From the NCBI GenBank assembly GCA_021325195.1, contig JAJPHQ010000037.1, positions 1 to 64,000 on the forward strand: 64,000 nucleotides of DNA, written 5' to 3'. The position numbers and the translations under genes were made by a program. Below are positions 1 through 64,000 of the stretch, piece by piece. The stretch comes from Gammaproteobacteria bacterium (GTDB lineage Bacteria > Pseudomonadota > Gammaproteobacteria > Xanthomonadales > Rhodanobacteraceae). Each line of letters begins with the position of its first letter. Within the stretch, counting starts at the first letter, position 1. Under the pieces are notes generated by a model that had not been told where the DNA came from, searched no databases, and saw nothing but the letters and a program-made list of their open reading frames with translations.

Positions 1-16
1 AGTCGAATCTCCGGAA

Positions 17-34
17 GCGGCCCTCCCTGGCCGC
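17..34 (-). terminator. Possible terminator hairpin after cysS
   Basis: A perfect 6-bp inverted repeat (GCGGCC / GGCCGC, 6-nt loop) lies about 20 nt beyond the cysS stop. There is no T-run on the cysS side, so this is only a weak candidate for transcription termination. Confidence 0.3.
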
Positions 35-54
35 ACTTTTCAACAAGCGCGGTT

Positions 55-1443
55 CTATCCGGCTTGCCGGGTTGCCACTCTCCAGCGCGTGCCCTGCGGG
101 CCGTCCTCGATCGCGACGCCCATCGCCGCCAGTTCCTCGCGGATTGCGTCGGCGCGCGCGAAGTCGCGCGCGGCGCGCGCGGCGCGGCGTGCCTCGATCA
201 GGCTTTCGACCTTCGCGCTGTCGATGTCCGCGCCTGCGCGTTGCCGGAACCATGCTTCCGGGTCCTGCTGCAGCAGGCCGAGCCATCTGCCGCAGGCCAG
301 CAGCGCGCCCTTGGCATTGCGTTGCGCCTCCGGCGAAACGGCACGGCGCGCTTCGTCGGCCCGCCGTGCCAGCGCGGCGAAGGCTTCGGGGGTGTTCAAG
401 TCATCGCACAGTGCGGCTTCGACCTCGTTTGCGGCATCGCCGAACGCCGGATCGACGCCCGCGAGATCGCGCAGCACGCCGTACCAGCCGTCCAGCGTGG
501 CGCGCGCCTGCTTCAGCGCCGCGTCGGACCAGTCCAGCGGCTGGCGGTAGTGCGCCTTCAGCAGCAGGAAACGCAGCACTTCCGGCGGATGCTTCTGCAG
601 CAGTTCGTGCAACTGCAGGACATTGCCCAGCGACTTCGACATCTTGCGGCCTTCGAAGGTGAGCATGCCGTTGTGCAGCCAGAAGCGCGCGAACGTCTTG
701 CCGCCGTGCGCGCAGGTGGATTGCGCGATCTCGTTCTCGTGGTGCGGACACACCAGATCCACGCCGCCCGCGTGGATGTCGATGGTGTCGCCCAGGTGCG
801 CCGCGGCCATCGCCGAGCATTCGATGTGCCAGCCGGGGCGGCCGCGTCCCCAGGGGCTGTCCCATCCCGGCAGTTCCGGCGTGGAAGGTTTCCAGAGCAC
901 GAAGTCGGCGGGGTTTTTCTTGTACGGCGCCACTTCCACGCGCGCGCCGGCGAGCAGCTCGCCGGTCGAACGTCCCGACAGCCTGCCGTAGTCGGGGAAG
1001 CTGGCCACGTTGAACAGCACATGGCCTTCCGCGGCATAGGCATGACCACTCGCGATCAGCGCCTCGCACATTGCGATGATTTCGCCGATGTGCGCGGTGG
1101 CCGCCGGTTCGACATCGGGCGCATCGGCGCCCAGTTTCGCCATGTCTTCGCGGAAGGCGGCGGCGTAACGATCGGTGACCGCAGCGATCGGCACGCCGGC
1201 CGCGACCGCCGCGGCGTTGATCTTGTCGTCCACGTCGGTGATGTTGCGGGCGTAGATCACCTGCGGGTAACGCCGCCGGAGCAGCCGCGCCAGCAGGCCG
1301 AACACCACGTAGGGCCGGGCGTTGCCGATGTGGACGTAGTGATAGACCGTCGGCCCGCACACGTACATGGTCACCCGCCCGGGATCGAGCGGCGCGAACG
1401 GCTCGACCCGGCGGGTCAGCGAGTTGTACAGGCGCAGGGACAT
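55..1443 (-). CDS. cysS: Cysteinyl-tRNA synthetase
   Basis: Class I aminoacyl-tRNA synthetase that charges tRNA-Cys in the cytoplasm. The 462-residue product has the usual length for the family. Seen in it are the zinc-site Cys29 in CGPTVY, the HIGN form of the HIGH motif at about residue 38, the GWHIECS and HHENEIAQS segments that supply further zinc ligands, and KMSKS near residue 268. The reading frame stays open upstream, but homology to the family begins at MSLRLYNS, so the start is the ATG at 1443 rather than one near 1638. It is divergent from the glycine-zipper gene and stands alone on its strand. Confidence 0.97.
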
Positions 1444-1591
1444 CGGGGATGGGCCGGTGCGGGAACCGTCTGAAAGTTTCGGGATTTTATCAGTTTGCGG
1501 CGGCTTCCTTACGCGCCGATTCAGCCTGTCTCTGCTGGAATGGCGCCATCCATCGGGGCGGCGGCAGGTTTCCGCCGGTTCGGAGCGTGCC

Positions 1592-2125
1592 ATGTTGAAA
1601 TCGCTGATGTTCCCCCTGCTGATGGGCATCGCCGCCACCGCGGCGGCCCAGGCTTACCCGCCGCCGCCTCCGCCTCCGGACAACGGCGGCAACGTCCACT
1701 ACGGCTGGGCGGACGTGCTGCGCGTGGACCCGGTGTACGCCACGGTGGCCGGTCCGCCTCCGCAGCAGTGCTACCAGCAGCAGGTCGTGACGCAGGACCA
1801 TGATCACACGGGCGGCACCGTGCTGGGCGCGATCGTGGGCGGCGTGCTGGGCCACACCATCGGCAAGGGCGACGGACGCACCGCCGCAACCGTGGCCGGC
1901 GCGGTGGCCGGCGGCGCGATCGGCAATCGCGTGTCGGCGGCCAACGACCGCACCTACGTCGATCCGCAGACCGTGTGCCATCCGGTGGACAATTACGCGC
2001 CGCAGCAGCGCATCGTCGCCTACGATGTCGAATACCGCTATCGCGGCGACGTGTACGTTTCGCGGCTGGGTTTCGATCCCGGCGAACGGCTGCGCGTCAG
2101 GATCAGCGTGGCGCCCGCCGAATGA
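1592..2125 (+). CDS. Glycine-zipper 2TM domain protein, exported
   Basis: Product of 177 residues with an N-terminal signal-like segment ([21 protein letters not shown]), then a proline-rich stretch. About residues 73-110 form a glycine-zipper hairpin with repeated GxxxG spacing ([13 protein letters not shown] and [12 protein letters not shown]). Such domains occur in outer-membrane lipoproteins and 17-kDa surface antigen-like proteins, but no lipobox cysteine is seen here. The C-terminal part is probably a small beta domain of periplasmic location. GGAGCG precedes the ATG at 1592. The function is unknown; a role in envelope integrity is inferred from the family only. Confidence 0.8.
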
Positions 2126-2320
2126 CGGTTGCGCGGCTGCCGTGTTCCATGCGAGGATGCGCACCGATTCGCGAGCCCGTGACATGACGACGTTCCGCGC
2201 CGAATTCCCCATGGTCCTGACCTGCGCCCGGATGGCCGCAGGGATGACCTCGCGCGCGCGCCGACCGGAAATCCGACATTCCGCCGGGTAGGCAGTCGCG
2301 CGCATTCGTTTGATTCGACG

Positions 2321-2348
2321 AAAAACCCGGCCGGTGTGCCGGGTTTTT
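2321..2348 (+). terminator. Rho-independent terminator
   Basis: Perfect 11-bp stem (AAAAACCCGGC / GCCGGGTTTTT) with a 6-nt loop and a run of five T directly in the 3' arm. Because the 5' arm begins with five A it could also work in the opposite direction. It separates the glycine-zipper gene from the arginine operon. Confidence 0.85.
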
Positions 2349-2428
2349 GTTTTTCGTTTCTTGCATCGACCGCCACAGCCAGGGAATGGCCGGGATCCGG
2401 TTTCAGGGATGGGAAAGCAGGCAGCCCC

Positions 2429-3502
2429 ATGACGCTTCGACATTTCATCACCACCCAGGACTGGAGCCGCGCCGAGATCGACGCGCTGCTGGAACAAGCC
2501 GCCGCCTTCAAGCGCGACACGATGCGCGCTCCTGCGCAGAAAGCCGTCATCCCTGGCGGCACTTTTCGACAGGACGCGCCACTCGTCGGCAAAACCATCG
2601 CGCTGCTGTTCTTCAACCCCTCGATGCGCACCCGCACCAGTTTCGAACTGGGCGCATTCCAGTTGGGTGGCCACGCCATCGTGTTGTCGCCCGGCAAGGA
2701 TGCGTGGCCGATCGAGTTCGAGCCCGGCGCGGTGATGGACGGCGAGGCCGAGGAGCACGTGGCGGAAGTCGCACGGGTGCTGTCGCGCTACGTCGATCTG
2801 ATCGCGGTGCGCGCGTTCCCGAAGTTCAAGGACTGGTCGGTCGACCGCGAGGACCGCGTGATCAAGGCGTTCGCGCGCTACGCCACGGTGCCGGTGATCA
2901 ACATGGAAACCATCACGCACCCCTGCCAGGAACTTGCGCACGCGCTGGCGCTGCGCGAACACCTCGGTGAGTTGCGCGGAAAGAAATACGTGCTGACCTG
3001 GACGTACCACCCGAAACCGCTCAACACCGCGGTCGCCAATTCCGCGTTGCTGATCGCGACGAAGATGGGCATGGACGTCACGCTGTTGTGCCCGACGCCC
3101 GACTACGTGCTGGACGAGCGCTACATGGCTTTCGGTGAAGCGAACGCCCGCGAAAACGGTGGTTCGCTACGGGTGACCCACGACATCGGGGACGCCTACC
3201 GCGGCGCCGACGCGGTGTACGCGAAAAGCTGGGGCGCGCTGCCGTATTTCGGGCACTGGGATGAAGAGAAACCCATCCGCGATGTGCATCGGCACTTCAT
3301 CGTGGACGAAGCCAAGATGGCGTTGACGAACCATGCGGTGTTCAGCCATTGCCTGCCGCTGCGCCGCAACGTCAAGGCCACCGACGCGGTGATGGATGCG
3401 CCGTACTGCATCGCGATCGACGAGGCCGAGAACCGCCTGCACGTGCAGAAGGCGGTGATGGCGACGTTGGCTGCACAAACCGCTGCGGAGAAACCAGCGT
3501 GA
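2429..3502 (+). CDS. argF': N-acetylornithine carbamoyltransferase
   Basis: Transfers the carbamoyl group to N-acetylornithine, giving N-acetylcitrulline, in the xanthomonad version of arginine synthesis. The N-terminus resembles Xanthomonas AOTCase (HFITTQDWSRAEIDALL). The carbamoyl-phosphate motif SMRTRTS, the acetylornithine-type GKDAWPIEF loop, HPCQ and HCLPLRRNVKATD are all present. The product is 357 residues, about 18 longer than the Xanthomonas enzyme; the extra residues lie near residues 31-50 before the first core strand. First gene of the arg operon, starting 80 nt after the terminator. Its stop overlaps the next start (GTGA). Confidence 0.95.
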   Translation: MTLRHFITTQDWSRAEIDALLEQAAAFKRDTMRAPAQKAVIPGGTFRQDAPLVGKTIALLFFNPSMRTRTSFELGAFQLGGHAIVLSPGKDAWPIEFEPGAVMDGEAEEHVAEVARVLSRYVDLIAVRAFPKFKDWSVDREDRVIKAFARYATVPVINMETITHPCQELAHALALREHLGELRGKKYVLTWTYHPKPLNTAVANSALLIATKMGMDVTLLCPTPDYVLDERYMAFGEANARENGGSLRVTHDIGDAYRGADAVYAKSWGALPYFGHWDEEKPIRDVHRHFIVDEAKMALTNHAVFSHCLPLRRNVKATDAVMDAPYCIAIDEAENRLHVQKAVMATLAAQTAAEKPA

Positions 3503-4005
3503 CGGGCCATCAACATCACTACCAGGTCGACGTGGAATGGATGGGCAATCGCGGGACCGGCACGGATGGGTATCGCAACTACGGCCGCGAGCACGTGATC
3601 CGGATCGACGGCAAGCCCGACATCATGGGGTCGTCCGATCCGGCGTTTCGCGGTGACGCGACGAAGCACAATCCCGAGGAGATGCTGGTGGCCGCGCTGT
3701 CCACCTGTCACATGCTGGCCTATCTGCACGTCGCCACGCTCGCGGGCGTGGTGGTGACGGCTTACACCGACGCCGCGGAAGGCACGATGGCAACGCAAGG
3801 CAAAGGCGGTCACTTCACCGAAGTGGTGTTGCGTCCGGTGGTGACGATCTCGTCCGGGAGCGACCCCGCCAAGGCTCAAGCGGCGCACGACGACGCACAC
3901 CACGCCTGTTTTATCGCCGCGTCCGTCAATTTTCCGGTGCGTTGCGAACCGCGCGTCGTGGTTGAGAAGCCGGGACTTGGGACTCGGGACCCGGGACTCG
4001 GTTGA
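3499..4005 (+). CDS. OsmC family protein
   Basis: Small thiol-dependent hydroperoxide reductase-like protein of the OsmC/Ohr superfamily, 168 residues from a GTG that overlaps the argF' stop. The two reactive cysteines of the family are visible, in STCHMLAYLH and in HHACFIAASVNFPV. Translational coupling puts it inside the arginine operon, although no enzymatic link to arginine is known to me. The last ten or so residues (GLGTRDPGLG) are encoded by a tandem GGGACTC heptad repeat and are probably not part of the original protein. Substrate unknown. Confidence 0.88.
   Translation: MTGHQHHYQVDVEWMGNRGTGTDGYRNYGREHVIRIDGKPDIMGSSDPAFRGDATKHNPEEMLVAALSTCHMLAYLHVATLAGVVVTAYTDAAEGTMATQGKGGHFTEVVLRPVVTISSGSDPAKAQAAHDDAHHACFIAASVNFPVRCEPRVVVEKPGLGTRDPGLG
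3972..4001 (+). repeat. GGGACTC heptad array
   Basis: Four tandem heptads (GGGACTT, GGGACTC, GGGACCC, GGGACTC) followed by GG, lying in frame at the very end of the OsmC gene. The same heptads flank the 98-bp repeat copies in argG, argE and lpxB, and a matching array lies at 41120-41149. Confidence 0.85.
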
Positions 4006-4059
4006 AGCCAAGCCGCGCCGGCAACGTTCTCCATGACCATCAATTGCCCAGGAAACCAC

Positions 4060-5373
4060 ATGTCATCACAAGCTGCTTCCGCGGGTCCCGAGTCCCGAGA
4101 AACTCGCCGCTCCTGCGGCTCGCCCTCCGGGCCGGCTTCGCCGTTCGCTTCGGCATCCTGCCTTCGCAGTTCGAGTCCCGCAAGCAAGGACATCGTGCTT
4201 GCTTTCAGCGGTGGTCTCGACACCAGCTTCTGCGTGCCGTATTTGCAGGAACGCGGCTGGCGCGTGCATACCGTGTTCGCCGACACCGGCGGCGTGGGCG
4301 CGGAAGAGCGCGCGTACATCGAATCGCGTGCACATGAACTTGGTGTCGCCTCGCACATCACCGTCGATGGCGGTCCCGCGCTGTGGGAGCACTTCGTCAG
4401 GCCGTTCGTGTGGGCGGGCGAGGGTTACCAGGGCCAGTATCCGCTGCTGGTTTCGGATCGTTACCTGATCGTGGAAGCGGCGATCAAGCGCGCGGCCGAA
4501 CTCGGCACCCGCGCGATCGCGCACGGCTGCACCGGCATGGGCAACGACCAGGTGCGGTTCGACCTCGCGGTGAAGGCGCTGGGCGATTACGAGATCGTCG
4601 CGCCGATCCGCGAGATCCAGAAGGAACACACCGCGGTGCGCGCATACGAGCAGGAATACCTGAAGCAGCGCGGCTTCGAGGTGCGCGCCAAACAGCAGGC
4701 CTACACCATCAACGAAAACCTGCTGGGCGTCACGCTGTCGGGCGGCGAGATCGACCGCTGGGAGGCGCCGGGCGAAGGCGCACGCGGCTGGTGCCGGCCC
4801 CGTTCCGAATGGCCGTCCGAACCCCTGCGGGTGAAGGTCGGATTCGTCGGTGGCGAGGCGAAAACGCTGGATAGCGAGCGCGTCGCGGGCCACATGCTGC
4901 TGGCTAGGCTGAATCACCAGTTCGCGCAGTACGGTGTGGGCCGCGGCAGCTACACCGGCGACACCACCATCGGACTGAAGGGCCGGATCGTGTACGAAGC
5001 GCCGGGGCTGGTCGCGCTGCTGACCGCACATCGGGCGCTGGAAGAAGCGGTGCTGAGCAAGCAGCAGAACCGCTTCAAGCCCGAGGTCGCGCGCAAGTGG
5101 GTGGAGCTGGTGTACGAGGGCTTTTTCCACGATCCGCTGAAGACCGATCTGGAGGCGTTCCTCGCGTCCAGCCAGCGTTGCGTCAATGGCGAGGTGACCC
5201 TGGAAACCTGCGGCGGCCGCGTCGATGCGGTGGCCGTCACGTCGAAACACATCCTCAGCGCCAGGGGCGCGACCTACGCCCAGACCGCCGACTGGGGCGT
5301 GGCCGAGGCCGAGGGTTTCATCAAGCTGTACGGGATGAGTTCGACGCTGTGGGCCGAGGTCAACCGCAAATGA
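4060..5373 (+). CDS. argG: Argininosuccinate synthase with repeat-derived N-terminal extension
   Basis: ATP-dependent joining of citrulline and aspartate in arginine synthesis. The ATP-pyrophosphatase P-loop SGGLDTS is at about residues 49-55, and the family blocks [29 protein letters not shown] and SGGEIDRWE are present. The sequence closely resembles Xanthomonas ArgG, which begins MSKDIV. Here the ATG at 4060 (AGGAAA 6 nt upstream) is followed by about 40 extra residues before SKDIV, encoded by the 98-bp repeat. An upstream in-frame ATG at 4033 lacks an SD. Product 437 residues. The stop overlaps the argE start. Confidence 0.95.
4083..4180 (+). repeat. 98-bp structured repeat, copy A (in argG)
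   Basis: Begins with GGGTCCC GAGTCCC and ends with GAGTCCCG. Between these heptads lies a chain of short hairpins with tight loops, such as GCCGC-TCCT-GCGGC and CGGC-TTCG-CCG. It is nearly identical to the copies at 5376-5473 (inverted) and 41240-41337. It is open in the argG frame and encodes the N-terminal extension. Confidence 0.9.
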
Positions 5374-6695
5374 AGCGGGACTCGGACTGCGAAGGCAGGA
5401 TGCCGAAGCGAACGGCGAAGTCGGCCCGGAGGGCGGGCCGCAGGAGCGGCGAGTTTCTCGGGACCCGGGACCCGGCATTGCTCGAGGCGACACTGGTCCA
5501 TTTGCGTGCGCTGGTCGGGTTCGACACGCGCAATCCGCCGCGCGCGATCGGCACGGGCGGCATCTTCGATTACCTGCGGGCGCAGTTGCCGGGCTTCCAC
5601 GTGCGCGTGACCGACCATGGCGCAGGCGCGGTGTCGTTGTTCGCCGTGCGGGGAAAACCGAAGCTGCTGTTCAACGTGCACCTCGACACCGTGCCGGACT
5701 CGCCGCAGTGGAGTGCCAGCCCGTTCGAACTGCGCGTGACCACGGATCGCGCGATCGGTTTGGGCGCCTGCGACATCAAGGGCGCGGCGGCCGGCTTGCT
5801 GGCGGTGGCCAACGCATCGAGCGGCGACATGGCGTTGCTGTTCACTTCAGACGAGGAAGGCGCCGATCCGCGCTGTGTTCGCACGTTTTTGGATGCTTTT
5901 CTCCCTCTCCCTTCGGGAGAGGGTCGGGGTGAGGGTACGCGCGGAGCGGAGCATTTCCGCAATGCCGAACCCTCACCCCAGCGCTGCGCGCTCGGCGCTA
6001 CGCACCGCCTCTCCCGGGGGGAGAGGGGCTTTCAAGCCGTCATCGTCGCCGAACCCACCCGCTGTCGGGCGGTGCTCGCGCATCGCGGCATCCAGTCGGT
6101 GCGCGTGCGTTTCGAAGGCCGCGCGGGACATGCATCGGGCGAGCAGAAGCCGTCCGACAACGCCCTGCATCAGGCCGTGCGCTGGAGCACCGCCGCGCTG
6201 GATTTCGCCGAGTCGCAGTCCAAGGAGAGCTTCGGCGGATTGCACGGCCTGCGCTTCAACATCGGCCGCATCGAGGGCGGCATCAAGGCCAACATGATCG
6301 CGCCGGAGGCGGAACTGCGTTTCGGGATCCGGCCGCTGCCGTCCATGGACATGGACGGATTGCTGGAACGTTTCCGCACCCTGGTGGAGCCCGCGCCCGC
6401 GGCGTTCGAGGAAACGTTTCGCGGTTCACCGCTGCCTGCCGACGCGGCCCGCGCGGAATTGCACAGACGCGATGCGCACGGGCTTGCGGAGGGGCTGGGG
6501 ATCCCTGTCGGCGACGCGGTCGATTTCTGGACCGAGGCCGCACTGTTCTCGCAAGCCGGATACACCACGTTCGTGTACGGTCCGGGTGACATCGCGCAGG
6601 CGCACGGCGCGGACGAATGGGTCGAGCTTGCGCAGTTGCATCGCTACACGGCATCGGTTTTGCGGATCGTCGGGGGCGGCCTGCATGAACGCTGA
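5370..6695 (+). CDS. argE: Acetylornithine/acetylcitrulline deacetylase, M20 family, with two repeat-derived insertions
   Basis: Zinc-dependent M20 peptidase-fold deacetylase; in the acetylated-intermediate pathway it probably releases citrulline from N-acetylcitrulline. Metal-site motifs are VHLDT near residue 103, [11 protein letters not shown] near 134 and DEEG with the catalytic glutamate near 160. The dimerisation domain starts around GRAGHASG. The ATG at 5370 overlaps the argG stop. The first 34 or so residues come from repeat copy B, and family homology starts only at [22 protein letters not shown] second insert of about 43 residues (near residues 178-220) comes from a palindromic element. 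The product is 441 residues, longer than expected for this family. Confidence 0.9.
5376..5473 (-). repeat. 98-bp structured repeat, copy B (at start of argE)
   Basis: Inverted relative to copy A and about 4 mismatches from it. It starts one codon into argE and carries two GGGACCC heptads at its argE-interior end. The insert supplies the N-terminus of ArgE, including alternative ATG codons, without introducing a stop. Confidence 0.9.
5901..6028 (+). repeat. 128-bp palindromic element inside argE
   Basis: Each end carries its own hairpin: a perfect 9-bp one, CCCTCTCCC-TTC-GGGAGAGGG, at 5903-5923, and CCTCTCCC-GGG-GGGAGAGG at the other end. An internal 11-bp perfect inverted repeat (GGGGTGAGGGT 5926-5936 with ACCCTCACCCC 5969-5979) pairs the halves. 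It resembles the dispersed CCCTCTCCC intergenic palindromes common in proteobacteria but lies in frame within the coding sequence. A half copy lies at 54348-54370. Confidence 0.88.
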
Positions 6696-8015
6696 AATCG
6701 ACACGCGCAAGACCATCGTGCGGTTGCTGTCGGCGATGGGCAGCGCGCGCGAAATCCAGCAGTACCTGAAGCGCTTTTCGCAACTGGATGCGCGGCGTTT
6801 CGCCGTCGTCAAGGTGGCGGCGCGGTGCTGCGCGACGATTTGACCGAACTGGCCTCGTCGCTGACCTTCCTGCAGCGCGTGGGCCTGACCCCGATCGTGG
6901 TGCACGGCGCCGGTCCGCAGCTCGACAAGGAACTGGAAGCCGCGGGGATCGAAAAAAGGACCGTCAACGGCCTGCGCGTGACGCCGCCTCAGGCGCTGGG
7001 CATCGTGCGTCGCGTGTTTCACCAGCAGAACCTCGCGCTGGTCGATGCGCTGCACGCGATGGACACGCGCGCGACGTCGGTCGTTTCCGGCGTTTTCACC
7101 GCGAGCTTTCTGGATCGGGAGAACTGCGGGCTGGTCGGCAGGATCGAACGCATCGAGCTCGCGCCCATCGACGCCAGCCTGCGCGCGGGCTCGATTCCGG
7201 TGATCGCCAGCCTCGGCGAAACCGAGGAAGGCCAGATCCTCAACATCAACGCCGATTTTGCGGCCAACGAGCTGGTGAGGGTGCTGCAACCTTACAAGAT
7301 CGTGTACCTGACCGGCACCGGCGGCCTGCTGGACGGCGAGGGCAAGGTGATCGACTCGATCAATCTTTCCACCGAATACGAGCCGTTGATGGCGCAGCCG
7401 TGGGTCACGGGCGGCATGCGCCTGAAGCTGGAACAGATCGCGGACCTCCTGCGCGACCTGCCGCCGACCTCGTCGGTGTCGATCACGCGGCCCGCGGAAC
7501 TGGCGCGCGAGCTGTTCACCCACAAGGGTTCCGGCACGCTGGTACGGCGCGGCGAGAAGGTGCTGCGCTTCGAATCGTGGGACGGCGTGGATCGCGAGCG
7601 TTTGCGCGCGTTGATCGAATCGGGCTTCGCACCGCGCCGGCTGGTGGCGGACTATTTCGAGCGGACGCGGCCGCACCGTATTTACGTCAGCGAGAATTAC
7701 CGCGCGGCGATGATCCTGACGCTGGAGGACGGCCTGCCGTACCTCGACAAGTTCGCGGTGCTGGACGAGGCGCAGGGCGAGGGCCTGGGCCGCGCGGTGT
7801 GGCAGGTGATGCGCGCCGAAACCCCGCGGATGTTCTGGCGTTCGCGCCACGGCAATCGCGTGAACGCGTTCTACCACGAGCAATCCGACGGCTGTTTCAA
7901 GCTGGATGGTTTCAGGGTGTTCTGGTACGGACTGGATGGCGATTTCGCGCTGATCGCGCGATGTGTCGAGCACTGCGCGCAACGGGCGCCGACACTGGTG
8001 GCTGCAGATGGATAA
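6685..8015 (+). CDS. argB: Fused acetylglutamate kinase / N-acetylglutamate synthase, frameshifted near the 5' end
   Basis: Bifunctional enzyme of the Xanthomonas NAGS-K type: an N-terminal amino-acid kinase domain ([27 protein letters not shown]) and a C-terminal GNAT-like domain ([32 protein letters not shown]). The first part reads from the ATG at 6685 ([21 protein letters not shown]) to RFAVVKV. One base is missing in the G-run at about 6814-6820, so the expected [10 protein letters not shown] reads VAARCCATI and stops at 6843. The rest continues in another frame from 6825 to 8015. The start overlaps argE and the stop overlaps argC. Either a sequencing indel or a recent null mutation. Confidence 0.85.
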
Positions 8016-8958
8016 GCGAACGATTGGCATCGTCGGCGCACGCGGCCACACGGGGGCCGAGCTGATCCGGCTGATCGCCGCGCATCCCGCGCTGGAACTC
8101 GCCTTCGTGTCCTCGCGCGAGCTCGACGGCCAGCGCGTCGCCGCGCACAACGATGCGTATCACGGCGAACTGCGTTACGAGAACCTCGACCCCGCAGCCG
8201 TGGCCGCGAAGCGTGCGGACATCGTGATCCTGGCGCTCCCCAACGGGAAGGCTGCGCCCTTCGTGTCGGCCATCGATGCGGTCGCGCCTGACGCGCTGGT
8301 GGTCGATCTTTCCGCCGATCACCGTTTCGACGACAACTGGTACTACGGCCTGCCGGAACTGACGCGTGACAATTGGCGCGACGAGCGCCGGATCAGCAAC
8401 CCCGGCTGCTATGCCACCGCGATCGAATTGTCCGTCGCGCCGCTCAAGGATCTGCTGGCCGCGCCGCCGGTGTGTTTCGGCGTATCCGGATACTCCGGCG
8501 CGGGCACCACGCCATCGGACAGGAACGATCCGGAAAAGCTGCGCGACAACCTGATGCCCTACGCGCTGACCGGTCACCTGCACGAAAAGGAAGCGTCGTT
8601 CCATCTGGGCGTGCCGGTGGAGTTCATGCCACACGTCGCGCCGCATTTCCGCGGACTCACCGTCACCACCAACCTGTATCTTTCGCGTGCGTTGAAACGC
8701 GATGAGACGATTGCGCATTTCCGCGACGCCTACGATGGCGAGAAACTGGTTCGCATCGTGGACGACCCGCCATGGGTGAGCCGCATCGCGGGGCGGCACC
8801 ATGCCGAGATCGGCGGTTTCGCGATGTCGGCCGACGGCAAACGCGTGGTGATCGTCGCCACGCTGGACAATCTGCTGAAAGGTGCGGCCACGCAGGCGAT
8901 GCAGAACATCAATCGCGCGATCGGCGTGGACGAATGCACGGCGATTCCGCCGGATTGA
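8008..8958 (+). CDS. argC: N-acetyl-gamma-glutamyl-phosphate reductase
   Basis: NADPH-dependent reduction of acetylglutamyl phosphate, the step after acetylglutamate kinase. The N-terminal Rossmann motif is [13 protein letters not shown], the catalytic cysteine is in SNPGCYATA near residue 133, and the family block [14 protein letters not shown] follows. At 316 residues it has the length of the xanthomonad form. The start ATG at 8008 lies inside the end of argB (8-nt overlap), indicating coupled translation. The GTG/ATG codons further upstream do not match the family. Confidence 0.96.
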
Positions 8959-8971
8959 AGGGCAACGAACC

Positions 8972-10267
8972 ATGACCCAACCGCTCTGGCAAAAATCGGA
9001 CAGCAGGATCGATGCGAAGATCATGCGCTTTCTTGCCGGCGACGACGTGTTGCTGGACCGCGAATTTTTCCTGCACGACATCGCGGCCAGCAAGGCGTAC
9101 GTCGAAGGTCTCGCGAACATCGGCGTGCTGAATGCGGACGAGTCCACCGCGCTGAAGCGCGAGCTGGATGCGCTGGCGGAGGATTTCCGCAACGGCCGTT
9201 TCGTGCTGGACGAGCGCTTCGAGGACGGCCATTCCGCGATCGAGGCGCGCCTGACCGAACGCTTGGGCGACACCGGTCGCAAGGTTCATACCGGTCGCAG
9301 CCGCAACGACCAGATCCTGGTCGCCACGCGGCTTTGGCTGAAGGAAAAACTCGCGGCGCTGGAGACGCGTTGCAAGACGATTGCGCGCGTGTGCTTGGAT
9401 CGCGCCGCAAGGGAATCGCTGCCCCTGCCGGGCTACACGCACCTGCAGCGCGCGGTGGTGTCGTCGACCGCGATGTGGTTCGCCGGTTTCGCCGAAGGGT
9501 TTATCGACGATGCCTGGCGCGCGCGCGGCACGCGCGAGTTGATCGACGCCAATCCTCTGGGCACGGCGGCCGGTTTCGGCGTGAACCTGAAACTGGATCG
9601 CGGTCACACCACGCACGCGCTCGGCTTCGCGCGCATGCAGGTCAGCCCGGTCTATGCGCAGCTTTCGCGCGGCAAGTACGAAATGGCGGTGCTGGAAGCG
9701 ATCGGCGGCGCGCTGCTGGACGTGCGCAGACTGGCCTGGGATCTGTCGCTCTTCACCACCGCGGAATTCAACTTCGTGAAACTGCCGCCGGAATACACCA
9801 CCGGCTCCTCGATCATGCCCAACAAGCGCAACCCGGACGTGATCGAATTGCTGCGCGCGAGCTATGCATGCGTAGCCGCCGCGCGCACCGAAATCGAGCA
9901 GTTGCTGTCGCTGCCGTCGGGTTACCAGCGTGACCTGCAGTTCAGCAAGGGTGCGATCTTCCACGGCGTGCACCGCGGGTTGATGGCGCTTGAATTGATT
10001 CCCGATCTGCTTGTGCGCATGCAGTGGAACGAAGCCGCGATGCGCGCCGCGATCGAGCCATCGATGTACGCGACCGACGCCGCGATCGAGCAAGCTGCAG
10101 CGGGCGTGCCGTTCCGCGACGCCTATCGAGCCGCTGCGGATGCCGCAAAGGCGGCAGGGCAGGGTCGCACACCGGAACAAAGCCTCGCCGCGCGCGTGTC
10201 ACCCGGCGCGCACGCCGATCTGCGGTTGAACGAATTGCGCGATCGGCTGGCAGCGTTCGATCCATGA
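8972..10267 (+). CDS. argH: Argininosuccinate lyase
   Basis: Last step of arginine synthesis: cleaves argininosuccinate to arginine and fumarate. The fumarase/aspartase superfamily signature [12 protein letters not shown] is near residue 285. The N-terminal HTGRSRNDQ segment and the PGYTHLQRA block with the catalytic His are also present. Product 431 residues. GAAGGG lies 9 nt before the ATG at 8972. The gene ends by overlapping the cupin start (ATGA). Confidence 0.97.
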
Positions 10268-10644
10268 AAAGCAACGACGTGAAAACAGTCAGCACAAACG
10301 ACGCCGAACATTACAACTGGGGCGATGCCTGCGACGGCTGGCATTTGTTGAAGGGCGATGACCTCAGCGTGATCGAGGAACGCATGCCGCCGGGAACGGC
10401 GGAGCAGCGGCACTACCATCAGCGTTCACGCCAATTTTTCTATGTGCTCGAAGGCGTGGCCACGCTGGAACTGGACGGCGAAGTCCACACGCTGCGACGC
10501 GGTGAAGGCTTGCACGTGCCACCTGGTGCCGCGCACCAGATGCGCAACGACGGAGCTTTCGATGTACGGTTCATGGTGGTTTCAGCGCCGCGGAGCCACG
10601 GCGACCGCATCGCCGCGCCGCTGGTTCGATCAGGCGTGGAGTAA
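10264..10644 (+). CDS. Cupin domain-containing protein
   Basis: Single-domain cupin, 126 residues. Metal-binding cupin motif 1 is recognisable in [15 protein letters not shown] (two His, Gln and a Glu-equivalent region) and motif 2 in [10 protein letters not shown]. The ATG overlaps the argH stop, so it is the last gene of the arginine operon. Related small cupins sit beside acetyltransferase or amino-acid genes in other genomes, but no substrate can be assigned from sequence. Confidence 0.85.
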
Positions 10645-10661
10645 CGGTCGCCGGTGCGATA

Positions 10662-12623
10662 TCAATGGGATGCGCTCGCGGTATTCGCTACCCCTTTCAG
10701 ATAACGATCGAACCACGCCACCGTGCGCTGCAGCGCGTCGATCTGGTTTTCGCGTTTGGTGAAGCCGTGGCCTTCGTCGGGGTAGTAGTGCGCCTCGACG
10801 GTGCGGCCGGCGCCCTTCAGGATCGATACGACCTGTTCGGCTTCCTCTTTCGGCACGCGGATGTCGTTGTCGCCCTGCAGCACAAGCAGCGGCGCTTTCG
10901 CGTTCTTGATGTAGGTGATCGGCGAATCGGCCTCGTAGATTTTCCGGTCCTTCACCGGATCGCCCAGCAGCGACATCTCGTATTGACGCAGGAACGGGTC
11001 CTCGTGCTTCAGCATGGTCAGCCAGTTGATGATGCCGTATTCCTCCACCGCGGCGGCCCACACGTCGGGCGTCTTGCCGATCGCCATCAGCGTCATGTAG
11101 CCGCCGTAGGAGCCGCCGGTGATGCCGATCTTCTTCGGGTTCACGTAGCCGGTCGCGGCCATAAACTTCGCCGCGTACACCTCGTCTTGCAGGTCACCGC
11201 CGCCCAGATCCTTGACGTTGGCCTTCTGGAAGGCCATGCCGTAACCGGTCGAACCACGCACGTTGGGCGCGATCACGGCGTAGCCGCGCGAGGCCAGTGC
11301 CAGCGCGGTGCGGTTGAAGCTGTCCACGGTCTGTCCGGTCGGGCCGCCGTGCGGCAGCACCACGCCGGGCGCGGAACCGTCGCGTTTCAGGTTCGCCGGC
11401 ATCCACAGGAACGCGCTGATGATGGTGCCGTCGAAGCTCTTGTAATGCACCAGTTGCGAGTGCGGCAGCGCCTCCGGCCTGATGCTCGGCAGCGCGGAAT
11501 GCGTGAGCTGACGCGGTGATCCGCCCGCGACGGGATAGATCCAGTAATCGGCGGGTTCGCTGGAACTCTGGTGCGAAACGAGCAACCGCGAACCGTCGCC
11601 CGAAAACGGCGTGGGATTGCCGTCGAGCGCATTCAATCCGTCCGGCAGCGCGAGCTTCCGCGATTTCCCGGCAGCGATGTCGTAGAGATAAATGTCGCTG
11701 CGTCCATCGGCATTGATGGTGTAAAGCACCTGTTTGCCGTCGGGCGAGAAATTGCCGGCCGTGGATTCCCAGGGATCCTTGGTGAGCCAGCGATAGACGT
11801 GCTTGTCGATGTCGTAGAGCGCGGCGCGGTTGGTGCCGCCTTCGGCATTCGAGGACACCGCGAGCCAGCGTCCATCCGGCGACACCGCGCTGGCCGTGAT
11901 CAGCACCTGCCCCTGGTGCGGCGTCAGCTCCGTCGCCTTGCCGGTGGCCGTGTCGATGCGCCACGCGCTGGCGTCGGTGAAAGCGGCATTGACGCGGTTG
12001 GCATACACGCTGCGGCCGTCATGACTCCATGCCACCACCTGCCACAGGTGATCCTTGCTCGCCTCGTGCGTCAGCCGGCGGATCGCGTGCGTCTTCCAGT
12101 CGAGCAGGGCGATGTCGGTGACCGAGGCGGTCTTCGGCTTGATGTTGAAGGCGAGGGTCTTGCCGTCCGGCGAGAACAGCGCGCCCGTGTTCGAGACGTC
12201 GGGTTGCGGCGTCAGATCGAGCGGCTGGCCGCCGTCCGCGGGCACGGCGTACAGCCTGAACTGCTCGTTGCCGCCCTGATCGGATTCATACACGATCCAC
12301 TTGCCGTCCGGCGACCAGGTCGCGCCGTATTCGCGGTCGTTCGAGCGCGTCATCTGCACGGCCGAACCCTTGGCGAGCGGGATCTTCCAGAGGTTGTAGC
12401 GGCCGGTGATGTTGGTGGAGATCACGACGTCGCGGCCGTCCGGCGACCACGCCGCACCGGCCACACCGTGCGTGAAGAACAGGTCGCGGACAGGCACCGG
12501 ATGCGCGGCGGGATTGTCCGCCGAGCGGATCGAGGCGGGGTCGGTCAGCGCGCGTTCCGGAGCGGGAACGGCGCCGAACAGGGGGAAGGAAACGAAGACC
12601 AGCGCAACCGCGAGCCAGCGCAT
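10662..12623 (-). CDS. S9 family prolyl oligopeptidase-type peptidase, exported
   Basis: Product of 653 residues with a signal peptide (MRWLAVALVFVSFPLFG). An N-terminal beta-propeller follows, built of TolB/DPP-like blades (repeated WSPDG or FSPDG motifs), then a C-terminal alpha/beta hydrolase. The catalytic serine is in GGSYGGYM near residue 510; Asp is in LQGDNDIRVP and His in DEGHGF. It probably hydrolyses oligopeptides or dipeptides in the periplasm. Convergent with the arg operon. Its SD (AAGGAGG, 8 nt before the ATG) lies in the 3' arm of a perfect hairpin at 12630-12653. Confidence 0.92.
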   Translation of the reverse strand: MRWLAVALVFVSFPLFGAVPAPERALTDPASIRSADNPAAHPVPVRDLFFTHGVAGAAWSPDGRDVVISTNITGRYNLWKIPLAKGSAVQMTRSNDREYGATWSPDGKWIVYESDQGGNEQFRLYAVPADGGQPLDLTPQPDVSNTGALFSPDGKTLAFNIKPKTASVTDIALLDWKTHAIRRLTHEASKDHLWQVVAWSHDGRSVYANRVNAAFTDASAWRIDTATGKATELTPHQGQVLITASAVSPDGRWLAVSSNAEGGTNRAALYDIDKHVYRWLTKDPWESTAGNFSPDGKQVLYTINADGRSDIYLYDIAAGKSRKLALPDGLNALDGNPTPFSGDGSRLLVSHQSSSEPADYWIYPVAGGSPRQLTHSALPSIRPEALPHSQLVHYKSFDGTIISAFLWMPANLKRDGSAPGVVLPHGGPTGQTVDSFNRTALALASRGYAVIAPNVRGSTGYGMAFQKANVKDLGGGDLQDEVYAAKFMAATGYVNPKKIGITGGSYGGYMTLMAIGKTPDVWAAAVEEYGIINWLTMLKHEDPFLRQYEMSLLGDPVKDRKIYEADSPITYIKNAKAPLLVLQGDNDIRVPKEEAEQVVSILKGAGRTVEAHYYPDEGHGFTKRENQIDALQRTVAWFDRYLKGVANTASASH

Positions 12624-12629
12624 GAGGGC

Positions 12630-12653
12630 GTCCTCCTTCGGTCGAAGGAGGAC
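12630..12653 (-). promoter_or_regulatory. Hairpin sequestering the SD of the S9 peptidase gene
   Basis: On the coding strand GTCCTCCTTCG pairs perfectly over 11 bp with CGAAGGAGGAC, with only AC between them, so the two innermost pairs must open. The 3' arm contains the AAGGAGG ribosome-binding site for the ATG at 12623. The CCTCCTT in the 5' arm is an anti-SD. This looks like translational control rather than a terminator, since it lies in the leader and has no T-run. Confidence 0.6.
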
Positions 12654-12721
12654 AGCCTACACCCGGCGGTTTTCGCGGACAGGGCTGGAAGTCATGCGCG
12701 GCGTTCCGCCAGCGCGGTTTG

Positions 12722-13468
12722 TCAGAACGACATGAAATACCCGCCGTTCACCGGAATGTTGGCGCCGGTGATGAAACCGGCGTCGTCGGCGGTGAGGAAA
12801 GCGACGGTGCGGGCGATTTCCGAGGGTTCGCCCAGCCGTCCGACCGGGATCTGCGCGATGATCTGCGCGCGGATGTCTTCCGGCACCTTCATCACCATCT
12901 CGGTCTTGCAGTAACCGGGCGAGACACTGTTGACGGTCACGCCCTTCTTCGCGACCTCGCGCGCCAGCGCCATCGTGAAGCCGTGCATGCCGGCCTTGGC
13001 GGCGGAGTAGTTGGTCTGGCCGAACTGGCCGGTCTGGCCGTTGACGGAGGAGATGTTGACGATCCGGCCGAAGCCGCGCGCGGTCATGCCGTCCACCACG
13101 TTGCGGCACATGTTGAACACGCCGTCGAGGTTGACGTGCATCAGGTCGTTCCACTGCGCCTCGGTCATCTTGCGCAGCGAGACATCGCGGGTGATGCCGG
13201 CGGCGTTGACCACGATGTCCACGCTGCCGAACCTGCCTTCGACGCGCTTGGCCAGATCGGCGCATTGCTCGAAGCTGGAAACATCGACCGGCTCGAACCG
13301 GATGCTGCCGTCGTATTCGCGGGTCTCCGCGCGGAAGGCTTCGAGCCGGTCTTCGCGGCTGGCGAGGTCGGCGGCGATCACCTGCCGTCCGTCGCGCGCG
13401 AGATGCTTGCAGATCTCGGTACCCAGCCCGCCGATGCCGCCGGTCACGACGGCTACACGTTTCGTCAT
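12722..13468 (-). CDS. phbB: Acetoacetyl-CoA reductase
   Basis: Short-chain dehydrogenase that reduces acetoacetyl-CoA to (R)-3-hydroxybutyryl-CoA with NADPH, the second step of polyhydroxybutyrate synthesis. The cofactor motif is TGGIGGLG near the N-terminus, NAAG is near residue 85, and the catalytic Ser and YSAAK are present. The PhaB-type segment GQFGQTNYSAAKAGMHGFTMAL and the CKTEMV region separate it from FabG. Product 248 residues; GAGGAAC precedes the ATG at 13468. It lies next to phaR, which supports the assignment. No phaC synthase or phaA thiolase is in the window. Confidence 0.9.
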   Translation of the reverse strand: MTKRVAVVTGGIGGLGTEICKHLARDGRQVIAADLASREDRLEAFRAETREYDGSIRFEPVDVSSFEQCADLAKRVEGRFGSVDIVVNAAGITRDVSLRKMTEAQWNDLMHVNLDGVFNMCRNVVDGMTARGFGRIVNISSVNGQTGQFGQTNYSAAKAGMHGFTMALAREVAKKGVTVNSVSPGYCKTEMVMKVPEDIRAQIIAQIPVGRLGEPSEIARTVAFLTADDAGFITGANIPVNGGYFMSF

Positions 13469-13637
13469 CGAATTGTTCCTCGAAAGGGTGAAGGGCTGCC
13501 GGGGCCGTCGTCCATGTCCGGCAAGCCGGCGGCCACTGCTCGAGCCTCGCGATCCGGCGCGGTCGCGAAAAATTCCGCACAGCGCCATGTGCTGCGCCGC
13601 AGCAATCGCGGGATGTTAGGCAGCGCCCGGTGGCGTG

Positions 13638-14123
13638 TCAACGCCGTTTGCGGGCGGTCTTGTCGCCTTCGCCGGAGTCGGCCGGCGGAGGCTTGACGGT
13701 ATCGGCCTGCATGGACTTCCACAGCTCCAGGTTGCGCTCGGTGATCTCGTTCAGCATCGACCACGGCGTCTGTCCGAGCAGGTTGTTCAATTGCGCGCGG
13801 AACTTGTGCTGCTGGTCCAGGAAGATCTTCAGGCTGTTCTCAAGGTAACCGCCCACGAAGCCCTGCATGGCGTCGCCGTAGAAGCGGATGATCTGCGAGA
13901 GCAGATTGGTGGAGAAGATCGGCTGGCCGTGCTGTTCGTGCTCGGCGATGATCTGCAGGAGCACCGGACGGGTCAGGTCCTCGTCGGTGCGGGCGTCGCG
14001 CACCTCGAACGGTTCGCCGGCCAGCACCAGTTGCCGCACTTCCTCCAGCGTGATGTAGCTGGAAATGCGAGTGTCGTACAGCCGGCGGTTCGGGTACTTC
14101 TTGATGACGCGCTGTGGTGCCAT
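13638..14123 (-). CDS. phaR: Polyhydroxyalkanoate synthesis regulator PhaR
   Basis: DNA-binding repressor that senses PHB granules and controls phasin and PHB genes. The 161-residue product has the PHB/PHA accumulation-regulator DNA-binding domain (RVIKKYPNRRLYDTRISSYITL) at its N-terminus, then the PhaR repeat domain with STNLLSQIIRFYGDAMQ. The tail is basic and low in complexity (DKTARKRR). It is transcribed in the same direction as phbB, about 170 nt apart. Confidence 0.95.
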   Translation of the reverse strand: MAPQRVIKKYPNRRLYDTRISSYITLEEVRQLVLAGEPFEVRDARTDEDLTRPVLLQIIAEHEQHGQPIFSTNLLSQIIRFYGDAMQGFVGGYLENSLKIFLDQQHKFRAQLNNLLGQTPWSMLNEITERNLELWKSMQADTVKPPPADSGEGDKTARKRR

Positions 14124-14201
14124 GCCGCAAAGCTAGCACGGCATGCCGCGGCGCACCAGCGAAGGGTTCGCGCTTTCCGGCCCGGAAACGGCAGCGCGGC
14201 G

Positions 14202-14798
14202 TCACGCTCCGGGTGGTGGGTTGCCGTCCTCGCCGCGGAGGGTGCCGGTCGGCAGCACCACCTGACCGTGGGTCTGGTTGATCAGCTCGGCTCCGGCCAG
14301 GTAGATGCCGACGATCGCGGTGATCAGCCCCAGATAACCACCCAGCGTGGTCAGCACGTCCAGGCGCGTCCACCCCGACAGCGCCAGTGCCAGCAGCGTC
14401 AGCCACAGCCCCAGCGTGAACAGCATCCGCGCGGCGCCGGCCCTGAACGCGGCGATCCACGCGGAGAAGGCCACCACCGCCCACACCACGTGGTACCAGC
14501 CGAGGAAGCCGCGCGTGGGCGCAATCGCGCCGCCGTTCACCGCGTGCGCGTCGAGGGCCCACGTCCACCAGAACGCGGCGAACGCCAGGAACAGCAGCAT
14601 GTCGAGGGCGCGCCCCCTGAAAAACTGCAGCAGTCCGGCGAGCGCCATCACGCTGCCACCCAGGGTGACCGCCAGCATCAGGTCGAGGGTGCGTTCCGCG
14701 GGATCGAACCAGCCGGCGTCGAGCATGCTGACCATCCACAGCGTCACGGCGAAGGCGGTGTAGCCGAGCGCCGAGGCGTCGGCGGTTCTGAAGGTCAT
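14202..14798 (-). CDS. GPR1/FUN34/YaaH (acetate transporter) family protein, copy 1
   Basis: Integral membrane protein of 198 residues with six predicted membrane segments. The family pattern is seen in ALGYTAFAVTLWMVSM, LAVTLGGSVMALAGLLQF and the tryptophan-rich FAAFWWTWAL segment. The family transports acetate and succinate in bacteria. GGAGG lies 8 nt before the ATG at 14798. It is a tandem paralogue of the gene at 15035, and both share a conserved upstream block. Neighbourhood with phbB/phaR suggests a link with acetyl-unit storage, which is inference. Confidence 0.8.
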   Translation of the reverse strand: MTFRTADASALGYTAFAVTLWMVSMLDAGWFDPAERTLDLMLAVTLGGSVMALAGLLQFFRGRALDMLLFLAFAAFWWTWALDAHAVNGGAIAPTRGFLGWYHVVWAVVAFSAWIAAFRAGAARMLFTLGLWLTLLALALSGWTRLDVLTTLGGYLGLITAIVGIYLAGAELINQTHGQVVLPTGTLRGEDGNPPPGA

Positions 14799-14861
14799 GA
14801 CGAAACCTCCGTCGGTCGGACACCCGCCGGTCCCGCGCGACGCGAGCCGGCGTCACGGGGG

Positions 14862-14894
14862 ATTATCGACGGCAGACGTGTAGAACATGTGTGC
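14862..14894 (-). promoter_or_regulatory. Conserved upstream block of acetate-transporter-like gene 1
   Basis: Plus-strand ATTATCGACG, 5 nt, CGTGTAGAAC, 2 nt, GTGTGC, 64 nt before the start. The same arrangement with identical spacing precedes the paralogue (15700-15732). On the coding strand it gives GTCGATAAT, usable as a -10 element, but no good sigma-70 -35 is seen, so an activator or alternative sigma factor is possible. Confidence 0.55.
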
Positions 14895-14991
14895 GGAACC
14901 GCTCGCGGCCGCGCCAAGCCGCCCGCGGCAGTTTCCGCGAGGGGACATTCGACTGGCCGCCGGCCGCCGCAGGCATCAGCGCGCGACCGGG

Positions 14992-15021
14992 CGCCGGATG
15001 CTTCATCCGAAGCATCCGGCG
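14992..15021 (-). terminator. Terminator-like hairpin between the two transporter-like genes
   Basis: Perfect 13-bp stem (CGCCGGATGCTTC / GAAGCATCCGGCG) with a 4-nt loop, 13 nt after the stop of the gene at 15035. No T-run follows. It would separate the two paralogues into different transcripts. Confidence 0.6.
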
Positions 15022-15034
15022 TTTCGCGATCCGC

Positions 15035-15628
15035 TCAGCCGTGCAGGACGGGCTCGCCGTGCGCGCCTTCGTGCTCGCCGGTCGGCAGCACCACGTGTCC
15101 GCGGCTTTCGTTGATGAGGTCGGCGATCGCGGTGTACATGCCGATCACCGAAGTCACCAGCCCCAGGTAGCCGCCCAGGATGGTGAACCAGCCGAGATGC
15201 GTCCAGCCGTCCAGCGCCAGCGCCAGCAGCGTCAGCCACAGCCCCAGCGTGAACAGCGTCTTGACCGCGCCTTCCCTGAAATCGGCGAACCATATCCCGA
15301 AGGCCAGCACCGCCCACACGATGTAGTACCAAGCGAGATAGCCCTGGCTGGGTGCGGGCGAGCCTCCCGCGATGGCGTGCATGTTCAGGGCCCAGGCCCA
15401 CCAGAATGCGCCGAAGCCCAGGAACAGCAGCATGTCGGCGGTACGCCCGCGGAAGTATTCGAGAATCCCGGCGACCGCCATCGCGCTGCCGCCGAGGGTG
15501 ACTGCCAGTGTCAGGTCGATGGTCCGCTCCGAGGGGTCGAACCAGCCTGCGTGGATCATGCTGATCATCCACAGCGTCAGGGCGAAGGCAGCGTAGCCCA
15601 GCGTGGATGCGTTTGCGGTTCTGTTCAT
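15035..15628 (-). CDS. GPR1/FUN34/YaaH (acetate transporter) family protein, copy 2
   Basis: Paralogue of the gene at 14202, 197 residues, with the same membrane layout and many identical residues (ALTLWMISMIHAGWFDPSERTIDLTLAVTLGG is the counterpart block). GGAGGTTGCC directly before the ATG at 15628 fixes the start; an in-frame ATG four codons upstream lies within that SD. It probably moves acetate or a related small carboxylate across the inner membrane. It is followed by a strong hairpin, so it is likely transcribed separately from copy 1. Confidence 0.8.
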   Translation of the reverse strand: MNRTANASTLGYAAFALTLWMISMIHAGWFDPSERTIDLTLAVTLGGSAMAVAGILEYFRGRTADMLLFLGFGAFWWAWALNMHAIAGGSPAPSQGYLAWYYIVWAVLAFGIWFADFREGAVKTLFTLGLWLTLLALALDGWTHLGWFTILGGYLGLVTSVIGMYTAIADLINESRGHVVLPTGEHEGAHGEPVLHG

Positions 15629-15699
15629 GGCAACCTCCATCTACACAAGAACCCGACTCAGCTACCGTCGAGGATTCGACGGAGTTGGAGGTCGGATTC

Positions 15700-15732
15700 A
15701 TTATCGACGAGGTGCGTGTAGAACGCGTGTGC
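15700..15732 (-). promoter_or_regulatory. Conserved upstream block of acetate-transporter-like gene 2
   Basis: ATTATCGACG, 5 nt, CGTGTAGAAC, 2 nt, GTGTGC, identical in order and spacing to 14862-14894 and 72 nt before the start. A 7-bp hairpin (CCGTCGA-GGAT-TCGACGG, 15665-15682) lies between it and the gene. Confidence 0.55.
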
Positions 15733-15845
15733 ACGGCCCGCCGCGACCGCCGGGGCGGGCGTTCCGGCGTCATGACGGAAGCAAGGAGCCGTGCGATCGT
15801 CACGCCGTCTTCATGTGGCGATAACAACCGCGTATCGCGGCGCGC

Positions 15846-16952
15846 TCATTCGCCGGCAGCCGGCGAAGGCAGCGCGGACGGACCGCCGCCGGCCTGCCGC
15901 AGGGAACGCGCCGGGATCGCGAACTCGATGCCCCGTCCTTCCCACGTCTCCAGAATCCTCAGGTTGATGCGCTGCTGGATGTCGCGGTAGAGGTTGTAGT
16001 CAGGGACCAGCACGTAATAGACGAATTCGAAATCCAGTCCGTATTCGCCGAAACCGGTGAAATGGCCGCGGTCGAACCGCACCGGCTTTTCCTGCTCGAT
16101 GAATCCGCGCACCTGCTCGACCACGCCGGCAAGCCTGTCGCGCGGCGTGTCGAACGGCAGACGGAAGCCGAACACCACGCGCCGTTCGCGCATACGGGTG
16201 TAGTTGTGCACCAGTTCCTTGAGCAGCACCGAGTTGGAGATCGCCAGCTCCTCGCCGGACTGCGAGCGGATCCGGGTGGACTTGATGCCGACCTTGATCA
16301 CCGTGCCCTGGGCGGAACCGAAGGCGATCGTGTCGCCAACCTCGAACGGCTTGTCCAGTCCGATGCTGATCGACGCGAACAGGTCGCCCAGCACGTTCTG
16401 CAGCGCCAGCGCCACCGCCACGCCGCCGATGCCCAGACTGGCGATGAAGGCGCTGATGTTGACGCCCGCGTTCGCCAGCAGCGCCAGGATCAGCGTGACC
16501 CACACCACGAAATGCGCGAACCAGGTCAGCACGCCCAGCATCACCGGATTGCCGCGCTGCGGCGTGCCCTGATGGGTGGAGCGCCGCAGCCACGCGACGA
16601 TCAGCGCGGAAACCCAGAACGCCGCCTGCAGTCCCACCAGCGCGAAAGTGATCTGCTGCAGCCAGTGCCGCAGGTGCCTGGCCTGCTCGGTGGGCGTGCC
16701 GAAGTGCAGCACGTCCAGCGCAATCGCCACCGCCAGCAGCAGCAGCAGCCAGCCGCGGGTCGCCTCCGTCACCGCCGCCGCGATCCCGAAGCCGGAGCGG
16801 TGCGTGCGCGCCGCCAGCGCACGCAGGCGGCTGCCGAGGATGGACGCGGCGCCGTGCGTCACCGCGTAGCCGAGCAACGCGCCCAGCCCCGCGATGATCC
16901 AGGCGAGACTGGAATGGCCCAGCCAGCCGCTGTGATGAAGCCATTGGTTCAT
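15846..16952 (-). CDS. Small-conductance mechanosensitive channel (MscS family)
   Basis: Product of 368 residues with about five N-terminal membrane segments. The MscS pore helix and beta domain are recognisable: ANAGVNISAFIASLGIGGVA, then LALQNVLGDLFASISIGLDKPFEVGDTI. The C-terminal alpha/beta domain (FEFVYYVLVPDYN, QQRINLRILE) follows. These channels open on membrane tension to release solutes during osmotic downshock. No operon partner; the K+ channel gene lies 73 nt upstream on the same strand. Confidence 0.9.
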   Translation of the reverse strand: MNQWLHHSGWLGHSSLAWIIAGLGALLGYAVTHGAASILGSRLRALAARTHRSGFGIAAAVTEATRGWLLLLLAVAIALDVLHFGTPTEQARHLRHWLQQITFALVGLQAAFWVSALIVAWLRRSTHQGTPQRGNPVMLGVLTWFAHFVVWVTLILALLANAGVNISAFIASLGIGGVAVALALQNVLGDLFASISIGLDKPFEVGDTIAFGSAQGTVIKVGIKSTRIRSQSGEELAISNSVLLKELVHNYTRMRERRVVFGFRLPFDTPRDRLAGVVEQVRGFIEQEKPVRFDRGHFTGFGEYGLDFEFVYYVLVPDYNLYRDIQQRINLRILETWEGRGIEFAIPARSLRQAGGGPSALPSPAAGE

Positions 16953-17025
16953 GGATGGGTGTCTTGTTCGCCGTTCGAGGAAGGGTCAGGCGCCGGGTGC
17001 ATTCGACGGCCGGTTTCACCGCAGG

Positions 17026-18228
17026 TCAGGCGTTGGCGCCGCCGTGCTGCTGAAGCACCCACCGCATCACGAAGTCCGCGCTGATCGGCTCGCCGGTCAG
17101 CAGCATCGCCGCGAGTTCCCCGCCCAGGATCTGCGGCGCGATCACCACGTCGGGCTGCGCGAGGTTGACACGGCCCAGGTGATGCGCATCGTTGACCGCG
17201 GCCACCGTGCGCGCCTTGCCGGCCAGCTCGCGCACCGCCAGCACCACGAAGGCGTTCTCGGAATCGTCGGCCATCATCGCCAGCACCGCCTGCGCCTTGT
17301 CGGCGCCGGCCTTGCGCAGCACATCGCCGTCGCTGGGGTCACCGATCACGGCATCGACGTTCTCGGGCAAACCGGCTTCCGGTTCCTGGCGCAGGATGCG
17401 CGTGACCGGATGGCCGCGGCGCACCAGTTCGCGCCAGGTGTTGAGCGCCAGCGGCGTGTCGCCGATCACGACGAAATGGTTTTCGCGTTGCATGCGTTTG
17501 CCCTTGCGATTGACGATGCGTTGCAGGCTGCGGGTCACCAGCGGCGCGATCACCGCGGTCAGCGAGGTGGCGAACACCGCCACGCCCAGCACGATGACCG
17601 AGACCGCGAACAGCCTGGCTTCGGTGGTCTGCGGCGTGATGTCGCCGTAGCCGACCGTGCTCATGGTCACCATCGCGTAATACAGCGCAGTCACCAGATC
17701 GGTGACCGGCGGCTTGAAGTCGGCGCCAAGATAATAGGTGCCGAACGTCGCGTACACGATCAGCATCACCACCGAGGTCAACGCGAACAGCGTGCTGGCG
17801 GTGACGCTGGTGCGGTCGAACTGCCGCCACGCGAACGCCAGCAGTGCGACCATCAGGATGAAATACGCCAGCAGCGGGTGCGCGTGCGGATGGTGGCCGA
17901 ACAGCATGCTCACCGCGGCCAGCGCCGCCAGCAGCAGCGCCATCGTCCACGCCAGCCGCGAGCGCAGCAGCAGGCCGACGGCCATGATCAGCATCCCGAT
18001 CCCGATCAGCAGCGGCGGCAGCAGGCTGGGGTGCAGGCCGCTGCCGCCTTCGAGCAGGCGTTCGAGGATCGGCCGCCAGTGCCGTCCGAGATCGACCTGC
18101 AGCAGCCAGAACCCGCCCAGCGCCAACAGGATCGCCAGCGGCACGTGCGGGAACCAGTGCGGGCCGCCCACCCGCCGGTGCAGCTGCTGGATCCGGTTGC
18201 GCAACAGTTGGGTCGGGCTGGGCTGCAT
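17026..18228 (-). CDS. Voltage-gated-type potassium channel with RCK/TrkA-N domain
   Basis: Product of 400 residues with six hydrophobic segments. The K+ selectivity filter TVGYGD is near residue 193, and a cytoplasmic RCK (TrkA-N-like) domain starts near residue 250 (HFVVIGDTPLALNTW). The nucleotide-binding glycine motif is reduced to GDTPLA, so NAD binding may be altered. The layout resembles Kch of E. coli. The ATG at 18228 (MQPSPTQLL) was chosen; the frame also contains an ATG at 18279, but that extension (RRFPPRRG) is unlike a protein N-terminus. Adjacent to the mscS-like gene, both fitting an osmotic role. Confidence 0.88.
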   Translation of the reverse strand: MQPSPTQLLRNRIQQLHRRVGGPHWFPHVPLAILLALGGFWLLQVDLGRHWRPILERLLEGGSGLHPSLLPPLLIGIGMLIMAVGLLLRSRLAWTMALLLAALAAVSMLFGHHPHAHPLLAYFILMVALLAFAWRQFDRTSVTASTLFALTSVVMLIVYATFGTYYLGADFKPPVTDLVTALYYAMVTMSTVGYGDITPQTTEARLFAVSVIVLGVAVFATSLTAVIAPLVTRSLQRIVNRKGKRMQRENHFVVIGDTPLALNTWRELVRRGHPVTRILRQEPEAGLPENVDAVIGDPSDGDVLRKAGADKAQAVLAMMADDSENAFVVLAVRELAGKARTVAAVNDAHHLGRVNLAQPDVVIAPQILGGELAAMLLTGEPISADFVMRWVLQQHGGANA

Positions 18229-18303
18229 GGCGGCGTGCGACGAACCGCGGCGCGGCGGAAACCGCCGCCACCTTAGCAAGACGGTACCGGCGCGCCAAGC
18301 GCG

Positions 18304-18771
18304 TCAGGGCAGGCCGATGCGCAGATACGGCGAAGGCTGGCGTTCGATGAACTCGCGGCGGACATGCGTGAACAAATCGCGCTGGCTGCCGAACGGCAGT
18401 TCGGCGAGCGCCTCGTCGAAGCTCAGCCAGCGGAACGCGGCGTGCTCGCCGTTCAACCTGACTTCGGCGTCCGGTGCGATCGTCGCCACGAACGCGGGCA
18501 CCACCGCGATGCGATCCTCGCGTGCGTCGTAGAACGCTTCGCAGAAGCCCGTCGCGTAAAGCGCAACGGGCGTCAGCCCGGTTTCCTCGGCCAGTTCGCG
18601 CAAGGCAGCCTGCCAGCCGGTTTCGCCCGCTTCGACGTGGCCCGCGACGTAGGTCCAGACGCCGTGCAGATGGCCGCCGGCACGGCGCAGCAGCAGGACG
18701 CGGGCCCGCGCGCCGCCGCCCTTCAGGGCCAGCACGGAAACCATCGTGCAGCGTATCGCGGGTCCCGGCAT
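18304..18771 (-). CDS. NUDIX hydrolase
   Basis: Product of 155 residues with a complete NUDIX box (GHVEAGETGWQAALRELAEE then TGL) near residues 43-65, which binds Mg2+ and cleaves nucleoside diphosphates linked to another moiety. N-terminal VSVLAL and LLLRRAGG fit the dATP/dihydroneopterin-triphosphate pyrophosphatase-like branch, but the substrate is not certain. Start at the ATG at 18771; MVSVLAL nine codons later is an alternative. Divergent from the membrane protein at 18900. Confidence 0.88.
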   Translation of the reverse strand: MPGPAIRCTMVSVLALKGGGARARVLLLRRAGGHLHGVWTYVAGHVEAGETGWQAALRELAEETGLTPVALYATGFCEAFYDAREDRIAVVPAFVATIAPDAEVRLNGEHAAFRWLSFDEALAELPFGSQRDLFTHVRREFIERQPSPYLRIGLP

Positions 18772-18899
18772 GGTCACGGATCTGCGCCTTCGGGTTGCAC
18801 CAGTGTGGACTTGGTCCGCCGCGAACGCCAGGCATGACTCCCGGCACTGGGGCATCGGGCGGCCCGGCCTCAGTCTTGCGCGACACTCCGGAGAATCGC

Positions 18900-19397
18900 A
18901 TGAACGCTCCGACACTTTCCGCCGGTCGCGCGCAGGGCCTGACCGGGCACGCGCTCGTCGCCATCCTTGCCGGCGGATTGCTTGCCGGCACGCTCGACGT
19001 CGGCGCGGCCGCGCTGATCAACCTGCTCGATCCGCGCATCATCCTGCGCTTCATCGCCGGCGGCGTGCTCGGGAGAGAAGCCCTGCAGGGCGGCGCAGCG
19101 GCGGAATGGCTGGGCCTGTTCCTGCAATGGGGCATGTCGCTGGTGATCGCGGCGATCTTCGTGGCGGCCGCGCTGCGCCTGCACTGGATGACCGAACGCT
19201 GGATCAGCACCGGACTCGCCTACGGCGTGGTGGTGTTCGTGGTGATGAATTACGTGGTGATGCCGCTTTCCGCATGGCAGCGGATCAACCATTTCTCGCC
19301 TTCAAAATTCATCGAGAACCTTGCCGCGATGCTGCTGTTCGGGTTGATCGTGTCATTCGCCGCGCACCTCTGTCTGGGTGCCGCGCGCAAACGCTGA
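18900..19397 (+). CDS. Small integral membrane protein, unknown function
   Basis: Product of 165 residues with four predicted membrane segments (about residues 18-42, 77-97, 109-130 and 138-158). The N-terminal half (ILAGGLLAGTLDVGAAALI, then ILRFIAGGVLG) resembles an unannotated membrane family that is common in xanthomonads. Conserved glycines and the FIAGGVLG turn are the most distinctive parts. CGGAG lies 5 nt before the ATG. No substrate or partner can be named. Convergent with the TDT transporter gene. Confidence 0.75.
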   Translation: MNAPTLSAGRAQGLTGHALVAILAGGLLAGTLDVGAAALINLLDPRIILRFIAGGVLGREALQGGAAAEWLGLFLQWGMSLVIAAIFVAAALRLHWMTERWISTGLAYGVVVFVVMNYVVMPLSAWQRINHFSPSKFIENLAAMLLFGLIVSFAAHLCLGAARKR

Positions 19398-19407
19398 AGG
19401 GCGCGCG

Positions 19408-20457
19408 TCACGGCGCCGCTGCGCGGTGTCCGTGCACGCTCCGCCACAGCATCGCGGCGGCCACCACCGCCCACACCAGCAGGCTGACATAGACGCCGAT
19501 TCCCGGGATCACCAGCAGATGCCGTTCGCCGGTGGCGTGCGCCAGCGCGAAGGTGCCGACCGTGTACATGCCGATCGGGAACACGATGTCCCAGTCGTCC
19601 ACCTCGTATTCCACCGGTGCGTGGCTCCAGCCCAGCCGCCATACTTCCAGCATCACCAGCAGCGGAATCCACCACGTGGCCGTGGCCCAGTAGAACAGGG
19701 TGAAGCCCTTCACGAACGGCAGCAGGTCGTGCAGCGGCCCGTGTGCGGGCGCGTTCATCACCACCATGCTGCCGGCCAGCGTGCTGATCGCCAGCGCACC
19801 CATGTTGATCCAGTAGGGCGGCGTGAATTCGCGCGCGTGCATCGGCAGCAGCACCATCCGGTACACCACCAGCGTGATGATCGGGAAGTACCACGCGCAG
19901 CCGACCAGATACAGGCACATCGCGATCAGCAGCAGGCCTTCGCGCGTCACCAGGGTGCCGTCACGCGCCAGGAGCGCCACCAGCACGGCCAGCGACTGCG
20001 TGGCCACCACCACCACCAGCCACCCGCCGTTGATGGTGTGGCTGAAAGGCGCCTTGTAGTGCCGCACCATCGTGACGAAGAAGAACAGGTAGATCAGCAC
20101 CGCCCAGCACACGGCGCCCCACACCGCCAGCACGCGCGCCAGCAGGGGCAGATGCACCACCAGCAGGCATTGGGTGCCAAGCACGCAGGTTCCGGCGGCC
20201 AGCGTGAGAAAGGCCGCGCCATGACCGGGCGTGGCGAAGTGCGCGGCCATTTCCTCGCGGTAGAACGCGAGTCGCAACGCGCTGATCAGCAGCAGCCACA
20301 GGTAGGCCAGCCAGTTCAGCCAGAACAGCACCTGTCCCAGTACCGGCATGCCGTGCTGGGTCACGTCGATGGAGACGATGCCGGTCGCCATCACCAGCGC
20401 GAAACTGCCGGGCTCCATGCCACGCGCACGGGCCAGCACGTGTTCGACGAGGGTCAT
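19408..20457 (-). CDS. TDT family transporter (tellurite-resistance/dicarboxylate/sulfite exporter type)
   Basis: Product of 349 residues with about ten membrane segments. The N-terminal GSFALVMATGIVSIDV matches the opening signature of the tellurite-resistance/dicarboxylate transporter (TDT, SLAC1-like) family, and PFVKGFTLFYWATATWWIPLLVML is typical of its central helices. The start at 20457 is supported by AGGAGCG upstream. Members export sulfite, take up C4-dicarboxylates or conduct anions; the substrate here cannot be read from sequence. Confidence 0.82.
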   Translation of the reverse strand: MTLVEHVLARARGMEPGSFALVMATGIVSIDVTQHGMPVLGQVLFWLNWLAYLWLLLISALRLAFYREEMAAHFATPGHGAAFLTLAAGTCVLGTQCLLVVHLPLLARVLAVWGAVCWAVLIYLFFFVTMVRHYKAPFSHTINGGWLVVVVATQSLAVLVALLARDGTLVTREGLLLIAMCLYLVGCAWYFPIITLVVYRMVLLPMHAREFTPPYWINMGALAISTLAGSMVVMNAPAHGPLHDLLPFVKGFTLFYWATATWWIPLLVMLEVWRLGWSHAPVEYEVDDWDIVFPIGMYTVGTFALAHATGERHLLVIPGIGVYVSLLVWAVVAAAMLWRSVHGHRAAAP

Positions 20458-20658
20458 CGCGCGCTCCTGCCTGAAGTCCGCGGCGGATTCTAGGCAGGGC
20501 ACGATCAAGGCGGCGTGAGCCGAAGGGGGCCGCCGTCCATGACTATCGTCCCATGCAGGCGCTGCCGCGCGGGCGTACAAAGGGCAGATCGGCCGGTGCG
20601 GTCGCGCACGATCGGCGTGCGCGGCGGGGCACCGGCTTCACGAGTGGGGAATCGGACG

Positions 20659-22971
20659 ATGCGCGGAATCCAGAGACAATCCCTTGCGGCCGTGTTGTGC
20701 CTGGTACTCGGTTGCGCCGCCGCTGCCCCGGCAGCGCCCGCAGCGGGCAGCAGCGCAACCGGTCAAGGCATGCTGGGCTTCACCGCCAGCGGTGCCGCGC
20801 GGCAACGCGCCCTCGAGCAGCGCTACGACGCCCTGCTCGACGCTTCGGAGATGCGTGCGTGGCTGAAGCGGATGTCGTCCGAACCCAACCAGGTCGGCTC
20901 GCCGCACGACAAGGCCAACGCCGAGTTCATGCTCTCGCTGTTCAGGGCGTGGGGCTGGGACGCGCACATCGAGACCTTCGACGTGCTGTATCCGACACCC
21001 ACGCAGGAGCTGGTGGAGATGGTCGCGCCGACCACCTTCAAGGCGAGCCTGCATGAACCACCCATCAAGGGCGATGCGACGTCGAGCCTGCCCGGCGCGC
21101 TGCCGCCGTACAACGTTTACGGCGCCGACGGCGACGTCACCGCGCCGCTGGTGTACGTGAACTACGGGATGCCCGACGACTACAAGGAACTCGCGCGCTA
21201 CGGCATCGACGTCAAGGGCAAGATCGTGATCGTGCGCTACGGCGGCGGCTGGCGCGGCCTGAAACCGGAACTCGCGTATCAGCACGGTGCGGTGGGTTGC
21301 CTGATCTATTCCGATCCGCGCGACGACGGCTACTTCCAGGGCGATCCGTACCCCGAGGGCGGCTGGCGCCCGCCGGAGGGCGTGCAGCGCGGCTCGGTGG
21401 CCAAGATGCAGATCTATCCGGGCGATCCGACCACGCCGGGTTACGGTTCGGTGCCGGGAGCGAAACACATCCCGATCGGGGATGCCAAGACCGTGCTGAA
21501 GATTCCGGTGTTGCCGATTTCCTACGCCGATGCGACGCCGCTCCTGAAGGCGATGGGCGGCCCGGTGGCGCCGGAAAGCTGGCGCGGCGCACTGCCGTTC
21601 ACCTATCACCTGGGCGCCGGTCCGGCCAGGGTGCACATGGTGGTGAAGTCGGACTGGAGCCTGAAGCCGATCTACGACGTGATCGCCACGCTCGAGGGTT
21701 CCGGCGATGCGGATCAATGGGTGATACGGGGCAACCATCACGACGGCTGGGTGTTCGGCGCGTTCGATCCCCTGGCCGGCATGATCGCCGAGCTGGGCGA
21801 GGCCAAGGCGCTGGGCACCTTGTACAAGCAGGGCTGGCGGCCGAAACGCACCATCGTGTACGCGAGCTGGGACGGCGAGGAGCCGGGCCTGCTGGGTTCC
21901 ACCGAGTGGGCAGAAACCCATGCCAAGGAGCTGCAGCAGAAAGCCGTGCTGTATCTCAATTCCGACACCAACGGCCGCGGCTTCCTGTTCGCGGGCGGCA
22001 GCCATTCGCTGCAGCACCTGGTGAATCAGGTCGCGGCGGGCGTCACCGATCCCGAGACGACGGTCAGCGTGCAGCAGCGCCAGCGCGCGTTTCTCGACGT
22101 GCGCGCCGCCGGGAAGGATGCCAGCCCCATGATCAAGGAGGCCGCGAAACTGGCGGGGACGAACGGCGACATTCCGATCTCGCCGCTGGGCTCCGGTTCC
22201 GACTACAGCGCGTTCCTGGAACACCTCGGCATCGCGACGCTGAATCTGGAATTCGGCGGTGAGGACGAATCGAACGGCGGCGTCTATCACTCGCGTTACG
22301 ACTCGTTCGACCACTTCATCCGTTTCGGTGATCCGACCTTCGAGTACGAGGTCGCGCTGGCGCAGGTGGCCGGCCACACCGTGATGCGCACCGCCGATGC
22401 GGAAGTGCTGCCGATGCGTTTCGGCGATTTCAGCGCCACCGTGGACCGCTACATCGAACAGTTGCACAAGCAGGTGGACGATGCACGCAAGGCCGCCGAA
22501 CAGCAGCACAAGCTGCTGGATGCGAACGCCTACAAGCTGGCCGCCGATCCCGACCACCCGGTTGCCCCGCCGGAGCGCCTGCCGGACGTGCCCGGGATCG
22601 ACTTCGCCCCGCTGGATGCAGCGGCAAAGCGCTTGAAGCAGAGCGTGCAAGCCTATGAAAAGGCTTACGACGCGCGTGCCGCGAAAGGCCTGGCGATGCC
22701 CGCCGACCAGTTGCGGCAGGTCAACGCATTGATGGGTACGCTGGAGCAGCGTCTGCTCGACGATGCCGGCCTGCCGGGGCGTCCCTGGTACAGGAACATG
22801 ATCCAGGCGCCGGGCGAGCTGACCGGCTATGCGCCCAAGACGATTCCCGCCGTGCACGAGGCTCTGGATGCGCGCGACTGGACCCGCGCCGACCACTACG
22901 CCACGGTCACGGCCAGGGTGCTGGACAATTACCGCGCGCAACTGGACAAGCTGACGGCGCTGCTGAAATAG
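20659..22971 (+). CDS. M28 family metallopeptidase (glutamate carboxypeptidase II-like), exported
   Basis: Product of 770 residues. The signal peptide ends at LVLGC, possibly a lipobox. A PA domain follows around residues 140-280 (VKGKIVIVRYGGGWRGLK). The catalytic M28 domain has zinc ligands in GNHHDGW and FDPLAG, the acidic pair in DGEEPGLLGS, Asp in YLNSDTNG and His in VYHSRYDSFD. A C-terminal TFR-like helical dimerisation domain ends the protein. It likely removes C-terminal residues from periplasmic peptides. The ATG at 20659 was chosen because the signal peptide follows directly. Divergent from the TDT gene. Confidence 0.92.
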   Translation: MRGIQRQSLAAVLCLVLGCAAAAPAAPAAGSSATGQGMLGFTASGAARQRALEQRYDALLDASEMRAWLKRMSSEPNQVGSPHDKANAEFMLSLFRAWGWDAHIETFDVLYPTPTQELVEMVAPTTFKASLHEPPIKGDATSSLPGALPPYNVYGADGDVTAPLVYVNYGMPDDYKELARYGIDVKGKIVIVRYGGGWRGLKPELAYQHGAVGCLIYSDPRDDGYFQGDPYPEGGWRPPEGVQRGSVAKMQIYPGDPTTPGYGSVPGAKHIPIGDAKTVLKIPVLPISYADATPLLKAMGGPVAPESWRGALPFTYHLGAGPARVHMVVKSDWSLKPIYDVIATLEGSGDADQWVIRGNHHDGWVFGAFDPLAGMIAELGEAKALGTLYKQGWRPKRTIVYASWDGEEPGLLGSTEWAETHAKELQQKAVLYLNSDTNGRGFLFAGGSHSLQHLVNQVAAGVTDPETTVSVQQRQRAFLDVRAAGKDASPMIKEAAKLAGTNGDIPISPLGSGSDYSAFLEHLGIATLNLEFGGEDESNGGVYHSRYDSFDHFIRFGDPTFEYEVALAQVAGHTVMRTADAEVLPMRFGDFSATVDRYIEQLHKQVDDARKAAEQQHKLLDANAYKLAADPDHPVAPPERLPDVPGIDFAPLDAAAKRLKQSVQAYEKAYDARAAKGLAMPADQLRQVNALMGTLEQRLLDDAGLPGRPWYRNMIQAPGELTGYAPKTIPAVHEALDARDWTRADHYATVTARVLDNYRAQLDKLTALLK

Positions 22972-22980
22972 CGGGTTCAC

Positions 22981-23009
22981 CGCGACCCCGCGTGCAGCGC
23001 GGGGTCGCG
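22981..23009 (+). terminator. Strong hairpin after the M28 peptidase gene
   Basis: Perfect 12-bp stem (CGCGACCCCGCG / CGCGGGGTCGCG) with a 5-nt loop, 9 nt beyond the stop codon. There is no T-run. It probably stabilises the 3' end or terminates transcription. Confidence 0.65.
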
Positions 23010-23042
23010 CGTCCCGCTCGCCACGGAGTCTGCGCGCGGCGA

Positions 23043-23048
23043 TACAAT
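23043..23048 (+). promoter_or_regulatory. Possible -10 element
   Basis: TACAAT in an otherwise GC-rich stretch, 44 nt before the start at 23093. No convincing -35 was seen at 16-18 nt. Confidence 0.35.
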
Positions 23049-23092
23049 CGGAGCCACGTGAGGTGAAAAGGGCCATCCGGGTCCCCTGATCC

Positions 23093-23527
23093 ATGACCAT
23101 CCGTTCCGCGAACTGGTTGGCGTTGGTGTTGACCGCCGTGCTGGCCGCCTGCGCGCAACAACCCGCGCGCGAATCGTCCGCGCACCATCCGCCCGCCACG
23201 ATCGACTATGCGAAGTACGTGCAGGGCACGGTACCGTGGTTCCAGTTCACGTCGCTGTACGACTGGGAGTCCAACCAGCCCGGTTCGGTGGTGGTCTGGA
23301 CGAGTCCGGTCCAGGCTTACCTGCTGACGCTGGTGGGACCGTGCCTCGGCTTGCAGAACGCGTTCGTGATCGCGTTGACCTCGCAGTCCGGTCTGGTGAG
23401 TTCCAACCGTGACCTCGTGATCGCCGGCGGCGACCGCTGCCGGATCATGCGCATCGAACGGCTCGACGCGCGCGCGATCCGTGCCCTGCGCAACAAGCCG
23501 GCCGCGTCCGGCAGCAGGGGCGGTTGA
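23093..23527 (+). CDS. DUF6491-type lipoprotein
   Basis: Product of 144 residues with a lipoprotein signal peptide ending in the lipobox VLAAC, so it is probably an outer-membrane or periplasmic lipoprotein. The mature part has spaced cysteines (GPCLGL, DRCRIMRI) and aromatic-rich strands (YDWESNQPGSVVVW, AYLLTL), which fit the small DUF6491 family of xanthomonads. Function unknown. It ends 19 nt before the NADH dehydrogenase start and may be co-transcribed with it. Confidence 0.75.
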   Translation: MTIRSANWLALVLTAVLAACAQQPARESSAHHPPATIDYAKYVQGTVPWFQFTSLYDWESNQPGSVVVWTSPVQAYLLTLVGPCLGLQNAFVIALTSQSGLVSSNRDLVIAGGDRCRIMRIERLDARAIRALRNKPAASGSRGG

Positions 23528-23546
23528 AGGCGTTTTTGCCGGGCGC

Positions 23547-24824
23547 ATGCCACGCGCATCCACCGGCAGGACGGCACCGCTACCGCACGTGGCGATCCTG
23601 GGTGGCGGCTTCGGCGGCCTGTGGGCCACGCGCGCGCTGCGCCATGCGCCGGTGCGGGTGACCCTGGTCGATCGCGCCAACCATCATCTTTTCCAGCCGC
23701 TGCTGTACCAGGTCGCGACCGCCGGACTGAGCGGGCCGGACATTGCCGCGCCCTTGCGCCACATCCTGCGTCGCCAGCGCAACGTCACGGTGTGGATGGA
23801 CGAGGTGCAGGGCATCGATGTCGCGGCGCGCCGGGTGACGTTGATGCACGGCGCGCTCGATTACGATTATCTGGTCGTCGCCACCGGTTCCGGCAACACC
23901 TGGTTCGGGCACGACGGATGGGCCCGTCACGCCACGGGTCTGAAGACGATGGACGACGCGCTGGCGATCCGGCGCCGGATCCTGGGCGCATTCGAGGCCG
24001 CCGAACGCGAGGCCGACCCCGGGCGGCGTGCCGAATGGCTGACCTTCGTGATCATCGGCGCCGGCCCGACCGGCGTCGAACTGGCCGGCACGCTGGCCGA
24101 GATCGCGCAGCACACGCTGCCGCGCGAGTTCCGCATCGCCGATCCGCGCAGCGCCCGCATCCATCTGGTCGAAGCGGGTCCCCGCGTGCTGGCATCGATG
24201 CCGGAAGCGCTTTCCGCGTGGTCACTGAAACGTCTGCGGCGGATGGGCGTGGAGGTCCACCTGAAGGCCGCCGTCACGGAAGTGGACGATCGCGGCGTCG
24301 CGTTGAACGATGGCGCGCGCATCGCGACGCGTACGGTCCTGTGGGCCGCGGGGGTCGCCGCCTCGCCGCTCGGCGCGCAACTGGGCGCCCGATGCGATCG
24401 GGCAGGGCGCGTGCACGTCGCGCCGGACTTGTCGTTGCCGGCCCATCCCGAAGTGTTCGTGATCGGCGATCTCGCGCATGTCGAACAGGCCGGTGAATTG
24501 TTGCCGGGCCTTGCCCCGACGGCCAAGCAGATGGGCGCGCATGTCGCGCGCGTGATCCGCGCTCGCCTGCGCCACCGCGCGCCGCGTCCCTTCCGCTACC
24601 GCGATTACGGCACGCTGGCCACGATTGGCCGCAACGCCGCGGTGGTCGACCTGCACGGCCTGAAGCTCACCGGCCTCGCGGCCTGGTGGTTCTGGCTAGT
24701 CGCGCACCTGTTCTTCCTGATCGGTTTCCGCAACCGCCTGATCGTGATGATCGACTGGGCGTGGTCGTACCTGACCTGGCAGCGCAACGCGCGCCTGATC
24801 GTCGGCGGCGGGCGGGGCCGCTGA
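23547..24824 (+). CDS. ndh: Type II NADH dehydrogenase-like FAD/NAD(P) oxidoreductase
   Basis: Product of 425 residues with two dinucleotide-binding folds: the FAD motif AILGGGFGG near residue 17 and the NADH motif IIGAGPTGVELAG near residue 175. The NDH-2 segment NHHLFQPLLYQVATAGLS and the second FAD block FVIGDLAH are present. The C-terminus has hydrophobic helices (WWFWLVAHLFFLIGF) that fit peripheral membrane anchoring. It transfers electrons from NADH to quinone without pumping protons. An in-frame ATG lies further upstream at 23481, but the FAD fold begins soon after 23547. Confidence 0.88.
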   Translation: MPRASTGRTAPLPHVAILGGGFGGLWATRALRHAPVRVTLVDRANHHLFQPLLYQVATAGLSGPDIAAPLRHILRRQRNVTVWMDEVQGIDVAARRVTLMHGALDYDYLVVATGSGNTWFGHDGWARHATGLKTMDDALAIRRRILGAFEAAEREADPGRRAEWLTFVIIGAGPTGVELAGTLAEIAQHTLPREFRIADPRSARIHLVEAGPRVLASMPEALSAWSLKRLRRMGVEVHLKAAVTEVDDRGVALNDGARIATRTVLWAAGVAASPLGAQLGARCDRAGRVHVAPDLSLPAHPEVFVIGDLAHVEQAGELLPGLAPTAKQMGAHVARVIRARLRHRAPRPFRYRDYGTLATIGRNAAVVDLHGLKLTGLAAWWFWLVAHLFFLIGFRNRLIVMIDWAWSYLTWQRNARLIVGGGRGR

Positions 24825-24828
24825 GACG

Positions 24829-26976
24829 CTATGGCTCCGCGCCCAGCTTGCGCTGCAGGAAATCCACCGTCGCGCCATCGGCCTTCAGCCAGGAGGCGTA
24901 GCGCAGGAAGCCGTGGATCTCGTCGGGGATCACCATCTCCTCGAACGGCACCCCGTGCTGCTGCAGGCGCCGCGCGAGGTCGATCGTCTGCTGGAAGTGC
25001 ACGTTGCGGTCGTCGTCGCCCTGGATCAAGAGCACCGGTGATCGCCATGTCGCGATGTCGGCGTCGGGCGAGGATTCCCACGCGACTTTCATCGCCTGCT
25101 TGAAATCGCCCTGTTCGTAACGCCCGTCCGGTTTGCCGAACCACTCGGCAATGTCGCGCGACCAGTCATGCACGCCGTGCAGGTCCACGCCGGCCTTGAA
25201 GAGGCCGGAGTCGCGCGCCAGCGCCAGCGCGGTGAGATAGCCGCCATAGGAACCGCCCCAGATGCCGATCCGCTCCGGATCGACGCCTTGCGCGTGCTGC
25301 AGGAATTGCGCACCGGCGACCGCGTCCTGGTATTCGGAGGCGCCGGTGGGGCCCCAGTGCGGCGGATGGTGGAAGGCGTGGCCGTAACCGATGCCCAGCC
25401 GGTAGTTCACCGACAACACGGTGAAACCCTGCGCGGCCAGATACTGGTTCACCGCATAGCTGTTGCTGTAGTAGTCCATGTAGTGCCAGCCCAGCAGCAT
25501 CTGCCGTGGCGGGCCGCCATGCACGAAGATCACGCCGGGTTGGCCGTGCGCGCCGTTGCGCTGGAACAGTTGCCCGTGGATCAGCGTGCCGTCGGCCGCC
25601 TTGAACGTCACGGCTCGCGGGATCACCAGTTGCGTGGTCGGAAAATCCTTCGGCAGCAGGTCCGGTTGCAGTAGGCGCAGCGCGCCGCCGTCGGCTTGCA
25701 TCACCGCGACCAGCGGCGGGCGCTGCGCGCCCGCATCGATGCAGGCGATCGCGTTCGCGGCGGCGGTGACGGGTGACCATTGCAAACCTGCGCCCGAGGT
25801 CAGCGCGGCCGGTTGCGCGCGATCGACCGGCACGCGAAACAGATGGCGGCGGTCGTCGTCGTTTTTGGTGGTGCCGGTGTTGGCGCTGTAGAAGATCGAG
25901 CGCCCGTCGCGGGCCATCGCCACGTCTTCCACCATGAACGCGCCCGGCGTCAGCAGCAGCGGCGTACCGCCAGCCGCGGCGATTGAGTAAAGGTGCGGCC
26001 AGCCGTCGAGATCGGCCAGGAACACCAGCTTGGTGCCGGCATCGGCCCAGTGCAGGTTGGCGCCGCTCGCGGTTTCGGGATAGGAGCCGGGCAGGGTGTC
26101 GGGGCTTTGCCACACGGCGTGGCCCAAACCCGTACCCGGGTCGGCGATCCAGATCGACCACGGTTGCGGCGTCTGCGTCAGGATCGGTCGCGGCGGCCCG
26201 CCGTTGCCGGGCTGGCGCGTGAACGCGATCCGCGTGCCGTCAGGCGACCAGCGCGGCATGTCGTCGATGCCGGTCGAAGGCGCGAGGTATCGCAGCGGCG
26301 TCCTGTCGTCGGTGAATACGCCGATGAAGGCGTGATCGCCGCGGTCCGACACGAACGCGAGACGCCTGCCGTCCGGCGACCACTGCAGGTCGGCATCCTT
26401 GCCGCGGTCGAAGAACAGGCGCTTCGGTTTGTCCTTGGAGCCCGCGGCGAGCGGCGCGGTCCAGACCTGATGGTCCCTGACGTAGGCCAGCCGTCCGTCC
26501 GCGGATATCGCCGGCGCATCGCCCTCGGTCAATTCGCGCGCACTGCCGCCTCGCAGATCGACCGCCCACAGCATCACCTTCGGCTGGATCGGACTCGACG
26601 AGGGATCGGGTTCCAGCGGTTCCGGCCAGTTGGCGTCGTGATCGCCGCCACGCACGAACACCAGTTCGTCACCGTCCGGCGAAAACGTCAGTTGCGTGAT
26701 TTCCTGGCCGTCGTCCTGCATGAACCGTGTGACTTGGCGTGGCTTGAAATCCGGTGCCTGTGCGACCCACACGTTGCGCACGCCGCGCAGATCGATCACC
26801 CACGCGATCCGGTCGCCGTGTTCGGATGAGGCGAGACCACTCGGAAAGGGGTAGTCGAGCACCTGTGCCAGGGTGAAGCCGCCGGATGCGTGCGCAGGGG
26901 GCGTGGCGGATGCGCCGCCGGCCAGCAGCAGGGCGGCGAGCAGCAGAAAGGCGCGGAAGCGGATGCGCGGCTGCAT
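24829..26976 (-). CDS. S9 family peptidase (DPP IV/acylaminoacyl-peptidase type), exported
   Basis: Product of 715 residues with a signal peptide (RFRAFLLLAALLLAGGASA). A seven-bladed-type propeller follows, with repeated LTFSPDG/LQWSPDG motifs, then a C-terminal hydrolase with the nucleophile in GGSYGGYL, Asp in IQGDDDRNV and His in PDEIHGFLR. It probably trims periplasmic peptides. It is the second S9 peptidase of the window and differs from the one at 10662 in length and propeller. Convergent with the NADH dehydrogenase gene, with 4 nt between stops. Confidence 0.92.
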   Translation of the reverse strand: MQPRIRFRAFLLLAALLLAGGASATPPAHASGGFTLAQVLDYPFPSGLASSEHGDRIAWVIDLRGVRNVWVAQAPDFKPRQVTRFMQDDGQEITQLTFSPDGDELVFVRGGDHDANWPEPLEPDPSSSPIQPKVMLWAVDLRGGSARELTEGDAPAISADGRLAYVRDHQVWTAPLAAGSKDKPKRLFFDRGKDADLQWSPDGRRLAFVSDRGDHAFIGVFTDDRTPLRYLAPSTGIDDMPRWSPDGTRIAFTRQPGNGGPPRPILTQTPQPWSIWIADPGTGLGHAVWQSPDTLPGSYPETASGANLHWADAGTKLVFLADLDGWPHLYSIAAAGGTPLLLTPGAFMVEDVAMARDGRSIFYSANTGTTKNDDDRRHLFRVPVDRAQPAALTSGAGLQWSPVTAAANAIACIDAGAQRPPLVAVMQADGGALRLLQPDLLPKDFPTTQLVIPRAVTFKAADGTLIHGQLFQRNGAHGQPGVIFVHGGPPRQMLLGWHYMDYYSNSYAVNQYLAAQGFTVLSVNYRLGIGYGHAFHHPPHWGPTGASEYQDAVAGAQFLQHAQGVDPERIGIWGGSYGGYLTALALARDSGLFKAGVDLHGVHDWSRDIAEWFGKPDGRYEQGDFKQAMKVAWESSPDADIATWRSPVLLIQGDDDRNVHFQQTIDLARRLQQHGVPFEEMVIPDEIHGFLRYASWLKADGATVDFLQRKLGAEP

Positions 26977-27053
26977 GGCGATCTCCCCCGAGGTGATCGC
27001 GGCAGCCTGCCGCGCCCGCCACGCCTTGTCCAGTGCGACAGGTCATGCCCCAT

Positions 27054-27082
27054 GTGCGCTCCGCATGGGGTGCGGAGCGCAC
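27054..27082 (-). terminator. Strong hairpin after the His-rich protein gene
   Basis: Perfect 12-bp stem (GTGCGCTCCGCA / TGCGGAGCGCAC) with a 5-nt loop, 9 nt beyond the stop at 27092. No T-run follows. It lies between this gene and the S9 peptidase start. Confidence 0.6.
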
Positions 27083-27091
27083 GCGTGCGGT

Positions 27092-27484
27092 TCAATCGTG
27101 GTCGTGATGGTGCCCGTGGTGGTGATCATGGTCGTCTTCCCACCAGCGGCGCTCGTGTCCGCCGTAATGCCGGACCACGTAATCGTTCCGCAGGTAGGGA
27201 CGATCGACGTCGAGATCGATGCTGACCCCGCCCGTACTCACGTAACCCTGCAACGCGACCGGGAGGCTGACGCCGGCCTGCCAGCCGTTGCCACCCAGCC
27301 AGAACCACATCCGCGTCTCCGGGGCGTAATACACCTCGGCCGACGGGTAATAGACATAGCGATGCTTGGCGCGCCAGCCGTGCGCGGGCGCCCACGGCGG
27401 CGGATCGGCGGAAGCGACCGGCGCGACCAGTCCCGCGCCGGCGACGGCGAACGCGATCAGTGCGGCAAGGCGTACGGATTTCAT
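27092..27484 (-). CDS. Exported protein with His/Asp-rich C-terminal tail
   Basis: Product of 130 residues with a clear signal peptide (LAALIAFAVAGAGLVAPVASA). The mature part is rich in Trp and Tyr (KHRYVYYPSAEVYYAPETRM, WFWLGGNGW), like small periplasmic beta-rich proteins. It ends in a histidine/aspartate cluster (DDHDHHHGHHHDHD) that would bind divalent metals such as Ni, Zn or Co. The ATG at 27484 begins the signal peptide; the open frame further upstream encodes nothing protein-like. Function unknown; metal storage or sensing is inference. Confidence 0.7.
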   Translation of the reverse strand: MKSVRLAALIAFAVAGAGLVAPVASADPPPWAPAHGWRAKHRYVYYPSAEVYYAPETRMWFWLGGNGWQAGVSLPVALQGYVSTGGVSIDLDVDRPYLRNDYVVRHYGGHERRWWEDDHDHHHGHHHDHD

Positions 27485-27685
27485 GCTGACTCCCTCGTGT
27501 GGCCTGCGGAGAGTGATGGAAGCTCTGGACAGATCCATCCAGGATCTGTCGGAGCACGCCAAGTCCGGCACGGGTCCGGACCTGGCTTCGCGTGCGGCAC
27601 GTCCTTTGCCGCATGGAAACTCTGATGAATCAGCGTTTCCTTATCGCAGCTTGTCCGCACGGCGACTGAATGCCGCGTCACGGAA

Positions 27686-29026
27686 TCATGCTTCGTTCAG
27701 CCTCCCCAAAGGCGACCAGCGCGGCCGCACACCCCGCGCAGCAAAGACTGCCTTGCCGCGTTCGCTGATCCACAGGTCGGCCACGGCGACCAGTTCGCCG
27801 TTTCCGAAGATCAGAGGACAGCGTGCTCGCAGCCAAGGCGGGATGCGCGCCCGTTGGAACAGGTCGCGCAACTCGCGCATGTGCGGATCGCCGGCCGGTC
27901 TGATCCGTTCGCCGCCGTGCCGGAAGCGCACCGTCAGCGGCGGATCGAAGCGGGATGTCGCAGTTGCCGGCGCACCGTCGTCGGGCTCGACCGTCAACAA
28001 GCCGCCACCGGGCAGTGCCAGCAGCGCGCCGTCCCAGGCGGCTTCCCAGTTTGCCGGGATGGGCGGTGCGGGCGGAAACGCATGCAGGCGTCCGTCCCAT
28101 ACATGAACTTCGGCGCCGCGCCATGCAATGCACGGCACGCGGTCCGGCGCCGCGTCGGCGGCCTGACGTTCCAGTTCGCGACGCTGCGCATCGGCGGTTG
28201 TCGGCAACCCTCGCGCGCGCAGCCAGCGCTCCAGCACCGGCGCGCGCAGCGCATCCGGCAACGCGAGCCAGCCGCCGGCATCCAGGGTGCCCTCATCGCG
28301 CGACAGTGCCGCAAACGCTGCGTCGCTTGCTCGATCGAGATAGTCGGCCGCGCTTCGGCACAATTCCGCCGAATGGAGGATGGCGGTTTCCGCGTGCGGC
28401 CAATGCGTGGCGATCCGCGGCAGGATCTCCCGGCGCAGCACGTTGCGGGCGAAGCGCGGATCGTCGTTTGCAGGATCCTGCAGGCATGACAGGTTCTGTT
28501 CTTTCAAATAGTCGCGCAGCACTTCGCGTGGAAAGTCGAGCCACGGTCGCCACAGGAAGCCACGCCCGAACGGACGCAGGACGCGCATTCCGCCCAGGCC
28601 TTCCGGCCCGGCACCGCGCAGCAGTTTCAGCAGCACGGTCTCGACCTGGTCGTCGCGGTGATGCGCCAGCGCCAGCCATTCGGCGTCGTGCAGGTGCGCG
28701 GCGAATGCGGCCCGTCGCGCGCGCCGCGCGGCGGCCTCGACGCCTTCGCCCCGCGAGTCGCCGATTTCCACGCGCACGGTCGTCAGCGGCACGCCCAGTG
28801 ATTCGCAGAATCGTGCGCAGTGCTTGGCCCAATCCGGACTGAGCGGATGCAGGCCATGGTCGACATGCAGCGCGCGCAGGCCGCGTTTGCGCGCTGCCGG
28901 CAGTTGCGCCAGCGCGTGCAACAACGCAGTCGAATCCGGGCCGCCGCTGAAGGCGACGCAAAGCGCCGGCGGCCTGCCTTCACGTACTGCGCGGGCGAGC
29001 GTGTCGGACAGGGACGCATTCCGCAT
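27686..29026 (-). CDS. tilS: tRNA(Ile)-lysidine synthase
   Basis: Modifies C34 of the CAU anticodon of tRNA-Ile2 to lysidine using ATP and lysine, so that AUA is read as Ile. The N-terminal PP-loop is AFSGGPDSTALLHAL near residues 25-40, and the HHRDDQVETVLLKLLRGAG block is also diagnostic. TilS substrate-binding and C-terminal domains (RHGGERIRP, LRDLFQRARIPPWLR) follow. Product 446 residues from the ATG at 29026. In xanthomonads tilS usually follows accA; here it lies a few kb away. Confidence 0.95.
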   Translation of the reverse strand: MRNASLSDTLARAVREGRPPALCVAFSGGPDSTALLHALAQLPAARKRGLRALHVDHGLHPLSPDWAKHCARFCESLGVPLTTVRVEIGDSRGEGVEAAARRARRAAFAAHLHDAEWLALAHHRDDQVETVLLKLLRGAGPEGLGGMRVLRPFGRGFLWRPWLDFPREVLRDYLKEQNLSCLQDPANDDPRFARNVLRREILPRIATHWPHAETAILHSAELCRSAADYLDRASDAAFAALSRDEGTLDAGGWLALPDALRAPVLERWLRARGLPTTADAQRRELERQAADAAPDRVPCIAWRGAEVHVWDGRLHAFPPAPPIPANWEAAWDGALLALPGGGLLTVEPDDGAPATATSRFDPPLTVRFRHGGERIRPAGDPHMRELRDLFQRARIPPWLRARCPLIFGNGELVAVADLWISERGKAVFAARGVRPRWSPLGRLNEA

Positions 29027-29172
29027 GCCGCCAATGGTACCGGCGAACGCGGCGTGATCCCCGGCCTCAAGCCTGCCCGGAAGGGGGCCTCCGGACAAGC
29101 TGGGCCATCGAACCCATCCGCGTTCGCACGATGAACGCGCGGGTTGTGCGTATCCGGATGCGGGGATCCGGA

Positions 29173-30270
29173 TCAGCGGGGCTCCTCGAAGCCGAACGGC
29201 CGCGTCAGTCCCGTGAAGTCGCCGATTTCCTTTGCGTCGTAGGGGCCGTTGAGCTGGTCGTAGCCGCTGCCAGGCTGGTTGATCGTGCCCTGTTGAAACA
29301 CGATGCGCCCGGACCGCGCGATCTCGAAGACACGGTCGTTGAACTGGTCGCTGATCAGGGTGTCGCCGTCTCTCAGCCGCACCGCGCGGGTCGGCAGCGG
29401 CGTCGGATTGCTGCCGGGACTCGTGTTGGTGAAGTATTGCCAGACCACGTTGTCGCTGCCATCGACTTCGACGATGCGGTTGTTGTTTGAATCGGTGATC
29501 AGGGTGTCGCCATCGGGCAGCCTGCTTGCGAACGCGGCGCCGCTCAGGGTGCCGTGCGCGGTGAACGTCTGTACCAGCCGTCCGGCCACCGTGATCTCCA
29601 GCACCCGATTGTTGTTCTCGTCGGCGATCAGCACGTCACCGTTGTCGAGCACCTCCGCGCTGTTGGGGCTGTTCAGCTGGTTCGGTCCGGAACCGCTGAC
29701 CCCCGTGGTGCCGTATTGCCACTCGATGCGTTTTGCCAGGTCGACCAGGATGATGCGCTGGTTGCCCTGATCGGTGATCAGCACGTGAGGGCCGGGGTGA
29801 CCGGGGAAATCGACCAGGAACAGCGATTGCACCGGCGTATTCAACTGATCCGGTCCCGAGCCCGTGACGCCGGCCTGGCCGTACTGCCAGATGATCGTTC
29901 CGCCGTGGTTGACGATGAATACGCGATTGTCGGGACAACCGTTGGAGATGTTGCTGCATCCCGGCAAGCCCGGCGGGATGCCCGTGCCCGAGATCAGGGT
30001 CAAGGAACCGAAACGTTCGGCATCGTTGGTGCCGACGACGCTGTGCGGACCCGGCACGTCGGAACCGTTGCCGAATTGCCAGACGACGCGATGCGTCACC
30101 GGATCGACCTCGATCACGCGATTGTTGAACTGATCGGCAATCAGAATATTGCCGGCATGATGCCTGGCCTGCGCCACGAACGGGCAGCCGATGGCGATGA
30201 CTGCGGCAGTCACGAGCAGTCCCGTGAGTGCACGGCGGGATGGTGGGGTAAACAGCGGAAAACGGGTCAT
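29173..30270 (-). CDS. NHL-like beta-propeller protein, exported
   Basis: Product of 365 residues with a signal peptide (GLLVTAAVIAIGCPFVAQA). At least six propeller blades share a pattern like DTLITDSNNNRIVEV alternating with VWQYG strands, and GSGPNQLNSP loops recur. Such proteins (NHL or PQQ-like/arylsulfotransferase-type propellers) act as periplasmic or surface binding scaffolds. The recurring Asp-rich NNRV turns could bind calcium, which is inference. It stands alone between tilS and a 417-nt region without genes. Confidence 0.75.
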   Translation of the reverse strand: MTRFPLFTPPSRRALTGLLVTAAVIAIGCPFVAQARHHAGNILIADQFNNRVIEVDPVTHRVVWQFGNGSDVPGPHSVVGTNDAERFGSLTLISGTGIPPGLPGCSNISNGCPDNRVFIVNHGGTIIWQYGQAGVTGSGPDQLNTPVQSLFLVDFPGHPGPHVLITDQGNQRIILVDLAKRIEWQYGTTGVSGSGPNQLNSPNSAEVLDNGDVLIADENNNRVLEITVAGRLVQTFTAHGTLSGAAFASRLPDGDTLITDSNNNRIVEVDGSDNVVWQYFTNTSPGSNPTPLPTRAVRLRDGDTLISDQFNDRVFEIARSGRIVFQQGTINQPGSGYDQLNGPYDAKEIGDFTGLTRPFGFEEPR

Positions 30271-30687
30271 GGCACGCCCTCCAGTCGGACAGGATCCTGA
30301 ACCTGGATCCGGAACTCCCGGCTCGCCCACACGTTGGCGCCGATCGCCGGCGCTCACCAACTTCCGTTGTGGGCTCCGCGAGTGTTGACTGATGTCGCGT
30401 GCCTCGGAGCCATGTCTGGCAGACATGCTGAACGAACGAGGGATCGCACGATCGATCAGCCATGGGTGGGTGCGGCTTCGGCCCCGAAGGGTTGCACGGC
30501 TCCTGCCCGGGCGATATCTGAAAGATTCCCGAAAGACGGCGCAAAAAGGGGATTCGGGAGACGTCCCGACGCGCGTGGGCCGCGCGCCATCTGGCCGGAT
30601 TCGTCCTCCGCGCAAGGCGCCGCGTGCGAGACACGTGGCGCCCATCAGGGAATCTCCTGCGTGATGTGCCTCGATCGATGCGGGCCG
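30271..30687. other. 417-nt intergenic region with a palindrome
   Basis: No credible gene is seen. The region holds a perfect inverted repeat CATGTCT-GGC-AGACATG at 30411-30427, which could be a protein-binding site or a short hairpin. It lies between the propeller gene and the NYN gene, both on the minus strand, so it should hold the upstream control region of the propeller gene. Confidence 0.5.
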
Positions 30688-31437
30688 TCAGTCCCTGGCG
30701 GCTTTCTTGCGGTTGCGCACGTGGATGGTCTTGGGGCGGCCCTCGCCGGTGCTGCGGCGTTCGATTTCGAACAGCGTGGTCGCGGCCACCAGGTCGCTCA
30801 GCTTGCCGTAGCCGTAACTGCGAGCGTCGAAATCCGGGCGTTGCTTGCTGATGATCGAACCGACCGCGCCCAGCGTGGCCCAGCCGTCGTCATCGGAGGC
30901 GGCATCCACCGCATTGCGCAGCAGGTTCACCAGCCCGGCATCCTGCTTCAGCTGCGCCGCGCTGCGCGGTTTAAGAGGTGCCTCCTCGTCGGGCCGGCCG
31001 GAAAGGATTTCCGTGTAGATGAACTTGTCGCACGCCGAAACGAACGGCTCGGGCGTCTTCTTCTCGCCGAAACCGTACACCAGCAGGCCCGCTTCGCGGA
31101 TGCGCCCGGCGAGGCGGGTGAAATCGCTGTCGCTGGAGACGATGCAGAAGCCGTCGAAGCGGCCGGAATACAGAAGGTCCATCGCGTCGATGATCAGCGC
31201 GGAATCGGTGGCGTTCTTGCCGCGCGTGTAGCCGAACTGCTGGATCGGCTGGATCGACTGGGTCAGCAGCTGGTCCTTCCAGCTCTTGAGGTGGTTGTCG
31301 GTCCAGTCGCCATAGGCGCGCTTGACGTGCGCGGTGCCGTACTTGGCGATTTCCGCCAGCAGCGCCGGCAACAGCGAAGGCTGGGCGTTGTCGGCGTCGA
31401 TCAGCACCGCCAGCTTGGCGGCGGATTCACTGGCCAT
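30688..31437 (-). CDS. NYN domain protein with C-terminal OST-HTH/LOTUS-like domain
   Basis: Product of 249 residues. The N-terminal NYN (PIN-like) nuclease fold is shown by LAVLIDADNAQPS, NATDSALIIDAMDLL and CIVSSDSDFTRLAGRIREAG, with the aspartates expected for metal-dependent RNase activity. About residues 165-240 look like a small OST-HTH/LOTUS RNA-binding domain (SYGYGKLSDLV). It probably acts on RNA in the cytoplasm. Start at the ATG at 31437. It lies 50 nt downstream of accA. Confidence 0.88.
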   Translation of the reverse strand: MASESAAKLAVLIDADNAQPSLLPALLAEIAKYGTAHVKRAYGDWTDNHLKSWKDQLLTQSIQPIQQFGYTRGKNATDSALIIDAMDLLYSGRFDGFCIVSSDSDFTRLAGRIREAGLLVYGFGEKKTPEPFVSACDKFIYTEILSGRPDEEAPLKPRSAAQLKQDAGLVNLLRNAVDAASDDDGWATLGAVGSIISKQRPDFDARSYGYGKLSDLVAATTLFEIERRSTGEGRPKTIHVRNRKKAARD

Positions 31438-31487
31438 GTCGGTACTCCGCGTGGATGGATGCGGATGGTAGCGCGGCGCGGACCACT

Positions 31488-32444
31488 CTATTCCTGGTAC
31501 GCGCCGTAGCTGCGCAGGCGCCGGTAGCGCTGTTCCAGCAACTCGTCGATCGGGAGGGCCTGCAACTCGTCGAGCTGGTTCACCAGCACGGCCTTGAGCC
31601 GTATCGCCATCGAGCGCGGGTTGCGGTGCGCGCCGCCGGTGGGTTCGCGGACGATCTTGTCGATCAGTCCGAGTTCCTTGAGACGCGGCGCGGTGAGGCA
31701 CAGCGCCTCGGCCGCGTCCTTGGCGCGGCTGGCATTCTTCCACAGGATCGAGGCACAGCCTTCCGGCGAGATCACCGAATAGGTCGCGTACTGCAGCATG
31801 TTGAAGCGGTCGCCCACGCCGATCGCCAGCGCGCCGCCGGAACCGCCCTCACCGATCACGGTGCACACGATCGGCGTCTTCAGTTCCGCCATCTCCTCGA
31901 GATTGCGCGCGATCGCCTCGCTCTGGCCGCGTTCCTCGGCGCCCACGCCGGGATACGCACCGGGCGTGTCGATGAAGGTGAGCACCGGCAGGCCGAAACG
32001 CTCGGCCAGCTTCATCAGCCGCAGCGCCTTGCGGTAGCCTTCCGGGCGCGGCATCCCGAAATTGCGCTTGACCTTGGACTTGATGTCGCGGCCTTTCTGG
32101 TGCCCGATCACCATCGCCGGCCGCCCCACGATGCGGGCGAGGCCGCCCACGATCGCGGCGTCGTCGGCGTACATCCGGTCACCGGCGAGCTCGTGGAATT
32201 CGTCGCAGATCACGCCGATGTAATCGAGCGTGTAGGGGCGTCCCGGGTGCCGCGACAGTTGCGTGACCTGCCAGGGCGTCAGGTCCCGGAAGATTTCGGC
32301 GGTCTTGACCCGCAGCTTGGTGCGCAGCTTGCCGACCTCGTCATCGACGTCGATGGCATGGTCGTGGCCAGCCGCGGTCAACTCGCGCAGCTTGTCTTCC
32401 AGCTCGGCGATCGGCTGTTCGAAGTCGAGGAAATTGGGGTTCAT
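31488..32444 (-). CDS. accA: Acetyl-CoA carboxylase carboxyltransferase subunit alpha
   Basis: Together with AccD transfers CO2 from carboxybiotin to acetyl-CoA, the first committed step of fatty acid synthesis. Product 318 residues. Family blocks include [47 protein letters not shown] and [14 protein letters not shown]. Start at MNPNFLDF (32444); an ATG six codons upstream is possible but family homology begins here. In gammaproteobacteria accA typically follows dnaE, and here it does, with one extra gene in between. Confidence 0.96.
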
Positions 32445-32584
32445 TCCCTGCAGCATGATCAAGGGGACGCGCGATTATAGCGGTCGCTGCCGAGGCGGTG
32501 CCCGCCCCCGGCTTCGGCGGGGTGCTGCCCGATGCCCTGCCAAGGCGTCGGATGGCAGTCCGGCGAATCGGTGACGTCCGGGAT

Positions 32585-34408
32585 TCAAGGCATCGCCGCG
32601 GCATCGGTGATGCTCGGCAGGCCCACCTTGCGGCAGAACGCGGCGAAACGCGGATCATCCCTGTGGCGCAGGATCAAGGGATCGTAGAGCAGGAATCCGA
32701 TGCCGGGATCGCGTTGGACCCAGGCTTTGTCGAGCCACGCGAAAAGACGATCCGGATCGCCGCGCAGCGCGTACACCTGTGCGATCTGGTAGGGGCTTTC
32801 GGCGGACTGTTCGGCGATCAGCTTCCGCAAGGCCGCATCGGCGGCCGCGCGGTCGGGTCCGATTTGCAGGGCCGACGCGATGGCGATGTTGCGCCAGATC
32901 CCGCCTGCCTCACGCCTCGCCGCGGCCAGTGCGGCATCGGCATCGCCGCGCAGCAGCGCGATCATCGTGAATTGCCGGTAATAGGCGCCCGCGTCGGGCC
33001 GCAGGGAAATCGCGGTATTCACCGCCCGTTCGGCCTCGTCCAGACGGCCCAGCGCGGTGAGATACATGCCCTGCGCAGCATACCAGGCCGCTTGCAGGGG
33101 ATCGGTCTGCAACGCCTGACTCGTCAGTGCAACGGCGTCCCGGACTCGCCCCAGTGTGGCCACCTTGTTGCCCAGGGCGAATTTGGCATAGGCGTCGTTC
33201 GGCGCCAGCTGCAATGCGCGCCGTGCCTCGGCCTCCGCGCCCGTCCAGTCCATGTCCGCGTTCAAGATCAGCGTCGCACGTGCCACATGGGCCAGGGACA
33301 AACCGGAATCGAGAGCGAGCGCAGTATTCGCCGCGGCGCGCGCCTCCACATAGGCCTGTTGTGCGTCGGGGCCTCCGAGGTACTGCGAGGCAAGGCGGGT
33401 CCAGGCCAGCGACAACCGGGCATGGGCCGCCGCGTACTGCGGATCGATGCGGATCGCTTCCTCGTAGGCGGCGATGGCATCGCGGATGCCGGACTCGGTG
33501 CCTTTCTTGTCATCGTTCGCGCCACGAAGATAGGCAACGTAGGCGTCGAGATTGCCGCCCGGCGGCCTGTCGCCCTGGGCCATCGCTCCCGGTGCCGTCA
33601 GCAGTTTCGTCCTGAGCGCATCCGCGACGGCGCGGGTGATTTCGTCCTGCACGCGAAACAGATCGTTGACCGGGCGGTCGTACTGTTGCGACCAGGTGAT
33701 CGCGCCATCTGCGGCCCTGACCAGCACGGCGCTGATCCGCAAGGTCTGCCCCTGTCTGCGCACGCTGCCCTCCAGCAGATGCGCGACGCCGAGCCGGGCG
33801 CCGATTTCCGCGGGGCTGGCCTTGCTGTCCCGGAACTGGAACGAGGAATGGCGGCTGATGACCTTGAGCCCCGCGAGCTGCGACAGCGCGTTGATCAGGT
33901 CTTCCGACAGCCCGTCGGAGAAATACTGCTCGTTCCTGTCGCCGCTCTCGTTGACCAGGGGCAGCACCGCCAGGGATTTTTCCGGCACCCGCGACAGCGC
34001 CTCGGCGATCGTTTTCCGCTCGGCCTCGACAGCGTTGCCGGTCGCGTCGCGGCGCAGCACGAACTGGTTGGTCCCGAGCAGCACCACCGCCACGGTGAGC
34101 ACCGCGATGATCCAGTAGTCGAGCCTGCGGTGGGTGCGGCGGACGATCGCGTCGGCAGGAGCGACTTCGCTTTCGCGCTTCAGGCCCTGCGGGGTCAGCT
34201 CGTAGAACCACGCCAACCCGAGCCAGAACGGGAACCCGAACACGCAGGCGATCACGAACCAGCGCGTGACCCAGTCGGGTATCCCGAACGGCGGTGCGAG
34301 CTGCGCGATACCCTGCGCCAGCGCCCATGCCGCGCCAGCGTAAAGCACGGCTGCGCGCAACACGTTGCGGCGTTTCAGCTCGGCGAGAAATCTCCGCGCA
34401 TCGGCCAC
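32585..34408 (-). CDS. TolB-like/TPR-repeat membrane protein
   Basis: Product of 607 residues from a GTG. The N-terminal FLAELKRRNVLRAAVLYAGAAWALAQ opens a known family with two or three membrane segments and the ELTPQGLKRE motif. A periplasmic TolB-N-like domain follows (KSLAVLPLVNESGD, YFSDGLSEDLINAL), then at least four TPR units (residues 300-540). Such proteins often carry an N-terminal adenylate cyclase or winged-helix domain; none is present here. The role is unknown, probably scaffolding or sensing. It lies between dnaE and accA. Confidence 0.78.
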   Translation of the reverse strand: MADARRFLAELKRRNVLRAAVLYAGAAWALAQGIAQLAPPFGIPDWVTRWFVIACVFGFPFWLGLAWFYELTPQGLKRESEVAPADAIVRRTHRRLDYWIIAVLTVAVVLLGTNQFVLRRDATGNAVEAERKTIAEALSRVPEKSLAVLPLVNESGDRNEQYFSDGLSEDLINALSQLAGLKVISRHSSFQFRDSKASPAEIGARLGVAHLLEGSVRRQGQTLRISAVLVRAADGAITWSQQYDRPVNDLFRVQDEITRAVADALRTKLLTAPGAMAQGDRPPGGNLDAYVAYLRGANDDKKGTESGIRDAIAAYEEAIRIDPQYAAAHARLSLAWTRLASQYLGGPDAQQAYVEARAAANTALALDSGLSLAHVARATLILNADMDWTGAEAEARRALQLAPNDAYAKFALGNKVATLGRVRDAVALTSQALQTDPLQAAWYAAQGMYLTALGRLDEAERAVNTAISLRPDAGAYYRQFTMIALLRGDADAALAAARREAGGIWRNIAIASALQIGPDRAAADAALRKLIAEQSAESPYQIAQVYALRGDPDRLFAWLDKAWVQRDPGIGFLLYDPLILRHRDDPRFAAFCRKVGLPSITDAAAMP

Positions 34409-34524
34409 GTTCGCCCCTGTCGATCCCGCCGGCGGTGTGCCGGCCTTCGGTGCGCGGAGTGTCGGCCATCGCGGCGCAGCGTGCAACCGGGGAGGCGGGT
34501 GCCTAGGCGCCGCCGGAAGCGTGA

Positions 34525-37500
34525 TCAGCCGGCTGCCGGCCGCGCCAGCACGGGGGCGACGCTTTTCACGCCCGGCACTTCGGCCAGTGCGCGCAGCAGA
34601 CCGGTATCGACGCGCACCTTCCAGTCGTTGCCGAGCCGGAGGTCGGCGCTGCCCGCCGCGTTGCGGTAACCGGTCAGCAGCAGCGGCGTCGCGCCGCCGC
34701 AATGCCCAGCCAGCGCACGCTTGAAGGCGCCGACGAACCGCGCGTCGATACCGTTGACGCCCACGCGCAGCACCCGCGCACAGCGTTCGCAGGCCTGGTC
34801 CAGTGTCCATGCGTTGCGCGCACGCAGTTGCAGCTCACCGCTGAAATCGTCGAGGGCGAGGCCGCCCTCGACCACCAGGATCGCGTCCGATTGCAGCAAC
34901 GGTGCGTACTGCTGCAAGGTTTCACGGTAGAAACCGACCTCGAGCGCGCCGCTCCAGTCCTCGATCCGGACGAAGGCCGCGCTGTCGCCGCGTCGGCGCT
35001 GCCGCACGACCATGCCGGCCGCGGTCCACGGTGTTTCCTGCGGACGCCGCCAGCGGTTTTCCTCGTCGTCGCCGTTGCGCGGCGCCGGCGGCTGCCAGCG
35101 TTCGGCGATTTCACCCAGCGGGCAGCTCGCGAGCTGCCTGAGCAGCTCGCGCCACGGATCGGTGGGATGGCCGGAGAGGTAATGGCCCAGCGTGGCGCGT
35201 TCGCCCGCAAGCTTTCGTTCCAGCGGCCAGTCCGGCTGCACCGGTGCGGTGAGCGTGACGGCCACCACCGGCGCCAGCGCGGCCCCGAACATGTCGTTCT
35301 GGCCGGATTCGCGGTCGCGCTGGTGCTGCTCCGCCGCGCGCACCGCCTCCGGCAGTTGTGCCATCAAGGTGGCGCGGTTGGCGTCGAGCGAGTCCATCGC
35401 GCCGGACTGGATCAGCGCCTCGAGCACGCGCTTGTTCAGCCTGCCGGGCTCGATGCGGGTGCAGAAATCGGCGAGATCGCGGAACGGGCCGTCGGCCGCG
35501 CGCGCCGCGACGATGGCTTCGCACACGGCGCGGCCCACGCCCTTGATCGCGCCGAGGCCGTAGCGGATCGTGCCGCGTGGCGCAGCTCCGGATTTCTCCT
35601 CGACGGCGACGAAACGCCAGTCGGACGCGTTGACATCCGGCGGCAGTACCTCGAGGCCGGACGCACGCGCGTCCTCGATGAACTGCACCAGCTTGTCGGT
35701 ATCGTCCATTTCCGACGACATCGTGGCGGCCATGAATTCGGCGGGAAAGTGGACCTTCAGCCACGCGGTCTGGTAGGCGACCAGCGAATACGCCGCCGCG
35801 TGCGACTTGTTGAAACCGTAGCCCGCGAACTTTTCCATCTGGTCGAAGATCGCGTCGGCCTTGCGCTCGGGCACACCGTTCTGGACCGCACCGTCGCGGA
35901 AGACCGCGCGGTGTTTCGCCATCTCGGCCGGGATCTTCTTGCCCATCGCGCGCCGCAGCAGGTCGGCGGCGCCCAGCGAATAGCCGCCGACGATCTGCGC
36001 CATCTGCATCACCTGCTCCTGATAGACCATGATGCCGTAGGTCTCCTTCAGGATCGGTTCCACGCGCGGATCGGGATAGATCACCGGCTCGCGGCCATGC
36101 TTGCGCGCGACGTAGTTCGGGATCAGTTCCATCGGCCCCGGACGGAACAGCGAGTTCAGCGCGATCAGGTCCTCGAAGCGGTCCGGCCTGGCGTCCTTGA
36201 GCAGCCGCTGCATGCCGCCGCCTTCGAACTGGAACACCGCCACCGTGCGCGCCTCGCGGAACAGCCGGTAGGTTTCGGCGTCGTCCAGCGGAATCTTCGC
36301 GATGTCCAGCGGCGTTTCGCCGGTCCGCTGCCGCCGTGCGTTGATCGCCTTCACCGCCCAGTCGATGATGGTCAGCGTGCGCAAGCCGAGAAAGTCGAAC
36401 TTCACCAGACCCACGGCTTCCACGTCGTCCTTGTCGAATTGCGTCACCACGCCTTCGCCGCCGGGTTCGCAGTAGAGCGGCGCGAAGTCGGTCAGCGCCG
36501 ACGGCGCGATCACCACGCCGCCGGCGTGCTTGCCGGCGTTGCGGGTCAGGCCTTCCAGCTTCAGCGCAAGATCGATCAGCGTGCGCGCTTCCTCGTCGTC
36601 GCGGTACAGGTCGCAGAACTCGCCCACCACACGCTCGGGTTCCTGCCGTGACTTCGCGCTGCGGCCCAGCGCGTCGCCCAGCGTCAGGTCCAGCGGCATC
36701 CGCGGGATCAGCTTGGCGATCCTGTCCACCTGTCCGTAGGGCATGCCCAGCACGCGCCCGCAGTCGCGCAGCACGGCCTTGGCTGCCATCGAGCCGTAGG
36801 TGATGATCTGGCTGACCTGCTCGCGGCCGTACTTGTCGGCGACGTAGGCGATCACCTCGTCGCGGCGTTCCATGCAGAAATCGACGTCGAAATCCGGCAT
36901 CGACACGCGTTCGGGGTTGAGAAACCGTTCGAACAGCAGTCCGAAGCGCAGCGGATCGAGGTCGGTGATGCCCAACGCCCACGCGGCCACCGAACCCGCG
37001 CCGGATCCGCGGCCGGGACCGACCGGGATGTCGCGCGACCTGGCCCAGCCGATGAAGTCGGCCACGATCAGGAAGTAACCGGCGAAGCCCATCTTGACGA
37101 TCACGTCCAGCTCGCTGTCGAGCCGGTTGGCATAGTCGTCCTCGGCAAAACCGGGCGCGATGCCGTTTTCCGCCAGCCGCTTTCGCAAACCCGTGCACGC
37201 CCGTTCGCGGATCCACGATTCCAGCGTGTGCGGCTGCGGCACCGGGAACGCGGGCAGGTAGTACCTGCCGAAGGCGAGTTCGAGGTTGCAGCGCTTGGCC
37301 AGCTCGACGGTGTTGTCCAGAGCCTCGGGAATGTCGGCGAACAGTTCCTCCATCGCCCCGGCGGGCTTCAGCCATTGCTCGGACGAATACTCGTGCGGCC
37401 GGCGCGGGTCGGCCAGCAGATGACCCTGCTGGATGCACACGCGAGCCTCGTGTGCCTCGAAGTCGTCCGCTTCCAGAAAGCGCACATCGTTGCTCGCCAG

Positions 37501-38124
37501 CACCGGCAGTCCGGATCCGGCGGCAAGCTGCAGCGCCTGCGCGTTGAACGCCTCCTCTCCCTCGCGGCGGGTGCGCGTCAGTTCCAGATACAGCGCATCG
37601 CCGAACGAACGGCGCAGCCGGTCCAGCGCCGCGCGCGCGGCGCGTTCGCGGCCGGCCGCGAGCAGGCGGCCGCATTCGCCGTCGCGTCCCGTGACCGCGA
37701 TCAGTCCATCCCGGGTTTCGTCCAGCCAGTCGAACGCGATCTGCGCGCGGCCGCCGTGCTGGCCTTCCAGCCAGGCACGCGACACCAGCTTCGAAAGGTT
37801 GAGATAGCCGGTGCGGTTGCGGCACAGCAGTGTCAATCGATGCGGACGCATGATGTCCGCAGGATCCGTCACCCACAGGTCGCAGCCCGCGATCGGCTTG
37901 ATCCCGGCGTATTCCGCCGCGCGGTAGAACTTGACCAGCGCGAACAGGTTGGAATCGTCCGTCAATGCCAACGCCGGCATCCCGAATTCCGCGGCGCGGC
38001 TCACCAGGTTCGGCTGCTTGGCCCTGGCAGGATCGCCGTATTCGGGCTTCTCCGGGATCCGGATGGTGGAATCGCGCAGCGAATATTCGCTGTGGATGCG
38101 GAGATGAACGTGACGGATCGGCAT
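34525..38124 (-). CDS. dnaE: DNA polymerase III alpha subunit
   Basis: Replicative DNA polymerase catalytic subunit, 1199 residues. The N-terminal PHP domain begins HVHLRIHSEYSLRDS. The polymerase core has the catalytic aspartates in MPDFDVDFCMERRDEV and VKFDFLGLRTL, with GPGRGSGAGS and FEKFAGYGFNKSHA-type blocks (here QMEKFAGYGFNKSHAAAYS). The HhH, OB-fold and C-terminal tau-binding domains complete it. Start at the ATG at 38124 (MPIRHVHL); the frame stays open upstream, but that stretch is antisense of rnhB. Not overlapping rnhB, from which it is separated by 172 nt with two hairpins. Confidence 0.97.
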   Translation of the reverse strand: MPIRHVHLRIHSEYSLRDSTIRIPEKPEYGDPARAKQPNLVSRAAEFGMPALALTDDSNLFALVKFYRAAEYAGIKPIAGCDLWVTDPADIMRPHRLTLLCRNRTGYLNLSKLVSRAWLEGQHGGRAQIAFDWLDETRDGLIAVTGRDGECGRLLAAGRERAARAALDRLRRSFGDALYLELTRTRREGEEAFNAQALQLAAGSGLPVLASNDVRFLEADDFEAHEARVCIQQGHLLADPRRPHEYSSEQWLKPAGAMEELFADIPEALDNTVELAKRCNLELAFGRYYLPAFPVPQPHTLESWIRERACTGLRKRLAENGIAPGFAEDDYANRLDSELDVIVKMGFAGYFLIVADFIGWARSRDIPVGPGRGSGAGSVAAWALGITDLDPLRFGLLFERFLNPERVSMPDFDVDFCMERRDEVIAYVADKYGREQVSQIITYGSMAAKAVLRDCGRVLGMPYGQVDRIAKLIPRMPLDLTLGDALGRSAKSRQEPERVVGEFCDLYRDDEEARTLIDLALKLEGLTRNAGKHAGGVVIAPSALTDFAPLYCEPGGEGVVTQFDKDDVEAVGLVKFDFLGLRTLTIIDWAVKAINARRQRTGETPLDIAKIPLDDAETYRLFREARTVAVFQFEGGGMQRLLKDARPDRFEDLIALNSLFRPGPMELIPNYVARKHGREPVIYPDPRVEPILKETYGIMVYQEQVMQMAQIVGGYSLGAADLLRRAMGKKIPAEMAKHRAVFRDGAVQNGVPERKADAIFDQMEKFAGYGFNKSHAAAYSLVAYQTAWLKVHFPAEFMAATMSSEMDDTDKLVQFIEDARASGLEVLPPDVNASDWRFVAVEEKSGAAPRGTIRYGLGAIKGVGRAVCEAIVAARAADGPFRDLADFCTRIEPGRLNKRVLEALIQSGAMDSLDANRATLMAQLPEAVRAAEQHQRDRESGQNDMFGAALAPVVAVTLTAPVQPDWPLERKLAGERATLGHYLSGHPTDPWRELLRQLASCPLGEIAERWQPPAPRNGDDEENRWRRPQETPWTAAGMVVRQRRRGDSAAFVRIEDWSGALEVGFYRETLQQYAPLLQSDAILVVEGGLALDDFSGELQLRARNAWTLDQACERCARVLRVGVNGIDARFVGAFKRALAGHCGGATPLLLTGYRNAAGSADLRLGNDWKVRVDTGLLRALAEVPGVKSVAPVLARPAAG

Positions 38125-38171
38125 GACGGGCGTCGTGATTTCCCGGCAAGCGTATTGCCCTCGGGCGGGAG

Positions 38172-38193
38172 CGGCAAGCTTGACAGCTTGCCG
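38172..38193. terminator. Hairpin between rnhB and dnaE
   Basis: Perfect 9-bp stem CGGCAAGCT-TGAC-AGCTTGCCG. It is about 100 nt past rnhB and 48 nt before dnaE, so it could end the rnhB transcript or lie in the dnaE leader. Confidence 0.4.
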
Positions 38194-38264
38194 GCGGCGC
38201 ATTCGACGTGGCGGGCTCGCCGCATGACCGATCTGCCCGTGCTTTTCCGCGCGGATGGCTCGGG

Positions 38265-38288
38265 TTGCTTTCCCCGAAAGGAAAGCAA
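38265..38288 (-). terminator. Terminator-like hairpin after rnhB
   Basis: TTGCTTTCC and GGAAAGCAA form a perfect 9-bp stem with a 6-nt loop, 9 nt beyond the rnhB stop. No T-run follows. It would close the long rseP-to-rnhB transcript. Confidence 0.5.
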
Positions 38289-38296
38289 TCCGCGCG

Positions 38297-38929
38297 TCAG
38301 GAGGCGCGCGTAACCAGGACGGGGATGTCTCGCGAGCATTCGGCGTCGAAACCGTTGCGCGAGACCGCTCGCGCTTCGCGCACCGGCGCGAAGCTGCGCC
38401 GGTGTTCGGGGCAGGGGCCGAGCCGGCGCAGGGCTTCGAGGTGGTCGGGCGTGGGATAGCCCTTGTGCCGCGCGAAACCGTAGCCGGGCCAGCGCGCGTC
38501 GTGCCCGGCGAGAATGCGGTCGCGGGCGACTTTCGCGAGGATCGAAGCCGCGCTGATCGCGGGCTCGCTGGCGTCGCCGCGCACGATCGCACGGGCGGGG
38601 CAGGGCAGCGACGTCGGGAGGCGGTTGCCGTCGATCAGCGCCAGCGAGGGCACCACCGCCAGGGCTTCCAGCGCGCGCGTCATGCCCAGCAGCCTCGCAT
38701 TGAGAATGTTGAGGCGGTCGATTTCGGCGGCTTCCACGCGCACGACGGCATGCGCCAACGCGCGTTCGATGATCCGCGCGAACAGCGTCTCGCGCCGCCC
38801 GGCGGAAAGCCGTTTGGAATCGGCCAGCCCCTCGATCGGGCGTGCGGGATCGAGGATCACCGCGGCCACCACCACGGGTCCGGCCAGCGGTCCGCAGCCG
38901 GCCTCGTCCACGCCGGCGACGTGCACCAT
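38297..38929 (-). CDS. rnhB: Ribonuclease HII
   Basis: Removes ribonucleotides from RNA-DNA hybrids. The family signature [15 protein letters not shown] with the catalytic Asp-Glu pair is at the N-terminus; a further acidic residue is in [11 protein letters not shown], and [14 protein letters not shown] is also diagnostic. Product 210 residues. The ATG at 38929 overlaps the stop of the upstream LTA-synthase-like gene by one base (TGATG), indicating coupled translation; an in-frame ATG at 38962 would lie deeper in that gene. Confidence 0.95.
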
Positions 38930-40701
38930 CACTTCAGGTCGTCCAGACGGCCGAACACCCACGCGCGGTAAGACTCGCGCAGCGCGGCATTGCGGCAGTC
39001 GAGATCGTGGCCCCCGCAGCGGTCGCGCAGCAGGGTGTTGGCGACGAAGAACGGATTGCGCGGCAGGTTCGCGGCGTCCAGCAGCAGCGAACCCAGGTAC
39101 GCAATGTCGAGCACGGGATAGTTCTCGCGCCGGACCGGCAGGTTGAAACCCTTCAGCATGTAATAGGTGACGTACTGCGGATCGGCCACCTCCGGCGGCA
39201 CGCTCTTGGCCAGCGCGTTGATCGCGCCGTCGAACGACGGCTGATGATCGCCGAAATGCAGCAGCAGCACGGGACGATCGTCGGTGCGCAGCAGCGTTTC
39301 CAGCTGCGTCATCGCCGCATCGGACATCGACAGGCGCTGCAGATAGTTCGCGAGGTTGAGGTTCAGCCAGTCGTCCAGCGGCTTGTTGCCGGGAGCGAGC
39401 TTGTCCGGAAACAACGGCTGGTTGTACGGGGGCGGCAGCTCGTGCAGCGGCGTCATGTGCGGGCCGTGCTGGTGCAGGGTCAGCATGAACAGGAATACCG
39501 GCTTGCCGTCCGCCTTGCGCTTTTCCTCCGCGAACACGCGCCGGAACGCGCGCACCAGATCGGCGTCGGTGGATTCCCAGCCCAGTCCGAGCTGTTCACC
39601 GCCATAGAACGCGTCGAAGCCGTAATCGGCGTAGGCGTCGCGGCCGTTCATGAAATCGCCGTCGGTGGGATAGATCGCGACGGTGCGGTAGCCGTCCGCG
39701 CGCAGCAGGCGCGGCAGCGTGAAGCGGATCCGCGGCGCCAGATTGAACGGCGCGTAGATCCCGGCCGGACCGAACACGATGTGCGGCAGACCGGTGAGAA
39801 ACGCGAATTCGGAAGTCCAGGTGCCGCCGCCCCAGGTGTGCACGTCCAGCCAGCCGTGCGCGATGGTGTCGGAATCGGCGTGGAACATCCGCGCGTCGCA
39901 CAGTCTTGACCCACACGCGGTGAGCATGCGTGGATCGAAGGTGCTTTCCTCCAGCACCGCGACGATGTCGGGTGCGCGATGCGGATCGGCAGGGGGCGCA
40001 GCGGGCAGGTGCAGCCAGTCGTCGAGCGTGGCATCGGCAGACCGGAACGGCGGCTCGCTGGCGTGGGTGCTGCGGATAGAGACGATGAAATCGGAAATGT
40101 AGCTGCGGTCGTTCATCGCCAGCCACATGCCCTTGTCGTGCACGGCGGCGAACGGGCCGTCCGGATTCATCGCGATCGCGAGGATCGCGGCCGCGGCCAG
40201 CACGCCGCCGGCGCGCGCCAGGCGCGTCTGCCAGCGCGCCGCGGGTTTGCGGTCGCCGCGCCAGGCCGCGATCAGCAGCAGCGGGATCAGGATCAGCGCG
40301 GCCACGATCGCCGTCACCAGCAGCGGATAGCGCGACAGCGTCTTCACGATCTCGGCGTTGAAGTAGTAGATCAGGTCCGGCGCCAGCAGCGGGGTGGACA
40401 GGTAGCGGAACTTCAGCGATGCAGCCACCACCAGCACCAGCATGGGCAGACAGCCGGCGACGATGCCGAATGCCGGCCGTCCGCTGGCGGCGGTGAAGAA
40501 CAGCACCAGGCCCGCGAGGATGCAGATCGCGAACCAGCATTCGATGGCGGTCTGTTCGCCCAGCGGGCCGAAGCACAGGGTGAGCAGCAGGATCGCCGCG
40601 GCCAGGGCGAACAGCCAGCCGCGACGGAAGGACAGCGGCCCGGATGCCGGCGCCGCCGCGCGTTTCGACCGCCGACCGGGGCAATCAGGCAGTACCGGCA
40701 T
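38929..40701 (-). CDS. LTA synthase family sulfatase-fold membrane protein
   Basis: Product of 590 residues with five N-terminal membrane segments (about residues 29-180) and a periplasmic alkaline-phosphatase/sulfatase-fold domain. The nucleophile region [17 protein letters not shown] carries the conserved Thr near residue 290. Metal-site segments [16 protein letters not shown] and [10 protein letters not shown] follow. The family transfers phosphoglycerol or phosphoethanolamine to envelope glycans or lipids. It overlaps lpxB by 17 nt and rnhB by 1 nt, so it is translated within the lipid A operon. The exact substrate is not known. Confidence 0.88.
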
Positions 40702-42130
40702 GGGGGCGTTCCGGTACTGGTGCGGCGAGCAGGTGTCCGATCACGCGGGCCGCCGCGGCCGCCGCGCCGCCGCCTGCGTGCAGCGACAGGTGCAGGCGTT
40801 CAAAGACGTTGACCATGCCCGCGCGCCGGGCCCGTTCCCGGAACAGGCGCAGTACCTCATCCGCGAGTTTTTCGGGTGTGCAATCGTGCTGCATCAGTTC
40901 AGGCACCACGCCTTCGCCCGCGAGAATGTTGGGCAGCGAATACACCTTCGTCTTCAGCATGCCGAGACCGCGGACGATGCCGTAGGTCAACGGCGCAATA
41001 CGATACCCCACCACCATCGGCCGTTTTGCCAGCATCGCTTCCAGCGCGGCGGTGCCCGAGGCCAGCAGCACCACGTCGGCGGCCACCAGCGCGCGATGGG
41101 CCTGGCCGTCCAGAAGCACGGGACCCGGGACTCGGGACTCGGGACTCGGTGATGGTTTGGAACTTGATGTTTTCAGTGCAGCGCTATCTGTAGTCAAGGC
41201 GCTTGATGTCTCGGCAATTGATGCACGTTCTGCTTTTTCGAGTCCCGAGTCCCGAGAAACTCGCCGCTCCTGCGGCTCGCCCTCCGGGCCGGCTTCGCCG
41301 TTCGCTTCGGCATCCTGCCTTCGCAGTCCGAGTCCCGATGCTTGCAGCAGTTTCTCGAGTTCAGCGCGGCACCCGGCATTCGCCGCCGGGATCACGATCT
41401 GCAGGTTCGGGATTGCTTCGGCGACACGCTGTGCAGCATCCACGAAGATCGCGCCGAGGCGATGGATTTCGGACAGCCGGCTGCCGGGCAGCACGGCCAG
41501 CACCGTCGCGTTTTGGTCGAGTCCAAGTTCGCGCCGCGCGGCGCCGCGATCCGGCACCAGCGGGAAACGGTCGGCCAGCGGGTGGCCCACGAATTGCGCA
41601 TTCACCCCGTAGCGCGCATAGATCGCGGGTTCCATCGGGAACAGGCACAGCACGCAGTCGGCACTTTCGCCCATTTTCGCGGCGCGGCGTTCGCGCCACG
41701 CCCATACCGACGGACTGACGTAGTGCACGGTGCGGATTCCGGCACGCTTCAGCCGCTTCTCCAGCCCGAGATTGAAATCCGGCGCATCCACGCCGATGAA
41801 CATGTCCGGTTTCAGCGCGGCAATCCGTTTTACAAGAGCAGAACGCAGCCGCAGCAGGCGTGGCAGATGCCGCAGCACTTCCGCCAGTCCCATCACCGAC
41901 AGTTCGCCGATGTCATGCCAGCAATCCATGCCAGCGTCGCGCATGCGCGGGCCCCCGACACCGACGAAACGCGCGTCGGGAAAACGCAGGCGCAGTGCCT
42001 CGATCAGGTCGGCGCCCAGCTGGTCGCCGGAATCCTCGCCCGCGACGAGGGCGAAAACGGGGCCCGGGGGGCGGGGACCGATGGTCGTAAGGGGCGGTGC
42101 GCCACCGGCATCGTTGGCAGACTCGTTCAT
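40685..42130 (-). CDS. lpxB: Lipid-A-disaccharide synthase with repeat-derived insertion
   Basis: Joins UDP-2,3-diacylglucosamine and lipid X to make the lipid A disaccharide, at the inner membrane. Family blocks are AGEDSGDQLGADLI, VDAPDFNLGL, YVSPSVWAWRE, FVGHPLADR, VLPGSR and LLASGTAALEAMLAKRPMVVGYR. The product is 481 residues where about 390 is usual. The excess is an insert of about 74 residues at residues 265-338, between LEKLLQAS and VLLDGQAHRAL. It is encoded by a heptad array, about 90 nt of unrelated sequence and repeat copy C. The frame is intact and all catalytic blocks remain. Confidence 0.93.
   Translation of the reverse strand: MNESANDAGGAPPLTTIGPRPPGPVFALVAGEDSGDQLGADLIEALRLRFPDARFVGVGGPRMRDAGMDCWHDIGELSVMGLAEVLRHLPRLLRLRSALVKRIAALKPDMFIGVDAPDFNLGLEKRLKRAGIRTVHYVSPSVWAWRERRAAKMGESADCVLCLFPMEPAIYARYGVNAQFVGHPLADRFPLVPDRGAARRELGLDQNATVLAVLPGSRLSEIHRLGAIFVDAAQRVAEAIPNLQIVIPAANAGCRAELEKLLQASGLGLRRQDAEANGEAGPEGEPQERRVSRDSGLEKAERASIAETSSALTTDSAALKTSSSKPSPSPESRVPGPVLLDGQAHRALVAADVVLLASGTAALEAMLAKRPMVVGYRIAPLTYGIVRGLGMLKTKVYSLPNILAGEGVVPELMQHDCTPEKLADEVLRLFRERARRAGMVNVFERLHLSLHAGGGAAAAAARVIGHLLAAPVPERPHAGTA
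41120..41149 (+). repeat. GGGACTC heptad array inside lpxB
   Basis: Tandem GGGACCC followed by three GGGACTC and GG, matching the array at 3972-4001. It forms one end of the 222-bp insertion in lpxB. Confidence 0.85.
41240..41337 (+). repeat. 98-bp structured repeat, copy C (inside lpxB)
   Basis: Same orientation on the plus strand as copy A and antisense to lpxB. It differs from copy A at only two or three positions and is bounded by GAGTCCC heptads. It is read through by lpxB as [16 protein letters not shown] and onward. Confidence 0.9.
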
Positions 42131-42268
42131 GCGAAAGGCGTAACCGCGATGATCGCGCAGAGATGGCTCATGGCTGCCGACAAGACGACAGTGTGCGTCC
42201 CGGACTTGTTCGAGCCGTGCGCACCCCGAGTTGCACTTTACATGGTCCCGGGTCCCCGATCCCTGGTC

Positions 42269-43048
42269 CTATCGCACCAGCGCCCGTTCGCTGCGGTCGA
42301 TGAATTCGACCAGTGCGCGCACGTCCTCGCTCGCCGTCGCCTGTTCCTCCAGCGCGCTGCGTGCGTCGGCCAGCGTCTTGTGCGACAGGTACAGGGTGCG
42401 ATACGCACGCTTGATCGCGGCGATCCGCTTGACGTTGAAGCCGCGCCGCTTCAGGCCTTCGGCGTTGACCCCGCGCGGCACCGCGAACTGTCCGGCCACG
42501 TAGATGAACGGCGGCACGTCGCGGTTGATCGCCGCGTACATCGCGGCGAACGCGTGCGCGCCGATCTTGCAGAACTGGTGCACGCCCGCGAAACCGCCTA
42601 GCACCACGAAGTCGCCGATCTCGACGTGGCCGGCCAGGGTGGTGTTGTTGGCGAAAATGGTGTGGCTGCCGATCGTGCAGTCGTGCGCGATGTGCACGTA
42701 GGCCATGATCCAGTTGTCGTCGCCGATCCGGGTCACGCCGCCGCCCTCGCCGGTGCCGCGGTTGATGGTGACGAATTCGCGGATGGTGTTGCCGTCGCCG
42801 ATCACCAGCTCGCTGCGTTCGCCGTGGTATTTCTTGTCCTGCGGATCGCCACCGATCGCCGCGTGCGAGGCGATGTGGTTGCCGCGCCCGATCCGTGCCG
42901 GGCCCTGGATCACCGCATGGGCGCCGATGCTGCAGCCCGCGCCGATCTCGACTTCCGCGCCGATCACGGCGTAGGGGCCGACGCTGACATCGGCGGCGAG
43001 CCTGGCGCCCGGATCGACGATGGCGGTGGGATGAACGCCGCCGCTCAC
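42269..43048 (-). CDS. lpxA: UDP-N-acetylglucosamine acyltransferase
   Basis: First enzyme of lipid A synthesis: 3-O-acylation of UDP-GlcNAc from hydroxyacyl-ACP. Left-handed beta-helix of hexapeptide repeats ([23 protein letters not shown]), with the catalytic His in [13 protein letters not shown] and the C-terminal helical domain ([12 protein letters not shown]). Product 259 residues from a GTG at 43048 that overlaps the fabZ stop (GTGA). An in-frame ATG six codons upstream lies inside fabZ and is less likely. Confidence 0.96.
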
Positions 43049-43512
43049 GCGCCGCGTTCCGCGCACATCAGGTCGCAGGTCGCGGCGTCCCTGCCGTCCA
43101 CCACCGCGCGCGCGGTGAACAGGCCCATGCCGCGGATCAGGCGTTTCAACTGCACTTCCAGCCGCAGTTGATCGCCCGGCACCACCGGACGCAGGAAGCG
43201 CGCGTTGTCCACCTTGGCGAGGTAATACATCGCGCCGTCGTCCCCCGACTGCGGATGCGACAGGCCGATCAGCAGGCCCGAGGCCTGCGCCAGCGCCTCC
43301 ACGATCAGCACGCCCGGCATCACCGGATGGCCCGGGAAATGGCCCTGGAAAAACGGCTCGTTGAGCGTGACGTTCTTGATCGCGGTGATCCGCTGGTCCG
43401 GCACCAGTTCGACCACGCGATCGACCAGCAGGAACGGATAGCGGTGCGGCAGGATCGCCGCGATCCGTTCGGCATCGACCGGCAGGGTCACGCGGCTGGC
43501 GGCTTCATTCAT
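43045..43512 (-). CDS. fabZ: 3-hydroxyacyl-ACP dehydratase FabZ
   Basis: Dehydrates 3-hydroxyacyl-ACP in fatty acid elongation and so competes with LpxA/LpxD for hydroxymyristoyl-ACP. Hot-dog fold of 155 residues. Active-site His is in [16 protein letters not shown] and Glu in [23 protein letters not shown] at the N-terminus is characteristic. It overlaps lpxD by 8 nt upstream and lpxA by 4 nt downstream. Confidence 0.97.
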
Positions 43513-44551
43513 CGTTGCGTTCCTTGTGCGGTGCCCGCCCTTCCAGTGCGGCGAGGCGACGGGCCATGTCGTCCAGCTGGCGGATGCGCGCGGTGTTGCG
43601 CCGCCAGCGGCGGTTTTCCTCCAGCGGTGCGCCGGACGAATAGGTGCCGGGCTCGCGGATCGAATGGGTCACGAGGCTCATCGCGGTGATGGTAACCCGA
43701 TCGGCGATTTCGAGGTGACCCAGCACGCCGGCGCCGCCGCCGATCAGGCAGTCACGGCCGATCCTCGCGCTGCCAGCGACCGCGGAACAGCCGGCCAGCG
43801 CGGTGTGCGCGCCGATCACCACGTTGTGCGCGATCTGGATCTGGTTGTCGAGGCGCACGTCTTCCTCGAGCACGGTGTCATCCAGGGCACCGCGGTCGAT
43901 GGTGGTGTTGGCGCCGATCTCGCAATCGTCGCCCACGCGCACGCCGCCCAGTTGCGGCACCTTGACCCAGCCGTCCTCGCCGCGTGCGATGCCGAAACCG
44001 TCGGAACCCAGCACCGCACCGGCGTGGACCAGCACGCGTTTGCCGAGCCTGACACGCGTCACCAGCGTGACCCGCGCTACCAGCCGCGACTGCGCGCCCA
44101 CCGTGCAGCCCGGTCCCACGATGCAGTGCGGACCCAGCACCGCGCCGGCTTCCACGACCGCACCGTCTTCGATCACGCAACACGCTCCGATGCTGGCGGC
44201 CGGATCGATGCGCGCGCCGGACGCGATCACCGCGGTGGGATGTACGCCCGCTGCGGGGGCGGGCGCACGCTCGAACAGCACCGCGATCCGCGCAAAGGCG
44301 AGATAAGGGTCCTTCGCGATCAGCGCCGGCACGGGACACGCGGGGGCATGTTCGGCGCGCAGCACCACCGCACCGGCGCGCGTTTTCGGCAGATCGGCGG
44401 CGTAACGCGGATTGGCCAGGAACGCGAGTTGGTCATCCTGCGCCTTCGCGAGACTGGCGACACCCCGGATCACGCGCATGCCGTCGCCGCGCCGTTCCAG
44501 TCCGAACCGGGCGGCAAGCTCATCGATGCGAAAACCGGTTGATCGTTCCAT
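43505..44551 (-). CDS. lpxD: UDP-3-O-(3-hydroxyacyl)glucosamine N-acyltransferase
   Basis: Third step of lipid A synthesis, adding the N-linked hydroxyacyl chain. The N-terminal uridine-binding domain (SLAKAQDDQLAFLANPRY) precedes the hexapeptide beta-helix. The catalytic His is in QIQIAHNVVIGAHT, and GSDGFGIARG is a family hallmark. Product 348 residues with a C-terminal helical tail. Start at the ATG at 44551; an in-frame ATG nine codons upstream is possible. No skp/ompH gene lies between bamA and lpxD, unlike in enterobacteria. Confidence 0.96.
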   Translation of the reverse strand: MERSTGFRIDELAARFGLERRGDGMRVIRGVASLAKAQDDQLAFLANPRYAADLPKTRAGAVVLRAEHAPACPVPALIAKDPYLAFARIAVLFERAPAPAAGVHPTAVIASGARIDPAASIGACCVIEDGAVVEAGAVLGPHCIVGPGCTVGAQSRLVARVTLVTRVRLGKRVLVHAGAVLGSDGFGIARGEDGWVKVPQLGGVRVGDDCEIGANTTIDRGALDDTVLEEDVRLDNQIQIAHNVVIGAHTALAGCSAVAGSARIGRDCLIGGGAGVLGHLEIADRVTITAMSLVTHSIREPGTYSSGAPLEENRRWRRNTARIRQLDDMARRLAALEGRAPHKERNDE

Positions 44552-44716
44552 TCGCCCCGTCGAATGCCGTGCAAACACCGAAAGCAGCGCCGTCCGCGAA
44601 GGAACGCCGATGCACGCGAATCGGCCCGACCGCGCGACGCGTTTCGTTGCCGCGCCCGGATTATATTTGCGTCCGTCCGCGGAGCGTCCTGCCCGTGGCC
44701 CCGATCGTCGGGCTGC

Positions 44717-47128
44717 TCAGAACGTCTGGCCGAAGTAGAACTGCAGGCGTTCCTCGAACGGCTTGTCCTCGGGCTTGTCGCGCACCGGCTGGGCAAGGTT
44801 GATCACGATCGGCCCCACCGGCGCCTGCCACTGCAGCGAGATGCCGACCGAGGCGCGCAGTTGCGAGGCCTGGAACTCGCTGTAGCTGTTGAACACGTTG
44901 CCGACGTCGGTGAACAGCGACAGCCGCGCCTTGTCGTTGTCCTTGAACACCGGCAGGATCAATTCGGCGGTGCCCAGCACCTTGAACGCGCCGCCCACCG
45001 GCTGCGGATGGAAGAAGCTGCCGCTGGTGCAGGTGCCGTTGACGGCGATGGCGGTCTTGTCCGGCAGGCCGTTGGCGTCGATCAGGCCCGAGCAGATGCG
45101 CGGACCCAGCGTGTTGTCCTGGAAGCCGCGCACGTCCTGCACGCCGCCGGCGTAGAAGTTCTGGAAGAACGGGAACGACATCGTCCGGATCTGGCCGGTG
45201 CTGTCGGCGTATTGCACCGAGATGTCGTTGGAGCCGTAGGTGTGGCCGTAGCCCAGCGTGCCCTTCACGTGGCCGGTGAAGCCCAGCGGCAGCGGGAAGT
45301 AATCGCTGGTGCTGGCGGTGATCTTGTAGTACGGCACCGTCGCGCCGGGCAGCGCGATCTCGGCGCCGATCGACTGCAGGCCGCCGCGGGTCGGCTTGAA
45401 GAAGCTGTTCAGCGTGTCGTGCGCGTACGAGATGTTCAGCGTGCCCGTGTGCATGGTGTAGTGGCCGATCTTGAAGATCTGGTCGAAGAACACCTGCGGC
45501 GTGTAGCCGGGGATCAGGTCCAGCTTGTTCTTGCTGACGCCCAGGCCCACGTTGACGCTGTCGGTTTCGCTGATCGGGAAGTTGAGGTAGGTGTTGAACG
45601 CGCCGGTGTTCGACAGGTACGAAGCGATGTTCGCCTCGGCCTGGTTCAGTTCGAGATAACTCAGGTTGTAGCCGATGCCGATGCCGCTGTCGGTCAGGTA
45701 CGGATTGAAGAACGACAGCTGGTACTGCTTCAGGAACAGGCTCTTGGAGGCCGACAGCGAAACCTGGTTGCCGGTGCCGAGGAAGTTCCGCTCGGCGATC
45801 GAGGCGCTCAGGATCACGCCCGACACCTGCGAGTAGCCGACGCCGAACATGAACTGGCCGGACGATTCTTCCTCGACCTTGACGTTCAGGTCCACCTGGT
45901 CGGTGGTGCCCGGCACGCGCGCGGTGTCGATGCTGACGCTCTTGAAGTAGCCGAGGCGCTGCAGGCGCACCTTGGAACGGTCGATGGCCGCCTGCGAATA
46001 CCAGGCACCCTCGTACTGGCGCATCTCGCGGCGCAGCACCGCGTCCTCGGTCTTGGTGTTGCCCTTGAAGTTGATCCGGCGCACGTACACGCGCTGGCCG
46101 GGATCGACGAAGAAGGTCAGATCGACGGTGTGGTTGGCCTTGTCCAGCTTGGGCACCGGCTGGACCTTGGCGAACGCATAGCCGATGTTGGCCAGCACGC
46201 CGGTGATCGCATCGGACGACAGTTCGATGCTGTGCCGGTTGAACACCTGGCCGGGCTGGATCCGCAGCAGCTTGCGCAGCGAATCCTCGGGCAGCACCAG
46301 GTCGCCCAGCAGGTGGATCGCGGAAATCTTGTAGATGTCGCCTTCCTTGATCGAGGCCGCGATGTAGATGCTGCGCTTGTCCGGGCTGATGGTGACCTGC
46401 GCGGAATTGATGTTGAAGTCGGCGTAGCCGCGGTCGAGGTAATACGAGGCCAGCTTGGTCAGGTCACCGGACAGCTTCTCGCCCGAATACTGGTCGTTGT
46501 TGCTGTACCACGATGTCCAGTTGGGCGTGCCCGATTCCCAGTTTTCGCGGATCTGCTTGTCGGTGAAGGCGTGGTTGCCGACGATGTCGATCAACTGGAT
46601 CTTGGCGGCCTTGCCCTCGCGGATCTCGATGTCGATCGCCACGCGGTTGCGGTCGAGTCTGGTGACGTGCGGCTCGACGCTGACGTTGTACTTGCCGCGG
46701 TTGTTGTACTGGCTGATCAGTTCCTGCTGGAGCTGGTCCAGGGTCAGGCGGTCGAAGGTCTGGCCCTCGGCCAGGCCGGCTTCCTTCAGGCCCTTCATCA
46801 ACTGGTCGGTCTTGATGTCCTTGTTGCCGTGGATCGTCAGGCTGGCGATCGAGGGACGCTCGGTGACCTTGATCACCAGGATGTCGCCCTGGCGCTCCAG
46901 TTCCACGTCGCTGAAGAAACCGGTCTTGAACAGCGCACGGATCGCCTTTTGCGCGGTGGCCTCATCCATCGTCTGGCCGCGTTCGACGGGCAGATAGCTC
47001 AGCACCGTGCCCGCGGCGATGCGCTGCAGGCCCTCGATGCGGATGTCGCTGATGGTGAAGGGCTGGAATGCCGCATAGGCCGGTGCGGCGAGGGCGGCAA
47101 GCAGGATCAGGGCGGCGACACGCTTCAT
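44717..47128 (-). CDS. bamA: Outer membrane protein assembly factor BamA
   Basis: Core of the BAM complex that folds beta-barrels into the outer membrane. The 803-residue product has a signal peptide (RVAALILLAALAAPAYA), five POTRA domains (about residues 22-420; the first begins FTISDIRIEGLQRIAAGT) and a C-terminal 16-strand barrel with VRGF in loop 6 (AGGVQDVRGFQDNTLGPR). It ends in a terminal aromatic, FYFGQTF. Start at the ATG at 47128; an in-frame start 14 codons upstream would disrupt the signal peptide. It lies between rseP and lpxD in the normal order. Confidence 0.97.
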   Translation of the reverse strand: MKRVAALILLAALAAPAYAAFQPFTISDIRIEGLQRIAAGTVLSYLPVERGQTMDEATAQKAIRALFKTGFFSDVELERQGDILVIKVTERPSIASLTIHGNKDIKTDQLMKGLKEAGLAEGQTFDRLTLDQLQQELISQYNNRGKYNVSVEPHVTRLDRNRVAIDIEIREGKAAKIQLIDIVGNHAFTDKQIRENWESGTPNWTSWYSNNDQYSGEKLSGDLTKLASYYLDRGYADFNINSAQVTISPDKRSIYIAASIKEGDIYKISAIHLLGDLVLPEDSLRKLLRIQPGQVFNRHSIELSSDAITGVLANIGYAFAKVQPVPKLDKANHTVDLTFFVDPGQRVYVRRINFKGNTKTEDAVLRREMRQYEGAWYSQAAIDRSKVRLQRLGYFKSVSIDTARVPGTTDQVDLNVKVEEESSGQFMFGVGYSQVSGVILSASIAERNFLGTGNQVSLSASKSLFLKQYQLSFFNPYLTDSGIGIGYNLSYLELNQAEANIASYLSNTGAFNTYLNFPISETDSVNVGLGVSKNKLDLIPGYTPQVFFDQIFKIGHYTMHTGTLNISYAHDTLNSFFKPTRGGLQSIGAEIALPGATVPYYKITASTSDYFPLPLGFTGHVKGTLGYGHTYGSNDISVQYADSTGQIRTMSFPFFQNFYAGGVQDVRGFQDNTLGPRICSGLIDANGLPDKTAIAVNGTCTSGSFFHPQPVGGAFKVLGTAELILPVFKDNDKARLSLFTDVGNVFNSYSEFQASQLRASVGISLQWQAPVGPIVINLAQPVRDKPEDKPFEERLQFYFGQTF

Positions 47129-47310
47129 CGATCGTCGGTTCCGGATGGGGGTACGGGCCAAACCGCGCATCGTACAGGGGCTTTCCTGTACGGGAAAGCG
47201 GTGAAGCGCGTCTGCGGCCGTGGGCTCCGCAGGCGCGTCCCGCTTGGATCGGTTTTCGGCCGATCAGTTCAACGGAGGAACCCGCGGGGCGCGGTGACCT
47301 GCAAGGCGCG

Positions 47311-48675
47311 CTATGAAACGATCCGCAGGATGTCGTTGTAGAACGCCAGCCCCATGATCATCACCAGCAGCACCACGCCCAGATACTGGCCCACCGCCAT
47401 CGCGCGCTCCGAGAGCGGGCTGCCCTTGACCAGTTCGATCAGGTAGTAGAGCAGGTGGCCGCCGTCCAGGATCGGGATCGGCAGCAGGTTCATGATGCCG
47501 AGGCTGAGCGAAATGATGCCGAGGAAATACAGGAACCACGCCACGCCCATCTCGGCCGAGGCATTGGCGTACTGCGCGATCGAGATCGGGCCGGACAGGT
47601 TCTTCAGCGATGCCGAGCCGGTCAGCATGTCGCCCAGCATCGACAGCGTGCGCGAGGTGAGATCCCAGGTTTGCGCAAAGGCCGCCGGAATCGCCGCGAG
47701 CGGGCCGCGGCGCAGCACGGTGTCGTAATGCGCGGTGGCCGCCTGCGCGTAGATGCCGATCGCGTATTCGGTGCTGCCGTCGGGAAGCCTGGTGGGTCTG
47801 GGTTGCACGGCCAGGGTCAGCCTGTGGCCGCCGCGGTCGAGTTCGAGGGTCAGCGTCTTGTGCGGTCCCGCGTCGGCGTGGGGCAGGTTGACCAGGTCGT
47901 TCCAGTCGCGCACGGCGGTGCCGTCGATCGCGAGCACGCGGTCACCCGGTTCGAGGCCCGCCGCCACGGCTGCGCTGCCCGGCACCAGCTTGCCGATCAC
48001 CGGCGGCAGCGAGCGCTGCAGCGGGACCAGCCCCGTGCGTTCGACGATGGCCTGATCGCTCAGATGATCGGGCAGCTTCTCGAAATGCAGCACGCGGACG
48101 TGCACGCTGCCGTCGGCATCGCGCACCTGCACCGGGGTGGGCCGGTGCGATTGCGCGGCATCCGCGAGTGCGAGGCCCAGATCGGTCCAGGTGGCGACCG
48201 GCTGGCCGTCCACACTCAGCACGCGCTCGCCGCGCTGGAAGCCGGCCTGCGCCGCCAGCGCCGACACGTCGCCCACCAGCGGCTGGAAATCGGGCTTGCC
48301 GATCACCAGCATCGCCCAGAACGCCGCGACCGCGAAGATCAGGTTGAACACGGGGCCAGCCAGCACGACCGCGATGCGCTGCCAGATCGGCTTGCCGGTG
48401 AATTCGCGCGCGCGTTCGGCGGCGGGCACGTCGCCTTCGCGCGCGTCCAGCATCTTGACGTAGCCGCCCAGCGGAATCCACGCCACGCAGTATTCGGTGC
48501 CGTCCCTGCCGAACCACGACTTGATCGGCTTGCCGAAGCCCACCGAGAAGCGCAGCACCCTGACGCCACAGCGGCGCGCCACCCAGAAATGACCGAACTC
48601 GTGGAAGGTCACCAGCACGCCCAGGGTGACGATCATCCACCAGACGGATTCGAGGAAATTCAACAGTTGGGCCAT
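47311..48675 (-). CDS. rseP: RIP metalloprotease RseP
   Basis: Site-2-type intramembrane zinc protease that cleaves anti-sigma factor RseA and remnant signal peptides. The HEXXH motif is HEFGH near residue 22, and the second metal-ligand motif is NLLPIPILDGG near residue 400. Two PDZ domains in between start near SALAAQAGFQRGERVLSV and PGSAAVAAGLEPGDRVLAI. Product 454 residues with four membrane segments. In most gammaproteobacteria dxr directly precedes it; here only a remnant does. Confidence 0.96.
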   Translation of the reverse strand: MAQLLNFLESVWWMIVTLGVLVTFHEFGHFWVARRCGVRVLRFSVGFGKPIKSWFGRDGTEYCVAWIPLGGYVKMLDAREGDVPAAERAREFTGKPIWQRIAVVLAGPVFNLIFAVAAFWAMLVIGKPDFQPLVGDVSALAAQAGFQRGERVLSVDGQPVATWTDLGLALADAAQSHRPTPVQVRDADGSVHVRVLHFEKLPDHLSDQAIVERTGLVPLQRSLPPVIGKLVPGSAAVAAGLEPGDRVLAIDGTAVRDWNDLVNLPHADAGPHKTLTLELDRGGHRLTLAVQPRPTRLPDGSTEYAIGIYAQAATAHYDTVLRRGPLAAIPAAFAQTWDLTSRTLSMLGDMLTGSASLKNLSGPISIAQYANASAEMGVAWFLYFLGIISLSLGIMNLLPIPILDGGHLLYYLIELVKGSPLSERAMAVGQYLGVVLLVMIMGLAFYNDILRIVS

Positions 48676-48741
48676 GGGGCTAGCGGACTGCCGGTGACGG
48701 ATCGCGGCTCGTGAGTGGGTGCCTGTTCCCGCGGGTGACGG

Positions 48742-48997
48742 TCATCGCGCCGCAACCCGTTTTTCGATGATACGGTGCGCGGCCGAACGCGCCGTTAAAT
48801 CGCGTTCCGGAAGGGTCTCCACGTCGACCGCGGGCGGCGCGGACAGTTCCGGAAGCGTGCGCCCGATCACGCCGGAAGCGGCGGGGAGGGACGGGGCGCC
48901 GCCTGCATGCACGACGCGCCAGCGCGGGCGCGCGATCACGTCCTGCGCGCCGGCCTCGGTCGAGCCGGTGGCGCCCGGACACCGCGACGCCTTTCAT
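48742..48997 (-). pseudogene. dxr: Remnant of dxr (1-deoxy-D-xylulose-5-phosphate reductoisomerase)
   Basis: The stretch between cdsA and rseP, where dxr normally lies. From an ATG overlapping the cdsA stop it reads MKGVAV. Then, after a one-base frameshift, it reads GATGSTEAGAQDVIAR and RWRVVHA, which match the Dxr N-terminal NADPH-binding opening (GATGS, DVIAR). What follows directly is GVIGRTLPELSAPPAVDVETL and a helix ending AAHRIIEKRVAAR, resembling the Dxr C-terminus. About 320 central codons with all catalytic residues are missing. The similarity of the C-terminal part is by eye only. Confidence 0.6.
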
Positions 48998-49827
48998 AAG
49001 CCCAGCACCACCTTGCCTAGCACGAACACCGGCAGCGCGGCCACCAGCGAATCCATCCGGTCGAACAGACCGCCGTGGCCGGGAAACAGCGCGCCGGAGT
49101 CCTTCACGCCCGCATGCCGCTTGATCAGGCTTTCGAACAGGTCGCCCTCGATCGAAAACAGCACGGTGACCAGCGCCAGCACCACCATCGCCGGCAGGTG
49201 CCACGCCGGCACATGCAGCGCTGCCCCGCAAACCAGTCCGACCGCGCCGGAACAGACCAGCGCGCCGTACACGCCCTCGCGCGTCTTGCCGGGGCTGATC
49301 TTCGGCGCCAGCTTGTGGCGGCCCCAACGGCTGCCCGCGGAATAGGCGCCGATGTCGGCCGCTACCACGATCAGCGCGAAACACAGCACCCACCACTTGC
49401 CGTGCGGCGAGGCCGGCGTCAGGCGGTCACCGTGCAGCACCACCACCGCGCACCACGCCGGCACCACGATCAGCATGCCCGCCAGCAGTTTCAATATCAC
49501 GTGGTTGCGCGTGCGACTTGCCGCAAATTCGATGCGCATCAGCCACCACGGCGCCAGCAGCCACCAGATCAAACCCGCAAGCACCGGCGTCCACCACCAG
49601 CGCGTCTGGACCAGCGGCCAGCACAGTGCGAACAAAACCCCGTAGCCGGCCAGCAGCAGGGCGCGGAACGGATGGCCGCGCGCCCCCGCCATCCGGGTCC
49701 ACTCCCACAGGACCAGCAGGAAGATCAGCGCCAGCAGCGCCGCGAACACCGGCGTGGAAGCCAGGAAAATCAGCGCGAGCAGCAGCGGCGCGAGAACGAC
49801 GGCGGTGATGACGCGCTGCTTGAGCAT
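48994..49827 (-). CDS. cdsA: Phosphatidate cytidylyltransferase
   Basis: Makes CDP-diacylglycerol from CTP and phosphatidic acid, the branch point of phospholipid synthesis. Polytopic membrane protein of 277 residues with about seven or eight segments. The complete family signature is near the C-terminus: SLIKRHAGVKD, SGALFPGHGGLFDRMDS. The central KISPGKTREGVYGAL block is also diagnostic. It follows uppS by 6 nt, and its stop overlaps the ATG of the dxr remnant (ATGA). Confidence 0.96.
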   Translation of the reverse strand: MLKQRVITAVVLAPLLLALIFLASTPVFAALLALIFLLVLWEWTRMAGARGHPFRALLLAGYGVLFALCWPLVQTRWWWTPVLAGLIWWLLAPWWLMRIEFAASRTRNHVILKLLAGMLIVVPAWCAVVVLHGDRLTPASPHGKWWVLCFALIVVAADIGAYSAGSRWGRHKLAPKISPGKTREGVYGALVCSGAVGLVCGAALHVPAWHLPAMVVLALVTVLFSIEGDLFESLIKRHAGVKDSGALFPGHGGLFDRMDSLVAALPVFVLGKVVLGL

Positions 49828-49833
49828 GGAGGG

Positions 49834-50577
49834 TCAGCCGGTGCGTGCAGCCGGTTCCGGCGCGCGCCCGTAACGGCGTTCGCGGCGCGCGTAATCGTCC
49901 AGCGCGCGGGCGAGTTCGGCCTGATCCACGTCCGGCCACAGGGTGTCGGTGAAATACAGTTCGGTATAGGCGATCTGCCACAACAGGAAATTGCTGATCC
50001 TGCGTTCGCCGCCGGTGCGGATGAACAGATCCGGCGGGGGCAGGTCGGCGAGGCAGAAATACCTGGCCAGCGTGGTTTCGTCGATGGCATCGACGTCGAG
50101 CTCGCCGGCCGCGACGTCGCGCGCGGCCCGGCGCGCGGCCTGCGCGATGTCCCAGCGGCCGCCGTAATTCACGCACACGTTGAGCAGCAGCCTGGAATTG
50201 CCGGCGGTGCGTTCGGCGGCGCCACGCATCCGCGTACGGATCACCTCGGGAAACGCCGACAGTTCGCCCACGAAGCGCACCCGCACCTCGTTCTTGTGCA
50301 ACTCGTCCACTTCCTTGTCCAGCGCGCGCAGGAACAGGTCCATCAGCGCGCCGACCTCGGCGTCCGGACGCTTCCAGTTCTCCGAGGAGAACGCAAACAG
50401 CGTGAGCACCGCGACGCCCCGGCGCAGGCAGAACTCCACCGCCTCGCGCACCGCCTTCTGCCCGGCGCGGTGGCCGAAGCTGCGCGGCTGCGCGCGCGCG
50501 CGCGCCCAGCGGCCGTTGCCGTCCATCACGATCGCGATGTGGCCGGGGATGCAAGGTGGAGTGCCCGGGACATTCAT
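49834..50577 (-). CDS. uppS: Undecaprenyl diphosphate synthase
   Basis: cis-prenyltransferase that builds the C55 lipid carrier for peptidoglycan and O-antigen from farnesyl diphosphate and eight IPP. The substrate-binding MDGNGRWA motif is near residue 18, FSSENWKRP near 68, and the C-terminal IRTGGERRISNFLLWQ block is present. Product 247 residues. Since it needs isoprenoid precursors, it makes the missing dxr nearby notable. Confidence 0.96.
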   Translation of the reverse strand: MNVPGTPPCIPGHIAIVMDGNGRWARARAQPRSFGHRAGQKAVREAVEFCLRRGVAVLTLFAFSSENWKRPDAEVGALMDLFLRALDKEVDELHKNEVRVRFVGELSAFPEVIRTRMRGAAERTAGNSRLLLNVCVNYGGRWDIAQAARRAARDVAAGELDVDAIDETTLARYFCLADLPPPDLFIRTGGERRISNFLLWQIAYTELYFTDTLWPDVDQAELARALDDYARRERRYGRAPEPAARTG

Positions 50578-50612
50578 GCCTGGCGATTTTCCCCGAACGC
50601 GCGCGGCTCGGC

Positions 50613-51170
50613 TTACAGCGCCAGCAGCTCTTGCTCTTTCGCCTGCACCACCGTGTCCACTTCCTTGATGAAGCGGTCGGTGAGCTTCTGGATTTCGTCC
50701 ATGCCGCGGCGCTCCTCGTCCTCGGTGATCCGCTTGTCCTTCAGAAGCTCCTTGACGTGCTGCATCGCGTCGCGGCGGATGTTGCGCACCGCGACCTTGG
50801 CGTTCTCGCCGGAGTGGCTGACGTGCCTGGCCAGTTCCTTGCGGCGCTCCTCGGTGAGAGGCGGCAGGTTGAGGCGGATCACCGTGCCGGCGGTGGTGGG
50901 CGTGACGCCGAGATCGGAGGCCATGATGGCCTTCTCGACCGGCCCCACCATCTGCTTCTCGTACGGCGTGATCGTCAGCGAACGCGCATCCGACACGGCC
51001 ACCGTCGCGACCTGGTTGATCGGCACGTCCGAACCGTAGTAGTTGACCCGGATGCCCTCCACCAGCGCGGTGCTGGCGCGGCCGGTGCGCAGGTGCGCCA
51101 GCTCATGGCGCAGCGCCTCGACGCTCTTGCCCATCCGTGCCTGGGTGTCGCGCTTGATCTCCTCGAGCAT
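50613..51170 (-). CDS. frr: Ribosome recycling factor
   Basis: With EF-G splits post-termination ribosomes. The 185-residue product has the expected length; family blocks are LAHLRTGRAS, VRVNYYG-like RVNYYGSDVP, LNLPPLTEERRKEL and VRNIRRDA. The three-helix bundle has the usual insertion domain. It is 35 nt before uppS and follows pyrH. A 7-bp hairpin (CCCGCCT / AGGCGGG, 51178-51199) lies 7 nt before its ATG and includes the SD-like region. Confidence 0.97.
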   Translation of the reverse strand: MLEEIKRDTQARMGKSVEALRHELAHLRTGRASTALVEGIRVNYYGSDVPINQVATVAVSDARSLTITPYEKQMVGPVEKAIMASDLGVTPTTAGTVIRLNLPPLTEERRKELARHVSHSGENAKVAVRNIRRDAMQHVKELLKDKRITEDEERRGMDEIQKLTDRFIKEVDTVVQAKEQELLAL

Positions 51171-51341
51171 GGCAAGTCCCGCCTGAAAATTGAGGCGGGG
51201 AAGTATAGCCGGAGCCTGCGTGCTTCCGTAGCAGCGGGCGTGCAGGCGATCACGAAGCCCCGACCAGGAATGGCGTCCCGATCGCCGGCGCGGCCGGCTT
51301 CCACGAGGCGGCTCGGCAGGCGTGCGCCAGGCGCGCGATGC

Positions 51342-52064
51342 TCAACCCGGATCGACCAGCGTGCCGATCGCCTCGCCGCGCAGGATCCGCATCAGGTTGC
51401 CCGGACGGGTCATGTCGTAGATGCGCAGCGGCAGGCCGTGGTCGCGGCACAGCGCGATCGCGGCGGTGTCCATCACCTTGAGGTTGCGCGCGATCACGTC
51501 GTCGTAGCTGACGTGCTCGAAACGGCGCGCGTCCTTCTTCTTCTTGGGGTCGGCGCTGTACACGCCATCGACCTTGGTAGCCTTCAGCAGCAGGTCGGCG
51601 CCCACCTCGATCGCGCGCAGCGCGGCGGCGGAATCGGTGGTGAAGAACGGGTTGCCGGTGCCGCCGGCGAACAGCACGATGCGGCCCTTTTCCAGATGCC
51701 GGATCGCGCGGCGGCGGATGAAATCCTCGCACACGTCGTGGATCTGGATCGCGCTCATCACCCGCGCGAAGCCGCCGCGCTTTTCCAGCGCGTCCTGCAT
51801 GGCCAGCGCGTTCATCACCGTGGCCAGCATGCCCATGTGGTCGCCGGTCACGCGGTCCATCCCGGCCTCGGCCAGGCCCGCGCCCCGGAAGATGTTGCCG
51901 CCCCCGATCACCACGCCCACCTGCACCCCGGCCGCGCGCGCCTCCAGGATCTCGTCGGCGATCCGGCCGATCACCTCGGGATCGATGCCGTAATCGGCGG
52001 CCCCCATCAGCGCCTCGCCGGAGAGTTTCAGCAGGATGCGCTGGTACTTCGGCTTGGCGGGCAT
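51342..52064 (-). CDS. pyrH: UMP kinase
   Basis: Phosphorylates UMP to UDP for pyrimidine nucleotide synthesis. Amino-acid-kinase fold of 240 residues with [22 protein letters not shown] and [21 protein letters not shown] motifs. The ATG at 52064 ([17 protein letters not shown]) is the family start; the open frame further upstream carries no recognisable protein. It is followed by about 170 nt before frr. TACAAT at 52090-52095 (minus strand) could be its -10, giving a leader of about 20 nt. Confidence 0.96.
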
Positions 52065-52245
52065 GCGGCGGCTCCGGTGCGGGCCAACCATTGTATGGTA
52101 TCGGCCGGCGCCGCGGCGGGAGACGGCACGCCCGACCGGCCCATCCCGCATCGACGGACTTCGATTTTTGCCTTCCGGTACCCGGATTTCATCTCTGCCG
52201 CCGGTACAGTGACGGCGGCTTCGCAGCCGGAGTTTCACGACCTCC

Positions 52246-53316
52246 ATGCGCACAGCACCGATTCCCGCCAACGAAGACCGCCGCGTCGGCGAGCTGCACG
52301 ATTTGGGCATTCTCGACACCGAGCCGGAACGCGACTACGACGATCTGGTCCGGATCGCCAGCAGCATCTGCGGCACGCCGATCGGCCTGGTCAGCTTCAT
52401 TGACCGCGACCGGCAGTGGTTCAAGGCCAGGCTCGGGATCGATGCCGTCGAAACGCCGCGCGATGTCTCCTTTTGTGCGCACGCGATCAACGATCCCTCG
52501 AATCTGATGCTGGTTCCGGATGCCACGCTGGATCCGCGCTTCTCCGACAATCCGCACGTGACCGGCGAACCGCACGTGCGCTTCTACGCCGGCGCGCCGC
52601 TGCTGACCTCGTCGGGCAATGCCCTCGGCACGCTGTGCGTGATCGATCACCAGCCCCGCACCCTGGAGCCGTTCCAGCGGGAAGCCCTGCTGGCCCTGGC
52701 GCGCCAGGTCGCGGTATTGCTGGAGCTGCGCAGGACCGCCAGGCGGCTGCATCACCAACTGGTCGAGCGCGAGTGGTACGAAGCGCGGCTCAAGCTGCAG
52801 CAGCAGGAACTGGAACGCGCGAACGCCGATCTCGCCGAACAGACACGCACCGACCCGCTCACCGGGCTGGCCAACCGGCGCGCGCTGGAAGCCGGTCTGG
52901 CCACGGCGATCGCTGCGGCGGGCGGCGCGGACAAGGTGCCGGTGCTGTTGCGGCTGGCGGTGGACGAATTCAAATCCCTCAACGAGCTGCATGGCCATGC
53001 CGAGGGCGATCGCGCACTGGTCGCCGTGGCGCAACTGCTGCAGACGAACCGGGGTGCGTCGGGTGTCGCGGCGCGCGTGGGTGGCGACGAGTTTGCCCTG
53101 CTGTGGCCCGCCACGTCGGCGATTTCGGCGGAGTTTCAGTGCGAATACCTGCGCGAGGCGGTGGCCACCGAACTCGGCGTCATCGGGGGAACGATCAGCA
53201 TCGGCATTGCCGGATGGCGCGCGGGGGAGACACCCGAAGCGCTGTGGTCGCGTGCCGAGGCGGCGCTGCAATCGGCCAAGGGCAGGGGCCGCAACCAGCT
53301 CGAGGTCGCACGCTAG
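52246..53316 (+). CDS. GAF-GGDEF protein, possibly degenerate diguanylate cyclase
   Basis: Product of 356 residues. N-terminal GAF sensor domain (residues 20-160; [29 protein letters not shown]-like GAPLLTS and GTLCVID) and a short coiled coil (160-200). The C-terminal GGDEF domain has an intact GGDEF near residue 283 and GHAEGD. In the opening motif, where active enzymes have L-D-I-D-x-F-K, it has LAVDEFK, so the first metal-binding Asp is Ala. No RxxD inhibitory site is seen. No membrane segments. Whether it still makes c-di-GMP is doubtful. Confidence 0.85.
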
Positions 53317-53333
53317 CGGTCATGGCCGAAACA

Positions 53334-53359
53334 GAAGGCCGCGGTTTTCCGCGGTCTTC
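53334..53359. terminator. Bidirectional hairpin between convergent GGDEF and tsf genes
   Basis: GAAGGCCGCGG-TTTT-CCGCGGTCTTC forms an 11-bp stem with one G-U pair in the plus transcript (one mismatch in the minus transcript). It lies 18 nt past the GGDEF gene and 60 nt past tsf. No strong T-run. Confidence 0.5.
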
Positions 53360-53418
53360 CGTTGCAGCGGTTTCACGGGGCATGCGGCTGCGACTGGCCG
53401 CCTCCGCGGTCGGGGCGG

Positions 53419-54300
53419 CTACGGCGCCAACCCCGCCTGCTTCCTTACTTCCGCGGCGAAGTCCTCTTCCTTCTTCTCGATGCCTTCGCCGACGGCGAGG
53501 CGGTGGAAGGTCAGCACTTTCGCTTTTTCCTTCGCCAGCGCGTCGCCGACCGTGACGTTGGTGTCGATCACGAACGGCTGACCGGTCAGCGAGATCTCGT
53601 TGAGGGTCTTCCTGATCTTGCCGGCGACCATCTTTTCCTGGATGTCGGCGGGCTTGGCGCGGTCCTTCTCGCTCATCTGCGCCAGCGCGATTTCCTTTTC
53701 CTTGGCGACGAATTCGGCCGGCACGTGTTCGGGCGAGATGTACTGCGGATTCATCGCGGCGATGTGCATCGCGACGGCGCGCGCGAGTTCCGCGCTGCCG
53801 CCTTCCAGCGCGACCAGCACGCCGATCCGGCCGCCATGCACGTAGGCGCCCGGCACGGGCGCGCGGTCGAGGCGCGCGAGGCGGCGCACCTGCACGTTCT
53901 CGCCGACCTTGGCGACCAGCCACTGGCGGGCTTCCTCGACGGTGGGGCCGTAGGAGGTCTTGGCGGCCTTCAGCGCCTCGACGTCCTGCGCGCCGCTCTC
54001 GAGCGCGGTCTTCGCCACCTCGTCGGCGAACTTCATGAAGTTCTCGTCCTTGGCCACGAAGTCGGTTTCGGAATTGACCTCGACCAGCACGGCGCTGTCC
54101 TTCGATTGCGCCAGCACGATCTTGCCCTCGGCGGCCACCCGGCCGGCCTTCTTGTCGGCCTTGGCCAGGCCCTGCTTGCGCAGCCACTCGACCGCGGCGG
54201 CGATGTCGCCACGGTTCTCGGTGAGCGCCTTCTTGCATTCCATCATGCCGGCGCCGGAGCGCTCGCGCAGTTCCTTGACCATTGCGGCGGTGATTTCCAT
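53419..54300 (-). CDS. tsf: Elongation factor Ts
   Basis: Nucleotide exchange factor for EF-Tu. Product 293 residues. The N-terminal UBA-like domain contains [18 protein letters not shown]; the core has [17 protein letters not shown] with the TDFV motif that contacts EF-Tu, then [14 protein letters not shown] precedes the ATG at 54300. It follows rpsB by 93 nt as in nearly all bacteria. Confidence 0.97.
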
Positions 54301-54347
54301 GGGTTACCTCTGCAAATTTCGGAGCGCCGCAGTACAGCGGCATAAAG

Positions 54348-54370
54348 CCCCTCTCCCCGTGGGAGAAGGG
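54348..54370 (-). repeat. Half copy of the CCCTCTCCC palindrome between rpsB and tsf
   Basis: CCCCTCTCCCCGTGGGAGAAGGG is an imperfect hairpin like the ends of the element inside argE. Between rpsB and tsf it may attenuate or stabilise the transcript. Confidence 0.55.
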
Positions 54371-54393
54371 AAGGCTGGGCCCGTGCGCGGCGA

Positions 54394-55320
54394 TTACTTC
54401 GCCGCGTCCTCGTCGGCCGCCTCGTTTTCGGCAACCTCGGCTTCGGCGCGTTCCAGGCCGGCTTCGTCATCGTCGCCCGGCGGCGGCACGCTGGCGGCGC
54501 GGCGGCGCGGCGCGGACTTCTTCGCGGCGCGGCGCGGGGCCTGCTTGCGGCGTTCGTCGCCGGCATCGGCGACCACCGGGTTGCCTTCGGCGTCGAGTTC
54601 GACGAACTCGTTTTCGTCACCGCGTGCGGCGATCGGCGCGGCGGCCTTGCCTTCCAGCACGGCATCGGCGGCGGCGCGCACGTACAGCTGCACCGCGCGG
54701 ATCGCGTCATCGTTGCCGGGGATCGCGTACTCGACCAGGGTGGGGTCGTAGTTGGTGTCCACCACGGCCACCACCGGGATGCCCAGCTTCTTCGCTTCCA
54801 GCACCGCGATGTTCTCGTGGCCGATGTCGATCACGAACAGCGCGTCCGGCAGGCGGTTCATGTTCTTGATGCCGCCCAGCGACTTCTCGAGCTTGTCGCG
54901 CTCGCGGCGCAGCGCCAGCACTTCGTGCTTGACCAGCTTGTTGAAGGTGCCGTCGGTCTCGGCCTCCTCGAGTTCCTTGAGGCGCGTGACCGACTGCTTG
55001 ATGGTGCGGAAGTTGGTGAGCATGCCGCCCAGCCAGCGCTGGTTGACGTAGGGCATCCCGCAGCGTTTGGCTTCTTCCTCGATCGCCTCGCGCGCCGAGC
55101 GCTTGGTGCCCACGAACAGGATGATGCCGCGCTTCTGCGCGATCCCGGACAGGTAGTTCATCGCGTCGGAGAAGAGCGGCAGCGTCTTCTCGAGGTTGAT
55201 GATGTGGATCTTGCCGCGGGCGCCGAAGATGTAGGGCGCCATGCGCGGGTTCCAGTAGCGGGTCTGGTGGCCGAAGTGCACGCCGGCTTCCAGCATTTGC
55301 CGCATGGTGACGGAAGGCAT
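54394..55320 (-). CDS. rpsB: 30S ribosomal protein S2 with long C-terminal tail
   Basis: Ribosomal protein S2 of the small subunit. Family blocks are [51 protein letters not shown] and [11 protein letters not shown]. The product is 308 residues, where about 240-270 is usual. The extra tail is low-complexity and charged ([20 protein letters not shown] then an acidic end [14 protein letters not shown]). Start at the ATG at 55320, where family homology begins. Confidence 0.97.
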
Positions 55321-55546
55321 TGTTTTGACTCCTGACGGGGAACCTGCCTTTGCCTTCGTCATCCGCAACGAGAGTGCGGAGGTCATTCCGGCAAACGTGG
55401 TTCCGGGGTTGGGCTTCCGCAGGCCCCGCGGCAACGACCTTCTCGCGAAGGACCCCGCTGCCGGTGCATCACGATGGATGCAGGCCTGCGTGTGGATTCG
55501 CCGGTGACGCCCGGCGTGGGCGACCCTGCCTCGGCAAAGCCCTGCA

Positions 55547-55575
55547 AGTGTAGGGAGATCGCGCTGCCGAGGCAA
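55547..55575 (-). promoter_or_regulatory. Possible rpsB promoter
   Basis: On the minus strand, TTGCCT (-35, 55570-55575) and TACACT (-10, 55547-55552) separated by 17 nt. The predicted start is near 55540. Confidence 0.45.
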
Positions 55576-55615
55576 GTTCGGCCGCTGCATGAATGCGCGC
55601 GACGCCGCGATGGCC

Positions 55616-55623
55616 GATAATAT
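55616..55623 (+). promoter_or_regulatory. -10-like element directly before map
   Basis: GATAATAT ends 6 nt before the map ATG, which would place transcription initiation at the start codon. No SD is present, so map may be translated from a leaderless mRNA. Confidence 0.4.
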
Positions 55624-55629
55624 CCGGCC

Positions 55630-56394
55630 ATGCCCATCGTTCCCAAAACCCCCGAAGAGATCGAGAAAATGCGCGTGGCCGGCCGGCTGGCCGCCGAGGT
55701 GCTGGCCATGCTCAAGGAGCACGTCAAGCCGGGCGTCACCACCGAAGACCTGGACCGGATCGCCCACGACCACATCGTCAACGTCCAGCACGCGATCCCG
55801 GCCAACGTGGGTTACCGGGGTTATCCCAAGACCCTGTGCACCTCGGTCAACCAGGTGATTTGCCACGGCATACCGAGCCCCGGCAAGGTTCTGAAGGACG
55901 GCGACATCGTCAACATCGACGTCACCGTGATCAAGGACGGCTGGCACGGCGACACCAGCCGGATGTATTTCGTGGGGACGCCTTCGGTGCTGGCCAGGCG
56001 GCTGGTCGATACCACCTTCGAGGCGATGATGCTGGGCATCCGGCAGGTCCGCCCCGGCGCCACGCTGGGCGACATCGGCCACGCGATCCAGAAACATGCG
56101 GAAGCGGCCGGCTTCTCGGTGGTGCGCGAATACTGCGGGCACGGCATCGGGAAGATCTACCACGACGATCCGCAGATCCTGCATTACGGCAAGCCCGGCA
56201 CCGGCATGCGGCTGGAAAAGGGCATGACCTTCACCATCGAACCGATGATCAATGCCGGCAAGCCCGGCACGCGCCAGTTGCCGGACGGCTGGACGGTGGT
56301 CACCCGTGACCACTCGCTGTCGGCCCAGTGGGAGCATACCGTCGCCGTCACCGACGACGGATTCGAGATCCTGACACCTTGGCCGGATGCCTGA
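55630..56394 (+). CDS. map: Methionine aminopeptidase type I
   Basis: Removes the initiator methionine from nascent proteins. Product 254 residues with the five metal ligands visible: Asp in VNIDVTVI and in GWHGDTSRM, His in [14 protein letters not shown], Glu in [10 protein letters not shown] and Glu in AQWEHTVAV. The substrate His in VICHGIPSP is also present. Divergent from rpsB, as usual. No Shine-Dalgarno sequence is seen upstream of the ATG. Confidence 0.97.
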
Positions 56395-56590
56395 CCCTTG
56401 AAAAGCGGGAACGCGGCGGGATGCGTGCAGGCGGGCGTGCGTCATCGTTGCCGGAGCCCCGCACGGCGCGGAAAGACGCGCCGGATTCGCATGGACAGCG
56501 CGGGAACAGCGCGCCGGCTTCCGGTTACGGGGTTCCCGGCCCGTGCCGGAACGACGTTAATCTGGCCTCCCGTCTGCGCCGCCATTTTCC

Positions 56591-59275
56591 GTGATCGAAG
56601 CCGCGCCTCACCCCGCCATTCCGCCGCGCCCGCGCCTGCCCGCCGCGTTGCCGCGCGCGGGCGCGTCGCCCGCCGCGCGCGCGGCGCTGCGGCAGTTGCT
56701 GGACGACGACGCGCGCGCCCTGGCGGCGGCGTTCCGCGACGGCGCCGATGCCTCGGCGCTGGCGTATGCCCGCGCACGGACGATCAGCGCCGTGTGCACG
56801 CACGTGTGGGCCGTGTATCCCGGTGAAACCGGCGCAGCCGCGCTGTTCGCGGTGGGCGGTTTCGGGCACGGCCTGCTGTTTCCGCATTCGGACGTCGATC
56901 TGCTGGTGTTGCACGACGGGACGCCGGACGACGCGACGGCGCGCGCGCTGGAAGCGTTCTTCGGATGCCTGTGGGACATCGGCCTGAAACCCGGACAGGC
57001 CGTGCGCACGCTGACGGAGTGCCGTGAACTCGCGGCCGCCGACGTCAGCGTGTTCACCAGCCTGCTGGATGCACGGCGCCTCGCCGGGGCGGAACGTTTC
57101 GACGGGGCGCTGCATGGGCTGATCGGGGGCCTGTGGCCCCCCGAGGCCTATCTCGCCGCCAAGCTGGAAGAGCGCGCGCGGCGCCACGCGCGCCACGACG
57201 ACACCACCCACAACCTGGAACCCGACATCAAGAACGGCCCGGGCGGGCTGCGCAATCTCGACCTGATCCGCTGGCTGGGGCGCCGGATCGCGGGCGCGAA
57301 CGAGCTCGAGGCGCTGGTCCGCGCAGGACTGCTGGAGGCGACCGAACGCGACGTGCTGCGGCAGGCGCGCGCAACCCTCCGTCGGATCCGCTACGCGCTG
57401 CACCTGGAGGCCGGCCGGGCCGAGGAACGGCTGCTGTTCGACTGGCAGCGCGCGCTGGCCGTGCGGCTCGGTTACGGCGACGGGCAGGACGGCAATCTCG
57501 GCGTCGAACGCTTCATGCAGGATTACTACCGCGCGGCGGGCAGCGCGGAAAAACTGTTGACGCAGCTGCTGGAGCGCTTCGAGGAACACCTGCATCCGTT
57601 GCCGCCGCCGCGCACGCTGGACGCGCACTTCGCGATGCGCGGCGAGCGGCTGGAACTGCACGATCCCGGCTGGCTGCTCCGCGAACCGGCGGCGCTGATC
57701 GAGGTGTTCGTCCGCCGCTTCGACACCGCAGGCTGCACCGGCATCACCGCGGCCACGATGCGCGCGGTCGAGCACGCGCTGGCCAGGCATGGCGAGGCGC
57801 TGTCGCGTGACGGCGGCGTGCTGCGCGCGTTCCTCGCGCTGCTGCGCAAGGGCGCGGACGCGGTGCGCGTGCTGGAAGCCCTGAACCGCCACGGCGTGCT
57901 GGCCGCGATCCTGCCGCCGTTCGCGCGCGTGGTCGGCCGGATGCAATACGACCTGTTCCACATCTACACGGTCGATGAACACACGCTGCGGGTCCTGCGC
58001 AACGTCGCGCGCTATGCGCAGCCGGAAACCCGCGCCGCGCTGCCGCTGGCCTGCGAGGCGTACGATCGGCTGGACAGGCCCGAACTGCTGCTGCTGGCCG
58101 CGCTGTTCCACGACATCGCCAAGGGCCGCGGCGGCGACCATTCGGAACTGGGCGAGGACGAGGCGCGCGCCTTCTGCACGAGGCTGGGCCTGGCCGAGGC
58201 CGATACCGACGAAGTCGCGTGGCTGGTGCGCTGGCATCTCCTGATGAGCGTGACCGCGCAGCGTCAGGACATCGCCGATCCCGACGTGGTGCATCGCTTC
58301 GCGGTCCAGGTGGGAGACTGGGACCGGCTGGACCGGCTGTACCTGCTCACCATCGCCGACATCACCGGCACCAGCCCGAAACTCTGGAACTCGTGGAAGG
58401 ACAGGTTGCTGGCGGACCTGTACGTTTCCACCCGCTACGTGCTGCGCCGCGATCTGGAGCGGCCCGCGCGCGCCGAGGTGCGCGTGCGCGAGATGCGTGA
58501 ACGCGTGCTGGCGCTGCTGGCCGGGTCGGGCGTCGACGCGGCGCGCGCCGCGCCGGTGCTGGGCGAATTTCCGGAAGCGGCGCTGCTGCGGCAGCGTCCG
58601 GACCTGCTGGCGTGGCAGGTGCGCACGCTGCTGGGTGCGGACGATGCGGCGACCGTGGTCGCGGTCCGGCCCCCGGATGTGCGCGGCGGCACCGAGGTGT
58701 TCGTGGCCACGCCCGACCGCGACGGCCTGTTCGCGGCGGTCGCGGCCACCCTGGACCGGCTGCGCTTCGACGTGGTTGCGGCGCGCGTGATGACCAGCCG
58801 CCGGGGACGCGCCCTCGACACCTTCACCGTACTCGAGGCGGGCAGCCAGGCGCCTGCGCGCGCCGAGCGCGCGGCCGAGCTGCGGCAGGCGTTGCTGCGC
58901 GCGCTGGCTGCGGCGGAGCTGCGCACCCAGCCGGCACGCCGCAGCCTGGCCCGGCGTCTCAGACACTTCCAGCGTCCGCCGCAGATCGACTTCCACGAGG
59001 ACGCGGCAGCGGCGCGCACGCGGTTGTCGCTGGTGTGCAGCGACCGGCCCGGACTGCTGGTGTCGATCGCGCAGGCGTTCCTGGATGCAGGCGTGCGCGT
59101 GCACGATGCGCGCATCGCGACCTTCGGCGATCGGGTCGAGGATTTCTTCGAACTGAGCGACCGCCGCGACCGGCCGCTGGCCGCGCCGGCGCAGGCCGCG
59201 TTGCGGGCGGCGTTGCAGCGGCGCCTCGCGCCGGGCAGCATGGCGCACCCGGAGGACAGCCATGCACGAACTTGA
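56591..59275 (+). CDS. glnD: [Protein-PII] uridylyltransferase
   Basis: Bifunctional sensor of glutamine that uridylylates PII at low nitrogen and deuridylylates it at high nitrogen. Product 894 residues. The N-terminal nucleotidyltransferase domain has [20 protein letters not shown] near residue 100, and the GlnD helical domain follows. The HD hydrolase domain ([14 protein letters not shown]) is near residue 510. Two C-terminal ACT domains bind glutamine ([31 protein letters not shown]). The start is a GTG without a clear SD, so it is less certain. It overlaps dapD. Confidence 0.95.
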
Positions 59276-60056
59276 ACCGGTGATCGAGGATGCCTGGGAC
59301 CGGCGCGCATCGCTGGATGCCCTGCGCATGCGCTCGCTGCGGCGCGTGCTGGACAAGGTGCTGGACGCGCTGGAAGCCGGATCGCTGCGTGTCACCGAAC
59401 CGGATGGCCGGGGCGGCTGGACGGTGCATGCCTGGCTCAAGAAGGCGGTGCTGCTGTATTTCCGCGCGCACGACCAGCGGCTGATGGACGGCGGCGCAAT
59501 GGCCGCGTTCGACAAGGTGCCGCTGCGCTTTGCCGGCGCCGACGATGCGGCGTTCCGGAAAACCGGTGCGCGGCTGGCGCCGGGCGCGCTGGTGCGGCGC
59601 GGCGCGTTCATCGGCAAGGACGCGGTGCTGATGCCGAGCTACGTCAACATCGGTGCCTACGTGGGCCCCGGCACGATGGTCGATACCTGGGCCACCGTCG
59701 GTTCCTGCGCGCAGATCGGTGCGCGCGTGCACCTGTCGGGCGGTGTCGGCATCGGTGGCGTGCTGGAGCCGGTGCAGGCTGCGCCGACGATCATCGAGGA
59801 CGGCTGTTTCATCGGCGCGCGCTCGGAAGTGGTGGAAGGCGTGATCGTCGAACGCGGCAGCGTGATCGGGATGGGCGTGTTCCTCGGCCAATCGACGCGC
59901 ATCTATGACCGCGCGACCAGGAAGGTCGGTTACGGCCGCGTGCCCGCAGGGAGCGTGGTGGTGGCGGGCTCGCTGCCGGCCGCGGACGGCTCGCATGGCC
60001 TGTACGCGGCGGTGATCGTCAAGCGGGTGGACGAGAAGACGCGCAGCAAGACCTAG
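59262..60056 (+). CDS. dapD: Tetrahydrodipicolinate N-succinyltransferase
   Basis: Succinylates tetrahydrodipicolinate in the succinylase route to diaminopimelate and lysine. Product 264 residues: an N-terminal helical domain ([20 protein letters not shown]), a left-handed beta-helix ([40 protein letters not shown]) and a C-terminal strand region. GGAGGACAGCC precedes the ATG. It starts inside the end of glnD (14-nt overlap). dapE lies three genes downstream. Confidence 0.96.
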
Positions 60057-60104
60057 ATCAACGAATTGCTGCGAAGCGGCGAATGATGCGGCGGAGACAC
60101 GGGG

Positions 60105-60572
60105 ATGGAGAGGATCTCGTACGGGGGCACCTTTTTCATCAAGGTCATTTTTCCCGCATTCTGGTTCGTCTTTCTCGCCGCATTCATGATCGTCGGCGTC
60201 TCGGCGAACGCCTGGAAACAGCCGATATTCATCATCCAGCCGCTGGTGATGATGGCATTCGGGTATTTCCTGTTTCGCAGGCTGGCATGGGATCTGGCGG
60301 ACGAGGTGCGTGATGGCGGCAACTTCCTGTTGGTGCGCAAGGGCCCGGTGGAGCAGCGGATACCGTTGGCGAATGTGATGAACGTGAGCATGAGCCAGTT
60401 CACCCACCCCAGGCGGCTGACGCTCCGCTTGCGAACGTCTTGCGCGTTTGGCGATGAAATCGCATTCATCCCGAGGCTGCCGGTCATCCAGTTCAATCCA
60501 TTCGCGCGCAACGCCATTGCGGAAAACCTGATCCGGCGCGTCGACGACACGCGGCGAGGCAAGACGGCATGA
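60105..60572 (+). CDS. Small membrane protein, unknown function
   Basis: Product of 155 residues with two N-terminal membrane segments (about residues 11-34 and 41-60) and a cytoplasmic beta-rich C-terminal domain. That domain ([24 protein letters not shown]) resembles the PH-like bPH folds that follow two membrane segments in many bacterial proteins; this is inference. It lies between dapD and the ArsC-like gene and overlaps the latter by 4 nt (ATGA). No known link to diaminopimelate synthesis. Confidence 0.7.
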
Positions 60573-60925
60573 CCACGCTTTACGGGCTGTCCACCTGCGA
60601 CACCTGCCGCAAGGCCCGCAACTGGCTGGACCGGTTCGGCGTGGCTTACACGTTCGTGGACTATCGCGCGAATCCGGTGCCGGCCGCGACCCTGCAGGCC
60701 TGGGCACGGCAACTCGGCGGCTGGGAGAAGCTGGTCAACAAGTCCTCGACGACGTGGCACAACCTGCTGCCGCAGCGCAAGGACCCGCGCAGCGATCCGG
60801 AATGGACGCTGCTGCTCAAGGAGTATCCCGCGCTGATCCGGCGTCCGGTGGTGGTGCCGGACGACGGCAGCGTGCACCTCGGTTTCAGCGACAACGGCTT
60901 CCGGAAGCTGTTCGGCAGGCCATGA
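60569..60925 (+). CDS. ArsC/Spx-family thioredoxin-fold protein
   Basis: Product of 118 residues of the ArsC/Spx/MgsR family, YffB-like. The N-terminal CDTC pair is in [27 protein letters not shown] and [16 protein letters not shown] match the family. YffB-type proteins are often found directly before dapE, as here, where the stop overlaps dapE (ATGA). It is not a true arsenate reductase by context; a redox or glutathione-related role is possible. Confidence 0.88.
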
Positions 60926-62052
60926 GCGACGTCGCCGAATTGACGGCCGAACTGGTCCGCCGCCGTTCGATCACACCGGACGATGCCGGCTGCCAGGCGT
61001 TGCTCGCACAGCGCCTGCAGCGCGCCGGTTTCCGCTGCGAACACCTGCGCTACGGCGACGTGTCGAACCTGTGGGCCGCGCACGGACAGGGCGATCCGGT
61101 GCTGGTGTTCCTGGGTCATACCGATGTCGTGCCGAGCGGGCCGGAGGAGGTCTGGACCTCGCCGCCATTCACGCCGGCGATCCGCGATGGCAAGTTGTAC
61201 GGGCGCGGCGCGGCGGACATGAAGTCCGGCGTGGCCGCGATGACGATCGCGCTGGAACGCTTCGTCATCGAACATCCGCGGCATCGCGGCAGTGTCGCGC
61301 TGCTGCTGACCAGCGACGAGGAAGGGCCGACCAATCTGGATGGCGTGCGCCGGGTCGCGCAGCATTTCCGTGAAACCGGCCAGCGCATCGCTTGGTGCGT
61401 GGTCGGCGAGCCGTCGTCGAAGGAAAGGTTGGGCGATCTGATCCGCGTCGGCCGCCGCGGCTCCTTGTCTGGAACCTTGACCGTGCGCGGCGTGCAGGGC
61501 CACGTCGCCTATCCCGAGAAGGCGCTGAACCCGATCCATGCGCTCGCGCCCGCGCTGGCGGAATTGGTCGCGACGAGTTGGGACGACGGCAACGAGGACT
61601 TCCCACCTACCTCGTTCCAGATTTCCAACCTCAACGCCGGCACCGGCGCGCTCAACGTGATACCCGGATCACTCGTCGCGCATTTCAATTTCCGCTTCGG
61701 CACCGCCAGCCGCGCAGAAGACTTGCGCGACCGCACGGAGGCGATCCTGAAAAAACACCGGGTCGATTATTCGATCGAATGGAATCTCTCCGGCGAACCG
61801 TTCCTGTCGCCCGCAAATGGAAAATTGCGCGAAACCGTGATCGCGGTTTGTCGCGAACTGTGCGGCGTCGAACCGGAGCAGAGCACCGGCGGCGGCACCT
61901 CGGACGGCCGCTTCATCGCCCCACTCGGCGCGGAAGTGCTGGAACTTGGCCCGGTGAACGCCAGCATCCACAAGATCGACGAGCACGTTGCGATCGACGA
62001 CCTTCAGCGCTTGCCCGGTTTGTATCAAACGATCTGCGAACGCTTGTTGTGA
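60922..62052 (+). CDS. dapE: Succinyl-diaminopimelate desuccinylase
   Basis: Zinc M20 hydrolase that removes succinate to give LL-diaminopimelate for lysine and peptidoglycan. Metal-site motifs are [12 protein letters not shown] near residue 65, [11 protein letters not shown] near 100, TSDEEGPT near 132 with the catalytic Glu, and the C-terminal GGTSDGRF and NASIHKIDE blocks. Product 376 residues. Start at the ATG at 60922, coupled to the ArsC-like gene. Confidence 0.97.
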
Positions 62053-62104
62053 TCACCGCTGATCATTGATCGATGCACGCGACTCGGTCACGGCGATGCT
62101 GCGC

Positions 62105-62515
62105 TCAATGCCCGGTGTCCACGCCGATTGCTGCCGGCCTGGCTTTGGCGCGTGAGGCAAGCCGCGCGCCCAGTGCGACCAGAGGCGCCAGCGTGATCAG
62201 AAACGTCAAGTGATACCAGATCGGAAACTTGTTCCAGACATGGATGTGGTCGGGCACAAACAACGCAAGCAGCACCAGTCCGACGATCCAGGGCGCCATG
62301 TTTGCGGGCGTCATTGCACGCACCAGCGCGCCGGTGAGGAGCGACGTGAGCGCCCCGATCGAAAGCCGGGCGATTTTCATGCCGAGCGTGAACGACATCA
62401 GCGGCTCTGCCTGCACGTATCCGGGCAGCCACAGCCGCAAGCCCCAGTTGAGGATCGTCACGATCACGACCCATGCCACCAGTCCAACGACGATTCCAGC
62501 GATCGTGCGCCACAT
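62105..62515 (-). CDS. Small membrane protein divergent from padR
   Basis: Product of 136 residues with four predicted membrane segments (about residues 7-25, 43-65, 70-90 and 100-125), ending in a short basic tail. GAGAGGGCC directly before the ATG at 62515 supports the start; an upstream in-frame ATG would lie in the promoter. Function unknown. Its position opposite a PadR-type repressor gene, with an inverted repeat between them, suggests it is the regulated target. Confidence 0.75.
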   Translation of the reverse strand: MWRTIAGIVVGLVAWVVIVTILNWGLRLWLPGYVQAEPLMSFTLGMKIARLSIGALTSLLTGALVRAMTPANMAPWIVGLVLLALFVPDHIHVWNKFPIWYHLTFLITLAPLVALGARLASRAKARPAAIGVDTGH

Positions 62516-62525
62516 GGCCCTCTCC

Positions 62526-62558
62526 CGTATATTGGTTGAAATACAATAGTACAATCAA
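62526..62558 (-). promoter_or_regulatory. Promoter and operator-like inverted repeat between padR and its divergent gene
   Basis: Minus-strand TTGTAC (62549-62554) and TATACG (62526-62531) are separated by 17 nt. An inverted repeat TTGGTTG (62532-62538) / CAATCAA (62552-62558), with one mismatch, covers this promoter. This is a plausible PadR-family operator, unusually AT-rich for the window. Confidence 0.5.
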
Positions 62559-62561
62559 ACT

Positions 62562-63155
62562 ATGAAAGCAAAATTGCTCATTCTTGGCGTGTTGCACCGC
62601 GGCAACTTTCATCCCTATGAAGTCAAGCGCCGTCTGGAGAATGCGATGGTCGAGTGTTACACCGACGTCGATGTCGGAACGCTCTACTACGCAATCAGGC
62701 AACTGGAGAAAGAGCGTTCGATCTCGGCGGTGTCGCGGCAGCGCGTGGCGCGCGGCGGCATGCGCACGGTTTACAAGATCACCGCGAAGGGAAGGGCCGA
62801 ATTCCGGGAATTGCTGCACCGGAAATTTGAGGAAGAAGGTCCGGTGTCGCAGACGTTGTATGGCGCGCTCCTGTTTCTGCACCTCAGCGATCTTGCCGTG
62901 GTCGAAGAAGTCATTCGTCGCCGGATCGCGCGCCTCGACGAACTCATCGCCAAGCTTGGGCCGATCCGCAAAGAGCTTCGTCCGGTGCTCTCGACCGGCG
63001 GAGAACATCTGCTGCGCCATCTCGACAAGCAACGGCGCCTCGACCGCGATTGGCTGAAAGGTCTGCTGGCCGATGTCAAAGCACGTCGCGTGCGCGACGT
63101 CGCCGACCCGAAGCGTCTGGCAAGCAGCGCCGCCAGCGCAACCCGGATGAAGTGA
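62562..63155 (+). CDS. PadR family transcriptional regulator
   Basis: Product of 197 residues. The N-terminal winged helix-turn-helix has the PadR pattern ILGVLHRGNFHPYEVKRRL, then VDVGTLYYAIRQLEKE and the wing VYKITAKGRAEF. The C-terminal helical dimerisation domain (residues 90-185) is of the longer Vir-like kind. PadR proteins typically repress an adjacent transporter or membrane gene in response to small aromatic or antimicrobial ligands. No SD precedes the ATG; TACAAT ends 6 nt before it, so the mRNA may be leaderless. Confidence 0.88.
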   Translation: MKAKLLILGVLHRGNFHPYEVKRRLENAMVECYTDVDVGTLYYAIRQLEKERSISAVSRQRVARGGMRTVYKITAKGRAEFRELLHRKFEEEGPVSQTLYGALLFLHLSDLAVVEEVIRRRIARLDELIAKLGPIRKELRPVLSTGGEHLLRHLDKQRRLDRDWLKGLLADVKARRVRDVADPKRLASSAASATRMK

Positions 63156-63211
63156 AAACGGAATCCGGGATGTATCGATCACTTCCCGGATTCCACTGCG
63201 CTGCGTCCGGG

Positions 63212-64000
63212 CTACTCGTTCGTTGCCGGTTGCAAGGTCATTCGATACTTCGTTTCGCCCGGCAGCAGCGATGTGGGTTGCCCGCGCACCCATTGTTCGT
63301 GACCGGCGCCGAAATACGGCGTCAGCGGATTGTCGGATTGGCCGGCCGGCATTTCCAGAATGCCATGCGCCTCCTCGCCGGGTCGCACGCTGAGCCGCAT
63401 CGACGCGCCGAAATCGGGACGCTGCACGCGCGGCATGTCGCGGTCGCCCGGCAGCGGCTGGTGCGGCATGTCGATGAAGCGCGACAGCCATGACGGCAGC
63501 GCGACCGACAGCGGGTTGTCGATCCTGGCCGTGTTGCGTTCACCCCACGTTTTCGACGACAGCGGTCCGGGCAGCTTCGCCAGTTCGTCGGCCACCTCGC
63601 GCGCGGAATCGATCAGCAACGCGTTCCAGTCCTTGTATTTCGGATCGAGCAGCCACGCGGGCTTCCGCGTCACCATCGTCCACACCGCGTGTTCGCCGAC
63701 CTCGATGGTCGGCCATTTGAAATCCGGCCACTTCGCCGCCGCGCGCGCGGCAAACGGCGCCAGCACGTTGTCGCGCACGCGGTTGTGGAACAGCCGCACG
63801 ATCCGGTAACCGACGCTGCCGGTCGCGGCGCGCGCCTGCCACTGCTGAACGTAGGGTTTCATCGCCCTCAGCTGAGGGCAGGACGCCCCAATCCCGGCCA
63901 GCACAGGGACGTGCGCCGAGCCGGGACCCATTCGATCGCACTGCGAAAGCACATCCAGCAGCAGCTTCTGCCAGCGTGCGAGAAACAGCGCGCGATCATC
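63212..64000 (-). CDS. Penicillin acylase family protein, C-terminal part (runs off the window)
   Basis: Only the last 263 residues are in the window, and the frame is open to its right edge (DDRALFLARWQKLLLD at the boundary). The C-terminal block of penicillin/AHL acylases (LEMPAGQSDNPLTPYFGAGHEQWVRGQPTSLLPG) is clear, with the WQARAATGSVGYRIVRLF segment upstream. These Ntn-hydrolases are periplasmic and cleave amide bonds of beta-lactams or acyl-homoserine lactones. The catalytic N-terminal serine of the beta subunit lies outside the window. Confidence 0.85.
   Translation of the reverse strand, partial: DDRALFLARWQKLLLDVLSQCDRMGPGSAHVPVLAGIGASCPQLRAMKPYVQQWQARAATGSVGYRIVRLFHNRVRDNVLAPFAARAAAKWPDFKWPTIEVGEHAVWTMVTRKPAWLLDPKYKDWNALLIDSAREVADELAKLPGPLSSKTWGERNTARIDNPLSVALPSWLSRFIDMPHQPLPGDRDMPRVQRPDFGASMRLSVRPGEEAHGILEMPAGQSDNPLTPYFGAGHEQWVRGQPTSLLPGETKYRMTLQPATNE

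Follow-up and report, generated by a model that had tools for sequence, protein, structure and literature searches.

Replacement of the MEP route by the mevalonate pathway has been described in bacteria (PMC13001223) and resembles the case reported here: MEP genes were lost, a mevalonate operon was gained, and members of a single genus differ from each other. The main text of that study (species table excluded) does not mention Xanthomonad, Rhodanobacter, Lysobacter or Gammaproteobacteria, and its relevant sections are silent on how the dxr site decays and on any alteration of Dxs. Two further systems are comparable to parts of this locus. In E. coli, a sigma-E promoter precedes rseP, which thus answers to the sigma factor of the very pathway in which it acts; here, in contrast, the boxes are part of the dxr 3′ end and have survived the loss of that gene. 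Loop-truncated Dxs is known from crystallography (PMC10504544, PMC9068908), and the same stretch is concerned here, except that its loss is natural, repeated and tied to MEP loss. The open-licence literature searched yielded no description of this family exchanging MEP for mevalonate, of dxr harboring a promoter of rseP, or of the Dxs loop disappearing along with such an exchange. Pathway swaps of this type are already known, and the convergent loss of the Dxs loop is probably new. Specialists may be interested in the putative promoter embedded in dxr, in full-length Dxr with altered sites and, above all, in the convergent Dxs loop loss.

We analyzed a stretch of 64,000 nucleotides from a Rhodanobacteraceae genome (the window) together with its relatives. 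The explanation that we consider very likely as a whole combines a MEP-to-mevalonate swap, a dxr deletion stub with an embedded promoter and repeated loss of the Dxs loop; MEP loss is read from Dxr, IspF and IspG only, and promoter activity, the role of Dxs, pathway flux and the order of events are inferred. The lineage of this organism, placed in Rhodanobacteraceae by its nearest named relative, would have gained a mevalonate operon beside hopanoid genes, in which one fused gene encodes HMG-CoA reductase and mevalonate kinase, and the MEP-specific genes would have been lost after that gain. At the dxr site, an internal deletion of about 0.95 kb would have spared a 5′ stub, now frameshifted, and the 3′ end; the latter would persist because an RpoE-type promoter and a −10-like element of rseP lie inside it. 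In the other dxr-less members of the genus, little beyond the boxes remains recognizable. Dxs would have been retained, presumably for thiamin and pyridoxal phosphate, and would have lost a loop that cut enzymes do not need for catalysis. The case is thus read as an essential pathway swap within a gammaproteobacterial family, with living relatives at graded stages of decay: intact dxr, a full-length frame with a changed active site, a deletion stub, and little but promoter boxes.

The dxr slot between cdsA and rseP

Three genes around the site are full length and lie on the minus strand. The gene rseP (47,311 to 48,675), encoding the site-2 protease of the sigma-E pathway, scored 366.9 bits against TIGR00054 (cut-off, 147.55). 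The cdsA gene (48,994 to 49,827) matched NF008635 with an E value of 2e−53 and 181.5 bits, below the cut-off of 385, and is present in 14 of 16 genomes of the genus. The uppS gene (49,834 to 50,577) scored 297.8 bits against TIGR00055 (cut-off, 109.55); since it is intact, isoprenoid precursors are still required. The slot for dxr, comprising the remnant and the stretch preceding rseP, runs on the minus strand from 48,676 to 48,993, bounded by the start of rseP at 48,675 and the end of cdsA, stop codon included, at 48,994. It measures 318 nt, while the same slot has 1,174 to 1,298 nt in ten relatives with a full-length dxr frame. No full-length Dxr frame with NADPH and metal sites is found in the slot of the window, only the 318-nt remnant.

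Local DNA alignment identified both ends of the lost gene, using as references the two dxr-bearing members of the same genus (G055 and G138). The 5′ remnant, encoding GATGS ... DVIAR with a frameshift, occupies the first 102 nt of the slot (48,892 to 48,993, minus strand) and aligned with the dxr 5′ end of G055 (z = 7.6) and of G138 (z = 8.0). The 3′ remnant with the stretch behind it (48,694 to 48,877, minus strand) aligned with the dxr 3′ end of the same genomes (z = 15.4 and 5.7, respectively). In each of these four tests, all 300 dinucleotide shuffles scored lower. The old dxr frame ends at a TGA at 48,742 to 48,744, the reading frame shifts near the start of the remnant, and the slot of G055 is longer than that of the window by 949 nt. 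These results show a remnant in which an internal deletion of about 0.95 kb joined some 100 nt of the dxr 5′ end to the 3′ end.

The first-pass annotation, made from sequence alone, had claimed that dxr is absent from its conserved place, leaving a slot of about 320 nt in which the Dxr N-terminus (GATGS..DVIAR) is joined, with one frameshift, to a segment resembling the C-terminus, and that uppS is intact. All of this held: the slot has 318 nt, both halves are significant in the alignments with dxr of relatives that it had suggested, the frameshift is seen, and UppS exceeds its cut-off. It was silent on why part of dxr had stayed and on any change in Dxs.

Loss of MEP genes and presence of a mevalonate operon

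The genome carrying the window (99.85% complete, 118 contigs) gave no match to the Dxr N-domain PF02670, which was matched in 10 of 14 named control genomes, so that no second type I Dxr was found with this profile either. IspF and IspG were also not found in this genome, each being matched in 9 of the 14 named genomes. Across the family, the Dxr N-domain was present somewhere in 126 of 147 sampled genomes. Within the genus it was missing from 9 of 11 sampled members and retained by the two alignment references, and all nine dxr-less members carry HMG-CoA reductase. An Rfam scan of the window gave no matches.

We found HMG-CoA reductase in 22 of 30 genomes examined. Nine of these belong to this genus and eleven to a second one (g18), and G130 and G137 each represent a further genus. 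None of the 22 had IspF, which was present in all eight other genomes of its panel. We call these eight IspF-bearing genomes MEP genomes (G055, G138, G026, G023, G001, G025, G004, and G012). All of them have Dxr and none has HMG-CoA synthase; the five searched for HMG-CoA reductase (G055, G138, G004, G026, and G012) lacked it, the other three not being part of that search. IspG exceeded its cut-off in only 1 of the 22 genomes with HMG-CoA reductase (G118). This lone IspG lies on a 3.6-kb contig (G118:C14; loci L033 and L056) and scores above the family's own IspG; it looks foreign and is probably contamination. A weak IspG match in G083 remained below the cut-off. Three drafts that are 82 to 90% complete (G111, G121, and G122) had no dxr match, kept IspG and lacked HMG-CoA reductase, and are likely to be gapped drafts. 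The pattern of profile presence and absence is shown by these searches.

In the genome of the window, contig C3 carries, in this order, hpnA, diphosphomevalonate decarboxylase, a GHMP kinase, HMG-CoA reductase-mevalonate kinase, IPP isomerase type 1, hpnH and hpnB. HMG-CoA reductase, mevalonate kinase, diphosphomevalonate decarboxylase and IPP isomerase exceeded their cut-offs (TIGR00532, TIGR00549, TIGR01240, and TIGR02150). The GHMP kinase had its best match with TIGR01220 (96.9 bits, below the cut-off of 165.7), and the score leaves its identity as phosphomevalonate kinase unsettled. HMG-CoA synthase is encoded elsewhere, on contig C103, with 58.1 bits against PF01154 (cut-off, 25) and, against TIGR01835, an E value of 3e−45 and 154.7 bits, below the cut-off of 360.35. 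PF01154 was matched in 20 of the 30 genomes, corresponding to the mevalonate members of the genus and of g18. It had no match in G130 and G137 (loci L051 and L052), nor near their operon, and these two may possibly use a different HMG-CoA synthase. Reading a 20-kb region in ten relatives (six of the genus, two of g18, G130, and G137) showed the same mevalonate gene order in each.

Two rival explanations bear on these results. An error of assembly or binning would mean that dxr was missed and that the mevalonate genes are contamination, and the genome is indeed a draft of 118 contigs. Against this, 9 of 11 members of the genus lack a Dxr match and the same nine have HMG-CoA reductase; two of them (G024 and G070) are single-contig genomes, which makes an assembly slip unlikely. 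The operon order is moreover identical in six other members of the genus, and IspF and IspG are absent too, which all but excludes this possibility. In the second, a type II DXR-like enzyme or another reductoisomerase would substitute for Dxr and the MEP route would still be running. The type II family PF21135 was matched in none of 30 genomes, but no control genome matched it either, so this search alone excludes nothing. However, none of the 22 genomes carrying HMG-CoA reductase has IspF, only one has an IspG above the cut-off, and a mevalonate set is present. Without IspF and IspG the MEP route could not be completed, and a substitute DXR is all but excluded as well.

The swap to mevalonate remains our preferred reading. 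The first-pass annotation had named three ways for the cell to manage: a further DXR, an enzyme of the type II DXR-like kind, or mevalonate. The searches it had proposed support the last option: the genome has no type I Dxr match, and the mevalonate set is there with IspF and IspG missing. Dxs is present, and the DXR-like profile, lacking a working control, carries no weight by itself.

The mevalonate operon adjoins hopanoid genes (L043:33-1022 and 6100-8372), of which hpnH was identified by TIGR03470; the others are taken to be hpnA and hpnB. At least one of the hopanoid genes lies within the region in 8 of the 10 relatives read, and this neighborhood may possibly be why the operon was gained. 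The fusion of HMG-CoA reductase to mevalonate kinase has 752 aa (L043:3206-5461). Of the 72 loci read, which come from several phyla and were drawn from the best 80 matches only, 61 had a frame longer than 650 aa, indicating the fusion. Fused frames were seen among gammaproteobacterial, Calditrichota, Acidobacteriota and Cryobacterium records, and a separate HMG-CoA reductase in the eight Bacillaceae records. No Dxs was found in the loci gathered for this comparison. In a quick tree of the fusion, this genus formed one clade, within which the nearest named record, a Rhodanobacteraceae MAG (L103), nests. A second clade brought together g18, G130 and G137 with a record of Nevskia and a further MAG from the proteobacteria. 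Two or more acquisitions of the operon are likely, though this is untested and the relation of the two clades is unresolved.

Promoter-like boxes and decay stages of dxr

The 3′ remnant contains sequences fitting promoters of the neighboring gene. RpoE promoters have a −35 GAAC and a −10 GTC as consensus, at a characteristic spacing. On the minus strand at 48,826 to 48,850, inside the old dxr 3′ end, lie boxes of the sigma-E (RpoE) type (GGAAC-N17-GTC), a putative rseP promoter; the −35 GAAC and −10 GTC are at RpoE-like spacing, and RpoE is encoded in the genome. The pattern GGAAC-N16..18-GTC, framed after the slots had been inspected, occurs in 19 of 21 dxr-less slots, with 0.16 expected from shuffles. 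The strict pattern fails in G070, which differs by a changed first base, and in G130. RpoE itself exceeded its cut-off in all 27 genomes of its search. The slot pattern was not found within 400 nt before rpoE in any of the 27 and occurred in only 2 over the whole rpoE loci. With the first base freed (GAACT-N16..18-GTC), a pattern set after reading the upstream region of the genome's own rpoE, it was found before rpoE in 26 of 27 (0.12 expected), the miss being G025.

A second conserved pair, TTTAAC-N21-TATCAT, lies on the minus strand at 48,767 to 48,799 and is shared with relatives; its TATCAT is −10-like. Four relatives (G055, G138, G026, and G001) have it within dxr, and G130 has it in its slot; none of 20,000 mononucleotide shuffles contained it for the window genome (G000) or for G130. 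G130, without the sigma-E boxes, keeps this pair, as it stands near the dxr end of its congener G026. The pair was rejected as a standard sigma-70 promoter on account of its N21 spacing.

One rival reading is that the 3′ remnant is the leftover of a recent deletion and the boxes functionless coding relics. In its favor, the remnant of the window is alignable along much of its length, and letters fitting the boxes are coding in dxr-bearing relatives: the GAAC-N17..19-GTC letters are dxr 3′ coding sequence in 4 of 6 such relatives outside g18 and in all four g18 genomes checked that have a full-length dxr frame. Against it stand the 11 other dxr-less members of the genus with a readable slot, in which little or no dxr is alignable (44 tests; at the fewest, 2 of 100 shuffles as high). 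These slots nonetheless retain GGAAC-N16..18-GTC in 10 of 11 cases and, beginning 32 to 37 nt before rseP, TAT[CG]AT in 11 of 11. In addition, rpoE itself carries boxes of the same kind. The relic reading is therefore unlikely. The slots of G137 and G130 held no clear alignable dxr, and the dxr 3′ end was alignable in all seven dxr-less g18 slots read.

The conservation of the boxes is shown, and their promoter activity and RpoE dependence are inferred from sequence. Selection on embedded rseP promoters is probably the simplest account for the retained stub: the dxr 3′ end would have been kept because the promoter elements of rseP lie within it. The persistence of the stub would thus be explained by the promoter of a neighbor embedded in a lost gene.

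Earlier stages of decay are seen in genus g18, where 7 of 16 genomes match the Dxr N-domain. One of them, the 86%-complete draft G155, has a frameshifted dxr that could be a sequencing error, and G038 has a nearly intact dxr frame although IspF and IspG are absent. The other five (G115, G135, G145, G153, and G154; loci L190 to L194) have full-length Dxr frames with alterations in the NKE, DSE and MNKGLE motifs. A partial DSE remains in G115 and G135, and G145 differs at only one MNKGLE residue. HMG-CoA reductase was present in all three of the five that were searched for it (G145, G115, and G135), and the two that were scanned with TIGR00243 scored 239.5 and 232.8, below the cut-off of 315.7. 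Mean pN/pS among the five was close to that of functional pairs in the N-domain (0.42 versus 0.40), higher in the catalytic part (0.66 versus 0.35) and lower over the final 75 codons (0.26 versus 0.42). The controls were five pairs, one including G038, and since pS is near 0.6 the ratios are rough. A ratio raised in the catalytic part and low at the end suggests relaxed selection on the catalytic part with a maintained frame, and it is likely, within the roughness of these ratios, that the frame is held most at the promoter-bearing end. Possibly, either a noncatalytic Dxr protein is still useful or frame breaks are costly to downstream genes.

Loop length in Dxs

The genome of the window retains Dxs, with 816.5 bits against TIGR00204 (cut-off, 465.95). 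PF13292 was matched in all 30 genomes, only weakly in G128, and Dxs was therefore read in 29. In the stretch aligned to residues 178 to 261 of E. coli Dxs, we counted 84 residues in all eight MEP genomes and in E. coli, and 43 to 66 in all 21 mevalonate genomes read, the leftovers differing among lineages. By alignment, the missing stretch is the flexible loop replaced by glycines in solved Dxs structures. The loop was cut by hand at 206 to 245 in P. aeruginosa, 197 to 240 in K. pneumoniae and 190 to 234 in M. tuberculosis numbering, and the cut Dxs stays active, the M. tuberculosis form being more stable than the native one (PMC10504544, PMC9068908). According to one of these studies, the loop is poorly conserved and takes no part in forming the active site (PMC10504544).

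All 21 swapped genomes in which Dxs was read combine a short Dxs with HMG-CoA reductase, which would also fit import of the short form along with the mevalonate operon instead of repeated loop loss. The Dxs tree built without the loop columns, however, follows the genera, and a single clade of short forms was rejected (p-AU = 0.000119), so that import is very unlikely. In this tree, the genus's short forms are placed as sister to the full-length Dxs of G055 and G138, and the short form of G130 joins G026. The tree needs three changes, which are also forced by the starred branches. At least three changes of loop length are hence shown on the Dxs tree, with one origin rejected. The tree does not give their direction; we infer that the loop was probably lost rather than gained, given its presence in E. 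coli and in the MEP relatives. An independent-pairs test found three pairs, all in agreement (two-sided P = 0.25), too few for significance within the family.

Our preferred reading remains repeated loop loss in an enzyme no longer feeding isoprenoid synthesis, the role of Dxs being inferred. Feedback inhibition of Dxs by IPP and DMAPP has been cited (PMC13001223). A bolder reading, against which we lean slightly and in which the role of the loop is conjectural, is that the loop serves only isoprenoid use (IPP/DMAPP feedback or hand-over of DXP to Dxr) and is lost repeatedly once Dxs feeds only vitamins. Repeated loop loss with the swap would make the loop a candidate site for control of the MEP route or for hand-over within it; this route is a target both for drugs and for engineering.

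Outside the family, ten records were hand-picked for short and long forms from 60 listed, of 105 matches in a plasmid collection. The loop stretch had 52 residues in Lactobacillus amylolyticus, in the chromid copy of Paraburkholderia caribensis and in the plasmid copies of Bacteroides finegoldii and Cetobacterium somerae, and 58 in Listeria monocytogenes. Lactobacillus uses mevalonate. The stretch was long in Caballeronia, Azospirillum, Parabacteroides and Spiroplasma records. A plasmid Dxs of Streptomyces olivoreticuli, with 53 residues in this stretch, lies beside ispG, a counter-example that argues against a strict loop rule. The short Lactobacillus, Paraburkholderia, Bacteroides, Cetobacterium and Listeria forms are distant, being 35 to 55% identical to the Dxs of the window genome, whereas the short form of the family derives from its native full-length enzyme.

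Apart from these genes, lpxB in the window (40,685 to 42,130, minus strand) encodes about 66 extra residues (residues 276 to 341). Parts of the DNA of this insert recur on the same strand near 3,987 to 4,148, and it is therefore likely to be a dispersed repeat inserted in frame.
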